In this document: positions 1 to 64,000 of the stretch, in pieces
Layout: each line of letters opens with the position of its first letter
Position numbering within the stretch: the first letter of the stretch is position 1
Origin: Rhodoferax sp. PAMC 29310
GTDB taxonomy: Bacteria; Pseudomonadota; Gammaproteobacteria; Burkholderiales; Burkholderiaceae_C
Length of the DNA stretch: 64,000 bases
Reading direction: 5' to 3'
Assembly (NCBI RefSeq): GCF_017948265.1
Contig: NZ_CP072852.1
Span: 3,906,001 to 3,970,000 of the forward strand
The notes under the pieces: generated by a model
Told to the model about the DNA's origin: nothing
Databases searched by the model: none
Seen by the model: only the letters and a program-made list of their open reading frames with translations
Program-made: the position numbers and the translations under genes

Positions 1-34
1 GACGTAAAGTTTTTTACCCATTTTGGGATCTTTC

Positions 35-70
35 AAAAAAGCGCCACGGTGAAAATCAACCGTGCGGCGC
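35..70 (-). terminator. Rho-independent terminator of the minus-strand operon
   Basis: Read on the minus strand, a 10-bp GC-rich stem (GCGC plus CACGGT paired with ACCGTG plus GCGC, small bulge, 8-nt loop) at 41-70 is followed directly by a run of six T (35-40). This is a canonical intrinsic terminator. It is the first strong one downstream of the 14-gene operon that ends at 440, so the transcript probably carries a 3' tail of about 370 nt. Confidence 0.8.
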
Positions 71-439
71 GGGGGGAATGATGGTTCCGAATGGAAACCA
101 TCAACGGAGTGACGCTTGAGCAGAGTCACGCATACAGGGCAACCCGTCTTCATGAGCCCCATGCAAAGCAGGTTCTTGGGTGCAGGGGACGAGTTGAATA
201 AAAAGTGGGGATTAAATCCGAAAATTAGGCTCGCCGCTGGGGGAGTAAGACGACCGAGAGGGCCGAAGTAACCGGCCAAAAAGGTGCTTGGCGGCACCAG
301 TGGCGCCGCAGAACATGTCAAACAACAACTACTGCGAAGGTAAGCAAACTACAGTAACTCATGCAGTTTACTCCCGATCAACGACAGCGCCTAATTTATT
401 GCCCCCATGGGTGCTAACCGGTCATAAGTTCAAGAGGCC
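71..439. other. No recognisable gene; probable 3' tail of the operon transcript
   Basis: I see no convincing protein gene here; the short open frames have no ribosome site and no family features. On the minus strand the stretch contains small hairpins, for example one at about 80-105 with arms GATGGTT/AACCATC and one at about 263-277 with arms GGCC/GGCC. It ends in the strong terminator at 35-70. It could be an untranslated tail or a 3'-UTR-derived small RNA. I compared it by eye with tmRNA, RNase P RNA and 6S RNA and could not match it. Confidence 0.4.
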
Positions 440-1315
440 TCAAGGGGTAGTGATTGGACTCAGCGTCTGGTACAGCCAGCGCGCGGCGGCACTGTCCGCA
501 GACTCCAGTCCGTGGATGACGGTGAAGTGATCGGCACCCGCGATGGGCGCCAGCTCGGTCGGATTGCCCAGTGCCTGAGACGCGGTGTGCAGAAGCTGCG
601 ACTGCCTCTCAAACTCGGTGCTCTCCTCTCCCCCCCAGGTGATCCAGGTGGGCGTGGGGCAGGCGCGCACGCGAAAGGCTGGGGAATTGCGCTGGATGAT
701 GCCCTCGTCGAGCTGGATCTGGGGTTGCAGGTAGCTAAAGCGCAGCGGGGCGAGGTCGTACAGACCGCTGAACAGCAAGGCGGCGGCAATCGGATTCTCG
801 GGAAGGCCGTAGTCCTGCGCCCACGGCGTTTGCAGGCACATGGCGGCCAGATGGGCGCCAGCCGAGTGACCGCCAATGGCGACTCGGCTCGGGTCGCCGC
901 CATAGGCCGCAATATTTCGCAGCACCCAAGCCACCGAGGCCCGGGCCTGGCGGGTAATCTCATCCAGACTGACGCTGGGGCACAAGGCGTAATTGACGAC
1001 CACGGTGGTGATGCCCAGCGCATTCAGCCCCAGGGCAACACCGCTGAACTCTTTGGAGGTATAGGCGCGCCAATAGCCGCCGTGAATGAACACAAACACC
1101 GGGGCATTGGGTTGGCTGGCGGGAAAGATGTCCAGCGTTTCGGCCAGCGTTGGGCCGTAAGGCACGTCCAGGTGGCAGGGCAGGGTGTCACGGGCGCGCT
1201 GGGCCGCCTCCACATAGTGTTGGCCGGCAGAGGCTGGGTTGGCGAGCTTGAGCGACGGGTTGTACTGGGCGTCAATCTCGGCCTGGGTTTGAAAATCGCG
1301 GTAAATGGTGGGCAT
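440..1315 (-). CDS. Alpha/beta hydrolase, kynurenine-formamidase-like
   Basis: A 291-residue alpha/beta hydrolase. The oxyanion-hole motif HGGYW lies near residue 99 and the nucleophile elbow GHSAG near residue 148; an Asp and His (GADHFT) near the C-terminus complete the triad. HGGYW plus GxSAG is typical of the esterase group that includes bacterial and animal kynurenine (aryl) formamidases. It is the last gene of the aromatic-acid operon, 3 bp after the RidA-like gene. In an anthranilate pathway it could release anthranilate from N-formyl-anthranilate or N-formylkynurenine, or hydrolyse a ring-cleavage intermediate. The fold assignment is firm, the substrate is inference. The start ATG sits just behind the upstream stop. 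Confidence 0.8.
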   Translation of the reverse strand: MPTIYRDFQTQAEIDAQYNPSLKLANPASAGQHYVEAAQRARDTLPCHLDVPYGPTLAETLDIFPASQPNAPVFVFIHGGYWRAYTSKEFSGVALGLNALGITTVVVNYALCPSVSLDEITRQARASVAWVLRNIAAYGGDPSRVAIGGHSAGAHLAAMCLQTPWAQDYGLPENPIAAALLFSGLYDLAPLRFSYLQPQIQLDEGIIQRNSPAFRVRACPTPTWITWGGEESTEFERQSQLLHTASQALGNPTELAPIAGADHFTVIHGLESADSAAARWLYQTLSPITTP

Positions 1316-1318
1316 GGT

Positions 1319-1711
1319 TCAGTCCGGAATGATGGCGGTAACTTCAATTTCGACTTTGGCACGGTCTTCCATCAGGGCGACGACCTGCACGGCGCTCATG
1401 GCGGCGTTGAAGCTGCCAATGATGTCGCGAAAGGCTTGGCCCACTTCGCGCCCGGCGTTCATGTATTCATGTTTGTCGGTGACGTACCAGGTCATGCGGG
1501 TAATGTGCTCAGGTTTGGCGCCAGCCTCGGAGAGCACAGCGACCACGTTCTGCAAGGCTTGGCGGGCTTGGCCAGCGAAGTCGTCAGTCTGGAACTCGTT
1601 GTTGGCGTCCCAGCCGATCATGCCGGCCACAAACACCATCTGGCCGCGTGCCATGACGCCGTTGGAATAACCGCGTGGGCGAGGCCAGGCGGGGGGCTGA
1701 AGTGTTTTCAT
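1319..1711 (-). CDS. RidA/YjgF-family protein (2-aminomuconate deaminase-like)
   Basis: 130 residues, the usual RidA length, with the C-terminal VEIEV strand typical of the family. RidA proteins form trimers and hydrolyse reactive enamine/imine intermediates to ketones and ammonia; relatives act as deaminases in aminophenol and aminobenzoate degradation. The Arg that binds the substrate carboxylate in canonical RidA (about position 105, usually in a PAR motif) is Met here (AAMS, Met105), so the substrate is probably not a 2-imino acid; a CoA-linked or aromatic imine fits better. Its ATG overlaps the thioesterase stop (ATGA), indicating translational coupling. Confidence 0.85.
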   Translation of the reverse strand: MKTLQPPAWPRPRGYSNGVMARGQMVFVAGMIGWDANNEFQTDDFAGQARQALQNVVAVLSEAGAKPEHITRMTWYVTDKHEYMNAGREVGQAFRDIIGSFNAAMSAVQVVALMEDRAKVEIEVTAIIPD

Positions 1712-2178
1712 GAAGAAACTCCTGATGTGGATTGCCAGTGGGAGATGGCGGCGCGCACGTCGGCGGGTAGGTCGATGGCGTGGTCGCCGTCCAGCGAGGT
1801 GGTGACCAGCACCTGTTGCAGCCGAAGGCGGACTTGGTGGCCACCGCGACCGACTACCGCCAGCGTGAGTGACTTTTGGCCTAGGCGGGTGACTTCCAGG
1901 GCGAACTCAAGGGTTTCGCCCATGCGGCTGGGGGCCACAAAATCGGCTTGCAGCGAGACCGTGGGCAGGCCAATACGGCGCTCAGCGATCAAGGTGGCGT
2001 AGTGGATGCCCAGTCCCTGGGTGAACCAGTTCTCCACTAGGTTGTTGAGCATCACGAAGTACTGCGGAAAAAAGACCATGCCAGCCGGGTCGCAGTGCGA
2101 AAAATGCACGGTGACATGCTGGCGAAACTTTGCGCCGGTGTTGCCCGGAGTGGTGTCGTTGCTTGAAGCGCTTGTCAT
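1708..2178 (-). CDS. 4-hydroxybenzoyl-CoA-type thioesterase (hotdog fold)
   Basis: 156 residues starting at ATG 2178, four bases after the livF stop; the frame is open further upstream but would run into livF. The N-terminal HCDPAGMVFFPQY segment is the active-site region of the 4-hydroxybenzoyl-CoA thioesterase family, with Asp as catalytic residue. It probably hydrolyses aryl- or alkyl-CoA, releasing CoA when the pathway stalls. Its position between the importer and the RidA gene makes 2-aminobenzoyl-CoA or a downstream ring product a likely substrate (inference). Confidence 0.85.
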   Translation of the reverse strand: MTSASSNDTTPGNTGAKFRQHVTVHFSHCDPAGMVFFPQYFVMLNNLVENWFTQGLGIHYATLIAERRIGLPTVSLQADFVAPSRMGETLEFALEVTRLGQKSLTLAVVGRGGHQVRLRLQQVLVTTSLDGDHAIDLPADVRAAISHWQSTSGVSS

Positions 2179-2182
2179 GGGG

Positions 2183-2893
2183 TCAAACGCCGATATAGCG
2201 GTGCCACAGGCTGGGGTCCGCGCCCAGTTGCTCTGAGCTGCCTTCCCAGACCACACGGCCGCGCTCGATGATGGTGTGTTGATCAGCCAATGTGACCAGC
2301 CGTTGCACGTATTTGTCGATGACCAGAATGCTTTGGCCTTGCTGACGCAAGGTGGCCAGGCAGCGCCAGATGTCTTCCCTAATCAGTGGGGCCAGACCTT
2401 CGGTTGCTTCGTCCAGAATCAACAGATGCGGGTTGGTCATCAGGGCACGGCCAATGGCCAGCATTTGCTGCTCGCCGCCCGAGAGTTGGTTGCCCATATT
2501 GCGGGAGCGCTCGCTGAGGCGGGGGAACAGGGCATACACCCGGTCCAGTGTCCAGGGGGATTCGGAGACATTGCGGTTGCTGGCAAAAGCGCGCAAATTC
2601 TCGGACACAGAGAGCGTTGGGAAAATCTGGCGCCCCTCAGGCACCACGGCCAGGCCCATGCGGGCAATGCGGTCCGGGCTCAAATGCTCAATGCGCTCGC
2701 CCCGAAACCGCACCGTGCCACCGCACGACCGGGTGAGGCCCAGCACCGAGCGCACGGTGGTGGTTTTTCCCATGCCGTTGCGACCCAGCAGGGCGCGCAC
2801 GCCCCCGGCCTCAATGCGCAGGTGAATGTCAAACAGCACTTGGCTGGCGCCATAAGCGGTCTGCAGTTGGTCAATTTCAAGCAAAGCGCTCAT
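2183..2893 (-). CDS. livF: Branched-chain-type ABC transporter ATPase LivF
   Basis: 236 residues: Walker A GRNGMGKTT near residue 37, signature LSGGEQQ near residue 138 and Walker B LLILDEATEGLAP near 158, typical of LivF. Two small changes are visible: GMGKT for the usual GAGKT, and ATEG where LivF normally has PSEG. It energises the high-affinity importer whose other parts lie directly upstream (livG, livM, livH, binding protein). It overlaps livG by 4 bp (ATGA). The substrate is probably the aromatic acid degraded by this operon rather than branched-chain amino acids. Confidence 0.93.
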   Translation of the reverse strand: MSALLEIDQLQTAYGASQVLFDIHLRIEAGGVRALLGRNGMGKTTTVRSVLGLTRSCGGTVRFRGERIEHLSPDRIARMGLAVVPEGRQIFPTLSVSENLRAFASNRNVSESPWTLDRVYALFPRLSERSRNMGNQLSGGEQQMLAIGRALMTNPHLLILDEATEGLAPLIREDIWRCLATLRQQGQSILVIDKYVQRLVTLADQHTIIERGRVVWEGSSEQLGADPSLWHRYIGV

Positions 2894-3669
2894 GCGGTCT
2901 CCTGCCCGGTCGGCATGGCGATGGCGTCATCACCCAGATACGCTTGTTTCACGGCCGTGCTTTCCTTGATGTGTTCCGGGGTGCCACTGGCAATGACATG
3001 ACCGGACACCAATACCGAGATGGTGTCGGCCAGCCGAAACACGGCGTCCATGTCGTGCTCCACCAGCAAAATAGTGGCTTCGCCTCGCAGGCTTTGCAGC
3101 AAGGTCACCATGCGCTCAGACTCGTCAGGGCCCATGCCGGCCATGGGTTCGTCCAGCAACAACAACTGGGGCTGGGTCGCCAAGGCAATACCCACTTCCA
3201 GCTGGCGCTGCTCCCCATGTGACAAGGCGCCTGCCAATGTGTGGATCTGCTCGCCCAAACCCACCCGCTCCACCACCGTCGCCGCTTGGGCGTACCGGGC
3301 TTTCTCAGAGCGCGCCGGTTTCCAGAACGAAAAACTGCCGTCGCTGATCGCTTGCACAGCCAGCGCCACGTTGTCCAGCACCGAGAGGCGCTGAAAAATA
3401 CTGGTGATTTGGTAAGACCGCACCAAGCCGCCCAGCGCGCGCCGGTGCATGGGCAGGTGGGTCACGTCGTCGCCATCAAACCAGATGTGCCCTTCGTCAG
3501 GCGCCAGTGCGCCGGAGATCTGGTGAATCAGTGTGGTTTTTCCGGCGCCGTTGGGGCCAATCAGAGCGTGGATTTCGCCGCGTTGAACGGAGAGGTTTGC
3601 ATGGTCGGTGGCGGCCAGTCCGCCAAAGCGCTTCACCAAACCGTCAATTTTTAACAAGGGGTGGCTCAT
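2890..3669 (-). CDS. livG: Branched-chain-type ABC transporter ATPase LivG
   Basis: 259 residues from ATG 3669, which overlaps the livM stop (ATGA); the open frame continues about 70 codons upstream inside livM but without family similarity. Walker A GPNGAGKTT near residue 37, signature SHGEQRQLE, Walker B LLLLDEPMAGMGPDE and the switch His (LVEHDMD) are all present. It pairs with LivF as the nucleotide-binding heterodimer. Confidence 0.93.
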   Translation of the reverse strand: MSHPLLKIDGLVKRFGGLAATDHANLSVQRGEIHALIGPNGAGKTTLIHQISGALAPDEGHIWFDGDDVTHLPMHRRALGGLVRSYQITSIFQRLSVLDNVALAVQAISDGSFSFWKPARSEKARYAQAATVVERVGLGEQIHTLAGALSHGEQRQLEVGIALATQPQLLLLDEPMAGMGPDESERMVTLLQSLRGEATILLVEHDMDAVFRLADTISVLVSGHVIASGTPEHIKESTAVKQAYLGDDAIAMPTGQETA

Positions 3670-4649
3670 GCGCGGGCCTTTCGGCGAAACAGGCTGGTTA
3701 TCCCGTTGGGCGCCATCAAAACCACGGTCAGCAGAATAAAGCCCAGGCCCAGCTGCCAATGAATGGTGTAGTGGCTCATGAACTCTTCCAGCACCAGAAA
3801 CACGATGGCGCCAATGACGCCGCCATACAGGTGGCCCACGCCGCCCAGAATGACCATGATCATCAGCACGCCGGACTGGCTCCACTGCATCAGGGCCGGG
3901 CTGACAAAGTTGGCGTGGTTGGCCAGCAAGGCGCCGGCAAGGCCGGCCAGTGCGCCGGCCAGGGTGAAGGCGGTGAGCTTGTAGCGGTACACCGGAAAAC
4001 CAATGGCGGTCATGCGCAGCTCGTTTTCACGAATGGCTTGCAGCACGTGACCAAAACGCGCGTTCAGCAGACGGCTGACCCCCACGACGGTGGCGACCAG
4101 CAGCGCCAGCGACAGGTAGTAAAACGTGCGGTCGTCCCCCAGGTCCAATCCAGTCAAACTGGAGCGCTGGTACAGCGACATGCCGTCATCGCCGCCATAG
4201 GCGCGAAGCGAGACCACTAGGTAATACAGCATTTGGGCAAACGCCAGCGTGATCATGATGAAGTACACGCCCTGCGTGCGCAGGCTGATGGCGCCCACGA
4301 TCAAGGCCACCAGGGCGCTGATGAGCATGGCAGAAGGCCAGGCCACCCAGGCAGACATCACGCCTGCCTGCATGAGGACGGCCACGCTGTAGGCGCCGAT
4401 GCCGACAAAGGCGGCGTGCCCAAAACTCACCATGCCACCAAAGCCCAGAATCAGGTTCAGGCTGGTGGCTGCCAGGGCAAAAATCAGAATGCGGCTGGCC
4501 AGGCCGACATAAAACTCGTCACCCATCCAGGCGGCCAGCGCGGGCAGCGCGCACAGAATCGCCAAAGCGGGCAGCGACCAGCGAAGGCGCAAGGGGTGGT
4601 CCAGCAGCCCCTGGGCGGGGGCTGCTGTGGTGTCCTGTGAATTAGCCAT
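3666..4649 (-). CDS. livM: Branched-chain-type ABC transporter permease LivM
   Basis: 327 residues with about eight to nine hydrophobic segments and the LivM hallmark LNLILGFGGMVSFGHAAFVGIGAY near residues 63-86. The C-terminus ends in a basic RRKARA tail after MAPNGITSLF, as usual. It overlaps livH by 8 bp. It forms the transmembrane pathway with LivH. Confidence 0.92.
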   Translation of the reverse strand: MANSQDTTAAPAQGLLDHPLRLRWSLPALAILCALPALAAWMGDEFYVGLASRILIFALAATSLNLILGFGGMVSFGHAAFVGIGAYSVAVLMQAGVMSAWVAWPSAMLISALVALIVGAISLRTQGVYFIMITLAFAQMLYYLVVSLRAYGGDDGMSLYQRSSLTGLDLGDDRTFYYLSLALLVATVVGVSRLLNARFGHVLQAIRENELRMTAIGFPVYRYKLTAFTLAGALAGLAGALLANHANFVSPALMQWSQSGVLMIMVILGGVGHLYGGVIGAIVFLVLEEFMSHYTIHWQLGLGFILLTVVLMAPNGITSLFRRKARA

Positions 4650-5562
4650 GGGTGGGAAACAGTCCGCGAGGTTTGAAGAACAAAACGGCTGCCATCAGCA
4701 CGTAAATCAGGATGGAGGCCACGGTATTGGCCGCGTTGGCCGCAGCCACTGGCCCCATCAGGGCGCTGAACAACAACGGCACCAACGTTCGGCCGGCCGT
4801 ATCCACCATGCCCACAATCAGCGCCCCCAGCAAAGCCCCGCGCACCGAGCCAATGCCGCCAATCACAATGACGACAAACGCCAGTATCAAAATACTCTCA
4901 CCCATGCCCACCTGCACGGAGAGCAGAGGGCCGAGCATGCCGCCCGCCACAGCGCACAAAGCCGCGCCCAGTCCAAAGATGGCGGTGAACAGCCGGGGCA
5001 CGTTGGCGCCCATGGCCAAGGCCATTTCCCGGTTGGAGGCGCCGGCTCGCACCTGCATGCCAATGCGGGTGTGGGCAATCAGCACATAAAGCAAACCGGC
5101 CACCAACAAGCCAACGCCAATGATGAACAGCCGGTAGGCCGGGTAGTAAAACCCGGCCACGATCTCGACCGGACCGGCCAACTCGGCGGGCGCATTCAAT
5201 AGCAACGGCTGTGAGCCCCAGATCAGGCGAACGCCCTCATTGGCCATCAACAAAATGGCGAAGGTGCCCAGCACCTGAGACAGGTGGTCCCGTTGGTAAA
5301 GGCGCCGCAGCACGCTGATTTCCAGCAGCATGCCAAAGACAGCCGAACCAATAATCCCGAACCCCAATCCCATCCAGAACGACCCCGTGGCTTGCGCGAT
5401 GGAGGCGATCAGATAGGCCCCCACCATGTACAGCGAACCGTGTGCCAGGTTGATCATGTCCATGATCCCAAACACCAGCGTCAGCCCGGCGGCCAGCAGA
5501 AAAAGCATCAAGCCAAACTGCAAGCCGTTGAGCATCTGCTCCAGGATGAGAATTCCGTTCAT
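4642..5562 (-). CDS. livH: Branched-chain-type ABC transporter permease LivH
   Basis: 306 residues, highly hydrophobic, with the LivH N-terminal pattern (FGLMLFLLAAGLTLVFGIMD, then NLAHGSLYMVGAY). The conserved loop GGIGSVRGALLGALIVG near residue 235 is the cytoplasmic coupling region, and the end is FKPRGLF as in the family. It starts 20 bp after the binding-protein stop. Confidence 0.93.
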   Translation of the reverse strand: MNGILILEQMLNGLQFGLMLFLLAAGLTLVFGIMDMINLAHGSLYMVGAYLIASIAQATGSFWMGLGFGIIGSAVFGMLLEISVLRRLYQRDHLSQVLGTFAILLMANEGVRLIWGSQPLLLNAPAELAGPVEIVAGFYYPAYRLFIIGVGLLVAGLLYVLIAHTRIGMQVRAGASNREMALAMGANVPRLFTAIFGLGAALCAVAGGMLGPLLSVQVGMGESILILAFVVIVIGGIGSVRGALLGALIVGMVDTAGRTLVPLLFSALMGPVAAANAANTVASILIYVLMAAVLFFKPRGLFPTHG

Positions 5563-5582
5563 ACGAGGTCCGGGTCAGGCGA

Positions 5583-6782
5583 TCACAGGGCGGGCATATT
5601 GCAGGCGCCCACATAGGCGTCTGAATGGTTCTTGAACACGGTGCTCAAGGTGCGGTTGGTGACGTTGCCCTGTGCATCCTTGACGATCACACGCAGGAAG
5701 TAGTCCTGAATCGGGAAATGGTTCTTGTTGAACTTGAATGCGCCGCGTACCGAATCAAACTTGGCGGCCTCCAGTGCCTTGCGAACAGCAGCCTTGTCGT
5801 CCAGCTTGCCTTTGGTGTCGCGAACCGCCGCGTCAATCAAACGCGCTGCGTCATAGCCTTGCGCCGCGTACAGGGTTGGCTTGCGACCGTAGGCCTTTTC
5901 AAACTCACTCACAAACTTGCGGTTGGCGGCGTTTTGCAGGTCGTGTCCCCATTGCGACGAGTTGAACATGCCCAGCATGGGCTCACCCACGGCCTTGATG
6001 ACGTCTTCATCGGCAGAGAAGCCGGGGCCGAACAGGGTGATGTCTTTGGACAGGCCGGCGCCCACAAACTGCTTGATGAAGTTGATGCCCATGCCGCCGG
6101 GCAAGAAGATGTAGACCGCGTCGGGCTTGGTGGCACGCAGTTGCGACAACTCGGCGCCGTAGTCCAGTTGGTTCAGCTGCGTGTAGGTCTCGCTGGCGAC
6201 TTCACCTTTGTAGTAGCGCTTGAAGCCGGTCAGTGCATCTTTGCCAGCCGGGTAGTTGGGGGCAATCAGGGCCACTTTTTTGAAGCCTTTGTCCATCACG
6301 GTTTGGCCAACGGCTTCGTGCAGGTTGTCGTTTTGCCACGCGGCGCTGAAGAAGTACGGGCTGCACTGTTCACCGGCCAGTTGCGAGGGGCCGGCATTGG
6401 CGCTGATGTAAAAAGTTTTGGATTGAAAGGTGGGCGGTGCCACTGCCAGCATCACGTTGGAGAACACGATACCGGTCAGAAAATCAGCCTTGTCACGCTT
6501 GATCAGCCGGTCTGCGGTTTGACGTCCGACGTCAGGGCTGCCCTGGTCGTCGGCCACGATGACTTCCGCCGGGCGCCCGCCCAGTTTTCCGTTGTTCAGC
6601 TTCACGGCCAACTCGAAGCCGTCTCGAATGTCCACGCCCAAGCCAGCGCCAGGGCCGGACAAGGTACTGAGCAAGCCGATCTTGACGGGCTCGTTCATTT
6701 GGGCCGTGGCCGCCATGCTGGCCAGCGCCGTGCTGGCCGCCAGTGCGGTACGAAGAATGGGATGACGAAGGGCAAAAAACAT
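5583..6782 (-). CDS. ABC transporter periplasmic substrate-binding protein (Leu/Ile/Val type)
   Basis: 399 residues from ATG 6782, with AAGGAAA placed before it; the frame is open upstream but an earlier ATG (6797) would put this ribosome site inside the gene. Residues 1-27 are a Sec signal peptide ending AATAQ. The mature part (VKIGLLSTLSGPGAGLG, DDQGSPDVGRQTADRLI) is a Peripla_BP_6 domain as in binding proteins for amino acids, amides and aromatic acids. Between the CoA ligase and the permeases, it probably captures the aromatic substrate of the operon. Confidence 0.92.
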   Translation of the reverse strand: MFFALRHPILRTALAASTALASMAATAQMNEPVKIGLLSTLSGPGAGLGVDIRDGFELAVKLNNGKLGGRPAEVIVADDQGSPDVGRQTADRLIKRDKADFLTGIVFSNVMLAVAPPTFQSKTFYISANAGPSQLAGEQCSPYFFSAAWQNDNLHEAVGQTVMDKGFKKVALIAPNYPAGKDALTGFKRYYKGEVASETYTQLNQLDYGAELSQLRATKPDAVYIFLPGGMGINFIKQFVGAGLSKDITLFGPGFSADEDVIKAVGEPMLGMFNSSQWGHDLQNAANRKFVSEFEKAYGRKPTLYAAQGYDAARLIDAAVRDTKGKLDDKAAVRKALEAAKFDSVRGAFKFNKNHFPIQDYFLRVIVKDAQGNVTNRTLSTVFKNHSDAYVGACNMPAL

Positions 6783-6819
6783 GGTGTTTCCTTTCATGAA
6801 ACCAGGGGACGGGGACAAC

Positions 6820-8433
6820 TTATTGACCGAACTCGCGCAGCTTGAAACGCTGCAGCTTGCCGGTCTGGGTGCGGGGCAATGCGCTGACAAAGGCAATGGC
6901 GCGCGGGTATTTGTAAGGGGCAATCGTGCTTTTCACAAAGTCTTGCAGCGTTTTGATCATGGACTCGTTCGGCTCATGCCCTGCGCGCAGTGCGACAAAG
7001 GCTTTGACAATGTAACCGCGCTCTGCGTCAGGTTCACCCACTACGGCGCATTCGGCCACGGCCGGGTGCAGCATGAGGGCTTCTTCTACCTCAGGCGAGG
7101 CGATGTTATAGCCCGCAGAAATAATCATGTCATCGGTGCGGGCCTGGTAGAAAAAGTAGCCATCGGCGTCCATCAGGTAGGCATCACCCGTGAGGTTCCA
7201 GCCATCCTGCACGTAGTTGGCTTGGCGCTCGTCGGCCAGATAGCGGCAACCCGTGGGTCCGCGAACCGCCAGTTTGCCGATCGTGCCGGGCGGCACGGGT
7301 TGGCCTTGCTCGTCCACCACCCGCGCCTCATAGCCCGGCACCACTGTGCCGGTGGCACCTGGGCGAGCGTTGGCCTCGTCGGCCGAGATAAAGATGTGCA
7401 GCATCTCGGTGGCGCCGATGCCATCAATCAACTCAATGCCCGTGGCCTCGCGCCACAACGTTCGGGTGGAAACGGGCAAGGCCTCGCCGGCAGAGATGCA
7501 GCGGCGAAGCGCTGTTTTTCGAATGTCGAGTCCCCGCGCCGCCAACGTGCGATACGAGGTAGGCGCCGTGAACAGAACGGTGGCGCCAAAGGTCTGAATG
7601 CCGTCCAGCAGCTGTGTCGGGCCCGCTTTTTCAAGCAGTACCGTGGAGGCACCCACTGACATGGGAAACAGCAACAAGCCCCCTAGGCCAAAGGTGAAGG
7701 CCAGCGGCGGGCTACCGATGAAAACATCGTCCGCTGAAGGGCGCAGCACGTGGCGGGGCCAACAGTGGCATATGGCCATCACGTCGCGGTGAAAGTGCAG
7801 CGTGGCTTTGGGAATGCCGGTGGTGCCGGAGGTGAAGGCAATCAGGCAGGTATCGTCCGCCGCAGTGGCCACGTTCTCAAACGCACCGGATTGGCGCGCC
7901 ATGGCAGCCTCCAGACCGTCAGGGCCGTCGTAATTGAAGTGACGAATTTGACGCAACACGGGGCACTGCAGCGCGGTTTTCTGAACCTCGTCTGCCAAGT
8001 GGGCGTCACACAGCGCATGGGTGATTTCTGCCTTGTTAACAATGGCAGTGAGTTCCTTGGCGCGCAGCAAAGGCATGGTGGCCACCGCGATGCCGCCCGC
8101 CTTGATGACGGCAAACCAGCACGCCGCCATCATGGGGGTGTTGGGGGCGTGCAATAAAACCCGGTTGCCGCTGACAAGACCCATGTCGTGAACCAACACG
8201 TTGGCAATGCGATTGGCCTTCTCGCGCAGGTCGGCGTAGGTCCAGCGCAGACCCGCAGCCTGAATGCACAGGCGCTCACCGCGGCCTTCGTCAATGTGGC
8301 GGTCCAGCAGTTCGGTCGCGCAATTCAATTGCGCCGGAAACTGCAGCTCCGGCAGATTGAACACAAAGACCGGTTGTTTCCCGGCTGGGGGCAAATGGTC
8401 GTTGGCAAAGGTGTCAATGTGGGCACTGGGCAT
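6820..8433 (-). CDS. Benzoate/2-aminobenzoate-type CoA ligase
   Basis: 537 residues of the ANL superfamily, benzoate-CoA ligase branch. The P-loop FTSGTTGIPKA lies near residue 189 and the adenylate-binding IDGIGATEMLHIF near residue 331. The C-terminal motif TGKLQRFKLRE carries the catalytic Lys. It converts an aromatic acid, ATP and CoA to the aroyl-CoA, AMP and pyrophosphate in the cytoplasm. The neighbouring 2-aminobenzoyl-CoA-type hydroxylase points to anthranilate (the enzyme called AbmG in Azoarcus evansii); salicylate or another ortho-substituted benzoate is the alternative. Confidence 0.88.
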   Translation of the reverse strand: MPSAHIDTFANDHLPPAGKQPVFVFNLPELQFPAQLNCATELLDRHIDEGRGERLCIQAAGLRWTYADLREKANRIANVLVHDMGLVSGNRVLLHAPNTPMMAACWFAVIKAGGIAVATMPLLRAKELTAIVNKAEITHALCDAHLADEVQKTALQCPVLRQIRHFNYDGPDGLEAAMARQSGAFENVATAADDTCLIAFTSGTTGIPKATLHFHRDVMAICHCWPRHVLRPSADDVFIGSPPLAFTFGLGGLLLFPMSVGASTVLLEKAGPTQLLDGIQTFGATVLFTAPTSYRTLAARGLDIRKTALRRCISAGEALPVSTRTLWREATGIELIDGIGATEMLHIFISADEANARPGATGTVVPGYEARVVDEQGQPVPPGTIGKLAVRGPTGCRYLADERQANYVQDGWNLTGDAYLMDADGYFFYQARTDDMIISAGYNIASPEVEEALMLHPAVAECAVVGEPDAERGYIVKAFVALRAGHEPNESMIKTLQDFVKSTIAPYKYPRAIAFVSALPRTQTGKLQRFKLREFGQ

Positions 8434-8474
8434 AGCGGACCTCGTTGGTGAAAGCGGGTGGCGTGTGCGGCGGG

Positions 8475-9653
8475 TCAGGATGCTTGCGTCGCGGGGAAAT
8501 CGCGCAAGAGCTCGCGGGCAATGATGAGTTGCTGCACCTCCGTGGCGCCTTCGTAAATACGCAGGGACCGAATCTCCCGGTAAAGCCGCTCGACCGTTTG
8601 ACCGCTGACGACGCCCAGCCCGCCCCAGATTTGCACCGCTGCATCAATGACCTGTTGCGCGCCTTCGGTGGCGCTCATCTTAGCCATGGCCGCTTCCCGG
8701 GTCACATTGCGCCCCTGGTCGCGCTGCCACGCCGCGCGGTAGGTGAGCAAGGCCGTGCTGTCCACGGTGGTGGCCATCTGGGCCAGCTTGGCCTGGGTAA
8801 GCTGAAAGTCAGCCAACGTTTGATTGAACATCTTGCGCGTGGTGGCGCGGTGCAGGGCCTCGTCCAGCGCGCGACGGGCAAAGCCAAGCGATGCAGCCGC
8901 CACACTGGTTCGGAACACATCCAGCGTTCGCATGGCGATTTTGAAACCCTCGGCGGGCGCGCCCACACGCTGGGCCAAGGGAATTCGGCAGTTGGTGAAC
9001 TGCAGGGTAGCCAGTGGATGCGGTGCAATCACCTGAATCCGCTCGGTGACCTCGAACCCCGGCGTGTCGGCGTCCACGATGAAGGCGCTGATGCCGCGCG
9101 GGCCTGGCGCCTCGCCAGTGCGGGCAAACACCACATAAAAATCGGCAATACCGCCGTTGGAAATCCAGGTCTTGCTGCCATTGAGCACCACCTCGTCGCC
9201 CTCAACCTCGGCCCGGCACTGCAGGGCGCCCACGTCAGAGCCGGCATCGGGCTCACTCAATGCAAACGCGGCAATGGCCTCGCCACGGGCGACGCGAGGC
9301 AGGTAGTGCTGCTTTTGCGCGTCTGTGCCCGCCAGGCTGATGGCGCCTGACCCCAGTCCCTGCATGGCAAAGGCGAAGTCGGCCAGGCCGTTGTGGCGGG
9401 CCAATGTTTCTCGAATCAGGCAAATGGCGCGGGTGTCGATGCTGTCGCCGGCGCCGCCATAGGCCGTCCCGCCGATGGCGTGTTGCAGCCAGCCGGCTTG
9501 GCCGAGTGAGCGAACCAGTGCTTTGCATTCGGCGTCCACGTCGTCGCCGTGCGTCTGGTTGATGTGTTCCGCAGCCCAAGCATCCAGTCGGCGGGCGAGG
9601 TCGCCGTGACGAGGTTCAAAAAAGGGCCAGTTGAGGTAGTGGGAGTCGCTCAT
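8475..9653 (-). CDS. Acyl-CoA dehydrogenase
   Basis: 392 residues, full length. FAD/substrate motifs [14 protein letters not shown] and [18 protein letters not shown] are present, as is the C-terminal [18 protein letters not shown] with the Glu that serves as base in most family members. It oxidises an acyl-CoA to the 2-enoyl-CoA and passes electrons to ETF. In this operon it would act on the alicyclic or ring-opened CoA ester made after hydroxylation and reduction of the aromatic ring. It lies 11 bp from the crotonase gene. Confidence 0.9.
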
Positions 9654-9664
9654 GGTGATCTCCT

Positions 9665-10525
9665 TCAGTTGCCTTGGAAGACAGGTTTTTGTTTGGCCAC
9701 AAAGGCCTCATAGGCTCGTTTGTAGTCGTTGGTCAGCATGCAAATGGTTTGCGCCTGGGCTTCGGCCTCGATCGCTTGCTCAATCGTCATGGCCCACTCT
9801 TGGTGCAACATGGTTTTGGTGATGCCGTTGGCAAAGGTGGGGCCAATGGCTAGGTCACGAGCCAGCGCGGTGACTTGTATTTCCAACTCTTCCGGGCTGC
9901 AAAGGCGGTTGAAAAAGCCACTACGCTCGGCCTCTTCGCCCCCAATCGAGCGCCCGGTGTACAGCCACTCACTGGCGCGCCCCTGGCCAATGATGCGCGG
10001 CAGCATGGCGCAGGCACCCATGTCGCAGCCGGCCAATCCAACTCGGTTGAACAAAAAGGCGGTTTTGCTGCGGGCCGTGCCCAAGCGCATATCGGACGCC
10101 ATGGAGAGAATGGCACCGGCGCCGGCGCATACCCCATCCACTGCCGCAATGATGGGCTGCGGACAGGCGCGCATGGCTTTCACCAGATCACCGGTCATGC
10201 GAGTGAACATCAGCAGCTCCGGGGCTGGCAAATCGATCAGCGGGCCGATGATTTCATGCACGTCCCCGCCAGAGCAGAAATTGCCGCCCGCCCCAGTGAG
10301 AACCACCACTGTCACATCCTGGGCGTATTTGAGCTGGCTGAACAAGTCGCGCAATTCGGCATAAGAGTCAAAAGTGAGCGGGTTTTTACGCTCCGGGCGG
10401 TTCAGCGTGACCGTGCCTACGCCTGCTTCCACTTGCCATTTAAAATGTTGGGCTGGGTAGCCTGCCAGTAACTTGTGGTTTCCCGCCCGCAGAGCGGGGT
10501 CCGGAGGGATTGGGGTGTGGTTCAT
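9665..10525 (-). CDS. Enoyl-CoA hydratase/isomerase family protein (crotonase fold)
   Basis: 286 residues of the crotonase superfamily, with oxyanion-hole segments [15 protein letters not shown] (near 78-92) and [15 protein letters not shown] (131-145). The Glu that starts the usual PExxxG catalytic segment of hydratases appears as Arg161 ([13 protein letters not shown]), while an Asp (168) sits in the second half. That pattern resembles crotonases with hydrolase, isomerase or dehalogenase-like chemistry rather than a plain hydratase. It could hydrate or hydrolytically open the ring product. The stop overlaps the MarR gene region by 4 bp. Confidence 0.85.
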
Positions 10526-11061
10526 CGGTTGTCCTTGTTGGTTTGTTCTTGCACGCGCACCACGTGCACACGCAGGGCGCCGAGTTGGCTGTAGAGCTGC
10601 TGGACGGTGCTGGGGTCCAGGCCCGAGAAGAGTTCAAGAATCCACTGTTCGTGCGCCTGGGCCATGGTCTCAAAGGTTTTTCGACCTTGTTCGGTCAAAC
10701 GGACGATCCAGGCACGCCGGTCAGCCGGACTGTTCTCCCGAGTAACAAATCCATCTCGCACCAATTCATCGGTGACACCGGTCACATTGCCGCCGGTCAC
10801 CATCAGGTAGCGAGACAGGTCCTTCATCTTCAGGCCGTCGGGCTGGCGGTACAGCTGCGCCATGTAGTCAAAGCGAGGCAAAGAGGTGTCGAATCGGTTG
10901 CGCAAGCGGCGCCGGATTTCATCCTCGATTTGGGTCGTGCTGGCCAGCAGGCGCAGCCACAGCTTCAAGGCAGCGTGGTCGCCCAGTTCCGAGCGGGCCT
11001 CGTGGCCCAGTTCGTCCGCGTCGGTGAGCAGGGTTCGGCTGGGGTCGGTTTTGCTGGTCAT
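10522..11061 (-). CDS. MarR-family transcriptional regulator
   Basis: 179 residues from ATG 11061, which overlaps the SDR stop (ATGA). A winged helix-turn-helix spans about residues 60-125 ([42 protein letters not shown]); the DRR wing motif is typical of MarR. Regulators of this type next to aroyl-CoA pathways usually repress until the CoA thioester binds. Being inside the operon it probably autoregulates; a candidate operator is the palindrome in the promoter at 14230-14257. Confidence 0.9.
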
Positions 11062-11843
11062 GACATGATCTCTCCGCCGCAAACGGGAATGGATTGGCCG
11101 GTGACGGCAGAGGCGCCCGTGCCGCACAGCCAAAGCACGGTGTCGGCGACCTCCAAGGGCTGCACCAACTGGCCTTGGGGGTTGCCCGCCGCAAACCCGG
11201 CGCGCGCCGCGACGGAGCTGCGGCCGGTTTTCTGCATGACGTTGTCGATGCTGTCGCTCAGCAAATCGGTGTCGGTGTAGCCGGGGCACACTGCGTTGAC
11301 TGTGATGCCCTTCTTCGCCACCTCTAGCGCCAGCGCCCGCGTCAGGCCGATGACGCCGTGCTTGGCGGCGCAGTAGGCGCTTACATAAGCGTAGCCGGTC
11401 AGACCGGCGGTGCTGGCCATATTCACCACACGACCCCATCCGGCCTGCAACATGTCAGGCAGTGCGGCCTGGCTGCACAGAAAGGTGCCGGTGAGGTTGA
11501 CGGCCAGCATCTGCTGCCACAGGGCTTCGTCGGTCTTCAGGATTGGCGCACTGGTCGCTTGGCCGGCGTTGTTGATCAAGATCTGCACGGGTCCAAACCG
11601 GTTGCGGGCACTGGCAAATGCAGCGGTCACCTGTGTCGCGTCCGCCACATCGGCCACCACGGCGTGAAACTGGTCAGGCAAGGTGGCCACCAGTGCATCA
11701 AGCACGTCTTGCCGTCGCCCCATCACGGTCACTTTGGCGCCCGCAGCCACGAGTTGGCGGGCAACAGCGGCGCCAATGCCGCTGCCACCCCCGGTGACCA
11801 GCGCGTGGCGACCCGCCAATGGGTGAGTCAGGGGCGTGGGCAT
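11058..11843 (-). CDS. Short-chain dehydrogenase/reductase (SDR)
   Basis: 261 residues from ATG 11843, overlapping the hydroxylase stop (ATGA). It has the classical SDR features: cofactor motif TGGGSGIG near residue 16, NNAG near 90, and the catalytic Ser with YxxxK (YVSAYCAAKHG). The sequence resembles the 3-hydroxybutyrate/3-hydroxyacyl dehydrogenase group. In the operon it probably oxidises a 3-hydroxyacyl-CoA or a ring hydroxyl group. Confidence 0.9.
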   Translation of the reverse strand: MPTPLTHPLAGRHALVTGGGSGIGAAVARQLVAAGAKVTVMGRRQDVLDALVATLPDQFHAVVADVADATQVTAAFASARNRFGPVQILINNAGQATSAPILKTDEALWQQMLAVNLTGTFLCSQAALPDMLQAGWGRVVNMASTAGLTGYAYVSAYCAAKHGVIGLTRALALEVAKKGITVNAVCPGYTDTDLLSDSIDNVMQKTGRSSVAARAGFAAGNPQGQLVQPLEVADTVLWLCGTGASAVTGQSIPVCGGEIMS

Positions 11844-14197
11844 CACGCTTCCACCGACCGGGCGGGTGATGAGGCGGCCAGGGCGGCTTGCGCCTTCTCC
11901 CGCTGGAAATTGGCCTCCATCTGCGCTTTGCCCGAGACATAGGGTTTGGGCCAGGGCATGGGGGTATAACCAATTTTGGCGGCCTCTGTCAAAGTCCAGG
12001 CCGGGTTGGCCAGGTGGGGGCGGGCCACGGCGCACAAGTCGGCCCGGCCGGATGCAATGATGCTGTTCACATGATCGGCTTCGCTGATGGCGCCCACCGC
12101 AATGGTGGGGATACCCGCTTCCTGGCGAATGCGGTCGGCAAATGGAGTTTGAAACATGCGCCCATACACTGGCTTTTCTTGTTTGCTGACCTGACCCGAT
12201 GAACAGTCGATCAGGTCGGCGCCGGCGGCTTTGAAGGCGCGGGCCACTTCAACGGCGTCTGCCGGGGTGATGCCGCCTTCCACCCAGTCATGGGCGGAAA
12301 TGCGCACCGACATAGGCCGCTCGGTCGGCCACACTGCGCGGACCGCGGAAAACACCTCCAATGGATATCGCAGGCGGTTGCTCAAATCACCGCCAAACTC
12401 GTCAGTACGCTGGTTGGTCAGAGGCGAGATAAAGCTGGACAACAGGTAGCCGTGCGCGCAGTGCAACTCCAGCCATTCCACGCCAATCTCGGCGGCGGCT
12501 TGCGCGCTGGCGACAAACTGGGCTTTGACCTCGACCATCTCTGCGCGGCTCATTTCACGGGCGGTCTGGCTGACGCCCGCGAGGTACTGCTGCTGCGACG
12601 CGGAAACGACAGGCCAGTTGCCGGACACCAGCGGTTGGTCCATGCCTTCCCAAGCCAGCCGGGTGGATGCTTTGGCACCCGCATGACCAAGTTGCATGGC
12701 GAATTTGGCGTCACTGTGGGAGTGGACCCAGTCAACAATGCGCTTCCAGGCTACCGTGTGCTCCGGCGCATAAAGCCCAGGACACCCAGGGGTGATGCGG
12801 GCCTCGGCGCTGACGCAGGTCATCTCGGCGAACACCAGGGCGGCGCCACCCAGCGCGCGGGCACCCAGGTGCACGAGGTGGTAGTCACCGGCCACACCGT
12901 CCACGGCGGAGTATTGCGCCATGGGGGAAACTACCACTCGGTTTTTGAGCGTGAGGCCGCGCACCGTGTAGGGTGTGAACATGGGCGGTGGGGCCGCTTG
13001 GTCGTTGGCAACAGCAACACCGGCGCGCTTTGCAAACCAGCGTTCGAAGTTGCCCAACCAGACGCTATCTCGCAGCCGTAGGTTTTCGTGGCTGATGCGC
13101 TGGCTGCGGGTCAGCATCGAGTACATGAATTGTGGTGGCTCCAACTGATCGCAGTAGCGCATGCCGCACACTTCAAACCACTCCATGGCGTTCCAGGCGG
13201 CGTTTTGCAGGCGCAACACATCGACATGGCGCAAGGCTTGGTATCGCGTCAGTACGGCCAGGATTTGGTCAGGGGTGTCGCCGAGCGTTGTAAATTGCCG
13301 TGCCAGCTCAATGGCGTCTTCAATGGCGAGTTTGGTGCCTGAGCCAATGGCGAAATGTGCGGTGTGCACCGCATCGCCCATCAGCACCACATGGCTGTTG
13401 CCGTTGAAAAATGACCATTGTGCGCATTTGACGCTCTGAAAATTCAGCCACGCCGAGCCGCGCAGGTGGCGGGCGTTGGTCATCAGGGCGGCACCTTTCA
13501 GGTTGGCGGCAAACACCTGTTCGCAAAAGGCGATGGACTGGTCCTGATCGGCTTGATCCAGCCCGTGTGCCAGCCAGGTTTCCTCGGTGCATTCGACAAT
13601 AAAGGTGGTGGTGTTTTCGTCAAATTTGTACACATGGGCCTGAAACCAGCCGTGCTCTGTTTTCTCGAAGAGAAAGGTGAAGGCGTCATACAGCTTGTGG
13701 GTGCCCAGCCAGATGAATCGGTTGGGGCGCACGGTGATCTCGGGTTTGAACACCTCAGCGTGCTGGCTGCGAATGCGAGAGTTGATACCGTCGCTGGCAA
13801 TGATCAAATCAGCGTCCGGGTACTGCGCGTCAGACTCGGCATCGGTCTCAAACATCAGTTTGACACCCAGCGCTTCGCAACGCACCTGAAGGATGTTGAG
13901 CAGCTTTTTGCGACCAATTCCCACAAAGCCATGACCACCCGAGCGAATCACGTCGCCCTTGAACATCAGTTCAATGTCATCCCAGTGGTTGAAGGCCTGG
14001 CGAATCTCGGCTGCTGTCACCGGATCTTGCGCCTGCATGTTGTCCATCGTCGCATCCGAGAAGACCACGCCCCAGCCGAAGGTGTCATAAGGCTTATTGC
14101 GCTCGACCACGGTAATGTCGTGGGCGGGGTTGTTTTGCTTCATCAGAAGCGCAAAGTACAAGCCAGAGGGGCCGCCGCCAATACAGACAATCTTCAT
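11843..14197 (-). CDS. FAD monooxygenase/old-yellow-enzyme fusion (2-aminobenzoyl-CoA or salicylyl-CoA hydroxylase)
   Basis: 784 residues made of two enzymes. Residues 1 to about 390 are a class A flavin monooxygenase ([14 protein letters not shown] at 7-20; [22 protein letters not shown], the second FAD motif, near 275). From about residue 405 ([26 protein letters not shown]) follows a complete old-yellow-enzyme/NADH:flavin oxidoreductase TIM barrel. This fusion is that of 2-aminobenzoyl-CoA monooxygenase/reductase (Azoarcus evansii anthranilate pathway) and of proteins annotated as bifunctional salicylyl-CoA 5-hydroxylase. The first half adds one oxygen at ring C5 and the second reduces the ring. 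It is the first gene of the operon. Confidence 0.92.
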
Positions 14198-14229
14198 TGC
14201 AATTCCAGTTCAAGTGGGATCTCGCAATT

Positions 14230-14257
14230 AGTTTAGGCTTAAAGCTTTAGATGTCAA
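14230..14257 (-). promoter_or_regulatory. Sigma-70-like promoter with palindrome, front of the aromatic operon
   Basis: On the minus strand a perfect -35 TTGACA (14252-14257) is followed after 16 bp by TAAACT (14230-14235) as -10. The spacer contains the perfect 10-bp palindrome TAAAGCTTTA (14240-14249), a natural binding site for a dimeric repressor such as the MarR protein encoded in the operon. The hydroxylase ATG is 33 bp downstream. Motif matches are direct; regulator identity is inference. Confidence 0.6.
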
Positions 14258-14458
14258 GTAAATGAAAACCCTGCCCTGAAGTCGGCACGCAAGTCGCTCG
14301 CCACGGCATGATCGAGCTCATGGCATCGTAATTTTCAAGGGGGAGGTTGATTGTCCTGCGTGCTGAGGCGCGACGAATTGGCTGGGGCGGCGACTGCAGT
14401 CGCGAGAGAGAAGGCGGGCGCGGGTGCCTGCCGGGCAGCCCGCGTGACTTGAGGGGAG

Positions 14459-14695
14459 TTAGTTCAACAAAAAGGCGGCGGCGTATTTGCGCCGCTCGGC
14501 CAAGTCCAGTGCTTCATCGCTGGCGGCGCGGGTGGCCAGGGCCTCTTTGGTGAACGGAATCAGGGGTTTGTCCAGCGGGCGTAGCTTGTGGCGGCGCAGG
14601 CCGCGCAACTCCTGCGAACGCTCCATGGTCTGCAACACGCGCTCTGGTTCCATCATCAGGCTGAAGGGGGTGGCGGAAAAGTTGAGGTTTTTCAT
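14459..14695 (-). CDS. Small conserved-type protein of unknown function
   Basis: 78 residues from ATG 14695, chosen because GGAGAA lies about 6 bases upstream; an ATG seven codons earlier lacks such a site. I do not recognise the family. The N-terminus (MKNLNFSATPFSLMMEPERVLQTMERSQEL) is followed by a basic stretch (RGLRRHKLRPLDKP) and an Ala-rich acidic helix; no signal peptide or membrane segment is seen. It stands alone between the aromatic operon and dbpA. The 260 bp upstream of 14459 contains only the operon promoter. Confidence 0.6.
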   Translation of the reverse strand: MKNLNFSATPFSLMMEPERVLQTMERSQELRGLRRHKLRPLDKPLIPFTKEALATRAASDEALDLAERRKYAAAFLLN

Positions 14696-14837
14696 GGAAT
14701 TCTCCGGTGGGTTCACAGCGCCTGACGAAGTCTTTGGCGCTTGATTGAACTGTAGCCCCCGGTCCCATGAACTGAAGTCAGTAAACGGCTGTAAACCGTG
14801 TAAGACTTTCCCTTACAGAGAAGCGTTGAAATGGGCT

Positions 14838-16256
14838 TTAAAGCAGGCGTACTTTTACGCTTTTGCCCTTGACCTTGCCGCCGTTGAGCTTCTGCATGGC
14901 CTGTAGCGCAATGTCCCGGTTCACCGCCACAAAGGTGGTGAATTCGGTCACGTTGATCTTGCCAATTTGCTCGCGGGTGTAGCCAGCGTCCGCCGTCAAA
15001 GCGCCCAAAACATCGCCGGGGCGAATCTTTTCCTTGCGCCCGCCCAAAATCTGCAGCGTCACCATCGGTGGCAGCAGGGGGCCTTCACCGGTGGGCAACA
15101 AGTCCTCCACTTTGTGCCAGGTCGACGGGCTGTTCTGGTACTGCTCAATCTTGCCAACAAAACCCATCTCGTTCATGGAAGCCAGGCTCAAGGCCAGACC
15201 AGACTCGCCCGCGCGGCCAGTGCGGCCAATGCGGTGCACATGCACCTCGGCGTCGGGCGTGATGTCGACATTGATCACGGCTTCCAACTGGTTGATGTCC
15301 AGTCCGCGTGAGGCCACATCGGTGGCCACCAACACCGAGCAGCTGCGATTGGCAAACTGGGCCAGCACCTGGTCGCGCTCGCGCTGCTCCAGTTCACCAT
15401 ACAGGGCCAGGGCGTTGAAGCCTTGTTCCTGCAGGTAGGTCACCAAATCTTTGCACTGCTGTTTGGTGTTGCAAAACGCCAGCGTGCTGATGGGGCGAAA
15501 GTGGTTCAGGAGTTGAGCCACGGTGGCCAGCCTGGTGTGGCGGGTGACTTCATAAAAACGCTGCTCGATCAGGCTCTCGGTGTGCAAGGACTCAACCTTG
15601 ACTTGCACCGGGTCGCGCATGAATTGCTTGGCCAGCTTTTCAATGCCTTCGGGGTAGGTGGCCGAAAACAGCAAGGTTTGCCGCTCTTTGGGGCATTGCT
15701 TGGTGACGGTGGTGATGTCGTCCACAAAACCCATGTCCAGCATGCGGTCCGCTTCGTCCAGCACCAGGGTGTTGAGCGCGTCCAGATTCAGGTACTCGCG
15801 CTGAAGGTGGTCCATGATGCGACCCGGCGTGCCAACGACGATGTGGGCGCCATGCTCTAGCGAGGCGCGCTGGCCACGCAGGGCCACGCCGCCACACAGG
15901 GTGACGACCTTGATGTTTTCCTCGGCCCGCGCCAAACGGCGAATCTCAATGGTGACCTGATCTGCCAGCTCACGTGTGGGGCACAGCACCAGTGCTTGGA
16001 CCGCGAAGCGGCGCGGGTTCAGGTTGGTGAGCAGGCTTAGGGCGAAGGCGGCGGTTTTGCCGCTGCCGGTTTTGGCTTGCGCAATCAAGTCTTTTCCCGC
16101 CAGGGCGGTGGGCAGGCTGGCGGCCTGAATCGGGGTCATGGCCAGGTAACCCAGTTGTGTCAGGTTCTCCAGCATGGCAGGGCTCAGCGGCAGCTTGTCG
16201 AAGCGGGCGCTGGCGTCGGGGGCGGCGGTGGCCGTCTTTTGTTCAATGGTACTCAT
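14838..16256 (-). CDS. dbpA: DEAD-box ATP-dependent RNA helicase DbpA
   Basis: 472 residues from ATG 16256 (a longer frame exists upstream but lacks family sequence). Helicase motifs in order: AKTGSGKTA (motif I), PTRELADQ, VGTPGRIMD, VLDEADRMLDMGF (DEAD), LLFSATYP (SAT), ATDVASRGLDI and HRIGRTGRAG. The last about 75 residues are the DbpA RNA-binding domain (GGRKEKIRPGDVLGALTADAG), which in E. coli targets hairpin 92 of 23S rRNA. Role: late large-subunit ribosome assembly. Confidence 0.93.
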   Translation of the reverse strand: MSTIEQKTATAAPDASARFDKLPLSPAMLENLTQLGYLAMTPIQAASLPTALAGKDLIAQAKTGSGKTAAFALSLLTNLNPRRFAVQALVLCPTRELADQVTIEIRRLARAEENIKVVTLCGGVALRGQRASLEHGAHIVVGTPGRIMDHLQREYLNLDALNTLVLDEADRMLDMGFVDDITTVTKQCPKERQTLLFSATYPEGIEKLAKQFMRDPVQVKVESLHTESLIEQRFYEVTRHTRLATVAQLLNHFRPISTLAFCNTKQQCKDLVTYLQEQGFNALALYGELEQRERDQVLAQFANRSCSVLVATDVASRGLDINQLEAVINVDITPDAEVHVHRIGRTGRAGESGLALSLASMNEMGFVGKIEQYQNSPSTWHKVEDLLPTGEGPLLPPMVTLQILGGRKEKIRPGDVLGALTADAGYTREQIGKINVTEFTTFVAVNRDIALQAMQKLNGGKVKGKSVKVRLL

Positions 16257-16366
16257 AGGTGGATTATCGGTGGCAGGGTCCAGAAAGCCGCACGATGAGG
16301 GGTTTTGACCATAGTTTGTCAAAATACCCACTGGCGCGGATGGACCGCGCGTTTGAAGGAGATGGA

Positions 16367-17851
16367 ATGCGACGCACCTGGTACCCCCTGATATTGGCTC
16401 CCCTATTGTTGATCGGCTGTGGCAATGCCGTGCTGAACCCGGTGAGCGGCGAGGCGGAACGCTCCGTCATGAGCGAACAGGCCGAAGTGGCCGAGGGCCA
16501 GAAGGGCCACCAGCAGGTGCTGCAGGAGTACGGCGTGGTGAAAGACGCCCGCCTGCAGGCCTATGTCAATGAGCTGGGGCAGCGTTTGGCCAAGCAGTCT
16601 CACCGCAATCAATTGCAGTGGCATTTCACCGTGCTGGACAGTCCGGAGATCAATGCCTTTGCTTTGCCCGGAGGCTATGTTTATGTCACCCGCGGCATCA
16701 TGGCTTATATGGAGGACGAGGCCGATCTGGCCGGCGTGATCGGCCATGAGATCGGCCACGTCACCGCCCGCCATGGTGCACAGCGCGCGACGCGCCAGCA
16801 AGACGCAGGTTTGGGCGTGTTGGCGGCCACCCTGCTGGGCGCGGTGCTGGAAAGCCAGGGCATGTCTGGCGCGGGTCAAATGGCCAGTAACGTGTCGCAA
16901 TCGGTGGCCTCGGGCTACGTCGCATCCTATGGGCGCGAGCAAGAGTTGCAATCCGATCAACTGGGTGCTGAATACCTGGCGCGCAGCAATTACGACCCGC
17001 AGAATATGGTCAACGTGATTACAGTGCTCAAAAATCAGGAGCGTTTTGCAGCGGACCAGGCCCGGGCCGAAGGTCGCCCGGTGGCCGAGGGCCGCAGCTG
17101 GCTGGCCTCGCACCCCAGCAATGACGAGCGCCTGCGAAATATCACCCAGTTGGCCGCCCAGTACAAAGGACGTTACAGCAACGAAGGGCGCGCGCGCTAC
17201 CTGGCTGCCATCAACGGCATGGACTTTGGTGAGACCGCCGAGCAGGGGTTGACGCGTGGGCGCCAGTTCTATCATTCGTCATTGGGCATCGCGCTGACCG
17301 CCCCGCAGGGCTGGAAGATTCAAAACGCACCTGACAAGCTGGTGGTGGTCAATGGCGCCGGCGACGCAGCCCTGATTCTGAGAGCGGCACCCGCGCAGGC
17401 CGGGCGCAATCATGAAGAGGTGATTCGCAATTTACTCAAACCCACCCAAGGGCGCAGCGACCGGATGGTGATCAATGGCCTGCAAGCGACCCATTTCTCC
17501 GGCGCGCGTGCCAATGCACAGGGGCAGTCTCAAGCGATTGAGGCCACGGTCGTGAGCGGCCCGGGCGACAAAACCTACGTACTGAGTTATGCCGCCAAAG
17601 ACGCCAACACCCTAGCCCAGGCACGGCGCCAGATTGACGAGACGCGAGGTTCTTTCCGGGCGATGACCGGCTCGGACCGGGCTGCCGCGCAGCCGTGGAA
17701 CCTGAAAACCGCGCCCTATCCTCGGGGTGGTTTTGCCGAGTTGGCGCGCCGGTCACCGCTGGAGCGGGCGGAGCAGCAGTTGCGCCTGATCAACGGTGTT
17801 TACGGCGGTGGCGAGCCCCAAGCAGGGCAGTTGATCAAAATCGTACAGTAG
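16367..17851 (+). CDS. M48-family zinc metalloprotease, lipoprotein (BepA/LoiP-like)
   Basis: 494 residues from ATG 16367, preceded by GAAGGAGA; the frame is open upstream. Residues 1-17 form a lipoprotein signal with lipobox LIGC (Cys18). Zinc motif HEIGH is at 127-131 (GVIGHEIGHVTARHG) and the third ligand Glu lies in EQELQSDQLGAEYL near 190. The C-terminal 200 residues hold a beta-rich domain rather than the TPR repeats of BepA. Likely periplasmic protein quality control at the outer membrane. It is divergent from dbpA with 110 bp between starts. Confidence 0.9.
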   Translation: MRRTWYPLILAPLLLIGCGNAVLNPVSGEAERSVMSEQAEVAEGQKGHQQVLQEYGVVKDARLQAYVNELGQRLAKQSHRNQLQWHFTVLDSPEINAFALPGGYVYVTRGIMAYMEDEADLAGVIGHEIGHVTARHGAQRATRQQDAGLGVLAATLLGAVLESQGMSGAGQMASNVSQSVASGYVASYGREQELQSDQLGAEYLARSNYDPQNMVNVITVLKNQERFAADQARAEGRPVAEGRSWLASHPSNDERLRNITQLAAQYKGRYSNEGRARYLAAINGMDFGETAEQGLTRGRQFYHSSLGIALTAPQGWKIQNAPDKLVVVNGAGDAALILRAAPAQAGRNHEEVIRNLLKPTQGRSDRMVINGLQATHFSGARANAQGQSQAIEATVVSGPGDKTYVLSYAAKDANTLAQARRQIDETRGSFRAMTGSDRAAAQPWNLKTAPYPRGGFAELARRSPLERAEQQLRLINGVYGGGEPQAGQLIKIVQ

Positions 17852-17867
17852 ATCTTAGATCGCAGGT

Positions 17868-17900
17868 GCTATTGAATAGATAGCTGTCTGCGCATGTAAT
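17868..17900 (+). repeat. Partial copy of interspersed repeat (TAGCT-TGCGC family)
   Basis: The segment GCTATTGAATAGATAGCTGTCTGCGC matches the 5' half of the element seen at 29943, 40243, 44774 and 57912; the 3' half (GCTAG part) is missing. It lies 17 bp behind the M48 stop. Confidence 0.45.
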
Positions 17901-17952
17901 ACCGAGGGTAGGTCGATATTTCGCTTGAAATAAGAACTCCCTATCGCTTGAT

Positions 17953-18426
17953 CTACTTGTCGTTCTTTGTGATCCCCAGCGACTTGGCCGCTGGGTACAC
18001 CGTGGACTCCTCCAGCGCGATGTGGTTCTGAACCAGTGCCACAAAGATGGCCACCTGACTCACCAGCTCAGCCGGTTCAAACCAGCTGTTGCCTGAGGCA
18101 ACAGCGCGCAACTTGGGCGAGAGTTCAATCCAGTTCTCCTCAATCCAGCCGTGATCCTGCTGCAGGGTTGTGACCGTCGCCTTCAGTTCGTCGTTGTCGC
18201 CAGCCAAAATCGGCGGGAATACCATCTTCTCTTCCTGCGCGTGGTGCGCGCGCGAGGTACCGGAGAAAAAGGTTTCAATCTGGTCGGCTTGTTGTTGGGC
18301 CTCGGCGTCGATGCCCTCAGCCTCAATTCGCGTAGCCAGCGCCGACAGCGCTTTGAGTTGCTCCAGCATCTGCTGATGGCAGGTATCCAGCGCAGAGAAA
18401 CTTACGGGTTTGGGGTAGTTCGACAT
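17953..18426 (-). CDS. Hemerythrin HHE-domain protein
   Basis: 157 residues. Spacing of His17 (CHQQM), His61/62 and Glu66 (HHAQEE), His92 (DHGWIE), His135 and Glu139 (NHIALEE) fits a di-iron hemerythrin four-helix bundle. Such proteins bind oxygen or NO or handle iron in the cytoplasm; relatives of YtfE/DNR-controlled type respond to nitrosative stress. The FNR-like box 55 bp upstream of its ATG supports control by oxygen or NO. No partner domain is attached. Confidence 0.88.
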   Translation of the reverse strand: MSNYPKPVSFSALDTCHQQMLEQLKALSALATRIEAEGIDAEAQQQADQIETFFSGTSRAHHAQEEKMVFPPILAGDNDELKATVTTLQQDHGWIEENWIELSPKLRAVASGNSWFEPAELVSQVAIFVALVQNHIALEESTVYPAAKSLGITKNDK

Positions 18427-18480
18427 AGTGCCCTCCTGAAAAAGTTAGGTTTCATTGTCTTCAGCGAGCGGCGCTTTGCA

Positions 18481-18494
18481 TTGATCGAAGTCAA
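18481..18494. promoter_or_regulatory. FNR/DNR-type box
   Basis: TTGATCGAAGTCAA differs at one position from the FNR consensus TTGAT-N4-ATCAA. It lies between the divergent hemerythrin (minus) and M14 peptidase (plus) genes, 55 bp from the hemerythrin start and 97 bp from the peptidase start, so hemerythrin is the likelier target. Confidence 0.55.
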
Positions 18495-18590
18495 GTCGAC
18501 GGGCATTCCGCGGGGGAAACACATACGCCATAGATACTCACTGACAAGCCCTGTCAGGGTTTTTACAATGGGGCATCAACGAAAGCCCCC

Positions 18591-19742
18591 ATGACCGAAC
18601 TACACATCTCCACCCAATTCGATTCCGGCGCCATTGAGGTGCTCAGCCTGGCGGACCCCGGCGACATTCGCCTCAACATTCGCCCCGACAACGCCAGCGA
18701 ATTTGCCCAGTGGTTTCACTTTTGCCTACATGGCGCCGCAGGCTTGCCGGTGCGTCTTCGTTTCATGAACGCCGGGCAATGCGCCTACCCCAAAGGCTGG
18801 GAAGGCTACCGCATGGCGGTCAGCTATGACCGTCAACACTGGTTTCGGGTCGACGCCCAGTTTGATGGCACGGAGATGACGGTGAATTTCACCCCGGCTT
18901 CGCAAAGCGTCTACTTTGCCTACTTTGAGCCGTATTCCTATGAGCGCCACCTGGATTTGATCGGGCTGGCCAGTGTGTCGGCACACGTCACCGTGGAGCG
19001 GCTTGGCAGCACCCTCGACGGGCGCGACATGACCTTGCTGCACATCACCGACGTCACCAGCGCCATCCCACTGGCGCAGAAGAAGAAGGTGTGGTTGATT
19101 GCCCGTCAGCACCCCGGCGAGAGCATGGCCGAATGGTTTGCCGAAGGTTTTCTGGAGCGCCTGTTGGATTGTGACGACGCCGTAGCCCGTGTCCTGCTTG
19201 AAAAGTGCGTGTTCTATGTCGTGCCGAATATGAACCCGGACGGCGCGGTGCGCGGCAACCTGCGCACCAACGCGGCGGGCGCCAACCTGAACCGTGAGTG
19301 GGCCGAGCCCACCCTGGGCCGCTCCCCCGAGGTGTTCTTGGTTCGCCAGAAAATGCAGGCCCTGGGCGTGGACTTGAATCTGGATGTGCATGGTGACGAA
19401 GGCCTGCCCTACAACTTCTGTGTCGGCACCGAAGGCACGCCGGGCTACTCAGCGCGCACAAAGGCGCTAGAAGAAACTTTCAAAACCAGCTGGACCAGCA
19501 CCTGCCCTGATTTTCAAACCGAACAAGGTTACGGCAAGACCGAGCTAGGCAAGGCCAATATGACGCTGGCCACCAGCTGGATTGGCCAAACGTTTGACTG
19601 CCTGGCCTTCACGGTGGAGATGCCCTTCAAAGACAACGCTGACTTGCCCGACACCCAGATCGGCTGGAACGGCGAGCGCTCCAAGCGCCTGGGCGCCAGC
19701 GTGCTGCTGCCCGTTTTGGCGGTGGTGGACAAGCTGCGCTAA
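18591..19742 (+). CDS. M14-family zinc carboxypeptidase (cytosolic carboxypeptidase-like)
   Basis: 383 residues. The peptidase M14 motifs are present: HPGESMAEW (zinc ligands His and Glu, near 173), NPDGAVRGNLRTNAAGANLNREW (substrate Arg/Asn, near 217-239), LDVHGDE (third zinc His, near 264) and the late catalytic Glu (FTVEMPFKD, near 344). The N-terminal 120 residues are a beta-sandwich typical of the cytosolic carboxypeptidase (CCP/AGBL) branch. No signal peptide, so it acts in the cytoplasm. Target unknown. Only a weak ribosome site is visible. Confidence 0.88.
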   Translation: MTELHISTQFDSGAIEVLSLADPGDIRLNIRPDNASEFAQWFHFCLHGAAGLPVRLRFMNAGQCAYPKGWEGYRMAVSYDRQHWFRVDAQFDGTEMTVNFTPASQSVYFAYFEPYSYERHLDLIGLASVSAHVTVERLGSTLDGRDMTLLHITDVTSAIPLAQKKKVWLIARQHPGESMAEWFAEGFLERLLDCDDAVARVLLEKCVFYVVPNMNPDGAVRGNLRTNAAGANLNREWAEPTLGRSPEVFLVRQKMQALGVDLNLDVHGDEGLPYNFCVGTEGTPGYSARTKALEETFKTSWTSTCPDFQTEQGYGKTELGKANMTLATSWIGQTFDCLAFTVEMPFKDNADLPDTQIGWNGERSKRLGASVLLPVLAVVDKLR

Positions 19743-19784
19743 GGATTTCTTCAGGGGAGGCAGCCGCCGCTGTCTCCTGCCGAT

Positions 19785-21350
19785 TTATCCCGCGTAGTAA
19801 CTGGCTACGTAGTCCTCAAAGTCTTCCTGTGGCTGCGCTTCGACGCGGGCGTGTTCGGCCAGAGATTCCTGTACGCTGGCATCAAACTGCGCCAGCTTCT
19901 CGGCACTCAAGGGTTGCGCCAGCAAGCTGTCGTGGTGTTGCTGGGACTGTTTCATGGCGTATTTGAAATAGCCTTTGTGCTCCATGGCCGCTGCGAGTAC
20001 CTGCGCCGAGGGCGTGGTTTCCGGGTGGTCAATGCGGTTGCGAAGGCTGGCCAGGGTGGTGGCGTAGGTGTCGCCACCGTAGGCGGCATCCAGCATCTCG
20101 GCAAACGGCTGCATGTCATCAAACAGGGCGTGTGCAATGGGTCGGAATGGCTGCTCGCGGTTGTGCACCAGCAAGTTCAGGTCTGGCTGACGGCCATGGT
20201 TGACGATGCGGGACTTGTTCTCTTCGTTCTCGCCCTGCTCGCGGGCCGTAATGGGCGGGCTCTCGCGGAACAGGCACATCAGCAAGAGCATGTCGGCAAA
20301 CGTGCTTTGCTCAGGCGCGATGCCGATGTCCACAAAAGGATTCAGATCAAACAGGCGCACCTCGACGTATTCCACGCCATATTTTTTCAGCGCCAGGGCA
20401 GGGCGCTCATGGGCCTTGGCCACACGCTTGGGGCGAATGCCAGCGTAAAACTCGTTTTCAATCTGCAGCAGGTTGGCGTTGAGTTGTTTCCAGTGATCGC
20501 CGTCGCGCACGCCCAGTTCTTCGTAGAACGGGTCCGGGGTGCGAATTGCCGCTTCCAGCGCCTGGGTGTATTCGTCCAGCGAGTTAAAGCTCACATGCAA
20601 CTGGTCCTGGGCCCGGTTCTGGTAGCCCAGGTCGCTCATTCGCAGGCTGGTGGCGTAGGGGCGGAACAAGGTGCCGGGCACCAGCTCCTGCAAGTCGGAG
20701 CTGCGGCCCTGCAGAAAAGACTTGCAAATGGCGGGTGAGGCGCCAAACAGATACGGAATCAGCCAGCCGTAGCGTAGAAAGTTGCGAATCAGGCCGAAAT
20801 AGCGCTCGCTGATGAAGTCTTGCGTGCTGCTTTTGTCATCGCAGCAAGTCTTCAGTCCGTCCCAAAAGGCCTCGGGTAGCGACCAGTTGTAGTGCGCCCC
20901 GGCAATTGTCTGCATGTGGCGGCCATAGCGCAGGCCCAGACCTTCTCGGTACGCGGCCTTCATCTTGGCAGGGTTGGAACTGCCGTAGTTGGCGATGGCG
21001 ATGTCTTTGTCGTCACCCACCACGCAGGGCATGGAGCCAGCCCACATGACTCCACCCTGTAATTGCCGTGCCGTGAAGCGGTGAATGTCTCGCAGAAAGT
21101 CCAGCGGGAATGCGGGATCTTGCGACGGCGGAGTGATGAACTCAAGCAACGCCTCGGCGTAGTCGGTGGTGATCCAGGGGTGGGTCAGCTTGGAGCCCAG
21201 TGCCAGTGGGTGAAGGGTTTTGGCCAATGTGCCGTTGGCGTCTACGCGCAAACATTCGCGCTCGTAGCCCCGGGTGATGCCGCGCAGCACCTGGGCGGGC
21301 TCGTGGCTGGAAAACTGACGCACCGCGTCACAACAGGTGAACTTCAACAT
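19785..21350 (-). CDS. gshA: Glutamate-cysteine ligase GshA
   Basis: 521 residues from ATG 21350; a TTG 18 codons upstream would add a basic extension absent from the family (E. coli GshA is 518 aa). N-terminal LRGITRGYERECLRVDANG, then HPLALGSKLTHPWITTDYAEALLEFITPP, and EVRLFDLNPF in the middle are hallmarks of the proteobacterial enzyme. It makes gamma-glutamylcysteine, the first step of glutathione synthesis. It is divergent from glutathione reductase, so synthesis and recycling may share a control region of 160 bp. Confidence 0.95.
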   Translation of the reverse strand: MLKFTCCDAVRQFSSHEPAQVLRGITRGYERECLRVDANGTLAKTLHPLALGSKLTHPWITTDYAEALLEFITPPSQDPAFPLDFLRDIHRFTARQLQGGVMWAGSMPCVVGDDKDIAIANYGSSNPAKMKAAYREGLGLRYGRHMQTIAGAHYNWSLPEAFWDGLKTCCDDKSSTQDFISERYFGLIRNFLRYGWLIPYLFGASPAICKSFLQGRSSDLQELVPGTLFRPYATSLRMSDLGYQNRAQDQLHVSFNSLDEYTQALEAAIRTPDPFYEELGVRDGDHWKQLNANLLQIENEFYAGIRPKRVAKAHERPALALKKYGVEYVEVRLFDLNPFVDIGIAPEQSTFADMLLLMCLFRESPPITAREQGENEENKSRIVNHGRQPDLNLLVHNREQPFRPIAHALFDDMQPFAEMLDAAYGGDTYATTLASLRNRIDHPETTPSAQVLAAAMEHKGYFKYAMKQSQQHHDSLLAQPLSAEKLAQFDASVQESLAEHARVEAQPQEDFEDYVASYYAG

Positions 21351-21510
21351 GAACTTGTTTCTTCTTCTCTGTAAATCGGCCCGCAGTATGGCAGTTTTTG
21401 ACAAGCAATGCCCGGCTTGGTGTGAGGTCTGTCAACCGCGGTTAACCTCATGGGGAATGGCTCCGCTGAAGTTGGTCTGGCGGTTTCCCTGACTTTTTTG
21501 CAAGGTTTAT

Positions 21511-22923
21511 ATGGCTGATTTTGATTTTGACCTGTTTGTCATTGGTGGCGGTAGCGGTGGCGTGCGCGCCGCTCGCATGGCAGCCCAGCGCGGCGTGCGC
21601 GTCGCCATGGCCGAAGCCGGGGGCACGGAGGGCCTGGGCGGCACCTGCGTGAACGTGGGCTGTATTCCCAAAAAACTCTACAGCTACGCCGCCCACTTTG
21701 CCGAAAGTTTTGAGGAGTCGCATGGTTTTGGCTGGGAAGGCGCAGCCCCCAAATTGAACTGGGCCACCCTCAAGACCAACCGCCACGCCGAGATTTTCCG
21801 ACTCAATGGGGTCTACCTGAAGCTTTTGAGCGGCTCCGGCGTGACAGTGCTCAATGGCTACGCCCGGCTGATCGATCACCACACGGTAGAGGTGAACTTG
21901 GGCGATGCGGCCACGCCTCAGCTTCAGCGGTTCAGTGCCAAACACATTCTGGTGGCAACCGGTGGACGGCCTTTTGTGCCGCATATGACAGGGCATGAGC
22001 ATGTGCTCACATCGAACGATATGTTTGATCTTGACCCGTTTCCGGCGCGACTGGTGGTGGTCGGCGGTGGCTACATCGCCTGCGAATTTGCGTCCATCTT
22101 TAACGGGCTGGGCTCAAAAGTGACTCAGCTTTACCGCAGTGAACAGGTGCTGCGCGGGTTTGACGATGAAGTGCGGCATTTTGTGGCCGCTGAGATGGTG
22201 AAGACGGGCGTTGATTTGCGCCTGAACGCAGGTGTGCTGGCCGTGCACAAAACACCGCAGGGGCTGGAAGTCATGTTGGAGGGCGGCGGCTCGGTCATGA
22301 CCGACGCCGTGTTGTACGCCACCGGGCGTATCCCTAACGTCAAGGGGCTGGGTTTGGAGCAAATGGGTGTTATTCAGGCCGCTGACGGCGCGATCGTCGT
22401 CAATGAGTTTTACCAAACCAACGTCCCGTCGGTTTTCGCGCTGGGCGACGTGACCTCACGCGTGCAACTGACCCCGGTGGCATTGGGCGAGGCCATGATG
22501 CTGGTGGATCATTTGTTTGGCCCGCAAGCAGGCAAGGCGAAGCGCAGCATGAGCTACGAGTTCATCCCAACCGCCGTGTTCACCCATCCCAACATCGGCA
22601 CCGTCGGCCATGGCGAGGCGCAGGCGCGCAAGCTGTTCGGAGCGGTGACTGTGTTCCGAAGCGAGTTCAAGGCCCTCAAGCACACCTTGAGCGGCAGCAC
22701 CGAGCGCACGCTGATGAAATTGATTGTGGAAGATGCCACGGACCGCGTGGTGGGCTTGCATATGGTCGGGCCAGACGCGGGCGAGGTGGTGCAGGGCTTT
22801 GCCGTGGCCATGAAAGCCGGGGCCACCAAGACCATTTTTGATAGCACCATTGGCATTCACCCCACCGCCGCCGAAGAGTTCGTGACGATGCGCGAGCCGG
22901 TGGCCCGCTCCGCTGCGGTTTGA
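21511..22923 (+). CDS. gor: Glutathione-disulfide reductase Gor
   Basis: 470 residues. FAD motif GGGSGG at 12-17, redox-active disulfide in GGTCVNVGCIPKK (Cys46/Cys51), NAD(P)H-binding VVVGGGYIACEFA near 178, second FAD motif VFALGDVT and the C-terminal catalytic IGIHPTAAEE (His). GIHPTAAEE separates glutathione reductases from other members of the disulfide reductase family. It reduces glutathione disulfide with NADPH. Confidence 0.95.
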   Translation: MADFDFDLFVIGGGSGGVRAARMAAQRGVRVAMAEAGGTEGLGGTCVNVGCIPKKLYSYAAHFAESFEESHGFGWEGAAPKLNWATLKTNRHAEIFRLNGVYLKLLSGSGVTVLNGYARLIDHHTVEVNLGDAATPQLQRFSAKHILVATGGRPFVPHMTGHEHVLTSNDMFDLDPFPARLVVVGGGYIACEFASIFNGLGSKVTQLYRSEQVLRGFDDEVRHFVAAEMVKTGVDLRLNAGVLAVHKTPQGLEVMLEGGGSVMTDAVLYATGRIPNVKGLGLEQMGVIQAADGAIVVNEFYQTNVPSVFALGDVTSRVQLTPVALGEAMMLVDHLFGPQAGKAKRSMSYEFIPTAVFTHPNIGTVGHGEAQARKLFGAVTVFRSEFKALKHTLSGSTERTLMKLIVEDATDRVVGLHMVGPDAGEVVQGFAVAMKAGATKTIFDSTIGIHPTAAEEFVTMREPVARSAAV

Positions 22924-22942
22924 CAACAGAGACAATCCAGCC

Positions 22943-24439
22943 ATGCCCCATTTACCTGCTTTTATTGCCCCCGCCCGATTCACCGATCCGGCCGCCGCCT
23001 TGGCGAAGGCCCGTGAGATCTACGACAGCAGCATTGCCCACCTGCGCGAAGCCATGCAGCGCTTTGTTGCCGGCGAGGTCTTGCCCGGCCACGTGCGGGC
23101 CTGCTATCCGTTTGTCCGTGTGCAAACCGACACCGTTGCACGCAAAGGGCCATCCCCTGACGCTGCGCAACTGAGTTTTGGCTTTGTTGCCGGGCCTGGG
23201 CGGTTTGAGACCACGTTGAGCCGGCCCGACCTGTACGCCGATTACTACTTGGACCAATTCACCCTGCTGTTGCAAAACCATGGGGTGGAGTTAGAGGTGG
23301 GTACCAGCTCGCAACCGATTCCGGTGCATTTTTCGTTCGCCGAGAACGACCACATTGAAGGGAGCCTGAGCCTGGAGCGTCGTCAGTTGATGCGCGATGT
23401 ATTTGACCTGCCCGATCTGGCGGCCATGGACGACGGCATTGCCAATGGCACGCATCAGCCAGGCCCTGGCGAGGCACAACCGTTGTCGTTGTTCACGGCG
23501 CCGCGTGTGGACTACTCACTGCACCGGCTACGTCACTACACCGGCACGGCGCCCGAGCACTTCCAGAACTTTGTGCTGTTCACCAACTACCAGTTCTACA
23601 TCGACGAGTTTGTGCGCCTGGGTCATGAAGCCATGGCCGACGCCAACAGCGAGTACATCGCCTTTATTGAGCCCGGCAATGTGGTGACTCGCCGAGTGGG
23701 CACCACTAGTCTGCCCGGAGACGAATTGGGCAAAGTGCCGCCGCGTTTGCCCCAAATGCCGGGCTACCACCTGGTTCGCGCCGACCGCTGTGGCATCAGC
23801 ATGGTCAATATTGGGGTGGGCCCGGCCAATGCAAAAACCATCACCGACCACATTGCGGTGCTGCGCCCCCATGCCTGGCTGATGCTGGGCCATTGCGCCG
23901 GCCTGCGCAACAGCCAGCAGTTGGGCGACTATGTGCTGGCCCACGCCTATGTGCGGGAAGACCATGTGCTGGACGAGGAGCTGCCCTTGTGGGTGCCCAT
24001 TCCGGCGCTGGCCGAGGTTCAGCAGGCCCTGGAAGCCGCCGTGTGCGATGTGACCCAGCTCAAAGGGTCTGAGCTGAAAAGCATCATGCGAACTGGCACG
24101 GTCGCCTCAACCGACAACCGCAACTGGGAGCTCTTGCCCGACAACGGTCCACAACGCCGCTTCAGCCAAAGCCGCGCCGTGGCGCTGGACATGGAAAGCG
24201 CCACCATTGCCGCCAACGGGTTTCGTTTTCGCGTGCCTTACGGAACGCTTTTGTGTGTGAGTGACAAACCCCTGCACGGCGAGATCAAGCTGCCCGGCAT
24301 GGCCAATCACTTTTACCGAGAGCGGGTGGACCAGCACCTGCGCATTGGCATACGCGCCGTTGAGTTGTTACGGGTCCAAGGCGTTGATCAGCTTCACAGC
24401 CGCAAGCTGCGCAGCTTTGCTGAGGTAGCGTTTCAGTAA
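22943..24439 (+). CDS. amn: AMP nucleosidase Amn
   Basis: 498 residues, starting 19 bp after gor. N-terminal AMP nucleosidase domain followed by a phosphorylase-type domain (NIGVGPANAKTITDHIAVLRPHAWLMLGHCAGLRNSQQLGDYVLAHAYVREDHVLD, roughly residues 292-348), and DMESATIAANGFRFRVPYGTLLCVSDKPLHGE for nucleoside binding. It splits AMP to adenine and ribose 5-phosphate and so regulates adenylate pools. The stop TAA shares its last A with an ATG of the next frame, but the better start of that gene is at 24463. Confidence 0.94.
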   Translation: MPHLPAFIAPARFTDPAAALAKAREIYDSSIAHLREAMQRFVAGEVLPGHVRACYPFVRVQTDTVARKGPSPDAAQLSFGFVAGPGRFETTLSRPDLYADYYLDQFTLLLQNHGVELEVGTSSQPIPVHFSFAENDHIEGSLSLERRQLMRDVFDLPDLAAMDDGIANGTHQPGPGEAQPLSLFTAPRVDYSLHRLRHYTGTAPEHFQNFVLFTNYQFYIDEFVRLGHEAMADANSEYIAFIEPGNVVTRRVGTTSLPGDELGKVPPRLPQMPGYHLVRADRCGISMVNIGVGPANAKTITDHIAVLRPHAWLMLGHCAGLRNSQQLGDYVLAHAYVREDHVLDEELPLWVPIPALAEVQQALEAAVCDVTQLKGSELKSIMRTGTVASTDNRNWELLPDNGPQRRFSQSRAVALDMESATIAANGFRFRVPYGTLLCVSDKPLHGEIKLPGMANHFYRERVDQHLRIGIRAVELLRVQGVDQLHSRKLRSFAEVAFQ

Positions 24440-24462
24440 TGGGGTTGGCGGCAGGGGAGGTG

Positions 24463-25329
24463 ATGAGCCAAACCGCTTCTGCTAGCGTCCTGCACCCCGT
24501 TTTGGCCGGGCTTGGATTTTTGCTGCTGAGCGCCTGCGCTTCCATTTCGTCGCCGCAGGAGCGGGCGCAGTTGGCAGACCAGCTCTCGCAATCCCGGGGT
24601 TGGCAAAGTCAGCGACTGCATGTGGGCCCTTTTCAACTGGTGTCGTATGGCCCGAAGCGGATTGTCCCAGACGAGGCGTTGACGGTCTACATCGAGGGGG
24701 ATGGTTTTTCGTGGATTTCTGGCTCACAACCCTCCTTGGACCCCACGCCGATTGATCCCTTGGCGTTGCGGCTTGCTTTGGCGCAACCTGCCGGTCATGC
24801 GGTGTATCTGGCCAGACCTTGCCAGTATGTGGGTGCGAGCTTGCCCGGGTGTGACAGTCGCTATTGGACGAATTGGCGATTCGCGCCTGAGGTGATTGAG
24901 GCGACTCGCCGTGCTGTCAATGAATTAAAGCAACAGCATGGCGCGCAGCGTTTGACGCTGGTGGGGTATTCGGGCGGCGGTGCGGTGGCGGCGCTGGTGG
25001 CAGTCGGACGCCACGACGTGCAGTCTTTGGTTACCGTGGCGGGGAATCTGGATCACCGGGCCTGGACAACCATGCAGCGCATTGATCCGCTGGCAGGTTC
25101 GCTCAACCCGGCAGATGCGAGTTCTGCCCTGCAGGGGGTGGCGCAATGGCATTGGGTGGGCGGGCGTGACCGTGTGGTTCCGCTCTCGGTGGCTCAATCG
25201 TATGCGGCGCGTTTTCCAGCGACCCAGCGGCCTTTGGTCCTCGTTGAAGCAGCCAATGACCATCGGTGTTGCTGGGTACAAGACTGGCCCCGGTTGTGGA
25301 GTGGGATGGCGCGCGTCAACGATGAGTGA
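24463..25329 (+). CDS. Putative lipoprotein with alpha/beta hydrolase fold
   Basis: 288 residues from ATG 24463, preceded by GGGGAGGTG; an earlier ATG at 24439 overlaps the amn stop and is possible. A lipobox LLSAC (near residue 25) follows a hydrophobic stretch, so the product is probably a membrane-anchored periplasmic lipoprotein. GYSGGG (near 166) is a nucleophile elbow and a late Asp (GGRDRVVP) and His (NDHRCC) could complete the triad. Function unknown; likely an esterase. It probably is co-transcribed with amn. Confidence 0.75.
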   Translation: MSQTASASVLHPVLAGLGFLLLSACASISSPQERAQLADQLSQSRGWQSQRLHVGPFQLVSYGPKRIVPDEALTVYIEGDGFSWISGSQPSLDPTPIDPLALRLALAQPAGHAVYLARPCQYVGASLPGCDSRYWTNWRFAPEVIEATRRAVNELKQQHGAQRLTLVGYSGGGAVAALVAVGRHDVQSLVTVAGNLDHRAWTTMQRIDPLAGSLNPADASSALQGVAQWHWVGGRDRVVPLSVAQSYAARFPATQRPLVLVEAANDHRCCWVQDWPRLWSGMARVNDE

Positions 25330-25398
25330 TTGGGTTGGGTGCGCCAGCTGTTGCGGTTTCAAGAGGGAAAATCAACGGGTCACCCTGAGTCAAGCCAC

Positions 25399-26994
25399 TC
25401 AGGCGCCTTGAGCCGCCTTGATCATGTCGGCCGCCTTCTCGGCAATCATGATCACGGGTGCGTTGGTATTGCCGCTGACGACATTGGGCATGATGGAGGC
25501 ATCCACCACGCGCAAACCTTCAATGCCATGCACGCGCAGCTGTGCGTCCACCACATCTAACGCCCCTTTGCCCATGCGACAGGTGCTAACCGGGTGGTAA
25601 ATCGTGTCAGCGTAGTCGCGAACAAAGCGTTCGATTTCTGCGTCGGTATGAACTTTGGATGACGCGGCCAACTCATGGCCTCCCAACGCCGCCAGGGCGG
25701 GCTGAGACAGGATGTTTCGGATGAGTTTGAACCCGCGAATCATGCGGTCCATGTCGTCCCGGTCGCTCAAAAAGTTGGGGTCAATGAGTGGCGGGGCGAG
25801 CGGGTCTTTGCTGGCCAGTCGCACGCTGCCCCGGCTGCGAGGGCGAAGCAGACACACATGAAGCGAGTGGCCGTGGCCGAAGACAGTGGTGCGACCGTGG
25901 TTCACCAGCTTGCCGACGACAAAATGCAGCTGCAAGTCAGGGGTGGCTTCGCTGGACTGGCTTTTGATGAATCCGCCTGCTTCGGCGAAATTGCTGGTGA
26001 GTATTCCGCGCCGGTGCTTGCGCCATTCAAACAGGCCCTTCAGCCCTTGAATCGCTCCACTCAAGGAAAGGCCAAACGACTCTGTCGCTTTGGGGGCGTT
26101 GGTGACCAGCACCACGTCGGGGTGGTCGTGCAGGTTTTGGCCGACACCGGGCAGGTCGTGAACGGTGGCAATGCTGTTTTCCAACAGATGTTCACGCGGG
26201 CCAATGCCCGACAGCATCAAGATTTGAGGGGACTGCAAGGCGCCCGCGCACAGCAAGACCTCCCGCGTGGCCTTGAGTTGTTTGACCTGTCCTTCGTGCT
26301 GAAACTCGACGCCCACCGCGCGCTTGCGCTCCATCAGAATCCGGGTGGTGTGGGCCCCCGTGAAGACATGAAGGTTGGGGCGAGACAGGTTGGGTGTCAG
26401 GTAGGCTTTGGCGGCGCTGTAGCGCTCGCCATTTTTGTGGGTGACCTGGTACAGGCCCACCCCCTCCTGGCTTTCACCATTGAAGTCGGTGTTGTGAACC
26501 TGGCCAGCCTGCACCCCGGCCTCAACAAAGACCGGGCCATAGCGATTGGGGCTACGCAGGTCCATGACATTGAGTGGGCCATTGCTTCCATGCAGGGCAT
26601 CGGCGCCTCGCTCATTGTGTTCGGCTCGTTTGAAGTAGGGCAGCACTTCATCAAACGACCAGCCAGGATTGCCTTCAGCGGCCCATTGGTCATAGTCCTC
26701 GCGCTGGCCGCGAATGTAGACCATGGCGTTGATGGAGCTGGAACCGCCCAAAACCTTGCCTCGTGGCATATAGCCCTCTCGCCCATTCAGGCCCGGCTGA
26801 GGTGTGGTGTTCATGCCCCAGCCTGCCATGCCGGTCTTGGCAATCACGGCCAAACCGGCCGGGCAGTGAATGAAAACGCTCTTGTCAGCAGGGCCGGCTT
26901 CCAGCAAAGCCACGTTGATGTCGGGGTTCTCCGTCAATCGTGCAGCCAATACGCAGCCGGCTGAGCCGCCGCCAATGATGATGTAGTCGAACAT
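25399..26994 (-). CDS. GMC-family FAD oxidoreductase (choline/alcohol dehydrogenase-like)
   Basis: 531 residues from ATG 26994, preceded by GGAGAAATC; open frame upstream has no family sequence. ADP-binding motif [16 protein letters not shown] at 5-20, GMC signatures near 82-105 ([21 protein letters not shown]) and in the middle ([16 protein letters not shown]). The C-terminal catalytic His in [10 protein letters not shown] and [17 protein letters not shown] are also present. It oxidises an alcohol to an aldehyde, close to BetA and AlkJ. No betaine genes are nearby, so an aliphatic or aromatic alcohol is more likely than choline. Confidence 0.9.
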
Positions 26995-27151
26995 GATTTC
27001 TCCAGGCACGGTGGTGGTGATCTTGTGTGAGGTGCCTAGGAATGACCTTAGCGCAATCCTGTCGCAGGAATTAGAGATTTGTCCCAAGGGAGACGTCCGT
27101 TGCCAAGGCGGTTTCAACTCTCCGGTCAGCACATGCGCCAGGCGATCTAAT

Positions 27152-27180
27152 TTGAATTTTACACAATTTAATTGTGTAAT
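27152..27180 (+). promoter_or_regulatory. ohrR promoter with OhrR operator
   Basis: A 21-bp palindrome (27159-27179; 10-bp arms TTACACAATT and AATTGTGTAA around one T) lies between a -35-like TTGAAT (27152-27157) and overlaps a -10-like TGTAAT (27175-27180). It is 12 bp upstream of the ohrR ATG. AT-rich palindromes with ACAATT...AATTGT are the known OhrR operator type, so reduced OhrR would block its own promoter. Confidence 0.75.
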
Positions 27181-27191
27181 ACAATGATGGC

Positions 27192-27647
27192 ATGACAACC
27201 CGTCCCGACTCGTTTGATCCAGATGTCGCTTTGCGGCTGGATAACCAGCTGTGTTTTGCGCTGTACTCCACCTCGCTGGCCATGACCAAGGTCTACAAAC
27301 CCTTGCTGGACGGCTTGGGCTTGACTTACCCGCAGTACCTGGTGATGTTGCTGTTGTGGGAGCAAGACGATGTGACGGTCTCTGCGCTGGGCGAGCGTCT
27401 TTACCTGGATTCCGGCACGCTGACCCCACTGCTCAAGCGCATGCAGACCAGTGGGTTGTTGACACGCACCCGGTCCACGCAGGACGAACGCCGAGTGATG
27501 ATTTCACTCACCGAAGCCGGGCGTCAACTCAAGGCCAAAGCGGCCCAAGTGCCGGGTTGTGTGGTCAGTGCCACCCGGTGCCCGGTGTCAGAGCTGATGA
27601 GCCTGACCCACCAAGTTCAAGCCTTGCGTCGCCAGCTGGCGGCGTAA
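27192..27647 (+). CDS. ohrR: Organic hydroperoxide-sensing repressor OhrR (MarR family)
   Basis: 151 residues. The peroxide-sensing Cys is in [13 protein letters not shown] (Cys21), followed by a winged helix domain ([37 protein letters not shown]). Two further Cys (123 and 130) near the C-terminus suggest the two-Cys sensing type as in Xanthomonas, where oxidation forms an intersubunit disulfide. It is upstream of ohr and has a perfect palindrome in its promoter. Confidence 0.93.
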
Positions 27648-27698
27648 CTTCCCTTTTTCCCAACCCGCCCCAAAGGGGCATTTCTAAAGAGAGCCACC

Positions 27699-28127
27699 AT
27701 GGTTACCAAGATTGAAAAAGTTGTTTACCAAGCCCACGCCACCTCCACCGGCGGCCGCGACGGTGCCACCAAGTCCTCCGATGGCTTGCTGGACGTCAAG
27801 CTGACGGTGCCGAAAGAAATGGGCGGCGCCGGCGGCGGCGTCAACCCCGAGCAGTTGTTTGCAGCGGGCTACAGCGCTTGTTTCATTGGCGCCATGAAAT
27901 TTGTCGCTGGCACGCAAAAAATCACATTGCCAGCGGACTTGTCCATCGATGCCACCGTCGGCATTGGCGGCATTCCCCAAGGCTTTGGTATTGAAGTTCA
28001 AATGGTTGTCAAAGTGCCAGGCATGGACCCCGCTCAGGCGCAGGCCCTGATCGACAAGGCACACCAGGTGTGCCCCTACTCCAATGCCACACGCGGCAAC
28101 ATCGAAGTGACTATCACACTGGCCTAA
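27699..28127 (+). CDS. ohr: Organic hydroperoxide resistance protein Ohr
   Basis: 142 residues of the OsmC/Ohr family with both catalytic Cys: Cys61 (YSACFIGA) and Cys125 (QVCPYSNATRGN). Ohr reduces organic and fatty-acid hydroperoxides in the cytoplasm, using lipoyl-dependent recycling. It is 51 bp behind ohrR with GAGAG before the ATG; regulation by OhrR is expected. A strong terminator follows. Confidence 0.95.
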   Translation: MVTKIEKVVYQAHATSTGGRDGATKSSDGLLDVKLTVPKEMGGAGGGVNPEQLFAAGYSACFIGAMKFVAGTQKITLPADLSIDATVGIGGIPQGFGIEVQMVVKVPGMDPAQAQALIDKAHQVCPYSNATRGNIEVTITLA

Positions 28128-28179
28128 AACACGGCACAGGACGCTGCGGCGCTCCTGTCTTGTGGTTTGTCACCTTGGC

Positions 28180-28213
28180 GGCCCATCCCGATTGTCGGGG
28201 TGGGCCGTTTCGT
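28180..28213 (+). terminator. Rho-independent terminator of ohrR-ohr
   Basis: A 12-bp stem (GGCCCATCCCGA at 28180-28191 with TCGGGGTGGGCC at 28195-28206, one G-T pair, 3-nt loop) is followed by GTTTCGTTTATT. It lies 53 bp behind the ohr stop. Confidence 0.8.
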
Positions 28214-28226
28214 TTATTGTGCGGCC

Positions 28227-29345
28227 ATGAGCACCATTGACCTTCTGGTTCGAAAGGACCAACTCAGCACCACAGAACTTCGCCGCAGCGAAGACGTCGC
28301 ACTCAACACCGGCGAAATCCGGGTGCGTATTGACAAGTTCGCATTGACCGCCAACAACATCACCTATGCGGCGTTTGGCGACGCCATGCACTATTGGTCG
28401 TTCTTCCCGGTCAGCGCATCGGATGGCGCCATATTCGGGCGCATTCCCGTCTGGGGTTTTGGCACCGTGCTTGAGTCGCAGCACCCTGAGGTGACTGTGG
28501 GCGAGAAGCTGTATGGCTACTACCCCATGTCCAGCAGCGTGGTGCTCACGCCCACGCGGCTGTCTTTGTCCGGTTTTGATGACGGGGCCGAGCACCGGGC
28601 CGGCCTGCACTCGGTGTACAACCGCTACTTGCGCTGCAACTCGGACCCGTTTTACTCCTCCGACACCGAGGAAACGCAGGCGTTGTTGAGACCGCTTTTC
28701 GTCACCTCGTGGTTGATTGACGACTTCATGGAAGACAACAACTACTTTGGAGCCAAGGCAGAAGGTGGGCCGCCCGCCGTCATGCTGCTGTCCAGTGCGT
28801 CGAGCAAAACTGCGTATGGCACGGCGTTTCAGATGGCGCAGCGCGAAGGCATTGAGGTTGTGGGTCTCACGTCCGAGGGCAACGTGGCATTTTGCGAAAG
28901 TCTGGGCTGTTACCACCGCGTGTTGACGTACGAGCAGCTCGACCAGATTTCGGCCGACTCGCCCTGTGTGTATGTGGACTTTGCCGGCAATGCCGGCCTG
29001 CGCCTGGCCATTCATACACGATTCACCCAGTTGAAGTACAGCTGCGCCATTGGTGGCACCCATGTGACGCAACTGGGCGGTGGCAAAGATTTGCCCGGGC
29101 CTAAGGCGACCCTGTTCTTTGCGCCGGCTCAAATCAAGAAGCGAAGCGGGGAGTGGGGTGGCGAGGAACTCGGCCGGCGCCTGGTGCAGGCTTGGCGGGC
29201 GTTCGTGGCCATCACCGCCAACCCGGAGGCGCCGTGGATGACTGTGGATTACCACCAGGGCTCCGCCTCCGTGGCGGCCGCCTACAAGCAGGTGCTGGCT
29301 GGTGGCAACGATCCCCGTTTGGGCTATATCCTCTCGCTTAACTAG
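28227..29345 (+). CDS. DUF2855-family protein
   Basis: 372 residues from ATG 28227; the frame is open into the terminator upstream. The N-terminus (TGEIRVRIDKFALTANNITYAAFGD) resembles a medium-chain dehydrogenase/quinone-reductase-like domain. The central part (AVMLLSSASSKTAYGTAFQMAQ and EVVGLTSEGNVAFCESLGCYHRVLTYEQ) looks like a degenerate nucleotide-binding half. This matches the DUF2855 family, whose function is not known. No catalytic zinc Cys pattern is seen. Confidence 0.75.
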   Translation: MSTIDLLVRKDQLSTTELRRSEDVALNTGEIRVRIDKFALTANNITYAAFGDAMHYWSFFPVSASDGAIFGRIPVWGFGTVLESQHPEVTVGEKLYGYYPMSSSVVLTPTRLSLSGFDDGAEHRAGLHSVYNRYLRCNSDPFYSSDTEETQALLRPLFVTSWLIDDFMEDNNYFGAKAEGGPPAVMLLSSASSKTAYGTAFQMAQREGIEVVGLTSEGNVAFCESLGCYHRVLTYEQLDQISADSPCVYVDFAGNAGLRLAIHTRFTQLKYSCAIGGTHVTQLGGGKDLPGPKATLFFAPAQIKKRSGEWGGEELGRRLVQAWRAFVAITANPEAPWMTVDYHQGSASVAAAYKQVLAGGNDPRLGYILSLN

Positions 29346-29385
29346 GTGGCAAGGCGCGGGGCTGTGGCAAAGCGACAATGGAGCC

Positions 29386-30441
29386 ATGTTGACACAGCCC
29401 CCTCTGCCTAGCGGCGCCCATGCTTTTGAATCTCTCACGCCCGATGTTGTCATGGACGCGCTCGCCAGCGTGGGCCTCTATGGCGACGGCCGTCAAATCG
29501 CGCTGAGTTCGTACGAAAACCGCGTTTACCAACTCCATCTGGAAGACGGTCAGGCCGTGGTGGCCAAGTTCTACCGGCCTGAGCGCTGGACCGAGGCGCA
29601 GATTCTGGAGGAGCACGCCTTCTCCCGCGAGTTAATGGACGCCGAAATCCCTGTCGTGGGGCCACTTGCACTTCAGGGCAGCACCTTGAATCACTTTGGC
29701 GGCTTTGCCTTCAGCGTCAGCCCGCGCCGGGGTGGACGCCCGCCGGAGCTGGACGACTTTGACGTGCTGGAGTGGATTGGCCGCTTTTTGGCGCGCATCC
29801 ATGCCGTGGGCGCGACCCAACCATTCGCCAGCCGCCCCGCGCTCAATCTGCCCACCTTTGGTGTGGCCTCGCGCGATTGGTTGCTCGCCAACGAGAAAGT
29901 GCCTTTGGACGTGCAGTCGGCATGGACCAAGGCCTCTCAAAGTGCTCTTGATTTGATAGCTGGTTACGCAGATCTGACGGGCGCTACCAGCCAAAATTAT
30001 GCATATTCTGAGCCTGTTCAGAAAATTCGACTGCACGGCGACTGCCATCCGGGCAACATCCTCTGGACGCCGCTGGAGTCGCCCGCCAGCGCGGGGCCTG
30101 GCCCCCACTTTGTGGATCTGGACGACGCCCGCACCGGCCCGGCCGTGCAAGACCTGTGGATGCTGCTCAGCGGTGACCGCTCGCAGCGCAGCCGCCAGTT
30201 GGGTGCGCTGGTGGACGGCTACGAGCAGTTTCGAAGTTTCGATCGGCGCGAACTGGCGCTGATTGAGCCGCTGCGCACGCTGCGCCTGATTCATTACAGC
30301 GCCTGGCTGGCACGGCGCTGGGAAGACCCCACTTTTCCCATCAACTTTCCCTGGTTTGGCTCCAGTGACTATTGGCAAGGGCAGGTGCAAATGCTCGAAG
30401 AGCAGATGGAGGCCATGCAGGAAGACCCGCTGGTGGTGTAA
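29386..30441 (+). CDS. srkA: Stress response Ser/Thr kinase SrkA/YihE-like
   Basis: 351 residues from ATG 29386. It belongs to the APH/ChoK-like kinases: N-terminal SYENRVYQLHLEDGQAVVAKFYRP contains the ATP-binding Lys, and LHGDCHPGNILW (near 217) followed by FVDLDDARTGPAVQDLWMLL are the catalytic and metal-binding loops. E. coli SrkA phosphorylates proteins and protects cells from stress-induced death. A degenerate copy of the interspersed repeat is embedded in frame at codons about 187-202. Confidence 0.88.
   Translation: MLTQPPLPSGAHAFESLTPDVVMDALASVGLYGDGRQIALSSYENRVYQLHLEDGQAVVAKFYRPERWTEAQILEEHAFSRELMDAEIPVVGPLALQGSTLNHFGGFAFSVSPRRGGRPPELDDFDVLEWIGRFLARIHAVGATQPFASRPALNLPTFGVASRDWLLANEKVPLDVQSAWTKASQSALDLIAGYADLTGATSQNYAYSEPVQKIRLHGDCHPGNILWTPLESPASAGPGPHFVDLDDARTGPAVQDLWMLLSGDRSQRSRQLGALVDGYEQFRSFDRRELALIEPLRTLRLIHYSAWLARRWEDPTFPINFPWFGSSDYWQGQVQMLEEQMEAMQEDPLVV
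29943..29992 (+). repeat. Interspersed repeat copy inside the srkA coding region
   Basis: TGATTTGATAGCTGGTTACGC followed by GGGCGCTACCAGCC has the order and spacing of the repeat seen in intergenic DNA at 40243, 44774 and 57912. Here it is translated in frame, between the aminoglycoside-kinase-like N-lobe and the HGDCHPGN loop. Confidence 0.4.
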
Positions 30442-30453
30442 GGGTTAAGAACG

Positions 30454-30867
30454 ATGCGAGACGGAATTGCGACGATGACTAAAAAATGGGCACTTTGGGC
30501 AATGCTGGCTTTGGGGTGCAGCCAGGCCCAGGCCAACTGGGTGAAGGTGGCCATCACTGAGACGACGGTGTTTTACCTGGACACGGCCATGTCCAAAAAA
30601 GTGGCAGGGACCTTGATGATCTGGGTTTTGCGCGAGTACGTCAGCCCCCGCATCACGCCCGAGGGCCGCCGCTACCGCTCGTCCAAAGACCAGCTCGAAA
30701 TTGACTGCCGGGGGCGGCGGGTGCGCTTGATCTATTCATCGCACCATCCCGATGTGGATGGCGAAGAAAAACAAGTTCACTTTGACCACGGGCCCATGAG
30801 CTGGAATGACGTGGCGCAAAACCCCGTCTTTGGGCGCATCGTCAACATTGCCTGCAGCGCACCCTGA
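30454..30867 (+). CDS. Small exported protein, surface-adhesin E-like
   Basis: 137 residues. A signal peptide (TKKWALWAMLALGCSQAQA) ends near residue 27 with an Ala-x-Ala site. The start may be the ATG at 30454 or the one seven codons later (30475), neither with a clear ribosome site. The mature part (VKVAITETTVFYLDTAMSKK, RYRSSKDQLEIDCRGRRVRLIYSSHHPD) resembles the surface-adhesin protein E domain found in many small betaproteobacterial exported proteins. Function unknown here. It is 12 bp behind srkA and may share its transcript. Confidence 0.65.
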   Translation: MRDGIATMTKKWALWAMLALGCSQAQANWVKVAITETTVFYLDTAMSKKVAGTLMIWVLREYVSPRITPEGRRYRSSKDQLEIDCRGRRVRLIYSSHHPDVDGEEKQVHFDHGPMSWNDVAQNPVFGRIVNIACSAP

Positions 30868-30899
30868 GCCAAGGGCTCGGGCGGGCAGGGCGATGGGGC

Positions 30900-31343
30900 T
30901 TATTTGCCGTTAATTCCCAACAACTCAACTTCAAACAGCAAGGTGGTGTTCGGTGGAATCACGCCGCCGGCACCACGCGAGCCATAGGCAATGGCGGCGG
31001 GGCAAGTCAGCTTGGCTTTGCCCCCCACCTTCATGCGCTGCACGCCCTCAGTCCAGCATGGGATGACGCCATTCAAGGGAAACTCGATGGGCTCGCCGCG
31101 CTTGTAGGAGCTGTCAAACTCTTTGCCGTCAGCAAACGTGCCTCGGTAGTGCACCTTCACCTTGTCCGACGCGCCGGGGCTGGTGCCTGCGCCGTCTTTG
31201 AGCGAGCGGTACACCAGGCCAGAAGCGGTGACCACGGCGCCGGCTTCCTTGGCCGACGCGGCAGAGAGCGCGTCCTGCGCGAAAGTGAGTGGGGTGGCAA
31301 GCAAGGCCATTGTGAGGGCGGCAACGCGCAAGGCAGTGGTCAT
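30900..31343 (-). CDS. FKBP-type peptidyl-prolyl isomerase, exported
   Basis: 147 residues: signal peptide 1-22 (TPLTFAQ), then a single FKBP domain (KVKVHYRGTFADGKEFDSSYKRGEPIEFPLNGVIPCWTEGVQRMKVGGKAKLTCPAAIAYGSRGAGGVIPPNTTLLFEVELLGI). The aromatic pocket residues are largely conserved, but the usual VIPGW reads VIPCW. Periplasmic folding helper of the FkpA/Mip type, without the N-terminal dimerisation domain. Confidence 0.92.
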   Translation of the reverse strand: MTTALRVAALTMALLATPLTFAQDALSAASAKEAGAVVTASGLVYRSLKDGAGTSPGASDKVKVHYRGTFADGKEFDSSYKRGEPIEFPLNGVIPCWTEGVQRMKVGGKAKLTCPAAIAYGSRGAGGVIPPNTTLLFEVELLGINGK

Positions 31344-31568
31344 GAAAAGGCTCTCAAAATAAGTGGGTTTGAAAACGCCATTGTCACCTTGTCGGGCGCA
31401 GGAGAAAACTTCTCACTAACGGCGCTTTAATGAAGAAAATAACCACGTCAGCCGGTTTTTGGCACTCATCAAGGCAAAATATTTGGGTGAACCCGGCATA
31501 CAGTGGTCAATGGCCCCGCGCGCGGTGTCCCCGCTCACTTTTCAAACCCTAACGAATCCCATTCCGAC

Positions 31569-32714
31569 ATGAAAAAAGAAAAAACCTACCGATTCGAAAC
31601 ACTGGCCGTGCATGCCGGTCATGGTGTGGATCCCGCCACCGGCGCCGTGGTCGACCCCATTCATCTGTCTACCACCTTTGAGCGCGAGGCGGACGGCAGC
31701 TACCCCCGCGGTTATTAGTACTCCCGCAACGGCAACCCCAATCGCAACGGCTTGGAGACCGCGTTGTCGGCGCTGGAAGGCGGCGAGGCCTGTGCCACCT
31801 TTGGCTCCGGGCTGGCAGCCGTGACCGCCATTTTTCAGGGCCTGCAGCCCGGTGACCATGTGCTGGCCCCGCGCGACACCTACCACGGCACGGCCAACGT
31901 GCTCAAACACCTGTTTGCCAAATGGAATGTGAGCGCCAGCTTTGTCGACATGACCCGTGTGGACGACGTGGCTGCCGCTCTGCAGCCCAACACCCGCATC
32001 GTCTGGATCGAAACCCCGTCCAACCCCTTGCTGCAATGTGTGGACATCGTGGCGCTGGCGGACATGGCCCACCAAGCGGGCGCGCGTGCCATTGCCGACA
32101 ACACCTTTGCCTCCCCCGTGCTTCAGCGCCCGCTGGAGCTGGGCTGTGACATGGTGATGCACGCGACCACCAAGTACCTCGGCGGGCGCAGCGACGTGCT
32201 GGGCGGCGCCGTGGTGTCCAAATTGAATGATGATGCCTTTGCCCAAGTGCGCACTGCCCAGTTGTTTGGCGGCGGTGTGCCCTCGCCCTTTGACTGCTGG
32301 TTGGTCATGCGCAGCCTGCCCACGCTGCCGTACCGAATTCAGGCCCACTGCGCCAACGCCATGAAGGTCGCCCAGTTCCTGGACAGCCACCCCAAGGTGT
32401 CAGCCGTGCACTACCCCGGCCTGGAGAACAACGCTTTTCACGCGTTAGCCAAGAAGCAGATGTCCGGCTTTGGCGGCATGCTGAGTTTTGAAGTTAAGGC
32501 CGGCAAAGACGCCGCGATGGGCGTGGCACAGCACGTTGAAATCTTCACCCGCGCGACCAGCTTGGGCGGGGTAGAGAGCTTGATTGAGCACCGCGCGTCC
32601 ATCGAAGGCCCTGAGAGCAAAACGCCACAAGGCTTGTTGCGCGTGTCCGTCGGACTGGAGCATGCTGACGACCTGATCGACGACTTGTCACAGGCGCTGG
32701 AGCGCGTCGCCTGA
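31569..32714 (+). pseudogene. Cystathionine gamma-synthase-type PLP enzyme broken by one in-frame TAG
   Basis: Translation from ATG 31569 gives FETLAVHAG...PRGY, a TAG (31716-31718), then YSRNGNPNR and 330 further codons to 32714 in the same frame, 381 codons in total. The rest is intact: PLP-binding Lys in HATTKYLGGRSD, FGSGLAAVTAIFQGL, NTFASPVLQRPLELG. The stop falls just before the YSR motif that binds the PLP phosphate of the neighbouring subunit, so the truncated product would be inactive. The codon lost cannot be told: Gln, Glu, Lys, Ser, Leu, Trp or Tyr need one base change. It could be a nonsense mutation, a sequencing error or read-through. Substrate within the Cys/Met group is not assignable. 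The 3' end overlaps the convergent LysR gene by 27 bp. Confidence 0.85.
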
Positions 32715-33659
32715 AAGGGCGGGCGCTGCGGCAGGGGTGCATTGCGCCAACGCCGCGGCCACCATCAGCTGCGTTTGCTCAGTGAGGTAGTCCAGAAAAA
32801 CCAGGCTGCGCTTGGGCAAAAATTGGCGGCTGGGCAGCGCGGCGTACAGGCTGAACCGGCCGGTGATCCATTGCGGCAGCACGCGCACCAAGGCGCCACT
32901 GGCCAAATTGGCGGCCACCAAATCCACGGGCGCCGAGGTGATCCCCGCGCCATCCACTGTGGCCCGCAAGAGAGTGTCTGTGTGGTTGGCGAGCAGGGCG
33001 GGCGTCACCGCGATCACGACCGGCTCCTCAGGGCGGTCGCCTCGCATCAAGCGCCATTCGGTAGGGGACGAACCAGCAACTCTCAGACGCAGGCAGCAAT
33101 GGCTGGACAAGTCGGCGGGTGTTTGAGGCGTTCCTCGCTGTTTCAGGTAGGCGGGTGAAGCCACCAGAATCGCCTCGCCAGACACCACTTTGCGGGCAAT
33201 GATGTCGCCGTCATAACCGTCCGGGGCGCCAAACAAGGTGATGTCGTAGTCCTCAACCGGCGGCTCCTTGAAGGTCGCCACCTCCACATCCAGCTGAATT
33301 TTGGGGTAAAGCTGGCGAAACCCCGCCACCAGCGGCGACAGGATGTGACTGGCCAGCACCGGCGGTGCCAGCAGACGCAATACCCCTGACAACTCGTGCG
33401 TGTGTGCGCTGGCCACCTCGTCAGCGTCGTCAATGTCCCGCAGAATGCCGCGCACCCGGCTCAAGTAGGCTTCACCCGCATCGCTCAACGACAGGCGCCG
33501 GGTATTGCGGTGCAATAAACGCGTGCCCAAGTGGGTCTCCAAATCAGCCACCAGTCGAGTCACACCGGCCGGCGACAAATCCAAAGCCCGCGCGGCCGCA
33601 GCAAACCCGCCCTCGTCGATCACCCGTTCAAAGACTCGCATTGACAACAAACGATCCAT
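32688..33659 (-). CDS. LysR-family transcriptional regulator
   Basis: 323 residues from ATG 33659, with AGAGGTG about 8 bases before it (a GTG two codons upstream is possible). N-terminal HTH (FAAAARALDLSPAGVTRLVADLETHLGTRLLHRNTRRLSLSDAG) and a C-terminal effector-binding domain. It belongs to the CrgA-like subgroup common in Burkholderiales. Target unknown; no divergent gene is found within 690 bp, and the adjacent PLP gene is convergent. Confidence 0.9.
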   Translation of the reverse strand: MDRLLSMRVFERVIDEGGFAAAARALDLSPAGVTRLVADLETHLGTRLLHRNTRRLSLSDAGEAYLSRVRGILRDIDDADEVASAHTHELSGVLRLLAPPVLASHILSPLVAGFRQLYPKIQLDVEVATFKEPPVEDYDITLFGAPDGYDGDIIARKVVSGEAILVASPAYLKQRGTPQTPADLSSHCCLRLRVAGSSPTEWRLMRGDRPEEPVVIAVTPALLANHTDTLLRATVDGAGITSAPVDLVAANLASGALVRVLPQWITGRFSLYAALPSRQFLPKRSLVFLDYLTEQTQLMVAAALAQCTPAAAPALSGDALQRL

Positions 33660-34355
33660 ACCCACTCACCTCTTGAATTCAGGGTGTCGATTGTTGCGGT
33701 TTCAGTCAAAGGGTGATGCTGCTAAGGGTATTCCCTGAATCTGGCATCGGTTGCATGCAGTGCGCCTCTTTGTTGGTTCAGCGCTGAGTTGATTGCGCTG
33801 TTGGTCCAAGAGCGGGTCGGGATCAATGGTGGCGTGGGCTCCGGGCTGTTTCCGCATCGCAATCCAACTTTTTGCGCAAAAGCGGATTGTTGGAGGAGAT
33901 GACCTCGTGCGGACGTTATTGCAACGGCGGAACTGGAGTTCGATGTCTGACCATCGTCTTTCGCGCAAGTTGGCTGGCTCCCTGAAATCCCTTGCGGTAG
34001 TTCACCCAGCGCCTTCTAAAGTCAGATTCGCAGCGCTTAGCCTTCGACCGGGGCTAACAACCTCGCGTGCCCGATGGATTGTTTCAAGGTACAACTCATC
34101 TCGCCAGCACGCCCGTAGGTTGGCGCCAGCCGAAAGTCTGCGGACCGAGGGCGCCAATTGGAGCCCTAGACCCAATCCGGAAGAAGATTGCGGTTTCCTT
34201 GCCCGGAGCAAGTCATTGGTTCCGCGCCTTTTTTAAGTGAGGAATTGACAACACCTTGGCAAGGGCAAATCGTGATGCTCGCGCTGGTGATTTCATGATC
34301 TCTCTTGCCACTGACGACGGTTTCTCGACCTGAGTTGATTGCCCCGGAGGGGCCC
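33660..34355. other. About 700 bp without a recognisable gene
   Basis: Open frames of up to 147 codons exist on both strands, but none has a clear ribosome site, a conserved motif or a codon pattern like its neighbours. I see no tRNA, no transposase remnant and no clear direct repeat with the far side of the island (39919-40306). It separates the LysR gene from the accessory genes that follow. Confidence 0.4.
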
Positions 34356-34502
34356 ATGAAACCTCCCAACATTGCCTTTACCCTGGCCGCGTTGGCCGCG
34401 TTGGCCGCGTTGGCCGCGTTGGCCGCGTTGGCCGTCAGGCTTGAGGCAGCATTGAAAGAGCAAGCGCTCGATTTTTCATATTCCGCGAATACCGGGGCGT
34501 AA
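34356..34502 (+). CDS. Putative 48-aa small membrane protein with Leu-Ala-Ala repeats
   Basis: ATG 34356 is preceded by GGAGGGGCCC, a strong ribosome site. The product starts MKPPNIAFT, continues with five LAA/ALA triplets that would form one transmembrane helix (about residues 8-28), and ends in a polar tail (RLEAALKEQALDFSYSANTGA). It looks like a single-pass inner-membrane peptide or a signal sequence. I do not recognise it. Its repeat could be a chance product of tandem duplication. It lies 191 bp upstream of the large two-gene module and could belong to it. Confidence 0.4.
   Translation: MKPPNIAFTLAALAALAALAALAALAVRLEAALKEQALDFSYSANTGA
34383..34434 (+). repeat. 9-bp tandem repeat (GTTGGCCGC), about 5.5 copies
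   Basis: The unit TTGGCCGCG is repeated perfectly five times and then decays to TTGGCCGTC. Because the unit is 9 bp, copy-number changes would keep the frame of the 48-codon ORF and only alter the length of its hydrophobic helix. Confidence 0.9.
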
Positions 34503-34693
34503 GCCCGGTTGCGATACGCCAACCTCGTTGGACATGACTGCACATTGACAAATGCTCTAGTGAGGCGCATTGTCATCCCTTACACAGAATGTGTCCTGGA
34601 CTTCTAGATGTGAGCTCGCTTTCCTGCCTTCTCGCTGATCGTTAAAAGGGGCAAACAGCGAAACGGCCATCGCTGGCCGGAAAGGACTCAACC

Positions 34694-37288
34694 ATGCCTG
34701 AACTTTCCAATTCTCGGCGGCGCTTACATACCGCCACCTATGTCCCAATTCAGCGTGAACGCTCGGTTGAGCCAACCCCCGATCCGCGACACATCCCGAC
34801 CCGAGTCTGGGACAAGTTGAACTATCTTCGTTCGCTAGAACTCAGGCGTGTTGAGCTCAAGGGTCTGTCGGACCGGATTTCAAAGACCCGAGACCAAAAG
34901 CTGGCCAGTGATCTGACGGCGATTCGGGATATCGCAGTGGCGTTGGTCGAAGAAGCGCCATCTGCGATGCGGTCCGCAGCCCGCCTCGCTCCGTTCGGAG
35001 TCGCACCTCTGGTCGAGTTCGGAAGACTTGTCTCAAGCGGCCGGCGGCAACTTCGCCAAGACTTGGTGGCGAGTCTCGAACAAATCACGACCTGGTATCG
35101 GGCCCAGCTCAAGAACACGCATGCAGTCGCAAACAGTGGCGTGTCGTTGCGAACGGTGGCGAGTGACAGTCGCACTCCGGATGTCGCCGAGCGCCCGATC
35201 GGGGATGATCGTGCGGGCGGCTTGGCGCAGGCGCTGCGTTGGGCAGAGTCGGCGAATCCGGCGTCGATCGAGCTGGTCCAGGAGGTGTTCGCGCAATTCG
35301 TCGGGAGCAGCGTGCCCGATAACCGAACGTCGCTGTTCGATGCGCATCGGCAGCGGGCGGTTGTCGTCGATCTCCTCGCAGCTGCCGAGAAGTCCGCGTT
35401 GGATGCGACGTCCGGGTTCGAGGACCGAATGCGGATTGACCCGGTTGGCCGCCTCCACCTTGAGCGACTCGAGATGACACCGGTGGGACTCGAGCGGGGC
35501 GAGCTCGTATATACGGTGCCCCTGGCGCCGAGTGAGACGGTGAATATCAGCCATCGCGAGTGGTCGATTCGAACCGAGGAGTTCGAGAAGCTCATTCAAG
35601 ATGTGTTCGAGGACTTCAGTGAAGAGGGTGTGACTGAGAAGAGTGAACTCGCACAATCGACCGCGACCCAGACCCGCCATGCCTCGGCCTACTCTCTGTC
35701 TGCGAACTACTCGGGGTACGGGGTGAGCGCGTCTGTCAACTACGAGGCCAACTCCGAGAACGAGTTGGCGAAAAAGGACAGCCGAAATCAGAGCATCGCC
35801 ATGACTCGCAAGGCATCTGCCCGGTCCAAGCGAGATCACAAGCAGAGTTTCAAGGTGTCGTCGGTCGTCGGTACCGAGGACATGGAAGTGCGTGTCCTGA
35901 CGAACCCCAGTGATACCGAGGTGATGCGGGTTGAGTATTACCAGCTCATGCGGAAGTGGAAGGTCGAGCTCCGGCGCTACGGGCTGCGGATGACGTACGA
36001 CATTGCGATTCCAAATCCCGGTGCCGATTTGGCTACTCGTCTCGGCGAGATCAGGGATCTCGATGGCAAGATCGATTCCCCGTTCGAGTTTTCGCTACCA
36101 GTAGATGCGATTCGCCCTGACACCTGGCATGCATACGCGGCTGAGTATGGAGCGACTGTCAATGGCCCGCCGCTGCCCTTCGCGATGCACAAGAGTGCCG
36201 CTTTGCCAATGAAGTCCAAGGATGAATCGAAACGACCCGAGTGGCAAGCGCTTGAGTTTGACGTCGACCGCGATTACGTAGTGAGCAATGGGTTCGTACA
36301 AGCAAACTTTGGACACTGGGCAGCAGGCCCCGCCCCACACTTTGATGTCGAGCGGGACGAGGTTGGTCCCGTTACTTCTGGAGGCGGCTACACGAGCTCG
36401 CTCAAACATCTGCATGGAGAGTCAGGTCGTCTCCCGGTCGTTTATGTGACCGAGAACATTGGATCGGGCTTTGTGCAAGCAAGCCTGGAGGTATCGCCAA
36501 CGCCTTCGGCGTTGAAGCGCTGGCAATCGGATACTTGGCAGGCGATGCGGCGCAGTGCGGAAGAGTCGTTCTATCTCGAACGGCAGCGGCTGATCGACAA
36601 GCGCGATGGTTTGCTAAAGGCAGTCGCCGGTGTCGACGCGCTTACTCTGCGCAGAATGGAGCGCGAAGAGATCATGAAGGCGGTGCTGCGTTGGCTATTC
36701 GGGCCCGAATTCACGCTCGTGCCTGAAACCATTCAAGAACTGTTTGACGCCCTGGATAGCGGGCGCGACTTCGAGACCCCGGTGCCGACGACTCTGAACT
36801 CGTGGGAGCGGGTGCTGAAGTTCGGCGAGTTCATCAAGTTCATTCACCAGGCCATCGAGTGGGAGAGTATTCTCTACTTCACCTACCCCTATTTCTGGGA
36901 TTCACCCGAGAGCTGGCAACATAAGCTGTTTATGCAGCATCCGAACGCTCGGCATCAGGAGTTTCTGCGGGCTGGAAGCGCCCGGGTCGTCTTGACCATT
37001 CGCGAGGGATACGAGCGCAGTTTCACCGAACTGATGGAGGCCGGTGCGTTCGGTGAGCTTGTCCTGCCCGGCGCGGGCACGCATCCGTATCTGACGATCG
37101 CCGATGAGATCCGGAATTACGCCGAGACCAACTACCCGGGCATCCCGGCGGCAAACCCGGCTGACAACGACGACGAGGAAGCTGTTGAAGCTGGAGAGCG
37201 CGGCGTTCTCATTGGGCGTTGGTATGAGTTCACTCCGACGAGTGCACTTGATATCTCCATCAATTCGAGCTTGAACGACCTGCTGTAA
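34694..37288 (+). CDS. Large protein of unknown function, first gene of a two-gene module
   Basis: 864 residues from ATG 34694 with AAAGGA before it. I do not recognise a named family. No signal peptide. Residues 40-140 are helical and charged. Residues 255-300 (LERLEMTPVGLERGELVYTVPLAPSETVNISHREW) and 395-445 (VRVLTNPSDTEVMRVEYYQLMRKWKVELRRYGLRMTYDIAIPNPGA) look like conserved beta-rich blocks. Between them residues 330-350 alternate small polar and hydrophobic residues (SAYSLSANYSGYGVSASVNY), as in membrane-inserting beta hairpins, followed by a Lys/Arg/Ser-rich stretch. A C-terminal domain (740-850) has HPNARHQEFLRAGSARVVLTIREGYE and a final acidic linker. Codon choice (frequent GAG, CTC, CGA) differs from neighbours, suggesting transfer. 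The next gene follows after 74 bp. Confidence 0.85.
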   Translation: MPELSNSRRRLHTATYVPIQRERSVEPTPDPRHIPTRVWDKLNYLRSLELRRVELKGLSDRISKTRDQKLASDLTAIRDIAVALVEEAPSAMRSAARLAPFGVAPLVEFGRLVSSGRRQLRQDLVASLEQITTWYRAQLKNTHAVANSGVSLRTVASDSRTPDVAERPIGDDRAGGLAQALRWAESANPASIELVQEVFAQFVGSSVPDNRTSLFDAHRQRAVVVDLLAAAEKSALDATSGFEDRMRIDPVGRLHLERLEMTPVGLERGELVYTVPLAPSETVNISHREWSIRTEEFEKLIQDVFEDFSEEGVTEKSELAQSTATQTRHASAYSLSANYSGYGVSASVNYEANSENELAKKDSRNQSIAMTRKASARSKRDHKQSFKVSSVVGTEDMEVRVLTNPSDTEVMRVEYYQLMRKWKVELRRYGLRMTYDIAIPNPGADLATRLGEIRDLDGKIDSPFEFSLPVDAIRPDTWHAYAAEYGATVNGPPLPFAMHKSAALPMKSKDESKRPEWQALEFDVDRDYVVSNGFVQANFGHWAAGPAPHFDVERDEVGPVTSGGGYTSSLKHLHGESGRLPVVYVTENIGSGFVQASLEVSPTPSALKRWQSDTWQAMRRSAEESFYLERQRLIDKRDGLLKAVAGVDALTLRRMEREEIMKAVLRWLFGPEFTLVPETIQELFDALDSGRDFETPVPTTLNSWERVLKFGEFIKFIHQAIEWESILYFTYPYFWDSPESWQHKLFMQHPNARHQEFLRAGSARVVLTIREGYERSFTELMEAGAFGELVLPGAGTHPYLTIADEIRNYAETNYPGIPAANPADNDDEEAVEAGERGVLIGRWYEFTPTSALDISINSSLNDLL

Positions 37289-37362
37289 GGGCTGCGCGGT
37301 GTGTCCACCAGGCTCAGCTACCTGAAATCGTGCGCAAAAGAGGCTGAGAAGGAGAACCTTGG

Positions 37363-39918
37363 ATGACAGTGCTGAGTGTCTACGCGCTGCGCGGCAATGA
37401 CTTCATCGCCAGACAGGCGATCGCGAAGGTCCTTCTCGAGTTGCGACTGGATACAGCTATGCGCGACTTGTCCCGTGGCACTCATAATATTCTTGCCCAT
37501 GACCTTAGCGGGTCAGCGTTGCTGGTGGGGTTCCGGTCTGTGCTGGAGGACATCGAGAGGCAGTTCGAGAAGAATATCCTCACCCCCGAGCAGGCTCAGG
37601 CCATCCTGTTTGATCTCTTTCGCGCCTTCGCGCACGCCCCGCGATGGAATTCGAGCATTCCTCAGGAGTTTGCTTCGAACGTCGTTCCGGATGCGCTCAA
37701 GTCGATATACCTGGGCAGTGTCTTGTCCGAACCGTACCGGCTACGTGACAGCGATGGTGACGACGTTGTAGACTTGGATGAGTTGCTGACGACGCGCGAC
37801 CCGCTCCTGAACGACCGGATCCGGCGGGCAGGAGAGATGAAGACCGCGAAGCGATTGCGGGACGAACTAGAAGCCAGTGTTCTTGACCCGAAGATGGACA
37901 AGCCGGTACACGGCGCCACGCATCGAACATACATCGGCGATCAAGGGACACGCTACGGCAAAAGCACTGGTGGCTATATTTTCTTCAAGCCCGTGCCCGC
38001 AGGCGATCGTGGGCAGATCAAGATCCCAAGCCGACTGACGCTCGACCGGCGCAATGCCGTATCGATCAAGGTCTATGACGAAACACGCTCCGGCGGACTT
38101 GGCTTGGTGTTTGACCAACGGGTTGCGGCGGTGGTCAAAGGTGGCGGCCGGCTCAGGTTCTTTCGAGGTATGAAGCCGTCAGAGAGCTTCAACCCCGAGC
38201 GAGATGAGCGCATCGGTAACCGCTCGTTCACGCCGCTCCAGGGCGGCGCGGCTGACGGCCTGTTGGGTGATCTCGCTGTCGCCTTCGATCATGCATTTGC
38301 TACCGCCAACACAGGTCGAGCCCGGCTATCACCCGAAGACTACAACAACCGGGTTCGGCAATTCAACGTGGTCAGGCGAGCACAGGTCGAGGCGATCAGC
38401 GTCAGACTCGACAAGGCGACAAAAACACGGGTCGCCGAACTCGAACGAAGCATCGACCAGGCGACGAAGAGTCTCGCCACCTATTCAGATATTGTGTCAG
38501 AGGATGCATCGTTGATCACGGGCAGTCTGAGTCTTGGCCTGCTGGAGATGGAGATAGGTGCCGATGGCTCCGTAGCCCTAGAGCTGGCACAGGGCGATCT
38601 CTCGGCCAGTGAGTTTGCATCGATCCGAAGGACGTTCGACGGAAGCGTCAAGGCATTCAATGTCGAGTTCAGCGAAGACAGTCGAGCTCTGGCGACAAGA
38701 GTGGCGCTCTGGAACAAGGTGATGGAGGAGTATTACCAGTTCATCGATTCAGAGGAGTTCCTTTCGTATCTGGAAGCGCTGGAGTCACCGGAGCGTTGCC
38801 GCGAATATGCGACGGTCGCTGTCCGCCTGCTCAATAGCGAAGCGGGTGTCCGTTTCGCTGCTCAACTCCGGGCTGAGTCGCAGCGCCCGCGGTCGCGAAA
38901 GCGATCCACTCTGGCCAGCATGGTGATCAATGAACCCATCCCGCGCAGCGCTGAGGTCGAGGCGTCGTTGGCGGTTGTGGGGCAGGTTGCCGCGGTGCTG
39001 CTCAAGGTTGCTTCGGTCGAGGTCCGACTCGAGCTGTATCTCCGGATCGTCGACGGGCACCAACGGACTGGTGATGAGCTCAGGCTAACGCAGCAGGTAA
39101 TCCACCAGCTCCTGATGGCGGTGCAGCGCACTGAGGACGCAGGCATCATGTCGGATAGTGAGCGGTTTGCCTTCTATGTAAAGCAGCTGGAGGCGGCGTT
39201 CGACGCTCTGGCCAGTACGAAAGTCAAGCCCGCGGTGTTGGCTCAGATCCTGGGCAAGTTCGGCTCGATGCTGCAAGATGCTCAGTACCTGCAGCACGCA
39301 GAAGCTCGACGAGTATCGCTTTTGCAGTACGACGCCCGACAGAAGATTGCGCGTCGCTCCCCGACTCCGCGGCTGCAGTCCTACAGGCTGGTGGAAACGA
39401 AACCGGTATGGGGACAACAGGTGATCATGGCTGGTGCTGCCGGTTTTTCTCTGTTGTCGTTTGGAATCCGGGTTCGGCATCTGTTCAAGGAGCCCAGTGA
39501 TACGGCGACGATCGTCGGTACCGTGCTCGAGGGATCCGGTTTGGCCTTGACGCTGATCTCGGCGGCAGACTCGTTCTTGCCGTTCGTGCCACTGAAGGAC
39601 TATGCCTACGTCGCGAAGACGAAGTCGTCGTCGGTGCTTTTGCGCTTTGTCAGAATTGGAGGCCCGGTGGTTGGGGTCGCATCCCTCGTGCTGGAGGGGC
39701 TATTGGTGGGAGCGAAGACCAGCAAGTCGGGTAAGAGAAAGGCGTCCGCTCGGTTGCTGCTCAGCGGCGGCATGCTGGTGGGAGGCTTGGTGTATGGCTC
39801 CAACCCCATAGGCTGGGCCATTTTGATTGGCGGCACCGCCGCCCAGATGTGGATAGGTTCGACGAGCGCCACTTTCGAGCAGGCCACAAGCGAGCTGCGC
39901 AAGCTTTCTGCCTACTAA
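37363..39918 (+). CDS. Large protein of unknown function with calcium-loop motif and hydrophobic C-terminus
   Basis: 851 residues from ATG 37363, preceded by GAGAAGGAGAA. Not recognised as a family. Residues 129-140 (DSDGDDVVDLDE) match the EF-hand/thrombospondin-type-3 calcium loop at ligand positions 1, 3, 5, 9 and 12. Residues 340-370 are a likely coiled coil. Residues 685-835 contain four hydrophobic segments (about 686-702, 716-735, 766-784 and 798-831, the last long enough for a hairpin), comparable to colicin-like pore-forming ends. No signal peptide is seen, although calcium loops usually work outside the cytoplasm. Same codon style as the 864-aa gene, same strand, 74 bp apart: probably one operon and one system. 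Confidence 0.85.
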   Translation: MTVLSVYALRGNDFIARQAIAKVLLELRLDTAMRDLSRGTHNILAHDLSGSALLVGFRSVLEDIERQFEKNILTPEQAQAILFDLFRAFAHAPRWNSSIPQEFASNVVPDALKSIYLGSVLSEPYRLRDSDGDDVVDLDELLTTRDPLLNDRIRRAGEMKTAKRLRDELEASVLDPKMDKPVHGATHRTYIGDQGTRYGKSTGGYIFFKPVPAGDRGQIKIPSRLTLDRRNAVSIKVYDETRSGGLGLVFDQRVAAVVKGGGRLRFFRGMKPSESFNPERDERIGNRSFTPLQGGAADGLLGDLAVAFDHAFATANTGRARLSPEDYNNRVRQFNVVRRAQVEAISVRLDKATKTRVAELERSIDQATKSLATYSDIVSEDASLITGSLSLGLLEMEIGADGSVALELAQGDLSASEFASIRRTFDGSVKAFNVEFSEDSRALATRVALWNKVMEEYYQFIDSEEFLSYLEALESPERCREYATVAVRLLNSEAGVRFAAQLRAESQRPRSRKRSTLASMVINEPIPRSAEVEASLAVVGQVAAVLLKVASVEVRLELYLRIVDGHQRTGDELRLTQQVIHQLLMAVQRTEDAGIMSDSERFAFYVKQLEAAFDALASTKVKPAVLAQILGKFGSMLQDAQYLQHAEARRVSLLQYDARQKIARRSPTPRLQSYRLVETKPVWGQQVIMAGAAGFSLLSFGIRVRHLFKEPSDTATIVGTVLEGSGLALTLISAADSFLPFVPLKDYAYVAKTKSSSVLLRFVRIGGPVVGVASLVLEGLLVGAKTSKSGKRKASARLLLSGGMLVGGLVYGSNPIGWAILIGGTAAQMWIGSTSATFEQATSELRKLSAY

Positions 39919-40092
39919 AACCTCGCTTGTTGCGGTGACGTGGACGTCTTACGCGTGACGGCACTTCGGCGGTACAGCAGCCGGCGGATCCGTGGGTCAA
40001 TCACTGTCCGGTATCGGCGGCAACGGTCAGTGAACCGCCGGACTTGCGTGGCAGCAGTCAGTCTCAAAGACCACCCACTACGAAAAACCCCA

Positions 40093-40110
40093 TGACCGCT
40101 TCCGCCCGCA
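40093..40110 (+). repeat. 18-bp motif, inverted copy at 58050-58067
   Basis: TGACCGCTTCCGCCCGCA is an exact reverse complement of 58050-58067. Both copies are intergenic and next to a copy of the TAGCT-TGCGC repeat or within about 150 bp of it. It is probably part of a larger degenerate intergenic repeat. Confidence 0.55.
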
Positions 40111-40182
40111 AAGAAGCGGTTCATCTGAATTGAACAACCGATGATTCCGCTGGACCGGCGCTCATCAAGACCCGCCAAAGCG

Positions 40183-40220
40183 AAAAAAACTCCATGGCCT
40201 TGACGGCGATGGAGCTTTTT
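40183..40220. terminator. Bidirectional Rho-independent terminator
   Basis: The stem CTCCATGGCC (40190-40199) pairs with GGCGATGGAG (40205-40214) with one mismatch. It is flanked by seven A on the left and CTTTTT on the right. It can end both the 851-aa gene transcript (plus) and the htpG transcript (minus). Confidence 0.8.
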
Positions 40221-40242
40221 GAGTGGGTTGGATGGTTAATGT

Positions 40243-40296
40243 AGCTATGTTTTTAGTAGCTACTCCCGCTTATCTCGTCTGTGCTAGCGCCTGATT
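40243..40296 (+). repeat. Interspersed repeat (TAGCT-CGC-GCTAG family)
   Basis: GCTATGTTTTTAGTAGCTACTC, then CCGCTTAT, then GTGCTAGCGCCTGATTT. Same order and spacing of the TAGCT, CGCTTAT and GCTAG blocks as the copy at 44774. Confidence 0.5.
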
Positions 40297-40306
40297 TCTT
40301 TCAAAA

Positions 40307-42310
40307 TCAAGCGAGCAAAGCGTTCACGCGTTTCACATAGGCGGCTGGATCGGCAGGCATGCCACCTTCGGCCAACAGGGCTTGGTCGAACAGGATGTGG
40401 GCGAGGTCGTTGAAGTGAACCGAGCCCTCCAGCTTTTTCACCAACGGGTGGTCGGCGTTGACTTCCAGCACAGGCTTCACTTCAGGCGCGGTCTGGCCGG
40501 CTTGTTTGAGCATGCGCGCCAGTTGGGTGCTCATGCCGTCGTCCTGCACCACCAGGCAGGCGGGGCTGTCCACCAGGCGGGTGGTCACGCGCACGTCCTC
40601 GGCCTTGTCCTTCAGCGCTTCTTTGAGCTTGGCCAACAAGGGCTTGAAGGTCTCGGCAGCTTCTTCAGCGGCCTTCTTTTCGTCTTCGTCTTGTAGCTTG
40701 CCCAAGTCAACCGCGCCTTTGGCCACGCTTTGCAGTGGGGTGTCGTCAAACTGCTGCACGTAGTTCAGCGCCCACTCGTCCACGCGGTCGGTCATCAAGA
40801 GCACCTCAATGCCTTTTTTCTTGAAGACTTCCAGCTGCGGGCTGTTCTTGGCGGCGGCCAGCGTGTCGGCGGTGATGTAGTAGATGGCGTCCTGGCCTGC
40901 TTTCATGCGCGCCTTGTAGTCGGCAAAGCTCACGTTGACCGAGTCGGTGGTGCTGGAAGCAAAGCGCAACAGCTTGGCCAGACGGTCTTTGTTGGCAAAG
41001 TCTTCGCCCAGGCCTTCTTTCAGAACCGCGCCAAACTCGGCGTAGAACTTGGTGTACTTGCCAGCGTTTTTCTCGGCTTCGGCCTTGTCTTCTTCGCTCA
41101 AGACATCAGAAACCCCTGCGGTGGTGTCGGTCACGCCATCGGCACCGGCTGCGGGCAGCTTGTCGTTTTTGGCTAGGTCTTCCAGCATGCCCAGCACGCG
41201 TTTGGTGCAGCCTTCACGAATGGCTTTCACGTCACGGCTTTCTTGAAGCAGCTCACGGCTCACATTCAGGGGCAGGTCAGCGGAGTCAACCACGCCTTTG
41301 ACAAAGCGCAGGTAGGTGGGCAGCAGGGCTTCAGCGTCGTCCATGATGAACACGCGCTTCACGTAGAGCTTCACCCCGGCCGATTTTTCTCGGTTGTACA
41401 AGTCCATCGGCGCTTTGCCGGGTATGTAGAGCAACTGGGTGTATTCGGTGCTGCCTTCCACACGGTTGTGGGTATGGGCCAGCGGCGCTTCGAAGTCGTG
41501 GCTGATCTGTTTGTAAAACTCGTCGTACTGCTCTGTGCTGATGTCTTTCTTGGCGCGCGCCCAGATGGCGTTGCCCTTGTTGACGGCTTCCCACTCGCCC
41601 GTCTTGACCATGGCGCCGGGCTGGCGGCCGCCGTTTTCGTCGCTCGGGTTGATCAGTTCGCCGTCTTTCCACTCTTCCTTTTCCATCAAGATGGGCAGGC
41701 TGATGTGGTCCGAGTACTTGCTGATGATGCTTTTCAGCTTCCAGGCGCTGGCGTAGTCCAGAGCGTCGTCGCGCAGGTGCAAGATGACGCTGGTGCCACG
41801 TGCGGGGCGATCAATGGATTCGACTTCAAAGTCGCCCGCGCCGCCGCTGATCCAGCGCACGCCTTCGGAGGTCTGCATGCCCGCACGGCGCGATTCCACC
41901 GTGATCTTGTCGGCCACGATGAAGCCCGAGTAAAAGCCCACACCAAACTGGCCAATCAGCTGCGAATCAGACTTTTGGTCGCCTGAGAGCTTGCTCACGA
42001 AGTCTTTGGTGCCGCTCTTGGCAATGGTGCCCAGGTGATCAATGGCTTCTTGCGTGCTCATGCCAATGCCGTTGTCGGTGATGGTCAGCGTCTTGGCGTC
42101 CTTGTCAAAGGACACGCGCACTTCCAGTGTGGGGGCGTCTTCGTAAAGGCCGCTGTCGTTGATGGCTTCATATCGCAGCTTGTCGCACGCGTCCGAGGCG
42201 TTGGACACCAGCTCGCGCATGAAAATTTCTTTGTTGGAGTACAGCGCATGGGTCACCAGGTGCAGCAACTGGGCCACTTCGGCCTGAAAGGAATGGGTTT
42301 GCTTGGTCAT
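40307..42310 (-). CDS. htpG: Molecular chaperone HtpG (Hsp90)
   Basis: 667 residues. N-terminal ATPase signature [24 protein letters not shown] (near 24-47), [28 protein letters not shown]. The middle domain has [19 protein letters not shown], followed by an acidic Lys-rich loop and the C-terminal dimerisation domain. An ATP-dependent cytoplasmic chaperone in heat and oxidative stress. No typical sigma-32 promoter was clear upstream. Confidence 0.96.
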
Positions 42311-42353
42311 AAATATCCAGATTCAATGGTCAACAGGTTGCACAAATAACAAT

Positions 42354-42369
42354 GCCACCCAACCGGGTG
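42354..42369 (-). terminator. Possible weak terminator behind the lipase-like gene
   Basis: CCACCC(GGTT)GGGTGG forms a short perfect hairpin between the lipase-like gene and htpG; on the minus strand it is followed by the T-rich CATTGTTATTTG. The T run is broken, so activity is uncertain. Confidence 0.35.
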
Positions 42370-42460
42370 GTCGAACCCGCAATTATGGCCGCATGGCCTG
42401 AAATCAAGAGGCCAGGCGCTCTGGCGCCACTGCCGCACAGTGGGCAGGAGCCCACCAAGA

Positions 42461-43720
42461 TCAATCCGACTTGACCTCGGGCGTCAGCCACTTGAGCAGT
42501 TGCTGCGTGACCGTGGGGTGGTTCAGCAGTGCCAAATGGTTCATGCGGTAGGCAATGGATTGGTTGGGCTTGGCAAAGAAGAGCGTTCGCAGCGGGTCGT
42601 CGTGTTGACCCAAGGCGCTGTGCAGGGGCACCAAGCCATCGCCAATCAGGCGGTCAGCCAGCGAGCCGCGCTGCGGGGCAGTGGTGGCGGCCAAGGTAAA
42701 GCAGGCAATGCCCTCGGGCAGGGGAAGGAGTTGGCGACTGTCGGGCTTGCGCTGAAAGCGGTCATGTCCCTGCCAGTCGGCGTCCAGCACGTGTCCATAG
42801 CGCAGGTCAGTGATGCCCGCGCTGCGCAATTGGCCAAGTTTGGCAAAGGGCGCGGTGTAGGGCGTACTGCCTAAAATCACGTCTACCCAGTTGCCCGCGC
42901 GCTCCAGCGGGGCGCCGTGGTGGGGCGTGCCCAGAAAAACGATGTTTTTGAGTGTTGAAGGCCAGCGCAGGCCTGCTTGTCGGGCCGAGTGGATCGCACT
43001 GCGCGTCACCAGCCCCCCCATGCTGTGCGCAACCACAGTGAGCTCTTCCAACGGGACCGGCCAGTTCATCACCAGTTGCTCCAGCTGGGCCGCCAATTCG
43101 TGTCCGCTTTGTGAGGTGTGGCGACCGGTGTTGTAACGAACATAAATCGGGGTGTAGTCCAGCGTGGCTGCAAGGGCTGCGCCATGGTCTGATCCGGATC
43201 CGCCGGCGGGCACCTGCCATTGCAGGTCATTCATGCACAGGCCATGAATCAGAATCAAGACTTTGCCCGTGACCTCAGTCCGTGGTGGCATGGCTTGCCA
43301 GTCCAACGCGAGCCCCTGGTGGCGCAAACTCATGGCGGTGGCGAGCGGATTGCTGCTGGTCACCAGTCGGTCGCCCAGGACACCGTTGAGTGCAGCAACG
43401 ACGGCTTCTCGTTCGGGGCTGGCGGGGCGGTCTGGGTTGCCTTTGGCCAGCAGCGACTGAACTCCTGCCAAAGCGGCATCGACGCCTTTGCCAACCAGTT
43501 GGGTGACCCCTTGAACACTTTGGTAGACCAGCCCCGTGAGTCCACGGGTCTGGTTTGGCGTTGCGCCGCTGGGGGCGCCCAGCGTGCGCCAGACGGACTG
43601 GTGAACGCCTTCGGCGATGCGGGTGACGCCGGCTGTGGCCTCAGTGGCCAGTTGGGCAATACCCCGCAAATCGGACGGTTGCAGGTGTTTCAGCGGGTTT
43701 TTGGAGGGAGGCTTGGCCAT
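42461..43720 (-). CDS. Lipase-like alpha/beta hydrolase (PGAP1/triacylglycerol lipase type)
   Basis: 419 residues. Residues 1-145 are a helical N-terminal region without signal peptide. Then LILIHGLCMNDLQW (oxyanion loop), VVAHSMGGLVTRSA (nucleophile elbow GxSxG with Ser near 237), IVFLGTPHHGAPLERAGN, and late Asp and His (DGLVPLHSA, MNHLALL). The TPHHGAPLERAGN block is typical of PGAP1-like lipases and of PHB/lipid hydrolases of betaproteobacteria. Substrate unknown, probably an ester lipid or polyester. Confidence 0.82.
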   Translation of the reverse strand: MAKPPSKNPLKHLQPSDLRGIAQLATEATAGVTRIAEGVHQSVWRTLGAPSGATPNQTRGLTGLVYQSVQGVTQLVGKGVDAALAGVQSLLAKGNPDRPASPEREAVVAALNGVLGDRLVTSSNPLATAMSLRHQGLALDWQAMPPRTEVTGKVLILIHGLCMNDLQWQVPAGGSGSDHGAALAATLDYTPIYVRYNTGRHTSQSGHELAAQLEQLVMNWPVPLEELTVVAHSMGGLVTRSAIHSARQAGLRWPSTLKNIVFLGTPHHGAPLERAGNWVDVILGSTPYTAPFAKLGQLRSAGITDLRYGHVLDADWQGHDRFQRKPDSRQLLPLPEGIACFTLAATTAPQRGSLADRLIGDGLVPLHSALGQHDDPLRTLFFAKPNQSIAYRMNHLALLNHPTVTQQLLKWLTPEVKSD

Positions 43721-43828
43721 GGTTGAGGCGCACCGGACGTGAGGTCGCAGTGCGCCGGCCCATTGTCAGTGTCTGTTCGTGCTTGCGCTAGAGGGGCGCA
43801 TCTAGCCCGATTCGGGTGCAATTCTGTT

Positions 43829-44773
43829 TTAGAAGCGCTCGTGCGGTTGCAGGTAGCGCCACTGGCCAACGGGCAGGTTGCCCAACATGACGTGGCCCAC
43901 GCGAACCCGCTTCAGGCCCACCACTTTCAGGCCCACCAACTCGCACATGCGGCGAATCTGGCGCTTCTTACCTTCGGTGAGCACAAAGCGAAGCTGCTCC
44001 GGGTTTTGCCACTCCACCTTGGCGCGTTTCAGCGGCTGGTTGTCCAGCGACAGTCCGTGCCGCAGTAATCGCAGTTTGTCCGCCGGGAAAACCGCCTGCA
44101 CATCGGTGCTCACCGGGTCGTCATCGTCAATGCGGCTGAGTTGGGTGACTTTGCCGCCATAAGTTGCGGCGGCGCTGTTGGCTGCGGCCAAATTCTCGGC
44201 GCCGGTGTACACCACGCGTACCAGATATTCCTTCTCCATCTCCGAGTCCTCGCCAATGAGCTGGCGCGCCACGCGGCCGTCCTGGGTGAGCACCAGCAAG
44301 CCGGTCGAGTCAATGTCCAGGCGGCCTGCGGGCACCAGGCTTTTGAGCTGGCTGGGGTGAAAGAAGAAGCGGGCGTTGTCATCCGTCCAGCGGTTCTGGG
44401 GTTGCACCAGGGTGATGGCGGGCTCGTGGCCGTCCTCGGCCTGGCCGCTCACCAGACCCAATGGCTTGTTGATCAGAATCGTGACCTGATTGGCCTGCTG
44501 GCCCTGGGCCTGCTTGGTGATTTCAATTTTGACGTTGGGCAAGACCTGCATGCCCATGGTGGCGACCTCGCCGTTCACCTTGACCCAGCCTTTGCCAATC
44601 CATTCGTCGGCCTCGCGCCTTGAGGCCATGCCCAGTTCGGCCATGCGCTTGTTCAAGCGCAGCGTGCCGTTGGGGCCGGTGGCGGCCGTGTTGGATTGCC
44701 CGGCAGGCACGGCGGCGCGGCTGGGAGGAGGGGCCGCACGGCGGAAAGTGGGAGTTGGCTTTGAATCAGTCAT
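43829..44773 (-). CDS. rluF: 23S rRNA pseudouridine synthase, RluF-like
   Basis: 314 residues with a Pro/Ala-rich N-terminal extension (about 35 aa), then an S4 RNA-binding domain (LRLNKRMAELGMASRREADEWIGKGWVKVNGE) and the RsuA/RluB/E/F catalytic domain. The catalytic Asp is in AGRLDIDSTGLLVLT; EKEYLVRV and EGKKRQIRRMCELVG follow. EKEYLV and the C-terminal GLKRVRVGHV favour RluF over RluB/RluE. It makes pseudouridine in 23S rRNA. Confidence 0.88.
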   Translation of the reverse strand: MTDSKPTPTFRRAAPPPSRAAVPAGQSNTAATGPNGTLRLNKRMAELGMASRREADEWIGKGWVKVNGEVATMGMQVLPNVKIEITKQAQGQQANQVTILINKPLGLVSGQAEDGHEPAITLVQPQNRWTDDNARFFFHPSQLKSLVPAGRLDIDSTGLLVLTQDGRVARQLIGEDSEMEKEYLVRVVYTGAENLAAANSAAATYGGKVTQLSRIDDDDPVSTDVQAVFPADKLRLLRHGLSLDNQPLKRAKVEWQNPEQLRFVLTEGKKRQIRRMCELVGLKVVGLKRVRVGHVMLGNLPVGQWRYLQPHERF

Positions 44774-44829
44774 TGCTATAAATTTGGTAGCTGCTTGCGC
44801 TTATTTTACAAGGGCTAGTGGTTGATTTG
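44774..44829 (+). repeat. Interspersed repeat (TAGCT-TGCGC-GCTAG family), best copy
   Basis: TTGCTATAAATTTGGTAGC, TGCTTGCGCTTATTTTACA and AGGGCTAGTGGTTGATTTG in order. It fills the space between the rluF start and the crp/fnr stop, with an overlap of one base to rluF. The element is intergenic and AT-richer than the flanks. Confidence 0.55.
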
Positions 44830-45537
44830 TCATAAAAATAAATTAGACCTCAAGGCGTGCAGGTCCAGCACCCGAAGGCCGCCGTATTCGACACGGATGC
44901 AGCCCTGATTGGCGAGGTTGGTTAGCGCCTCGTTCACCCGTTGGCGAGACAGGCCCACAAGGTAGGCCAACTCTTGCTGGGTGATGCGCAAGGCGGCTCC
45001 CACGCCCGGATAAAGAACCGGGTTGAACAACGAGGCCAAACTGCGGGCCACACGAATGTCCGGGTTGGTCATCCGATCGATTTCCCGCGCTGCGATGAAC
45101 TGACCCAAGCGCTCGTTCAGCTGGTTCATCACGAAGCGGTTGAATCCAATCGAATGATCGAGCAACCAATGAAAGGTGTCCACGTGCAGGCCGGCCACCA
45201 TGCTCTTGCGCAGGGCCTGAATGTTGTAGCGGTAGGTCTCCCGCTTGAGGGCTGTGCCTTCGCCAAACCAGCCGCCCGGCGGCACGCCGGTGAAGGTCAT
45301 GGTTTTGCCTTCGGCGTTGTCGCTGCTCATCTTGAGAAGCCCATCCACCACGCCAAACCAGTAGGTCACCGGTCGCCCAGTGCGGCACAGGTATTCCCCT
45401 GGCGTGGCGTCGGAAATCTTCAAGTCTTCCTCGGCGCGCTGACGCTCCACTGGCGTCAACACAGCAATCCACGGAATGGTGGCCAACTCAGGCGCAGTGA
45501 GGGAGCGGCGGCGGTGAAACAGGGTGTTATCGGACAT
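44830..45537 (-). CDS. Crp/Fnr-family transcriptional regulator
   Basis: 235 residues: cyclic-nucleotide-binding-type domain (about 35-130, ISDATPGEYLCRTGRPVTYWFGVVDGLLKM, GWFGEG) and C-terminal HTH (RITQQELAYLVGLSRQRVNEALTNLANQGCIRVEYGG). No N-terminal Cys cluster, so it is not an FNR oxygen sensor; the effector is unknown. It is divergent from the CoA-ligase/ABC-importer operon and probably controls it, with palindromes in the 169-bp space between. Confidence 0.92.
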   Translation of the reverse strand: MSDNTLFHRRRSLTAPELATIPWIAVLTPVERQRAEEDLKISDATPGEYLCRTGRPVTYWFGVVDGLLKMSSDNAEGKTMTFTGVPPGGWFGEGTALKRETYRYNIQALRKSMVAGLHVDTFHWLLDHSIGFNRFVMNQLNERLGQFIAAREIDRMTNPDIRVARSLASLFNPVLYPGVGAALRITQQELAYLVGLSRQRVNEALTNLANQGCIRVEYGGLRVLDLHALRSNLFL

Positions 45538-45596
45538 GGTATGGGCTGTAAGTCTTCAATAAGTGAAGGGAAAACACCTACCGAGAATGGTCTGAA

Positions 45597-45646
45597 TTGT
45601 CGTCGAAATGACAACAAAGCGTCAAATGACGTCCTATTATTGACGC
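45597..45646. promoter_or_regulatory. Cluster of palindromes between divergent crp/fnr gene and CoA-ligase operon
   Basis: Three dyads lie side by side: TTGTC-N8-GACAA (45597-45614), CGTCAAATGACG (45620-45631, perfect) and GCGTCAA ... TTGACGC (45619-45625 and 45640-45646). TGTC/GTCAA half-sites suit a Crp/Fnr-type dimer. They are 60-110 bp from the ligase start and 60-110 bp from the regulator start, so both directions may be controlled. Confidence 0.5.
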
Positions 45647-45706
45647 CATCAACGCAACCGAACGACTTTTTGATCCGGTTGCCTTCACTTGAGACAAGGC
45701 ACAGGG

Positions 45707-47653
45707 ATGCAGACCACTTTTCCTCAACTTCTTTTGAACCACGCCGCACAGCGGCCGCTCGAACCCGCCATGCGCGAAAAAGAGTACGGCATCTGGCAGG
45801 CTTTGACGTGGTCTGATCTGGCCGTTCTGGTGGAGCACATCGCGAGTGGATTGCACCAGGCTGGATTGCGTCGCAATGAGCACATGGTGGTGGTCGGCTC
45901 CAATCGGCTTCGGCTTTACGCCACCATGCTGGCTGTGCAGTCCTTGGGCGCGATTCCGATTCCCCTGTACCAAGATGCCGCCGCGCTGGAATGCATCTTC
46001 CCCATCAACAATGCCGAAGTTCGCTTTGCCTTTGCCGAGGACCAGGAGCAGGTCGACAAGCTCCTGGAGATCCGCGAGCAGTGTCCTCAGTTGGCGCACA
46101 TCTTCTTTGATGACCCGCGTGGCTTGCGTAATTACGATGAACCCGGATTGGCTGGAGTGGATGAACTGATTGCTGCGGGCAAAGCCTTTGCCACACAGCA
46201 CGCCGGCTTTCTTCAGGCTCAAGTGAGTGAGATCAAGGTCGACGATGTGGCGGCGATGTTCTTCACATCAGGCACCACCGGCAATCCCAAAGGCGTAGTG
46301 CATACCCACTACTCCCTGTTGAACCGCGCCCAAGCCGGTGCCGACTTTGACAAGTTGACACACGCCGAAGAGGTGTTGGCCTATTTGCCACCGGCCTGGA
46401 TTGGACAAAACATCTTCAGCTACGCCCAGTGGTTGCACTGTGGCTACGTGGTGAACTGCCCCGAGTCGGCGGCCACGGTCACCATTGACCTGAAAGAAGT
46501 GGGCCCCACTTACTACTTTGCCCCGCCCCGCGTCTTTGAAGGCTTGCTCACCAGCGTGATGATTCGCATGGAAGACGCCAGCGCCCTGAAGCGCCGTATG
46601 TTTCACTACTTCATGAGTGTGGCGAAGCGGGTGGGCCCCACCAGAATGGATGGCAAACAGTTGTCGTTCACTGACAACTTGCTCTACATGCTGGGCAACT
46701 TTTTTGTGTACGGCCCTTTACGCAACAACCTCGGCATGAGCCGGGTGCGGGTGGCCTATACCGCAGGCGAGGCCATTGGCCCAGATTTGTTCACTTTTTA
46801 CCGCTCGATTGGCATCAACCTCAAGCAACTGTATGGCTCCACCGAGACTGCGGTGTTTGTTTGCCTGCAACCAGACCATGAAGCGCGGGCCGACACCGTG
46901 GGCGTGCCTTGTGCGGGGGTCGAAATCAAGGTGGCTGACAACGGCGAAATTCTCGTCAAATCTCCAGGTTTGCTGAAGGAATACTTCAAGAACCCGGCAG
47001 CAACAGCCGAAGTGCTGAGCGCCGACGGTTGGTACCACACCAGTGACGCCGGCTTTCTGGATGCCCATGGTCACCTCAAGATCATTGACAGGGTGAAAGA
47101 TGTGGGCCGCATCAAGGGTGGACCGAGCGACGGAGCCATGTTCGCGCCGAAGTACGTGGAAAACAAGCTCAAGTTTTTCCCACACATCAAGGAAGTGGTC
47201 GCCTATGGCGATGGTCGCGACAAGGTGTGCGTCATGATCAATATTGACGTCGACGCGGTGGGCAACTGGGCTGAACGACGCAACCTGCCCTATGCCGGTT
47301 ATACCGACTTGGCGCAGAAACCTGAGGTGTATGAACTCATCAAGGAGTGCGTCGAAAAGGTGAACGCTGATTTGAGTGCGGACAACATGTTGGCCGGCTC
47401 GCAGGTCAGCCGCTTTCTGGTGTTGCATAAAGAACTGGATGCCGATGACGGCGAGTTGACCCGTACCAACAAGGTTCGTCGCGGCTTCATTGCGGACAAG
47501 TACGACGCCTTGATCGATGGGTTTTACACCGGCAAGACGTCGCAGTTCATTGAAACAGTGGTCAAGTTTGAAGACGGTCGCACGGGCAGCGTCAGCGCCA
47601 CTCTGCGAATCGATGATGCAAAGACCTTTGCGCCCATCAAGGCCGCGGCCTGA
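45707..47653 (+). CDS. AMP-dependent acyl-CoA ligase (long-chain type)
   Basis: 648 residues from ATG 45707, with AAGG and AGGG upstream; a TTG six codons before is possible. ANL superfamily: P-loop FFTSGTTGNPKGVVHTHYSLL near residue 185, YGSTETAVFVCLQ near 378, and the hinge IKIIDRVKDVGRIKGG near 461. It resembles long-chain acyl-CoA synthetases with an internal domain of the FadD15 type. First gene of an operon with a complete Liv-type importer, so it probably activates the imported acid. Substrate not predictable. Confidence 0.88.
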   Translation: MQTTFPQLLLNHAAQRPLEPAMREKEYGIWQALTWSDLAVLVEHIASGLHQAGLRRNEHMVVVGSNRLRLYATMLAVQSLGAIPIPLYQDAAALECIFPINNAEVRFAFAEDQEQVDKLLEIREQCPQLAHIFFDDPRGLRNYDEPGLAGVDELIAAGKAFATQHAGFLQAQVSEIKVDDVAAMFFTSGTTGNPKGVVHTHYSLLNRAQAGADFDKLTHAEEVLAYLPPAWIGQNIFSYAQWLHCGYVVNCPESAATVTIDLKEVGPTYYFAPPRVFEGLLTSVMIRMEDASALKRRMFHYFMSVAKRVGPTRMDGKQLSFTDNLLYMLGNFFVYGPLRNNLGMSRVRVAYTAGEAIGPDLFTFYRSIGINLKQLYGSTETAVFVCLQPDHEARADTVGVPCAGVEIKVADNGEILVKSPGLLKEYFKNPAATAEVLSADGWYHTSDAGFLDAHGHLKIIDRVKDVGRIKGGPSDGAMFAPKYVENKLKFFPHIKEVVAYGDGRDKVCVMINIDVDAVGNWAERRNLPYAGYTDLAQKPEVYELIKECVEKVNADLSADNMLAGSQVSRFLVLHKELDADDGELTRTNKVRRGFIADKYDALIDGFYTGKTSQFIETVVKFEDGRTGSVSATLRIDDAKTFAPIKAAA

Positions 47654-47670
47654 ACCCACTCAGAAACAAC

Positions 47671-48456
47671 ATGGCGACAAAACAAATTGGCGACGTCATT
47701 CTTGACGTCAAGAACATCTCCCTCAGCTTTGGCGGCGTCAACGCGCTGACCGATATTTCGTTTGATGTGCGCGAACATGAGGTGCGCGCCATCATCGGAC
47801 CCAACGGCGCCGGAAAAAGCTCCATGTTGAACTGCATCAACGGGGTCTACACACCGCAGCAGGGCAACATCACCTTTCGCGGTCAAACCTTCAGCCACAT
47901 GGACAGCCACCAGGTGGCCACCATGGGCATTGGACGCACGTTCCAGAACTTGGCCTTGTTCAAGGGCATGAGTGTGATTGACAACATCATGACCGGGCGC
48001 AACCTCAAGATCAAAAGCAATATTTTTTTGCAGGCCTTGCGCATTGGCCCCGCGCAACGTGAAGAAGAAATGCACCGCGAAAAAGTCGAGCACATCATTG
48101 ATTTCCTGGAAATTCAGGCTTTTCGCAAGACGCCGGTCGGTCAGTTGCCTTACGGCCTGCAAAAGCGGGTGGACCTCGGGCGTGCTTTGGCCATGGAGCC
48201 ACAGGTTTTGTTGCTTGATGAGCCCATGGCTGGCATGAACGTGGAAGAAAAGCAGGACATGTGCCGCTTTGTGCTTGACGTGAACGAAGAGTTTGGAACC
48301 ACCATCGTGCTGATTGAACACGACATGGGCGTGGTGATGGACATTTCGGACCGGGTGGTGGTGCTGGATTACGGCAAAAAAATTGGCGACGGCACACCAG
48401 ACGAAGTACGCAATAACGAAGACGTGATCAGTGCCTATTTGGGCACCAGTCACTGA
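47671..48456 (+). CDS. livG: Branched-chain-type ABC transporter ATPase LivG (second operon)
   Basis: 261 residues. Walker A GPNGAGKSS near 50, a long insertion typical of LivG (FLQALRIGPAQREEEMHREKVEHI), signature LPYGLQKRVDLGRALA, Walker B LLLDEPMAGM, and switch His in IEHDMGVVMD. It is 17 bp behind the CoA ligase. Confidence 0.93.
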   Translation: MATKQIGDVILDVKNISLSFGGVNALTDISFDVREHEVRAIIGPNGAGKSSMLNCINGVYTPQQGNITFRGQTFSHMDSHQVATMGIGRTFQNLALFKGMSVIDNIMTGRNLKIKSNIFLQALRIGPAQREEEMHREKVEHIIDFLEIQAFRKTPVGQLPYGLQKRVDLGRALAMEPQVLLLDEPMAGMNVEEKQDMCRFVLDVNEEFGTTIVLIEHDMGVVMDISDRVVVLDYGKKIGDGTPDEVRNNEDVISAYLGTSH

Positions 48457-48475
48457 AGCAGCAGGAGATCAAAAA

Positions 48476-49405
48476 ATGGCATTTTTTCTTGAAACACTGC
48501 TGGGCGGCTTGATGGCCGGCATGTTGTATTCCTTGGTCGCGCTGGGTTTTGTACTGATTTACAAAGCATCAGGCGTGTTCAATTTCTCACAGGGCGCCAT
48601 GGTGTTGTTTGCCGCTTTGGCAATGGCCCGTTTCGCGGAGTGGATCCCCGCCATCACGGGTATTGAGAGCCTGTTCCTAGCAAACGTGCTAGCCTTTCTG
48701 GCGGCCGGCGTGGTCATGTTTGTGGTGGCCTGGTTGATTGAACGACTGGTATTACGTCACTTGGTCAATCAGGAAGGCACCACCTTGCTGATGGCGACCT
48801 TGGGTATTGGTTATTTCCTGGACGGGTTGGGCCAAACCATCTTCGGAAGCGCCATTTACAGCATCGACATTGGCATGCCTAAGGAGCCGATTTTTGTGTT
48901 GCCCGGCGTGTTTGAGGGTGGCCTGCTGATCAACAAGGAAGACCTGTACGCGGCCCTGATTGCCGCTGTGCTGGTGGGCTTGCTCAGTATTTTTTTCCAG
49001 AAAACGATCACCGGGCGCGCTTTACGGGCGGTAGCCGATGACCATCAGGCCGCTCAGAGCATCGGTATTCCATTGAACCGCATCTGGGTCATTGTCTGGT
49101 GCGTGGCCGGCGTGGTGGCGTTGGTGGCCGGCATGATTTGGGGCAGCAAGTTGGGCGTACAGTTTTCGCTGACCACCGTGGCCTTGCGGGCCTTGCCAGT
49201 GGTGATTCTGGGGGGGTTGACCTCTGTTCCCGGCGCCATCATTGGCGGACTGATCATCGGTGTGGGTGAGAAGCTGTCTGAAGTGTTTTTGGGCCCCTAT
49301 GTGGGCGGTGGCATTGAGATTTGGTTTGCCTATGTGCTGGCACTGGCCTTCCTGATGTTCCGTCCTCAGGGCTTGTTCGGCGAAAAGATCATCGATCGCG
49401 TTTAA
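48476..49405 (+). CDS. livH: Branched-chain-type ABC transporter permease LivH (second operon)
   Basis: 309 residues from ATG 48476 with AGGAGA upstream; an earlier in-frame start would overlap livG by 26 bp. LivH pattern: LLGGLMAGMLYSLVALGFVLIYKASGVFNFSQGAMV, VILGGLTSVPGAIIGGLIIG, end MFRPQGLFG. About eight membrane segments. Confidence 0.93.
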   Translation: MAFFLETLLGGLMAGMLYSLVALGFVLIYKASGVFNFSQGAMVLFAALAMARFAEWIPAITGIESLFLANVLAFLAAGVVMFVVAWLIERLVLRHLVNQEGTTLLMATLGIGYFLDGLGQTIFGSAIYSIDIGMPKEPIFVLPGVFEGGLLINKEDLYAALIAAVLVGLLSIFFQKTITGRALRAVADDHQAAQSIGIPLNRIWVIVWCVAGVVALVAGMIWGSKLGVQFSLTTVALRALPVVILGGLTSVPGAIIGGLIIGVGEKLSEVFLGPYVGGGIEIWFAYVLALAFLMFRPQGLFGEKIIDRV

Positions 49406-49432
49406 GCCGATACCCACTGAAAGAAAAATACC

Positions 49433-50509
49433 ATGTTTTACAGAGAAAACGGCCAGTTCAAGACCTCTTACCGGGCCGACAGCCAAATCTTCCCGATTGC
49501 CCAAGACCGCTGGGGTGTGCTGGCCCTGTTGGCTTTTGCCGTCATTGCCGTGCCCCTGTTGGCTGACGAATACCTGCTGCGGGCCATCTTTATTCCCTTT
49601 CTCATCTTGTCTTTGGCCGCGTTGGGGGTGAATATCTTGGTGGGATTTTGCGGGCAAATCTCACTCGGATCTGGCGCTTTCATGGCCGTCGGGGCTTATG
49701 CCGCCTACAACACCTATGTGCGAATCGAGGGTATGCCATTGATTGTGGCCTTGCTCTCAGGGGGCTTCTTTGCCACACTGGTGGGCTTGTTTTTCGGCAT
49801 CCCCAGCCTGCGCGTCAAGGGGCTGTACCTGGCCGTGGCGACATTGGCGGCACAGTTCTTCTGCGATTGGGTATTTTTGCGAATCGGATGGTTCAGCAAC
49901 AACAGCTCGTCCGGCTCGGTCGCTGTGTCTGATCTGAGTGTGCTGGGTTGGTCGATTGAGTCGCCTATTAGCAAATACCTGTTCTGCCTGGGTGTGTTGG
50001 TGGTCTTTGGGGTGCTTGCCAAAAATCTGGTGCGCGGCGCCATTGGTCGTGAATGGATGGCCATTCGGGACATGGACGTGGCCGCTGCCGTGATTGGTAT
50101 TCGCCCCATGTACGCCAAACTCAGCGCCTTCGCCGTCAGCTCGTTCATTGTCGGCGTGGCCGGGGCCCTGTGGGGCTTCATCCACCTGGGCTCTTGGGAG
50201 CCTGCTGCCTTCTCGGTGGATCGCTCATTCCAACTGCTCTTCATGGTCATCATTGGAGGCATGGGTTCCATTATGGGCAGCTTCTTTGGCGCCGCCTTTA
50301 TCGTGGTGCTGCCCATTTTCCTGAATCAGGCGCTGCCGGCTTTGGGCAGCCTGTTCGGGTTGGATATTTCGACCGCCTTAGTGGCCCACACCGAGGTCAT
50401 GATTTTCGGTGCACTGATCGTCTGGTTCCTGATTGTGGAGCCGCACGGGCTCGCCAAGCTGTGGAGCATAGGCAAGCAAAAGTTGCGTCTCTGGCCTTTT
50501 CCTCATTGA
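49433..50509 (+). CDS. livM: Branched-chain-type ABC transporter permease LivM (second operon)
   Basis: 358 residues. After a polar N-terminus of about 24 aa come multiple membrane segments with NILVGFCGQISLGSGAFMAVGAYAAY (LivM motif) and GGMGSIMGSFFGAAFIVVLP. It starts 27 bp behind livH. Confidence 0.92.
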   Translation: MFYRENGQFKTSYRADSQIFPIAQDRWGVLALLAFAVIAVPLLADEYLLRAIFIPFLILSLAALGVNILVGFCGQISLGSGAFMAVGAYAAYNTYVRIEGMPLIVALLSGGFFATLVGLFFGIPSLRVKGLYLAVATLAAQFFCDWVFLRIGWFSNNSSSGSVAVSDLSVLGWSIESPISKYLFCLGVLVVFGVLAKNLVRGAIGREWMAIRDMDVAAAVIGIRPMYAKLSAFAVSSFIVGVAGALWGFIHLGSWEPAAFSVDRSFQLLFMVIIGGMGSIMGSFFGAAFIVVLPIFLNQALPALGSLFGLDISTALVAHTEVMIFGALIVWFLIVEPHGLAKLWSIGKQKLRLWPFPH

Positions 50510-50584
50510 GTTTCAGACCCTCGATGCTTTGATTTTTCGTTCGTTAACCACAGGCATTTCAATGCCGATCTTTAGGAGACTTTC

Positions 50585-51901
50585 ATGAAAATTCGTCATA
50601 TTGTTCTGGCCGGTTTGGTGGCCTCAGCTAGCGCCGGCGCTTTCGCGCAAGCCAAAGAGCAGTTTTTCCCGGTGCTTTCCGGGCGAACCGGTCCGGTCGC
50701 GCCCAATGCAACCCCCTGGGCCAACGGCCACAACGACTACATGAAGCTGGTGAATGCCCGCGGTGGTATCAACGGCGTCAAAACTCTGGTGGAAGAGTGT
50801 GAAACCGGTTACGCCACCGACCGCGGTGTGGAGTGCTATGAGCGTCTGAAAAACAAAAACGGTGGAGCTACCGTGTTTCAGCCCCTGTCCACAGGTATAA
50901 CTTTTGCGCTGACTGAAAAGGTCGCAGCTGACAAAATTTCCCTGATCACCTCCGGCTATGGTCGAAGTGACTCGGCAGATGGCGGTATCTTCAAATGGAA
51001 CTTTCCATTGATTGGTCACTACTGGGTGGCCGGCGACACTGTGCTACAGCACATTGGCAAGAAGGCCGGTGGAATGGATAAGCTCAAGGGCAAGAAAATT
51101 GGCGTGGCCTACCACGACAGCCCGTTTGGCAAGGAGCTGTTGCCCATTCTGCAAGAGCGCGCAGCCCAGTATGGCTTTACCCTCCAGTTGCTCCCCGTGG
51201 CTGCGCCTGGCGTGGAGCAAAAAGCCACCTGGTTGCAGGTACGTCGTGAACAGCCTGACTACATGATTCTCCAGACTTGGGGTGTCATGACCGGCACCGC
51301 TATCAAGGAAGCCCAGGCGGTCGGCTACTCTCGTGAAAAAATGTTTGGCACGTGGTGGTCGGGCGCCGAGCCTGATCTGAAAGATGTGGGTGAAGGTGCC
51401 AAGGGCTACAGCGCGGTGATGATGCAACATGGTGCTGAGCCTCAGTCCGCTGTGGTGAAGGACATCATGGATAAAGTGCATTCCAAAGGCGAAGGCGCTG
51501 GCCCCAAGGATGAGGTTGGCAGCGTGTTGTATATGCGCGGTGTGGTGGGCGCCATGTTGGCCACTGAAGGCGTTCGTGCCGCCCAGGAGCGCTTTGGCAA
51601 AGGCAAGGTCATGAATGGGGAGCAGGCCCGTTGGGGCTATGAAAACCTGAATCTGACCCAGGCCAAGCTTGACGCGCTGGGTTTTAAGGGCGTGATGCGT
51701 CCGGTCTCTACCAGCTGCGCTGACCACATGGGTTCGGCTTGGACTCGTGTTCATACTTGGGACGGCAGCAAATTCGTCTGGGCGTCGGACTGGTTGCAGG
51801 CTGACGACCAAGTGATTAGGCCGCTGGTTAAGGCGTCTGCTGACAAGTACGCCGCCGAGAAGAAGCTGACACGCCGGACGCCTGCGGACTGCCAGTCCTG
51901 A
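50585..51901 (+). CDS. ABC transporter substrate-binding protein (second operon)
   Basis: 438 residues with TAGGAGAC before the ATG. Signal peptide 1-22 (ASAGAFAQ). Peripla_BP_6-type mature protein (FFPVLSGRTGPVAPNATPWANG, NARGGINGVKTLVEECETGYATDRGVECYERLKNK). An unusually strong ribosome site and the three stem-loops behind the gene suggest high expression compared with its neighbours. The ligand is likely the acid activated by the two ligases of the operon. Confidence 0.92.
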   Translation: MKIRHIVLAGLVASASAGAFAQAKEQFFPVLSGRTGPVAPNATPWANGHNDYMKLVNARGGINGVKTLVEECETGYATDRGVECYERLKNKNGGATVFQPLSTGITFALTEKVAADKISLITSGYGRSDSADGGIFKWNFPLIGHYWVAGDTVLQHIGKKAGGMDKLKGKKIGVAYHDSPFGKELLPILQERAAQYGFTLQLLPVAAPGVEQKATWLQVRREQPDYMILQTWGVMTGTAIKEAQAVGYSREKMFGTWWSGAEPDLKDVGEGAKGYSAVMMQHGAEPQSAVVKDIMDKVHSKGEGAGPKDEVGSVLYMRGVVGAMLATEGVRAAQERFGKGKVMNGEQARWGYENLNLTQAKLDALGFKGVMRPVSTSCADHMGSAWTRVHTWDGSKFVWASDWLQADDQVIRPLVKASADKYAAEKKLTRRTPADCQS

Positions 51902-51908
51902 TCAGGCC

Positions 51909-51994
51909 CAGTCCCCCGCTTAATGCAGGGGACTGCGGTTGGCGACTTGCCCAAGTCGCCAACTGAAAGGCATGGCAACTGGCCTTTCAGTTGG
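51909..51994 (+). promoter_or_regulatory. Three tandem stem-loops between binding-protein gene and livF
   Basis: Loop 1: CAGTCCCC (51909-51916) with GGGGACTG (51928-51935). Loop 2: perfect 11-bp arms GTTGGCGACTT (51938-51948) and AAGTCGCCAAC (51953-51963). Loop 3: perfect 13-bp arms at 51959-51971 and 51982-51994. Loops 2 and 3 share the bases 51959-51963 (CCAAC) and cannot both be complete. No T-run follows, so they are not simple terminators; 3'-end protection of the binding-protein mRNA, or attenuation of livF, is plausible. Confidence 0.7.
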
Positions 51995-52021
51995 TCTCAA
52001 CCAAACTACACGGATTCATAA

Positions 52022-52831
52022 ATGAGCACACCGAATATCGTTCTCAACGTCAATGGCATTGAAGTCATTTACAACCACGTCATTCTGGTCCTGAAGGGTG
52101 TTTCCCTGAATGTGCCGGAGGGCAAGATCGCGGCCATTTTGGGCGGCAACGGGGCGGGCAAGACCACCACCCTGAGGGCCATTTCCAACTTACTCAAAGG
52201 CGAGCGCGGTGAGGTCACAAAGGGTTCCATCGAGCTGCGGGGTGAGCGCATTGAAAACCTGTCTCCGGCTGACCTCGTGCGCCGCGGCGTGGTTCAGGTG
52301 ATGGAAGGGCGTCATTGCTTTGCCCACCTGACCATTGAGGAAAACCTCTTGACTGGCTCCTACACGCGCAGCGACAAGGCCGAAATTGCACGGAACCTGG
52401 ACAAGGTGTACACCTACTTCCCGCGCCTCAAGACGCGGCGCAGCAGCCAAGCCGCTTACACGTCGGGTGGCGAACAGCAGATGTGTGCCATTGGGCGCGC
52501 ACTCATGGCTAACCCGAGCATGGTGCTGCTGGATGAACCCTCCATGGGACTGGCGCCGCAGATTGTGGAAGAGGTGTTTGAGATCGTGAAAGACCTCAAT
52601 CAAAAGGAAAAAGTGACCTTCCTGATTGCCGAGCAGAACACCAACATGGCGCTCAAGTACGCAGACTATGGCTACATCATGGAGTCCGGCCGGGTGGTGA
52701 TGGACGGCCTGGCCAGCGATCTCGCCAACAACGAAGACGTGAAAGAGTTTTATCTGGGCATGGGCGGCGGCGAGCGCAAGAGCTTCAAGGATGTCAAGAG
52801 CTACAAGCGCCGCAAGCGGTGGTTGGCGTAA
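52022..52831 (+). CDS. livF: Branched-chain-type ABC transporter ATPase LivF (second operon)
   Basis: 269 residues. Walker A GGNGAGKTT near residue 40, TSGGEQQMCAIGRALM, Walker B VLLDEPSMGLAPQIVEE, and Gln/Asn-rich switch LIAEQNTNMAL typical of LivF. The C-terminal extension (GGGERKSFKDVKSYKRRKRW) is longer than usual and very basic. It is separated from the binding protein by the stem-loop cluster. Confidence 0.92.
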   Translation: MSTPNIVLNVNGIEVIYNHVILVLKGVSLNVPEGKIAAILGGNGAGKTTTLRAISNLLKGERGEVTKGSIELRGERIENLSPADLVRRGVVQVMEGRHCFAHLTIEENLLTGSYTRSDKAEIARNLDKVYTYFPRLKTRRSSQAAYTSGGEQQMCAIGRALMANPSMVLLDEPSMGLAPQIVEEVFEIVKDLNQKEKVTFLIAEQNTNMALKYADYGYIMESGRVVMDGLASDLANNEDVKEFYLGMGGGERKSFKDVKSYKRRKRWLA

Positions 52832-52842
52832 GGAGTTCACAC

Positions 52843-54102
52843 ATGACGCACAATTTTTACGACGCGCTGGAAACCCGCGCTCCTGCTGAACGCGAAGCGG
52901 CGCTGTTGGCTGCTCTGCCCGAACGCGTGGCACACGCCAAGCGATCATCACCCGCATTTGCCACGATTTTGGAGGACGTGGACCCGACCACTGTGACCAG
53001 CCGTGAGGCCTTGGCCCGCTTGCCGGTGACGCGCAAGCACGAGTTGCTGGAGCTGCAAAAAGCCAGCCGTAGCGCGGGCGGGAATGTGTTCGGCGGCTTC
53101 AGCGCCGTGGGCTTTGGTGCCACGATGCCTCGCATGTTTGCCAGCCCTGGGCCGATTTACGAACCCGAAGGTGCCGCCCCTGACTACTGGCGTATGGCTC
53201 GTGCCATGCATGCCTCCGGTTTTCGGGCGCAGGAACTAATTCACAACGCCTTCAGTTATCACTTTGTGCCGGCCGGCTCCATGATGGAGTCCGGTGCGCA
53301 TGCCATGGGGTGCACGGTTTTTCCAGCTGGTACTGGGCAGACTGAGCAACAGGTGCAGGCCATGGCCGAGTTGCAGCCCGCCGGCTACATTGGGACCCCT
53401 AGTTTCCTGAAGATCATTGTCGAGAAAGCCGCCGACCTCGGTGTGGCCTTGCCCAGCGTGAAAAAAGCCATGTTTGGCGGCGAGGCTTTTCCGCCCTCAC
53501 TGCGCGACTGGTTCCTGGCGCGCGGCATTGATGGCTACCAGTGCTACGCCACTGCCGACTTGGGGTTAATTGCATACGAAACCTCGGCGCGCGAGGGCCT
53601 AATCATTGACGAAGGCGTGATCATTGAAATCGTGCGACCCGGCACCGGTGACCCCGTCGCCCCGGGTGAGGTGGGAGAGGTCGTCGTGACCACCCTCAAC
53701 CCCACGTATCCGCTGATTCGCTTTGGCACCGGTGATTTGTCGGCCATCATGGCCGGGCCCTGCCCCACAGGGCGGACCAACACGCGCATCAAAGGATGGA
53801 TGGGTCGGGCCGATCAAACCACCAAGGTGCGCGGCATGTTTGTGCACCCCAGTCAGGTGGCGGATATTGTTCGTCGCTTCCCTGAGGTGGCTCGCGCTCG
53901 ATTGGTGGTCAGCGGCGAGATGGCCAATGACGCCATGACCCTCAAAGTGGAAACCGCCTGCAGTGGGCCAGATGATCTGGCTGGCAAGCTGGGTGATGCC
54001 ATTCGTGAAGTCACCAAGTTGCGGGGGACGGTTGAGTTGGTCCCGGTCGGCAGCTTGCCCAATGATGGAAAGGTCATTGAGGACGCACGCAGCTACGCGT
54101 GA
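52843..54102 (+). CDS. Phenylacetate-CoA ligase-like protein (PaaK family)
   Basis: 419 residues from ATG 52843, preceded by AAGGAG. PaaK-like ANL enzyme: HNAFSYHFVPAGSMMESGAHAMGCTVFPAGTGQTEQQVQ near 135-170, and CYATADLGLIAYETSAREGLIIDEGVIIEIV. The C-terminal hinge GRADQTTKVRGMFVHPSQV and a final Lys-containing LPNDGKVIEDAR are present. PaaK makes phenylacetyl-CoA; this one is the second CoA ligase of the operon. Probably an aryl- or arylalkyl-acid ligase; alternatively it acts on a downstream product. Confidence 0.87.
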   Translation: MTHNFYDALETRAPAEREAALLAALPERVAHAKRSSPAFATILEDVDPTTVTSREALARLPVTRKHELLELQKASRSAGGNVFGGFSAVGFGATMPRMFASPGPIYEPEGAAPDYWRMARAMHASGFRAQELIHNAFSYHFVPAGSMMESGAHAMGCTVFPAGTGQTEQQVQAMAELQPAGYIGTPSFLKIIVEKAADLGVALPSVKKAMFGGEAFPPSLRDWFLARGIDGYQCYATADLGLIAYETSAREGLIIDEGVIIEIVRPGTGDPVAPGEVGEVVVTTLNPTYPLIRFGTGDLSAIMAGPCPTGRTNTRIKGWMGRADQTTKVRGMFVHPSQVADIVRRFPEVARARLVVSGEMANDAMTLKVETACSGPDDLAGKLGDAIREVTKLRGTVELVPVGSLPNDGKVIEDARSYA

Positions 54103-54129
54103 TCTTGCCAACTCAGGGCTAAGCTTGTC

Positions 54130-54465
54130 TTAAACGCCCCAGACGACATCGTCTCCGTCAGTTTCACAGCGGCGCAACATTTCCATGAAGGGTTGCGCAC
54201 GTTGGCGCAGTGACACCTCGGCGAAGACGGGAGTGGGCTCGTTGTTGGCCAAGGCCTCAGCAATGGCCGCATCTCTGGCGGTCTCTTCCACCGCAATGGC
54301 CTCCTGCAGCGCCACCAGGGCTGCTGGAATTTGTTCCGCCTGCACAATGCCTTTGCCGGACGCAACGCTCTCTGAGTCCCGTCCGAGAATGGCCAGAATC
54401 TGTTGAGCGTGGGTTGGCAGCATGATAATGTCGCCGGTATTTTTAGATTTGAATTTGAAAAGCAT
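54130..54465 (-). CDS. DUF1840-family protein
   Basis: 111 residues from ATG 54465 with AGGA upstream. MLFKFKSKNTGDIIMLPTHAQQILAILG at the start and PFMEMLRRCETDGDDVVWGV at the end are characteristic of DUF1840, a small betaproteobacterial family without known function. No signal or membrane part. Its start is only 12 bp from the presumed start of the divergent aminopeptidase gene. Confidence 0.85.
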   Translation of the reverse strand: MLFKFKSKNTGDIIMLPTHAQQILAILGRDSESVASGKGIVQAEQIPAALVALQEAIAVEETARDAAIAEALANNEPTPVFAEVSLRQRAQPFMEMLRRCETDGDDVVWGV

Positions 54466-54477
54466 GGTGGTCCTGTT

Positions 54478-55620
54478 GTGATTGCTCGTTTCAATGCTAC
54501 ACCCGCTAAGCACATAAATCGATCTGCCTGTCGCTGGCGTTGGCGGGCGGGCGCCATCGCGACCTTGGCAGTGCTGGGTTTCAGCGTCGGCTGTGCAGAC
54601 GGGCGTTACTATTTTCAATCGGTCAGCGGGCATGTGAAGGTGATGCAGGCGGCCCGACCTGTGTCACAGTGGCTGTCAGACGACCAAGCCTCACCCGCGC
54701 TGAAGCAACGGCTTAAACTGTCCCAGAAAATTCGGCAATTCTCAGTCACCGAACTCCACTTGCCTGACAACGAGAATTACCGGCGTTTTGCAGATTTGCA
54801 CCGCCGCGCCGTGGTCTGGAATGTCGTGGCGGCGCCGGAATTTTCGTTGACGCTGCACACCTGGTGCTTTCCTGTGGTGGGGTGCGTGGCTTACCGTGGG
54901 TACTACGCTGAAGCAGATGCCCAGGCCGAAGCTGCCGCGCTGCGCCTGCAGGGGCTGGAAGTCCGTGTGTATGGCGTGCCTGCTTATTCCACCCTGGGTT
55001 GGCTAAATTGGGCGGGCGGCGACCCGCTGCTCAACACCTTCATTCAATACCCGGACGGCGAGTTGGCCCGCATGATAATTCACGAGTTGGCGCACCAGGT
55101 GCTTTACGTCAAAGACGACACGGTGTTCAATGAGTCGTTTGCCACAGCGGTTGAACGCCTCGGTGGATTGCGGTGGCTGGCCATTGAGGGGACGCCGATG
55201 GCCCGCCAGCAGTACGAGGCCTTTGATGCGCGGCGTCAGCAGTTTCGGGACTTGTCTTTGGGCACCCGGCACAAGCTGGAAGAGATTTATGAGAAAAATC
55301 AGGCTGTGGCGTTTGACCCAACTGCTGTGACTGCTATGAAAAACGAAGCAATTTCAGAGTTCAGGTCGGACTACCAGCGACTCAAGGCGACCTGGAATGG
55401 ATATAACGGCTACGACGCCTGGGTAGCAGGGGCCAACAACGCCGCCTTTGGCGCTCAGGCCGCCTATGATGACTTGGTGCCTGGTTTCGAGGCGTTGTTT
55501 GAACGGGAGGGCCGGGACTGGCCCCGGTTCTATGAGGCGGTCAAACGATTGGCAGAACTGCCGATTCAAGAGCGAACCGATTTTTTGAAAAACCTATCTC
55601 CGGAGTATTCCCGTGGCTGA
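54478..55620 (+). CDS. Putative exported aminopeptidase (DUF2265-type zinc peptidase)
   Basis: About 380 residues. The most plausible start is GTG 54478, giving a basic n-region (RWRWR) and a hydrophobic stretch ending LGFSVGC, a likely lipobox; the frame is open further upstream over the DUF1840 start. The zinc motif is in MIIHELAHQVLYV followed by FNESFATAVERLG (third ligand Glu), as in the Pfam putative-aminopeptidase family. Likely a periplasmic or membrane-bound peptidase. Its 3' end overlaps the PHA-system gene by 8 bp. Confidence 0.75.
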   Translation: MIARFNATPAKHINRSACRWRWRAGAIATLAVLGFSVGCADGRYYFQSVSGHVKVMQAARPVSQWLSDDQASPALKQRLKLSQKIRQFSVTELHLPDNENYRRFADLHRRAVVWNVVAAPEFSLTLHTWCFPVVGCVAYRGYYAEADAQAEAAALRLQGLEVRVYGVPAYSTLGWLNWAGGDPLLNTFIQYPDGELARMIIHELAHQVLYVKDDTVFNESFATAVERLGGLRWLAIEGTPMARQQYEAFDARRQQFRDLSLGTRHKLEEIYEKNQAVAFDPTAVTAMKNEAISEFRSDYQRLKATWNGYNGYDAWVAGANNAAFGAQAAYDDLVPGFEALFEREGRDWPRFYEAVKRLAELPIQERTDFLKNLSPEYSRG

Positions 55621-55936
55621 TCTTCACATCTTGCGCGACCATGAACTTGGATTAAAGGGCGCAAGAAAAATCGCCTTTCAGTGGGCCGAACATGCGGAAA
55701 AGGAGTTTGGCATGGCCTGTACTTACGAGGAAGGTGCGGCCGAAGACGAGGTGTGTTTCACCCGCTCGGGAGTCAACGGCACCTTGGTCGTGACCAAGGA
55801 CCGCTTCGAGCTGAACGCAAAACTGGGATTTTTGCTGGGTTCTTTCAAATCGACGATTGAGAGTGAAATCGTCAAGAACCTCGATGAGCTCCTTCAACCT
55901 CAGCCGCCGGCGAAGCGCGCAGCCAAGAAGAAGTAG
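55613..55936 (+). CDS. Polyhydroxyalkanoic acid system family protein
   Basis: 107 residues: MADLHILRDHELGLKGARKIAFQWAEHAEKEFGM, VVTKDRFELNAKLGFLLGSFKSTIESEIVKNLDELL and a Lys/Ala-rich tail (PPAKRAAKKK) match the small protein family linked to PHA granule gene regions. The basic Ala/Pro/Lys tail resembles phasin/DNA-binding tails that tie granules to the nucleoid. No PHA synthase is in the window. Confidence 0.8.
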   Translation: MADLHILRDHELGLKGARKIAFQWAEHAEKEFGMACTYEEGAAEDEVCFTRSGVNGTLVVTKDRFELNAKLGFLLGSFKSTIESEIVKNLDELLQPQPPAKRAAKKK

Positions 55937-55954
55937 TTGTCGAGCGGGGACGCT

Positions 55955-56209
55955 TTAGCTCAGCGACTCAATCAAATCCACATACTGCTGCATCGCATCG
56001 GCGTTGCTGGTGCCTTTCAGGCCGTTCCATGCATCCCACTTGGCGCGGCCGACCATGTCGCTGAAGCCAGGCTTCTTGTCGGCGTTGTCACCGGTGCTGC
56101 CTTGTTTGTAGAGGGCGTACAACTTGAGCAAGGTCATGTTGTCAGGGCGCTCAGTCAGGTTTTTTGAGTTGGCGACGGCGGCTTCAAATTGGGCTTGCAA
56201 ATCTGACAT
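55955..56209 (-). CDS. Acyl-CoA-binding protein (ACBP)
   Basis: 84 residues, the full ACBP length. LLKLYALYKQGSTGD, DMVGRAKWDAWNGLKGTSNADAMQQYVDLI contain the CoA-contacting Tyr and Lys residues. It binds medium/long acyl-CoA in the cytoplasm; it stands next to the WS/DGAT gene, which uses acyl-CoA. Confidence 0.93.
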   Translation of the reverse strand: MSDLQAQFEAAVANSKNLTERPDNMTLLKLYALYKQGSTGDNADKKPGFSDMVGRAKWDAWNGLKGTSNADAMQQYVDLIESLS

Positions 56210-56320
56210 GTTTTTTCTCCAAATAAAGTACTAAACCACACACATGGGGTAAGTGCGCTGTATCTTACGGGCCGTTTTGCTTACAGAATAGAGAATATTC
56301 CCCAAGAGAGCTTAGTTGCC

Positions 56321-57877
56321 ATGGTTACCCGCATCAATTCCAAGAAGTCTGCATCGATCCCGCACACACCAAACCCGGGTGGGCGGATGCAGCCGCCTTC
56401 TTCGGATCATGCCACCGGCAATTCGGCAACGTCCCAACGTATGAGCAAGGTGGACACAGCCTGGTTGCGCATGGACGGTGAGCACAACTTGATGATGATT
56501 GTGGGTGTGTGGATATTGCAGCCGGGTCTCAAACTAAAGGAAGTTTCCGATCGGATCGAGTCGCGGCTACTCAAGTTTCCCCGGTTTGGTCAACGAGTGA
56601 AGCAGGACGCCACGGGCGCGAGTTGGGTGACTGACGAGGACTTTCGGATCGAGCGCCACGTCGTGGCTGAGGTTTTGCCTCGCGTCCCCAAAGGGCAAGA
56701 GCAAATGGCGTTGCAAAACCGCTTGGCCGAGTTGGCCATGGTGCCGCTGGACATCCAGCATCCCTTGTGGCAATTCCGGTTGGTGGAAGACTATCAAGGT
56801 GGCTCGGCGTTGATGTGCCGCATCCACCATTGCATTGCCGACGGCCTGGCCTTGATCGCCGTCACGCAGTCCATGGTGGATGGTGGCTCAGAGCCGCCCA
56901 AGCAGCAAGAACGTGGCGAGAGACATGACGGCCTGGAAGGGCTGGAGGAATGGATCACCGACACCTTGATCAAGCCCTTCACCGAGGTCACAGTTAAAGC
57001 GCTGGATGCAGCGGGTGACGGGGTAGTCGGCGCCATGGAGCTGTTGCTTGACCCGAGGAAAGGGCTTGAGCATGGCTTGGAAAAAGGCCTTGCCGGCTCA
57101 GCAGGGCTGGCCAAGCTGGCCTATCAGCTCATGCGTGATGGCGCTGCCCTGGCGCTCATGCCCGACGATTCACCTACCCGTCTGAAAGGCGTACCCGGGG
57201 CGACGAAACGGGTGGCTTGGTGCCAGCCAATTCCCCTGGACGAGGTCAAGGCCATCGGCCGCGCCTTGAACTGCTCCATCAATGACGTGCTGCTGAGCTG
57301 CGTGGCAGGTGCCTTGGGCGAGTACATGAAGTCGTTTGGCGACGAAACAGCCGGCAAAGAGGTTCGGGCCATGGTGCCCGTCAACCTGAGGCCCATGGAT
57401 CAAGCCTACAAACTGGGCAACCGCTTTGGGCTGGCCCCGGTGGTGTTGCCGCTGGGCTTGGACAACCCCGTGGAGCGGGTGTTTGAAGTGCGCCGCCGCA
57501 TGTCCGAGATGAAAGGCAGCATGCAACCGCTGCTGGCCTTTGGCCTTCTGGCGGTGGCCGGCTTGGTCGCCAAACCGCTGCAAGATGCCATGCTGAACCT
57601 CTTTTCCAGAAAGACCACGGCCGTGATGACGAATGTGCCAGGGCCACGCGAGAAGCTCAAGTTTTGTGGATCCACGCTGGAGCAGAGCCTTGTCTGGGTG
57701 CCTCAGTCCGGCTCGGTGGGCTTGGGCGTGTCGATACTGAGCTACGCTGGCGGGGTTCAGTTTGGTGTCATCAGTGACGCCACGCTGTGCCCTGACCCCC
57801 AAAAAATCATTGACCGATTCGAACCTGAATTCGCCAAGTTGTCCCTGCTCACGCTTATGCTGCCTTGGGGCGAGTGA
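56321..57877 (+). CDS. Wax ester synthase/diacylglycerol acyltransferase (WS/DGAT)
   Basis: 518 residues from ATG 56321; the core family sequence starts at residue 41 (MSKVDTAWLRMDGEHNLMMI), so a start there is possible. Catalytic HHxxxDG motif at 169-175 (RIHHCIADGLAL), and the C-terminal TNVPGPREKLKFCG and PQSGSVGLGVSILSYAGGVQFGVISD blocks are typical. It esterifies fatty alcohols or diacylglycerol with acyl-CoA to make storage wax or triacylglycerol. Confidence 0.93.
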   Translation: MVTRINSKKSASIPHTPNPGGRMQPPSSDHATGNSATSQRMSKVDTAWLRMDGEHNLMMIVGVWILQPGLKLKEVSDRIESRLLKFPRFGQRVKQDATGASWVTDEDFRIERHVVAEVLPRVPKGQEQMALQNRLAELAMVPLDIQHPLWQFRLVEDYQGGSALMCRIHHCIADGLALIAVTQSMVDGGSEPPKQQERGERHDGLEGLEEWITDTLIKPFTEVTVKALDAAGDGVVGAMELLLDPRKGLEHGLEKGLAGSAGLAKLAYQLMRDGAALALMPDDSPTRLKGVPGATKRVAWCQPIPLDEVKAIGRALNCSINDVLLSCVAGALGEYMKSFGDETAGKEVRAMVPVNLRPMDQAYKLGNRFGLAPVVLPLGLDNPVERVFEVRRRMSEMKGSMQPLLAFGLLAVAGLVAKPLQDAMLNLFSRKTTAVMTNVPGPREKLKFCGSTLEQSLVWVPQSGSVGLGVSILSYAGGVQFGVISDATLCPDPQKIIDRFEPEFAKLSLLTLMLPWGE

Positions 57878-57911
57878 GGTGATATTTTTTCGCTGCTGCG
57901 GGTTAAGGATT

Positions 57912-57961
57912 TGCTATCCATTACATAGCTATCTGCGCTTTATTGGCGTGAGCTAGGAGGC
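57912..57961 (+). repeat. Interspersed repeat (TAGCT-TGCGC-GCTAG family)
   Basis: TGCTATCCATTACATAGCTA, TCTGCGCTTTATTGGCG, then TGAGCTAGGAGG. It lies 34 bp behind the WS/DGAT stop. Confidence 0.5.
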
Positions 57962-58049
57962 GAAAGCCTGCGAATTTATAGGGCCACATCAGGGGCTTGG
58001 CAATACGGTCGGGGGCAGCTGTTTCCAACTGACAGTTGAGCGGCTGCAA

Positions 58050-58067
58050 TGCGGGCGGAAGCGGTCA
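58050..58067 (-). repeat. 18-bp motif, inverted copy of 40093-40110
   Basis: TGCGGGCGGAAGCGGTCA, exact reverse complement of the copy in the spacer behind the 851-aa gene. Confidence 0.55.
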
Positions 58068-58272
58068 TTGGGTATTTGGAAATGGATGGCGCTTAAAGAC
58101 ACATACCTGCCAGTCGTAGTTCTCAACTGCTCACCATAAATCGGTCATTCAGCGTAGTTTCGTATGGCTGAAATGAACAGTTAAACTTCGCCAGCCTGAA
58201 CCAATAACTTGACCTTGCCCTCGAAAAACGTATCTCTTGCTGAGTGTTTAAATTCACGCAAGGAGAACGGAA

Positions 58273-58569
58273 ATGACGAAGACAGCAAGAGCGCGCTACA
58301 CGCTCGAATTCAAGCAAGAAGCAGTTCGACTGGTCGAAGGTGGCCAGAGCATTGCAGCCGCGGCACGCACGCTGGGAGTGGTCGACCAGACGTTGTTCAA
58401 TTGGGTCAAGGCGCAGCGCCAGGGCCAGCTCAAGGGAGCTGACAGCAAGGTATTGGTCAGCGCCGAGCAGATGGAGATCAGCCGGTTGCGGGCCGAGTTG
58501 GCGCGTGTGAAGATGGAGCGTGACATTCTGGGAAAAGCGACGGCGTACTTCGCAAAGGGATCGATTTGA
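58273..58569 (+). CDS. IS3-family transposase OrfA (helix-turn-helix)
   Basis: 98 residues with AAGGAGAACGG before the ATG. HTH (YTLEFKQEAVRLVEGGQSIAAAARTLGVVDQTLFNWVKAQ) followed by a leucine-zipper-like helix (ISRLRAELARVKMERDILGKATAYFAK). This is the InsE/HTH_Tnp_1 type DNA-binding subunit. Its stop TGA overlaps the TTG start of OrfB. Confidence 0.92.
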   Translation: MTKTARARYTLEFKQEAVRLVEGGQSIAAAARTLGVVDQTLFNWVKAQRQGQLKGADSKVLVSAEQMEISRLRAELARVKMERDILGKATAYFAKGSI

Positions 58570-59462
58570 AGTACGCCTTCATCCAGCGCCACCGCAGCAC
58601 ATGGCCGATCTCGGTACAGTGCCGCGTACTGGGGGTGAGCATCGCCGGGTACCACGAACACTTTGTGCGACTGGCCAGTCCGGCCCAGCTCCGCCACCTG
58701 AGCGATGACGCCTTGCTGGTGCACATCAAGGCCATCCATGCCGAGACGCGAGGCGGCTACGGCTGGCCACGCACCTGGAAGGAGCTGCTTGCCCGTGGCA
58801 TCCGTGTGGGCAAAGAGCGCGTGCAAAAGCTCATGCAGTTGCACGGCATCCGTGCCAAGGGAAAGCGGCGCTTCAAGGTCACCACCGATAGCAATCACGA
58901 TCTAGCGATCTCACCCAACCTGCTCAACCGGGAGTTCGATGTGGCAGCACCCGACAAGGTCTGGGTGGGTGACATCACGTACATCGCCACGGACGAAGGC
59001 TGGTTGTTTCTGGCCGTGGTGATTGACCTGTTCAGCCGCCAAGTAGTGGGCTGGTCGTTACGAGAGGAAATGACGCGGGACATCGTCATTGATGCGCTGC
59101 GCATGGCATGGTTCAAGCGGCATCCGGGCAAGCAGGCTGGCCTGATGTTCCATAGCGACCGCGGCAGTCAGTACGCCAGCAAGGACTTCCGGGAAGTGCT
59201 CAAGGAGTACGACATCACCAGTTCAATGAGCCGGCGCGGCAACTGTTGGGACAACGCCTGCAGCGAGACGCTGTTTGGATCATTGAAGGTGGAACGGTTA
59301 TACGGACAGAAGTTCAAGACTCAGCGGGAGGCAAAGGATGAAACGATTGCTTGGATGCTTTGGTATAACCGGACTCGACTGCATTCGACACTGGCCTACG
59401 TCAGCCCGGTGCGGTTCGAGCAAAACTGGCTTGCTAATCAGCCCAAGCAAGCCAACTCATGA
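58566..59462 (+). CDS. IS3-family transposase OrfB (DDE integrase)
   Basis: 298 residues from TTG 58566, overlapping orfA by 4 bp (TTGA). The catalytic triad is complete: Asp136 (WVGDITYI), Asp198 (FHSDRGSQY) and Glu234 (NACSETLFGSLK), with the IS3 D-35-E spacing. In most relatives OrfAB is made by a -1 frameshift; here coupling at TTGA or a shift in the GGAAAAG region upstream is possible. Probably functional. Confidence 0.93.
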   Translation: MKYAFIQRHRSTWPISVQCRVLGVSIAGYHEHFVRLASPAQLRHLSDDALLVHIKAIHAETRGGYGWPRTWKELLARGIRVGKERVQKLMQLHGIRAKGKRRFKVTTDSNHDLAISPNLLNREFDVAAPDKVWVGDITYIATDEGWLFLAVVIDLFSRQVVGWSLREEMTRDIVIDALRMAWFKRHPGKQAGLMFHSDRGSQYASKDFREVLKEYDITSSMSRRGNCWDNACSETLFGSLKVERLYGQKFKTQREAKDETIAWMLWYNRTRLHSTLAYVSPVRFEQNWLANQPKQANS

Positions 59463-59621
59463 TCTCGGTTATGGGATACGGATTCCAGGGGCAAGGGCAA
59501 CTCTCGGCTCTTCTACAGCCTTCAAGGCGCTATCGGAATCGATTCCCATGACAAGTCAAGAAGTAAACATGCTGCTCGATAGGTCGATGCACGCGCACTG
59601 CTTTGGGGTAAGGATGCCAGA

Positions 59622-62414
59622 ATGAACCTAAAATTTTTTCAGTCAAACTCCATCAAAACCCGGTTGACCCTGTTCACGCTGGCTATTTTTGTATTCAGCA
59701 TCTGGGCGATCTCGTTCTACGTGAGCCGCACCTTGCAGGGCGATATGCAGCGCCTATTGGGCGAGCAGCAGTTCCAGACAACTTCCATGGTGGCTGATGA
59801 GATCAATCGTGACGTGCAATATTATTTGAACGGGGTTGAGGTTGTTGCTAAATCGCTCGGCCCAGTCCTTTCGAGCGGCGCAGCGGAAACACAGAAAGCA
59901 CTGGAAAACCGAGCCATCTTTCATCATCTTTTCAACTCGGGCAGTTTTTTCACCGGGATCGACGGTACGGTGCTTGCATCCCTTCCGGCCTCTCTGGGTC
60001 GAGTGTGCATGAATTCCATGGACCATGATTCCGTCGCCACTGCGCTTAGGACGGGTAAATTGTCAGTCAGCAAGCCGGTGATTGGCAAGGTGCTGAACAA
60101 GCCAGTACTCACCATGGCGGCGCCCATTCGTGATCCACAAGGCTAGGTAATTGGTGCATTGGGCGGTGTCATCGAACTGGATAAACCCAATTTTCTGGAC
60201 AAGATTGCCAAGGCTTCGTTCAACCAAAACGGTCTTGTTTCAATTGCCGCAGTGCAGCACCGTATCATTGTCGCGTCCTCGGACAAGACTCGCGTGATGA
60301 TGGCCCTTCCACCGCCCGGCGTGAATCCCGGCCTGGATCGAGCTTTCGCTGGCTTTGAGGGCTATGCCATGACCGTCAACATCACGGGGCAAGAGCAACT
60401 GGCGTCTTTCAAGCAAATTCCGGCAGCGCAGTGGTACCTTTACTCCGGTCTTCCCATCGAGGAAGTATTTGCTCCGGTGCGAGCGATGCAACAACGCATC
60501 TTGCTGGCCGCGATCCTGCTGACGCTGCTGGCAGGAAGCTTTACGTGGTGGATGTTGAGGCGTGAGCTTGCTCCCATGTTTGACACCGCTAGAAAGCTGG
60601 CCCATATGACTGAGGCTGGCCAGACGCCACAGCCTTTGCCGGTAACACGCCAGAATGAAATCGGCGAACTGATCAGCGGCTTCAATCGCCTGCTGTAAAC
60701 CTTGGGTATGCGCGAGACGGCGTTGATTGAAAGAGAAAGACGCTTGAACGAAGCTCAACGTATGGCAAAGGTCGGCAGTTGGGAACTGGATTTGCGTTCC
60801 AACCACTTGACTTGGTCGGACGAGACCTTCCGTATCTTAGAAATTGATAAGACGCAATTCAAACCCACCTACAAGGCATTTTTGGCCACAATTCACCCGG
60901 ACGACCGCGAGGCAGTGGATACAGCCTACACGCGGTCTCTCGAAGTCCGAACGCCCTATGGCATCGAACACCGTTTTCTGTTTACCGATGGCCGCGTTAA
61001 ATACGTACTGGAGCAATGCGAGACCACATTCAGCGCGTCGGGCCAGCCGCTGCATTAAAGAGGGACCGTTCAGGACATCAGCGATCGCAAGGCAGCGCAA
61101 GACGAGATTCAAAGGCTGGCTTTCTCGGACCCTTTGACTGGCCTGCCCAACCGCAGATTATTGCGTGACCGGCTCGAACATGCGTTGGTTGGCGCATTGC
61201 GTCATGGACATCAGGACGCACTGATGTTCATTGACATGGATGACTTCAAGACCCTCAACGACACCCTGGGCCACGACAAGGGCGACCAGTTGCTCCAACA
61301 GATGGCGGGTCGAGTGCTGGCTTGCGTGCGCGAAGATGACACAGTGGCACGACTGGGCGGCGACGAATTTATTGTCCTGCTCGAAGATCTGGACGCAAAC
61401 CCACAGGAGGCTGCCACGCAGGCCGAAAGAGTGGCCAGAAAAATTCATGATGCGCTGCGTCAACCCTACCAACTTGACAGCCACGGCTATCGCAGCACCG
61501 CCAGTATCGGCATCACCCTGTTTGGCGGCGCTCAGCGCGAGAGCATCGAAGAGCCGTTGAAACGCGCCGAACTGGCCATGCACAAAGCCAAGGCCATCGG
61601 GCGCGACAACTTGCGTTTCTATGAACCCGGAATACGAACTGCCGTTTTGGTTCGCGCAACTCTGGAAGCGGATTTGCATGAAGCGCTAGCCAAAGAACAG
61701 TTCCTGCTGCACTACCAGGCCCAGTTCGATACCGATCACTTGACCGGGGTAGAAGCCCTGGTGCGCTGGCAACATCCCGAGCGCGGTCTGGTTTCTCCCG
61801 CCCAATTCATCCCCGTTGCAGAGGCCACCGGCTTGATCCAGCCCTTGGGCAAATGGGTACTGGAGACCGCTTGCGAACAGCTCGCGCTTTGGGCGCTGCG
61901 CCCAGAGATGGCCCATCTCACCATCGCTGTCAATGTCAGTGCGCGGCAGTTCAGACTGCCCAGCTTTGTTCAAGAGGTGCTGACCGTGCTGGAGACGACT
62001 GGTGCCAACCCCAAGCGTCTCAAGCTCGAACTGACGGAGAGCCTGCTACTCGACAATATGCAAGATGTCATCGCCAAGATGACCGCACTCAAAGCAAACG
62101 GCGTGGACTTCTCGCTCGATGACTTTGGCACGGGCTATTCATCGCTGAGTTACCTCAAACTTCTGCCGCTCGATCAGCTCAAGATTGATATGGGCTTTGT
62201 CCGGGACATCCTGACCGACCCCAACAATGCCGCCATTGCCAAGATGGTGATCGCTCTGGCCGAGAGCATGGGCTTGAACGTGATCGCTGAAGGGGTGGAG
62301 ACCCAGGCGCAACGCGACGCGCTCGAGGACTTGGGCTGCCATGCGTATCAGGGCTATTTGTTCAGCCGACCACTGCCGATCAAGGAATTTGAGGCATTTG
62401 CACGGCGGGCTTGA
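59622..62414 (+). pseudogene. dCache-HAMP-PAS-GGDEF-EAL protein with three in-frame stop codons
   Basis: One reading frame of 930 codons interrupted by TAG (60144-60146), TAA (60696-60698) and TAA (61056-61058), with no frameshift. Domains in order: transmembrane helix (about 14-34), periplasmic Cache-like sensor, second membrane helix (near 290), HAMP, PAS (GSWELDLRSNHLTWSDE), GGDEF (ARLGGDEFIVLLED, intact) and EAL (GVEALVRWQHPERG, with DDFGTGYSSLSYLK and EGVETQAQ, intact). If restored it would be a c-di-GMP cyclase/phosphodiesterase. All three stops sit where Gln (CAA/CAG) would fit, each one C-to-T change away. Alternatives: recent pseudogene, read-through, or separate translation of the GGDEF-EAL part. 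It lies directly behind the IS3 element. Confidence 0.85.
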
Positions 62415-62825
62415 GTTGGATTTGATACTCGCGCTGGACGGAAATTGGACGGCCGGAAAGCTGGCATTGGTGTGCGACTCCTTGCGCTGAGTACTTGACT
62501 TATGTAGGCGCCGAGTGACAGCCCGCTTTGGGCCTTTCGAGGCTTGTACGACGCCTGCCATCCGCCACGGTCGGATCAGGTGCGTTCCTGTCAGGGGCAG
62601 GCATCCTACAACCCTAAACTGTAGCTGTCGGTGAGTGTCGTGCAAGTGTTGCCGAAATACCTGTGCCACTGGGGGCATTCTCTCGACTTTGGAGCGAGCG
62701 GACGTATCCCCCAATTCATAGAATGGCCTCTCGCAGGCGTTGGCGGTCGTGAACATCAATTGATATGGGCGCCGGTGAGAGTGGGTGCCCCGTGGTTGCC
62801 ATGCCTGTTGAGTGAGCATCGGTCG

Positions 62826-62905
62826 CCAGCCGGCGTCCTGCTTGACGATGAGGGGCTTGTACCGGGCTTGCTCCACAAAGTTATCCCCAGATTCTGTGCA
62901 TCACT
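62826..62905 (+). repeat. Degenerate repeat copy 1 with DnaA-box-like TTATCCCCA
   Basis: GCTTGACGATGAGGGGCTTG, then CTCCACAAAGTTATCCCCAG (TTATCCCCA at 62881-62889). It matches the copy at 63262 in GCTTGACGATG and CCACAAAGTTATCC at about the same spacing. Confidence 0.55.
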
Positions 62906-63079
62906 TTGTCTGTCAAAGCTCTGCTCTGACGAATACGTCAGATAGAAAGAAAAAACTTTTACGTTTTTGTGGATTCGCCAGAAATCTTGCCGGATGGACC
63001 TGTTTTTCTGCTAGGTAAAGGAGTGCTTTCGAGGATATTTTGTCTGGTTATACCGGGTGCTTAAATAGTGAGCATCGCG

Positions 63080-63155
63080 TTGTAAGCCAATGCCAGCAAC
63101 AATTCAAGGACTTGTTCGGTGTGTACTGCACAAAGTTATTCACAATTTTTGTGGA
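63080..63155 (+). repeat. Degenerate repeat copy 2 with DnaA-box-like TTATTCACA
   Basis: GCACAAAGTTATTCACAATT followed by TTTGTGGAG (TTATTCACA at 63136-63144). CACAA-TTT-TTGTG forms a small hairpin. GTGAGCATCG upstream (63068) is shared with copy 1 (62813). Confidence 0.5.
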
Positions 63156-63261
63156 GTTGTTTTTGGCATCGAACGACACGGCCTAAATTCAACTCGGTTC
63201 TTCAGGTTTGGGTCACTTATGGTGTCATTTTCGGGATTGCCTGTTTGGTAGGCACGCCTTG

Positions 63262-63345
63262 GCAGCCCGCATCAAGCTTGACGATGGCGCTCTTGTTCTG
63301 GGGTACATCCACAAAGTTATCCACAAAATCCGTGGACTACTTTTC
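63262..63345 (+). repeat. Degenerate repeat copy 3 with perfect DnaA box TTATCCACA
   Basis: AGCTTGACGATGGCGCTCTTG, then TCCACAAAGTTATCCACAAA and ATCCGTGGAC (TTATCCACA at 63317-63325). It is the closest partner of copy 1. Confidence 0.55.
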
Positions 63346-63366
63346 AGTGCAACCAAGCCGGGCAGA

Positions 63367-64000
63367 CTAAGGCGCGCTTGATTGGCGGCGGAAGTCGGCG
63401 GGTGATTGACCGGTCCAGGACTTGAACGCGCGAATAAAGCTTTTCTCATTCATAAACCCACTGGCCTGGGCGACTTGCTTGATGGGGCGATCGGTGCGCA
63501 GCAGCAGGTCTTTGGCCAGCTTCTGGCGGACTTCGTCCTTGAGTGCCTGCAGGGAAGCGCCTTCTTCCTTCAGTTGGCGGTGCAGGGTGCGGGGAGACAT
63601 CAAGAGCAGGGCGGCCAAATCCTCCGCGCTGTGGGCTTGTTCCGGGTGGGCGAGCAGAGTCTGGCGCACACGCTGCACTAGCAGGCGGTCGCGCCGGTAC
63701 TGCAGCACGGTCAGAGGCAGGGCGCGTTGCAGCATGTGTTGCAGGGCGGCTTCGTCCCGGTGCAGCGGCAGGCTCAGGTAGCGGGCGTCAAACTGGATGC
63801 TGGCCTGCGCTGCGTGAAACGCCGTGGGGCCGGTAAACAGCACCTTGTAAACCTTGGCATGCGGTGGCGGAGCAAACGGAAAGCGGGCCGCCGTGACGGC
63901 AATGCGCGAGTCCAGCAGCCAGCAGGCAACGCCATGCACATTGCGCAACACCGACACCAGGCAAAACTCGCGCAGCGCGCCCAGGTCGCGGTGCTCGGCA
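63367..64000 (-). CDS. AraC-family transcriptional regulator, N-terminal part beyond the window
   Basis: The frame stays open to the last base, so the gene starts outside; 210 C-terminal residues are visible. A C-terminal pair of HTH motifs (HSAEDLAALLLMSPRTLHRQLKEEGASLQALKDEVRQKLAKDLLLRTDRPIKQVAQASGFMNEKSFIRAFKSWTGQSPADFRR) is typical of AraC/XylS. The part before resembles the arabinose-binding-like domain of the OruR/ArgR-type group. Target unknown. Confidence 0.88.
   Translation of the reverse strand, partial: AEHRDLGALREFCLVSVLRNVHGVACWLLDSRIAVTAARFPFAPPPHAKVYKVLFTGPTAFHAAQASIQFDARYLSLPLHRDEAALQHMLQRALPLTVLQYRRDRLLVQRVRQTLLAHPEQAHSAEDLAALLLMSPRTLHRQLKEEGASLQALKDEVRQKLAKDLLLRTDRPIKQVAQASGFMNEKSFIRAFKSWTGQSPADFRRQSSAP

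What the first reader, a model, noticed from the sequence alone, without database searches (positions are those of the whole stretch)
34694..39918. Two-gene accessory module of 864 and 851 residues with no recognisable family
Two very long adjacent genes on one strand, 74 bp apart, share a codon style unlike their neighbours and sit between a gene-poor stretch and a convergent terminator. I see no signal peptide, no known enzyme motif and no phage or secretion gene around. The first carries beta-rich blocks with an amphipathic-hairpin-like stretch, the second a calcium loop and a membrane-active-looking end. A plausible reading is a two-component, possibly pore-forming or surface-assembling system; this is speculative.
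Basis: partly seen in the sequence, partly recalled or inferred. Interest (0 to 1): 0.75.

Follow-up and report, generated by a model that had tools for sequence, protein, structure and literature searches.

The report
Conserved partner with swappable effector gene
Two adjacent unannotated genes form a mobile module: the first belongs to a large undescribed protein family found across many bacteria, and the gene beside it belongs to different, often enzyme-like or toxin-like, families in different lineages, which looks like a carrier paired with an interchangeable effector.

Summary
The two genes are real: P1, 34694-37288 (864 aa), and P2, 37363-39918 (851 aa), with ribosome-binding sites and a shared codon style. 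Neither reaches a family cut-off in Pfam or NCBIfam, and PADLOC and PDB sequences give nothing. P1 is not an orphan: it belongs to an undescribed family (196 further homologues among 8000 candidates scored; 68 of 119 listed carry a GspG-like domain) in at least eight bacterial phyla, with distant kin in Bacteroidota and a haloarchaeon. P2 is nearly unique (one homologue, 77%). The key result is the neighbourhood: the gene after P1 differs in family between lineages. Of 35 neighbour proteins scanned, 7 pass a Pfam cut-off (trypsin-like, PLD, two metallophosphoesterases, two patatins, Het-C); others have weak Tlde1, pre-toxin or Ntox4 matches or none. 25 P1 copies carry 16 partner types needing 17 changes on the P1 tree, which mixes phyla. 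Best reading: a horizontally mobile 'conserved carrier + exchangeable effector' module, with P2 the local effector. Delivery and pore formation are unproven. Carriers are enriched in an eCIS marker, but the window's genome has none of the three contractile-system markers searched.

The parts
34681..34686 (+). AAAGGA, ribosome-binding-site-like, 7 bases before the P1 start
   Evidence: sequence read directly
34694..37288 (+). P1, 864 aa, conserved component of the module (carrier candidate)
   Evidence: ORF; 197 proteins at E <= 1e-3 including itself, of 8000 candidates scored; no family at cut-off; AF2 model pLDDT 81
35651..35770 (+). P1 residues 320-359: Ser/Thr-rich, hairpin-like segment, low model confidence
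   Evidence: 38% S/T averaged over the 120-row alignment, highest 40-residue window, median 13%; ten-residue blocks of residues 291-350 have mean pLDDT under 60
36173..36499 (+). P1 residues 494-602: jelly-roll (beta-sandwich) domain
37155..37163 (+). place near P1 residue 822 where homologues with a T2SSG (GspG-like) domain carry it as an insertion; absent here
   Evidence: seen in the four GspG-bearing rows P0051, P0077, P0110, P0118 of the 15-row alignment; PF08334 in 68 of 119 listed homologues, own count from the table; none in the window's P1
37349..37354 (+). AAGGAG, ribosome-binding-site-like, 8 bases before the P2 start
   Evidence: sequence read directly
37363..39918 (+). P2, 851 aa, this genome's occupant of the variable partner slot (effector candidate)
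   Evidence: ORF; no family at cut-off; one homologue, P0122, 77% identical, on a 5664-base contig, the contig length also listed for P1 homologue P0003; 1 of 399 genomes of the taxonomic family, the own one
37747..37782 (+). P2 residues 129-140: calcium-loop-like DSDGDDVVDLDE
   Evidence: read directly; DTDGDDVVDLDE in P0122
38956..39024 (+). P2 residues 532-554: hydrophobic stretch
   Evidence: Kyte-Doolittle mean above 1.6 over 19 residues
39634..39714 (+). P2 residues 758-784: hydrophobic stretch near the C-terminus
   Evidence: Kyte-Doolittle mean above 1.6 over 19 residues

Best explanation
P1 and P2 are a horizontally acquired two-gene module of the kind 'conserved carrier + exchangeable effector'. 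Shown: P1 belongs to a widespread undescribed family; its downstream neighbour is usually a close same-strand gene; that neighbour belongs to different families in different lineages, several of them hydrolase-like or toxin-like, with switches on the P1 tree. Inferred: P1 binds or docks the partner and brings it to a target outside the producing cell, with the jelly-roll as a possible surface-binding module and the Ser/Thr-rich segment as a possible membrane-active hairpin; P2, with a calcium-loop-like motif and two hydrophobic stretches, is the effector carried here. How the proteins leave the cell is unknown (no signal peptide seen in P1 or P2 by eye); release by lysis or by an unrecognised route is assumed.
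For: Partner slot: 22 of 25 close P1 loci with at least 1200 bases downstream have a same-strand gene within 310 bases by an automatic caller, against 181 of 358 other genes of the same loci (Fisher p 2.5e-4); with three near copies dropped 19 of 22 (p 0.0015). The three misses (L006, L008, L019) have a same-strand ORF starting 4, 122 and 72 bases after P1 when ORFs are read directly. Partner families over a Pfam cut-off, 7 of 35 neighbour proteins scanned: Trypsin_2 4.5e-7 (L003), PLDc_2 1.2e-11 (L009), Metallophos 2.7e-4 and 7.4e-14 (L019, L022), patatin 5.6e-22 (L032) and 1.1e-28 (L033, upstream side), Het-C 1.6e-6 (L071). Below the cut-off: Tlde1 1.5e-5 (L030), PT-TG pre-toxin 0.0017 (L072), Ntox4 0.015 (second downstream gene of L120). 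Switching: 16 partner types on 25 P1 proteins need 17 changes; PLD, Y, Z and GHA each sit in two separate places; P1 branches join different phyla, for example Kineosporia with Methylobacter at 100/100. An HGC partner relative was found by plasmid search beside a P1 relative in Ensifer. Accessory in the window's genus: 0 of 59 congeners have P1, and in the nearest relative sampled the stretch beside htpG holds other genes.
Against: Export, binding of P1 to its partner, target and toxicity are unshown. 28 of 35 neighbour proteins pass no Pfam cut-off, and several assignments are weak or by eye (GH18-like and other glycosidase motifs, HG...C dyads, the M14-like call); L004, L018, L033 (downstream gene) and P2 have no family at all. 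L022's partner also carries an anticodon-binding domain (1.3e-20), not effector-like. L006's partner looks like a lipoprotein; the gene directly after P1 in L076 looks like a Mur ligase (by eye); two of nine distant relatives (L077, L078) have no close same-strand neighbour. In L116 the effector-like gene lies upstream. Partner types cluster on the P1 tree somewhat more than shuffled labels do (17 changes, shuffled mean 20.4, as low in 1 of 200), so partners are also inherited. No immunity-like gene follows P2. P2 shows no similarity to any of 33 other partners (all hhalign probabilities 0.4% or less).
Confidence: 0.5

Rival explanations
1. P1 and its partner are cargo of extracellular contractile injection systems (eCIS), encoded away from the particle genes.
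For: PF14065 (Pvc16_N, eCIS tail terminator) is in 15 of 20 P1-bearing genomes and 0 of 14 control genomes, against 18 of 398 genomes of the window's phylum. Without the 7 Streptomyces carriers it is 9 of 13 (Fisher p 3e-9); among 6 Pseudomonadota carriers 3 (p 0.002).
Against: The window's genome has no PF14065, no T6SS VipB and no phage-type sheath PF04984. In the four carriers with P1 and PF14065 on one contig (G494, G519, G596, G786) they lie about 128 kb to 5.7 Mb apart; the others are on different contigs. Most Streptomyces have eCIS anyway (PMC10066040, passages). Carriers and controls were not sampled alike, and carriers are often large genomes.
Confidence: 0.17
2. An intracellular immune module: P1 senses infection and releases or activates a toxic effector of variable type.
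For: No signal peptide seen, sparse and mostly single-copy distribution, effector types also known in anti-phage systems (recalled: trypsin-like, patatin, PLD), and some loci in defence neighbourhoods: DrmB 2.4e-75 beside L116, restriction genes on the Aulosira plasmid.
Against: No PADLOC match for P1 or P2, nor for three further P1 homologues and four partners. Glycosidase-like, Tlde1-like and Het-C partners would be odd as cytosolic suicide effectors. The window's neighbours do not look like defence genes (by eye).
Confidence: 0.16
3. A secreted two-protein hydrolase complex for digesting prey, host or plant polymers, with P1 as the binding scaffold rather than a membrane translocator.
For: Several partners look like hydrolases of lipids, proteins or glycans; the best VIA-align row for the P1 jelly-roll is BcsB.
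Against: No signal peptide seen on P1, and no N-terminal 19-residue mean above 1.6 in 34 proteins tested (L022 reaches 1.59, and lipoprotein-like L006 was not in that test). The jelly-roll match is at the level of common folds.
Confidence: 0.12

Closest known systems
Carrier-effector modules of contractile systems (VgrG, PAAR: recalled; DUF4157 eCIS-associated proteins: PMC11297309, passages)
   Same: a conserved gene followed by an effector gene of variable family
   Different: P1 has no match at cut-off to any Pfam or NCBIfam family, and the window's genome has none of three contractile-system markers
Polymorphic toxins with pre-toxin domains (PT-TG, Ntox families)
   Same: a few partners carry PT-TG-, Ntox4-, Tlde1- (all below cut-off) or Het-C-like (above cut-off) matches
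   Different: conserved and variable parts are separate genes, P2 has no such domain, and no immunity-like gene follows P2
Type II secretion pseudopilin GspG (PF08334)
   Same: 68 of 119 listed P1 homologues contain a T2SSG domain
   Different: it is one domain of a much larger protein, seen as an insertion near the C-terminus in the rows aligned, and is missing in the window's P1
Two-component (binary) toxins and beta-pore-forming toxins; recalled
   Same: two adjacent genes; a Ser/Thr-rich hairpin-like segment in P1
   Different: no sequence or clear fold match; the second component changes family from lineage to lineage

Membership tests
eCIS-associated toxin or cargo | eCIS core genes in the same genome | tested here: not met
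   Window's genome: no PF14065 and no PF04984. Over all carriers searched PF14065 is in 15 of 20.
eCIS-associated toxin or cargo | encoded in or beside the eCIS locus | tested here: not met
   In the four carriers with both on one contig the distance is about 128 kb or more; the window's genome has no marker to be beside.
Type VI secretion effector or VgrG-like carrier | T6SS in the genome | tested here: not met
   No PF05943 in the window's genome; 4 of 20 carriers have it.
Type II secretion pseudopilin | T2SSG domain PF08334 | tested here: not met
   Absent in the window's P1; present in 68 of 119 listed homologues (own count) and in L019 at 3.8e-35.
Known beta-pore-forming toxin families | profile match | tested here: not met
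   No Pfam or NCBIfam match at cut-off for P1 or P2.
Known beta-pore-forming toxin families | shared pore-forming fold | tested here: inconclusive
   Foldseek PDB: 0 matches at E <= 0.001; VIA rows cover almost only residues 494-602; the hairpin segment is low-confidence.
Polymorphic toxin (for P2) | known toxin or pre-toxin domain | tested here: not met
   No Pfam or NCBIfam family at cut-off in P2.
Polymorphic toxin (for P2) | immunity gene next to the toxin gene | tested here: not met
   Next gene is htpG on the other strand; no ORF of 60 aa or more begins on the plus strand between 39918 and 40307.
Anti-phage defence system | match to a known defence protein family | tested here: not met
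   No PADLOC match for P1 or P2 at E <= 1; none at E <= 0.01 for P1 homologues of L005, L009, L118 and partners of L118, L003, L076, L010.
Carrier + exchangeable effector module | conserved gene with a partner slot that changes family | tested here: met
Carrier + exchangeable effector module | physical binding and delivery of the partner | not testable with these tools
   needs pull-down and localisation experiments

The most novel reading that the evidence does not exclude
P1 founds an undescribed class of protein carrier, used without a contractile apparatus of its own by bacteria of many phyla and perhaps by haloarchaea, that accepts effectors of unrelated families encoded as the next gene and delivers them to other cells; the GspG-like domain in many members would be a built-in calcium-binding or assembly module.
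Probability: 0.33. Interest if true: 0.88.

Novelty: new variant of a known kind. Interest (0 to 1): 0.72.

Why it matters
A conserved partner that has repeatedly been paired with unrelated enzymes and toxin-like proteins is a guide to unknown effectors: whatever sits after a P1 gene is a candidate, including many proteins without any annotation. If P1 delivers them, it would be a compact protein-delivery principle found across distant bacteria and perhaps archaea. It also gives an immediate test for a family that sources name only 'hypothetical protein' or, from one domain, 'type II secretion system protein GspG'.

Tried and rejected
Reading P1-P2 as an obligate pair: rejected at family level, because P1 relatives have other partners and P2 has a single homologue (a second search with P2 residues 480-851 gave the same one). 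Reading P1 as a type II secretion protein (a name some sources give to homologues): rejected for the window, since the T2SSG domain is absent here. Phage or virus origin: no match in 50,697 phage records and no confirmed relative in the viral contigs scan. T6SS as a general delivery route: 4 of 20 carriers. eCIS as the route here: no marker in the own genome.

Structure of P2: model useless, pLDDT 31.6 from two sequences, not searched. P1 folds: Foldseek PDB best E 1.5e-3 (Ena3A); BFVD has four rows at E <= 1e-3, three with rmsd above 38 and one over 127 columns; VIA-align rows lie almost entirely in residues 494-602; none is used as evidence of relationship. Hydrophobic alternation: the Ser/Thr-rich segment is not among the top beta-alternating windows, which speaks against a simple amphipathic-hairpin claim. 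P2 against 33 partner proteins by hhalign: no probability above 0.4%. Plasmid searches with five partners: L016, L074 and L072 no match; L029 only its own record; L031 its own record and two Ensifer records of almost equal length, so only Ensifer is independent evidence of pairing. Paper searches: nothing in the titles and abstract starts listed described this family; beyond listings I saw passages only, of PMC8213781, PMC11297309, PMC10020575 and PMC10066040. Most subscription journals and all preprints were not covered, so absence from print is not shown.

Rows dropped or weak: L012 (contig ends at P1), L079 (P1 fragments), L020 (P1 split into two frames) and the window are not in the neighbour statistics. 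The first version (23 of 26 against 185 of 362) wrongly counted the second half of the split P1 of L020 as its partner; one search replaces it. L020, L022, L012 and the distant clade were not in the tree; 10 of its 16 partner labels are single rows, and L004, L018 and P2 count as separate types only because they have no family. L016 and L017, L014 and L015, L069 and L070 are near copies. My first greedy ORF calls gave out-of-frame partners for L005, L013, L014 and L015, replaced after codon-position checks; the window's own gene calls were wrong and unused. The 21 named genome contigs were those with conserved peptide patterns, so loci are not a random sample. In the tallies, 2 of 398 includes the own genome and one distant relative, and 10 of 295 includes four distant or partial relatives.
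Full report
OBSERVATION. The window holds two long plus-strand ORFs at the stated places, P1 (34694-37288, 864 aa) and P2 (37363-39918, 851 aa). Both have ribosome-binding-site-like sequence before the start. Among 46 called window genes of 150 aa or more they rank 2nd and 3rd in distance from the mean codon usage and are each other's nearest neighbour, although GC content is ordinary. Neither reaches a cut-off in Pfam or NCBIfam; PADLOC and solved-structure sequences give no row, PHROGs only weak ones. The next gene, htpG, is convergent, but no terminator-like site was found between P2 and htpG, and no known RNA family reaches its threshold in 33000-41000.

P1 IS A FAMILY, P2 IS NOT (YET). 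The protein search scored 8000 candidates for P1 and kept 197 including P1 itself, so 196 homologues is a lower bound. The aligned core is well conserved. By my count, 68 of the 119 listed homologues contain a T2SSG (GspG-like) domain; in the four such rows of the 15-row alignment it is an insertion near the C-terminus, which the window's P1 lacks. P2 has one homologue, P0122 (77%); it and P1 homologue P0003 (85%) are each listed on one contig of 5664 bases, which suggests the same contig. A second search with the C-terminal part of P2 gave the same single homologue.

DISTRIBUTION. P1 relatives occur in Pseudomonadota, Actinomycetota, Myxococcota, Chloroflexota, Nitrospirota, Thermodesulfobacteriota, Cyanobacteriota and an Aminicenantes genome, with distant kin in Bacteroidota and a haloarchaeon. 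They are sparse: 2 of 398 genomes of the window's phylum, the own one and a distant relative; 10 of 295 genomes of the genus of a Streptomyces carrier, six of them close; 0 of 59 congeners of the window's genome. The phylum is unnamed by the tool; I take it to be Pseudomonadota because L010, labelled so, lies in G496, whose matches have the same contig and coordinates as those of G075, a genome of the window's order. No phage record and no viral contig has a confirmed relative. In the nearest relative sampled (HtpG 94-96% identical) the stretch beside htpG holds other genes and neither P1 nor P2. The module is therefore accessory and has moved between lineages.

THE PARTNER SLOT. In loci of close P1 relatives the next gene is usually on the same strand and close: 22 of 25 by an automatic caller, against 181 of 358 other genes of the same loci (Fisher p 2.5e-4); with near copies dropped 19 of 22 (p 0.0015). 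The three misses have a same-strand ORF starting 4, 122 and 72 bases after P1 when ORFs are read directly. Of 9 distant relatives 7 pass, although in L076 the first gene looks like a Mur ligase and the effector-like gene is the second. Plasmid loci L117, L118, L119 and L120 also have a same-strand gene after P1, while in L116 the effector-like gene is upstream.

WHAT FILLS THE SLOT. Of 35 neighbour proteins scanned with Pfam, 7 pass a cut-off: trypsin-like (L003), phospholipase D (L009), metallophosphoesterase (L019; L022, which also has an anticodon-binding domain), patatin (L032; L033 on the upstream side) and Het-C (L071). Below the cut-off: Tlde1 1.5e-5 (L030), PT-TG pre-toxin 0.0017 (L072), DUF4347 0.0064 (L008), Ntox4 0.015 (second gene of L120), EndoS-type barrel 0.03 (L007). 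L023 is a relative of the PLD protein of L009. By eye, from motifs I recall: GH18-like (L005, L007), another glycosidase-like group called GHA (L011, L014, L015), HG...C dyads as in clan CD peptidases (L008, L020, L031, L076, L116 and family X), and an M14-like protein (L073, L074). Several partners, P2 among them, have hydrophobic stretches and no family. None of 34 proteins tested (33 partners and P2) has an N-terminal 19-residue mean above 1.6, though L022 reaches 1.59 and the lipoprotein-like L006 was not in the test.

SWITCHING. A tree of 25 P1 proteins with 16 partner labels needs 17 changes (15 is the least possible; shuffled mean 20.4, as low in 1 of 200, so partners are partly inherited). 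PLD, Y, Z and GHA partners each occur in two places that well-supported branches keep apart; GH18 needs two changes on this tree but one origin is not ruled out; X partners form one clade. The tree mixes phyla with strong support, for example Kineosporia with Methylobacter (100/100), and the window's P1 with that of Rhizocola, an actinomycete (95/95). The same partner family recurs with distant P1 copies: Y in a Microbacteriaceae genome and a cyanobacterial plasmid (E about 1e-110), Z in L021 and L070 (about 1e-22), HGC in Tsukamurella, Ensifer and L076. Of five partners searched in 72,556 plasmid records, three had no match and one only its own record; the HGC partner of Tsukamurella was found again only in two Ensifer records of almost equal length, both of which also hold a P1 relative; one of them, read here, has the two genes two positions apart.

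STRUCTURE OF P1. The model is good overall (pLDDT 81, pTM 0.74): an N-terminal helical part, very long strands (251-277, 411-440, 838-856), a jelly-roll at 494-602 and long helices after it. Residues 291-350 are uncertain and include most of the Ser/Thr-rich segment. No overall fold match was found. The jelly-roll resembles many unrelated beta-sandwiches, so it shows no function. A hydrophobic-moment test did not single out the segment as beta-amphipathic, so the membrane-hairpin idea is a suggestion only. The P2 model is unusable.

DELIVERY ROUTE. PF14065, an eCIS marker, is present in 15 of 20 P1-bearing genomes against 18 of 398 genomes of the window's phylum; outside Streptomyces it is 9 of 13, and among six Pseudomonadota carriers 3. 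The association is striking, but carriers were not drawn like the controls, most sequenced Streptomyces have eCIS (PMC10066040, passages), and eCIS was reported in 1.9% of genomes with enrichment in environmental microbes (PMC8213781, passages). VipB is in 4 of 20 carriers. The window's genome has no PF14065, no VipB and no PF04984, so by these markers it keeps the module without a contractile system of its own.

VERDICT. The best-supported account is a mobile module of one conserved and one exchangeable gene, in which P1 carries or docks an effector and P2 is the effector of this genome. The gene arrangement and the switching are shown; binding, export, target and toxicity are inferred.

Noticed in passing
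window 31569-32714, plus strand: A PLP-enzyme-like gene (methionine or cystathionine lyase type, by recall) has an in-frame stop at 31716; the counterpart in relative G014 (L110 6533-7678) reads through there. It may be a decayed gene or a sequencing error.
   Followed up: partly
L116 1426-10647: On an Ensifer adhaerens plasmid the P1 relative and an HG...C partner lie between a DrmB gene (DISARM, 2.4e-75) and a gene with a weak ThsA match (4.5e-4), so some copies lie in defence neighbourhoods.
   Followed up: partly
L020 1733-4908: In a Brooklawnia MAG contig the P1 copy is split into two frames (554 and 504 aa): a broken copy or an assembly error.
   Followed up: no
L118 5081-9727 and L119 5081-9727: Sinorhizobium plasmids carry a distant P1 relative (788 aa in L118) followed 39 bases later by a 746 aa protein without family at cut-off; a convenient genus for laboratory tests.
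   Followed up: partly
L031, L033, L074, L076, L078, L118: Distant P1 relatives share an N-terminal motif like LFRFVxLRxP (read by eye), unlike the NSxRxxxKATYxPI start of the close family; its meaning is unknown.
   Followed up: no
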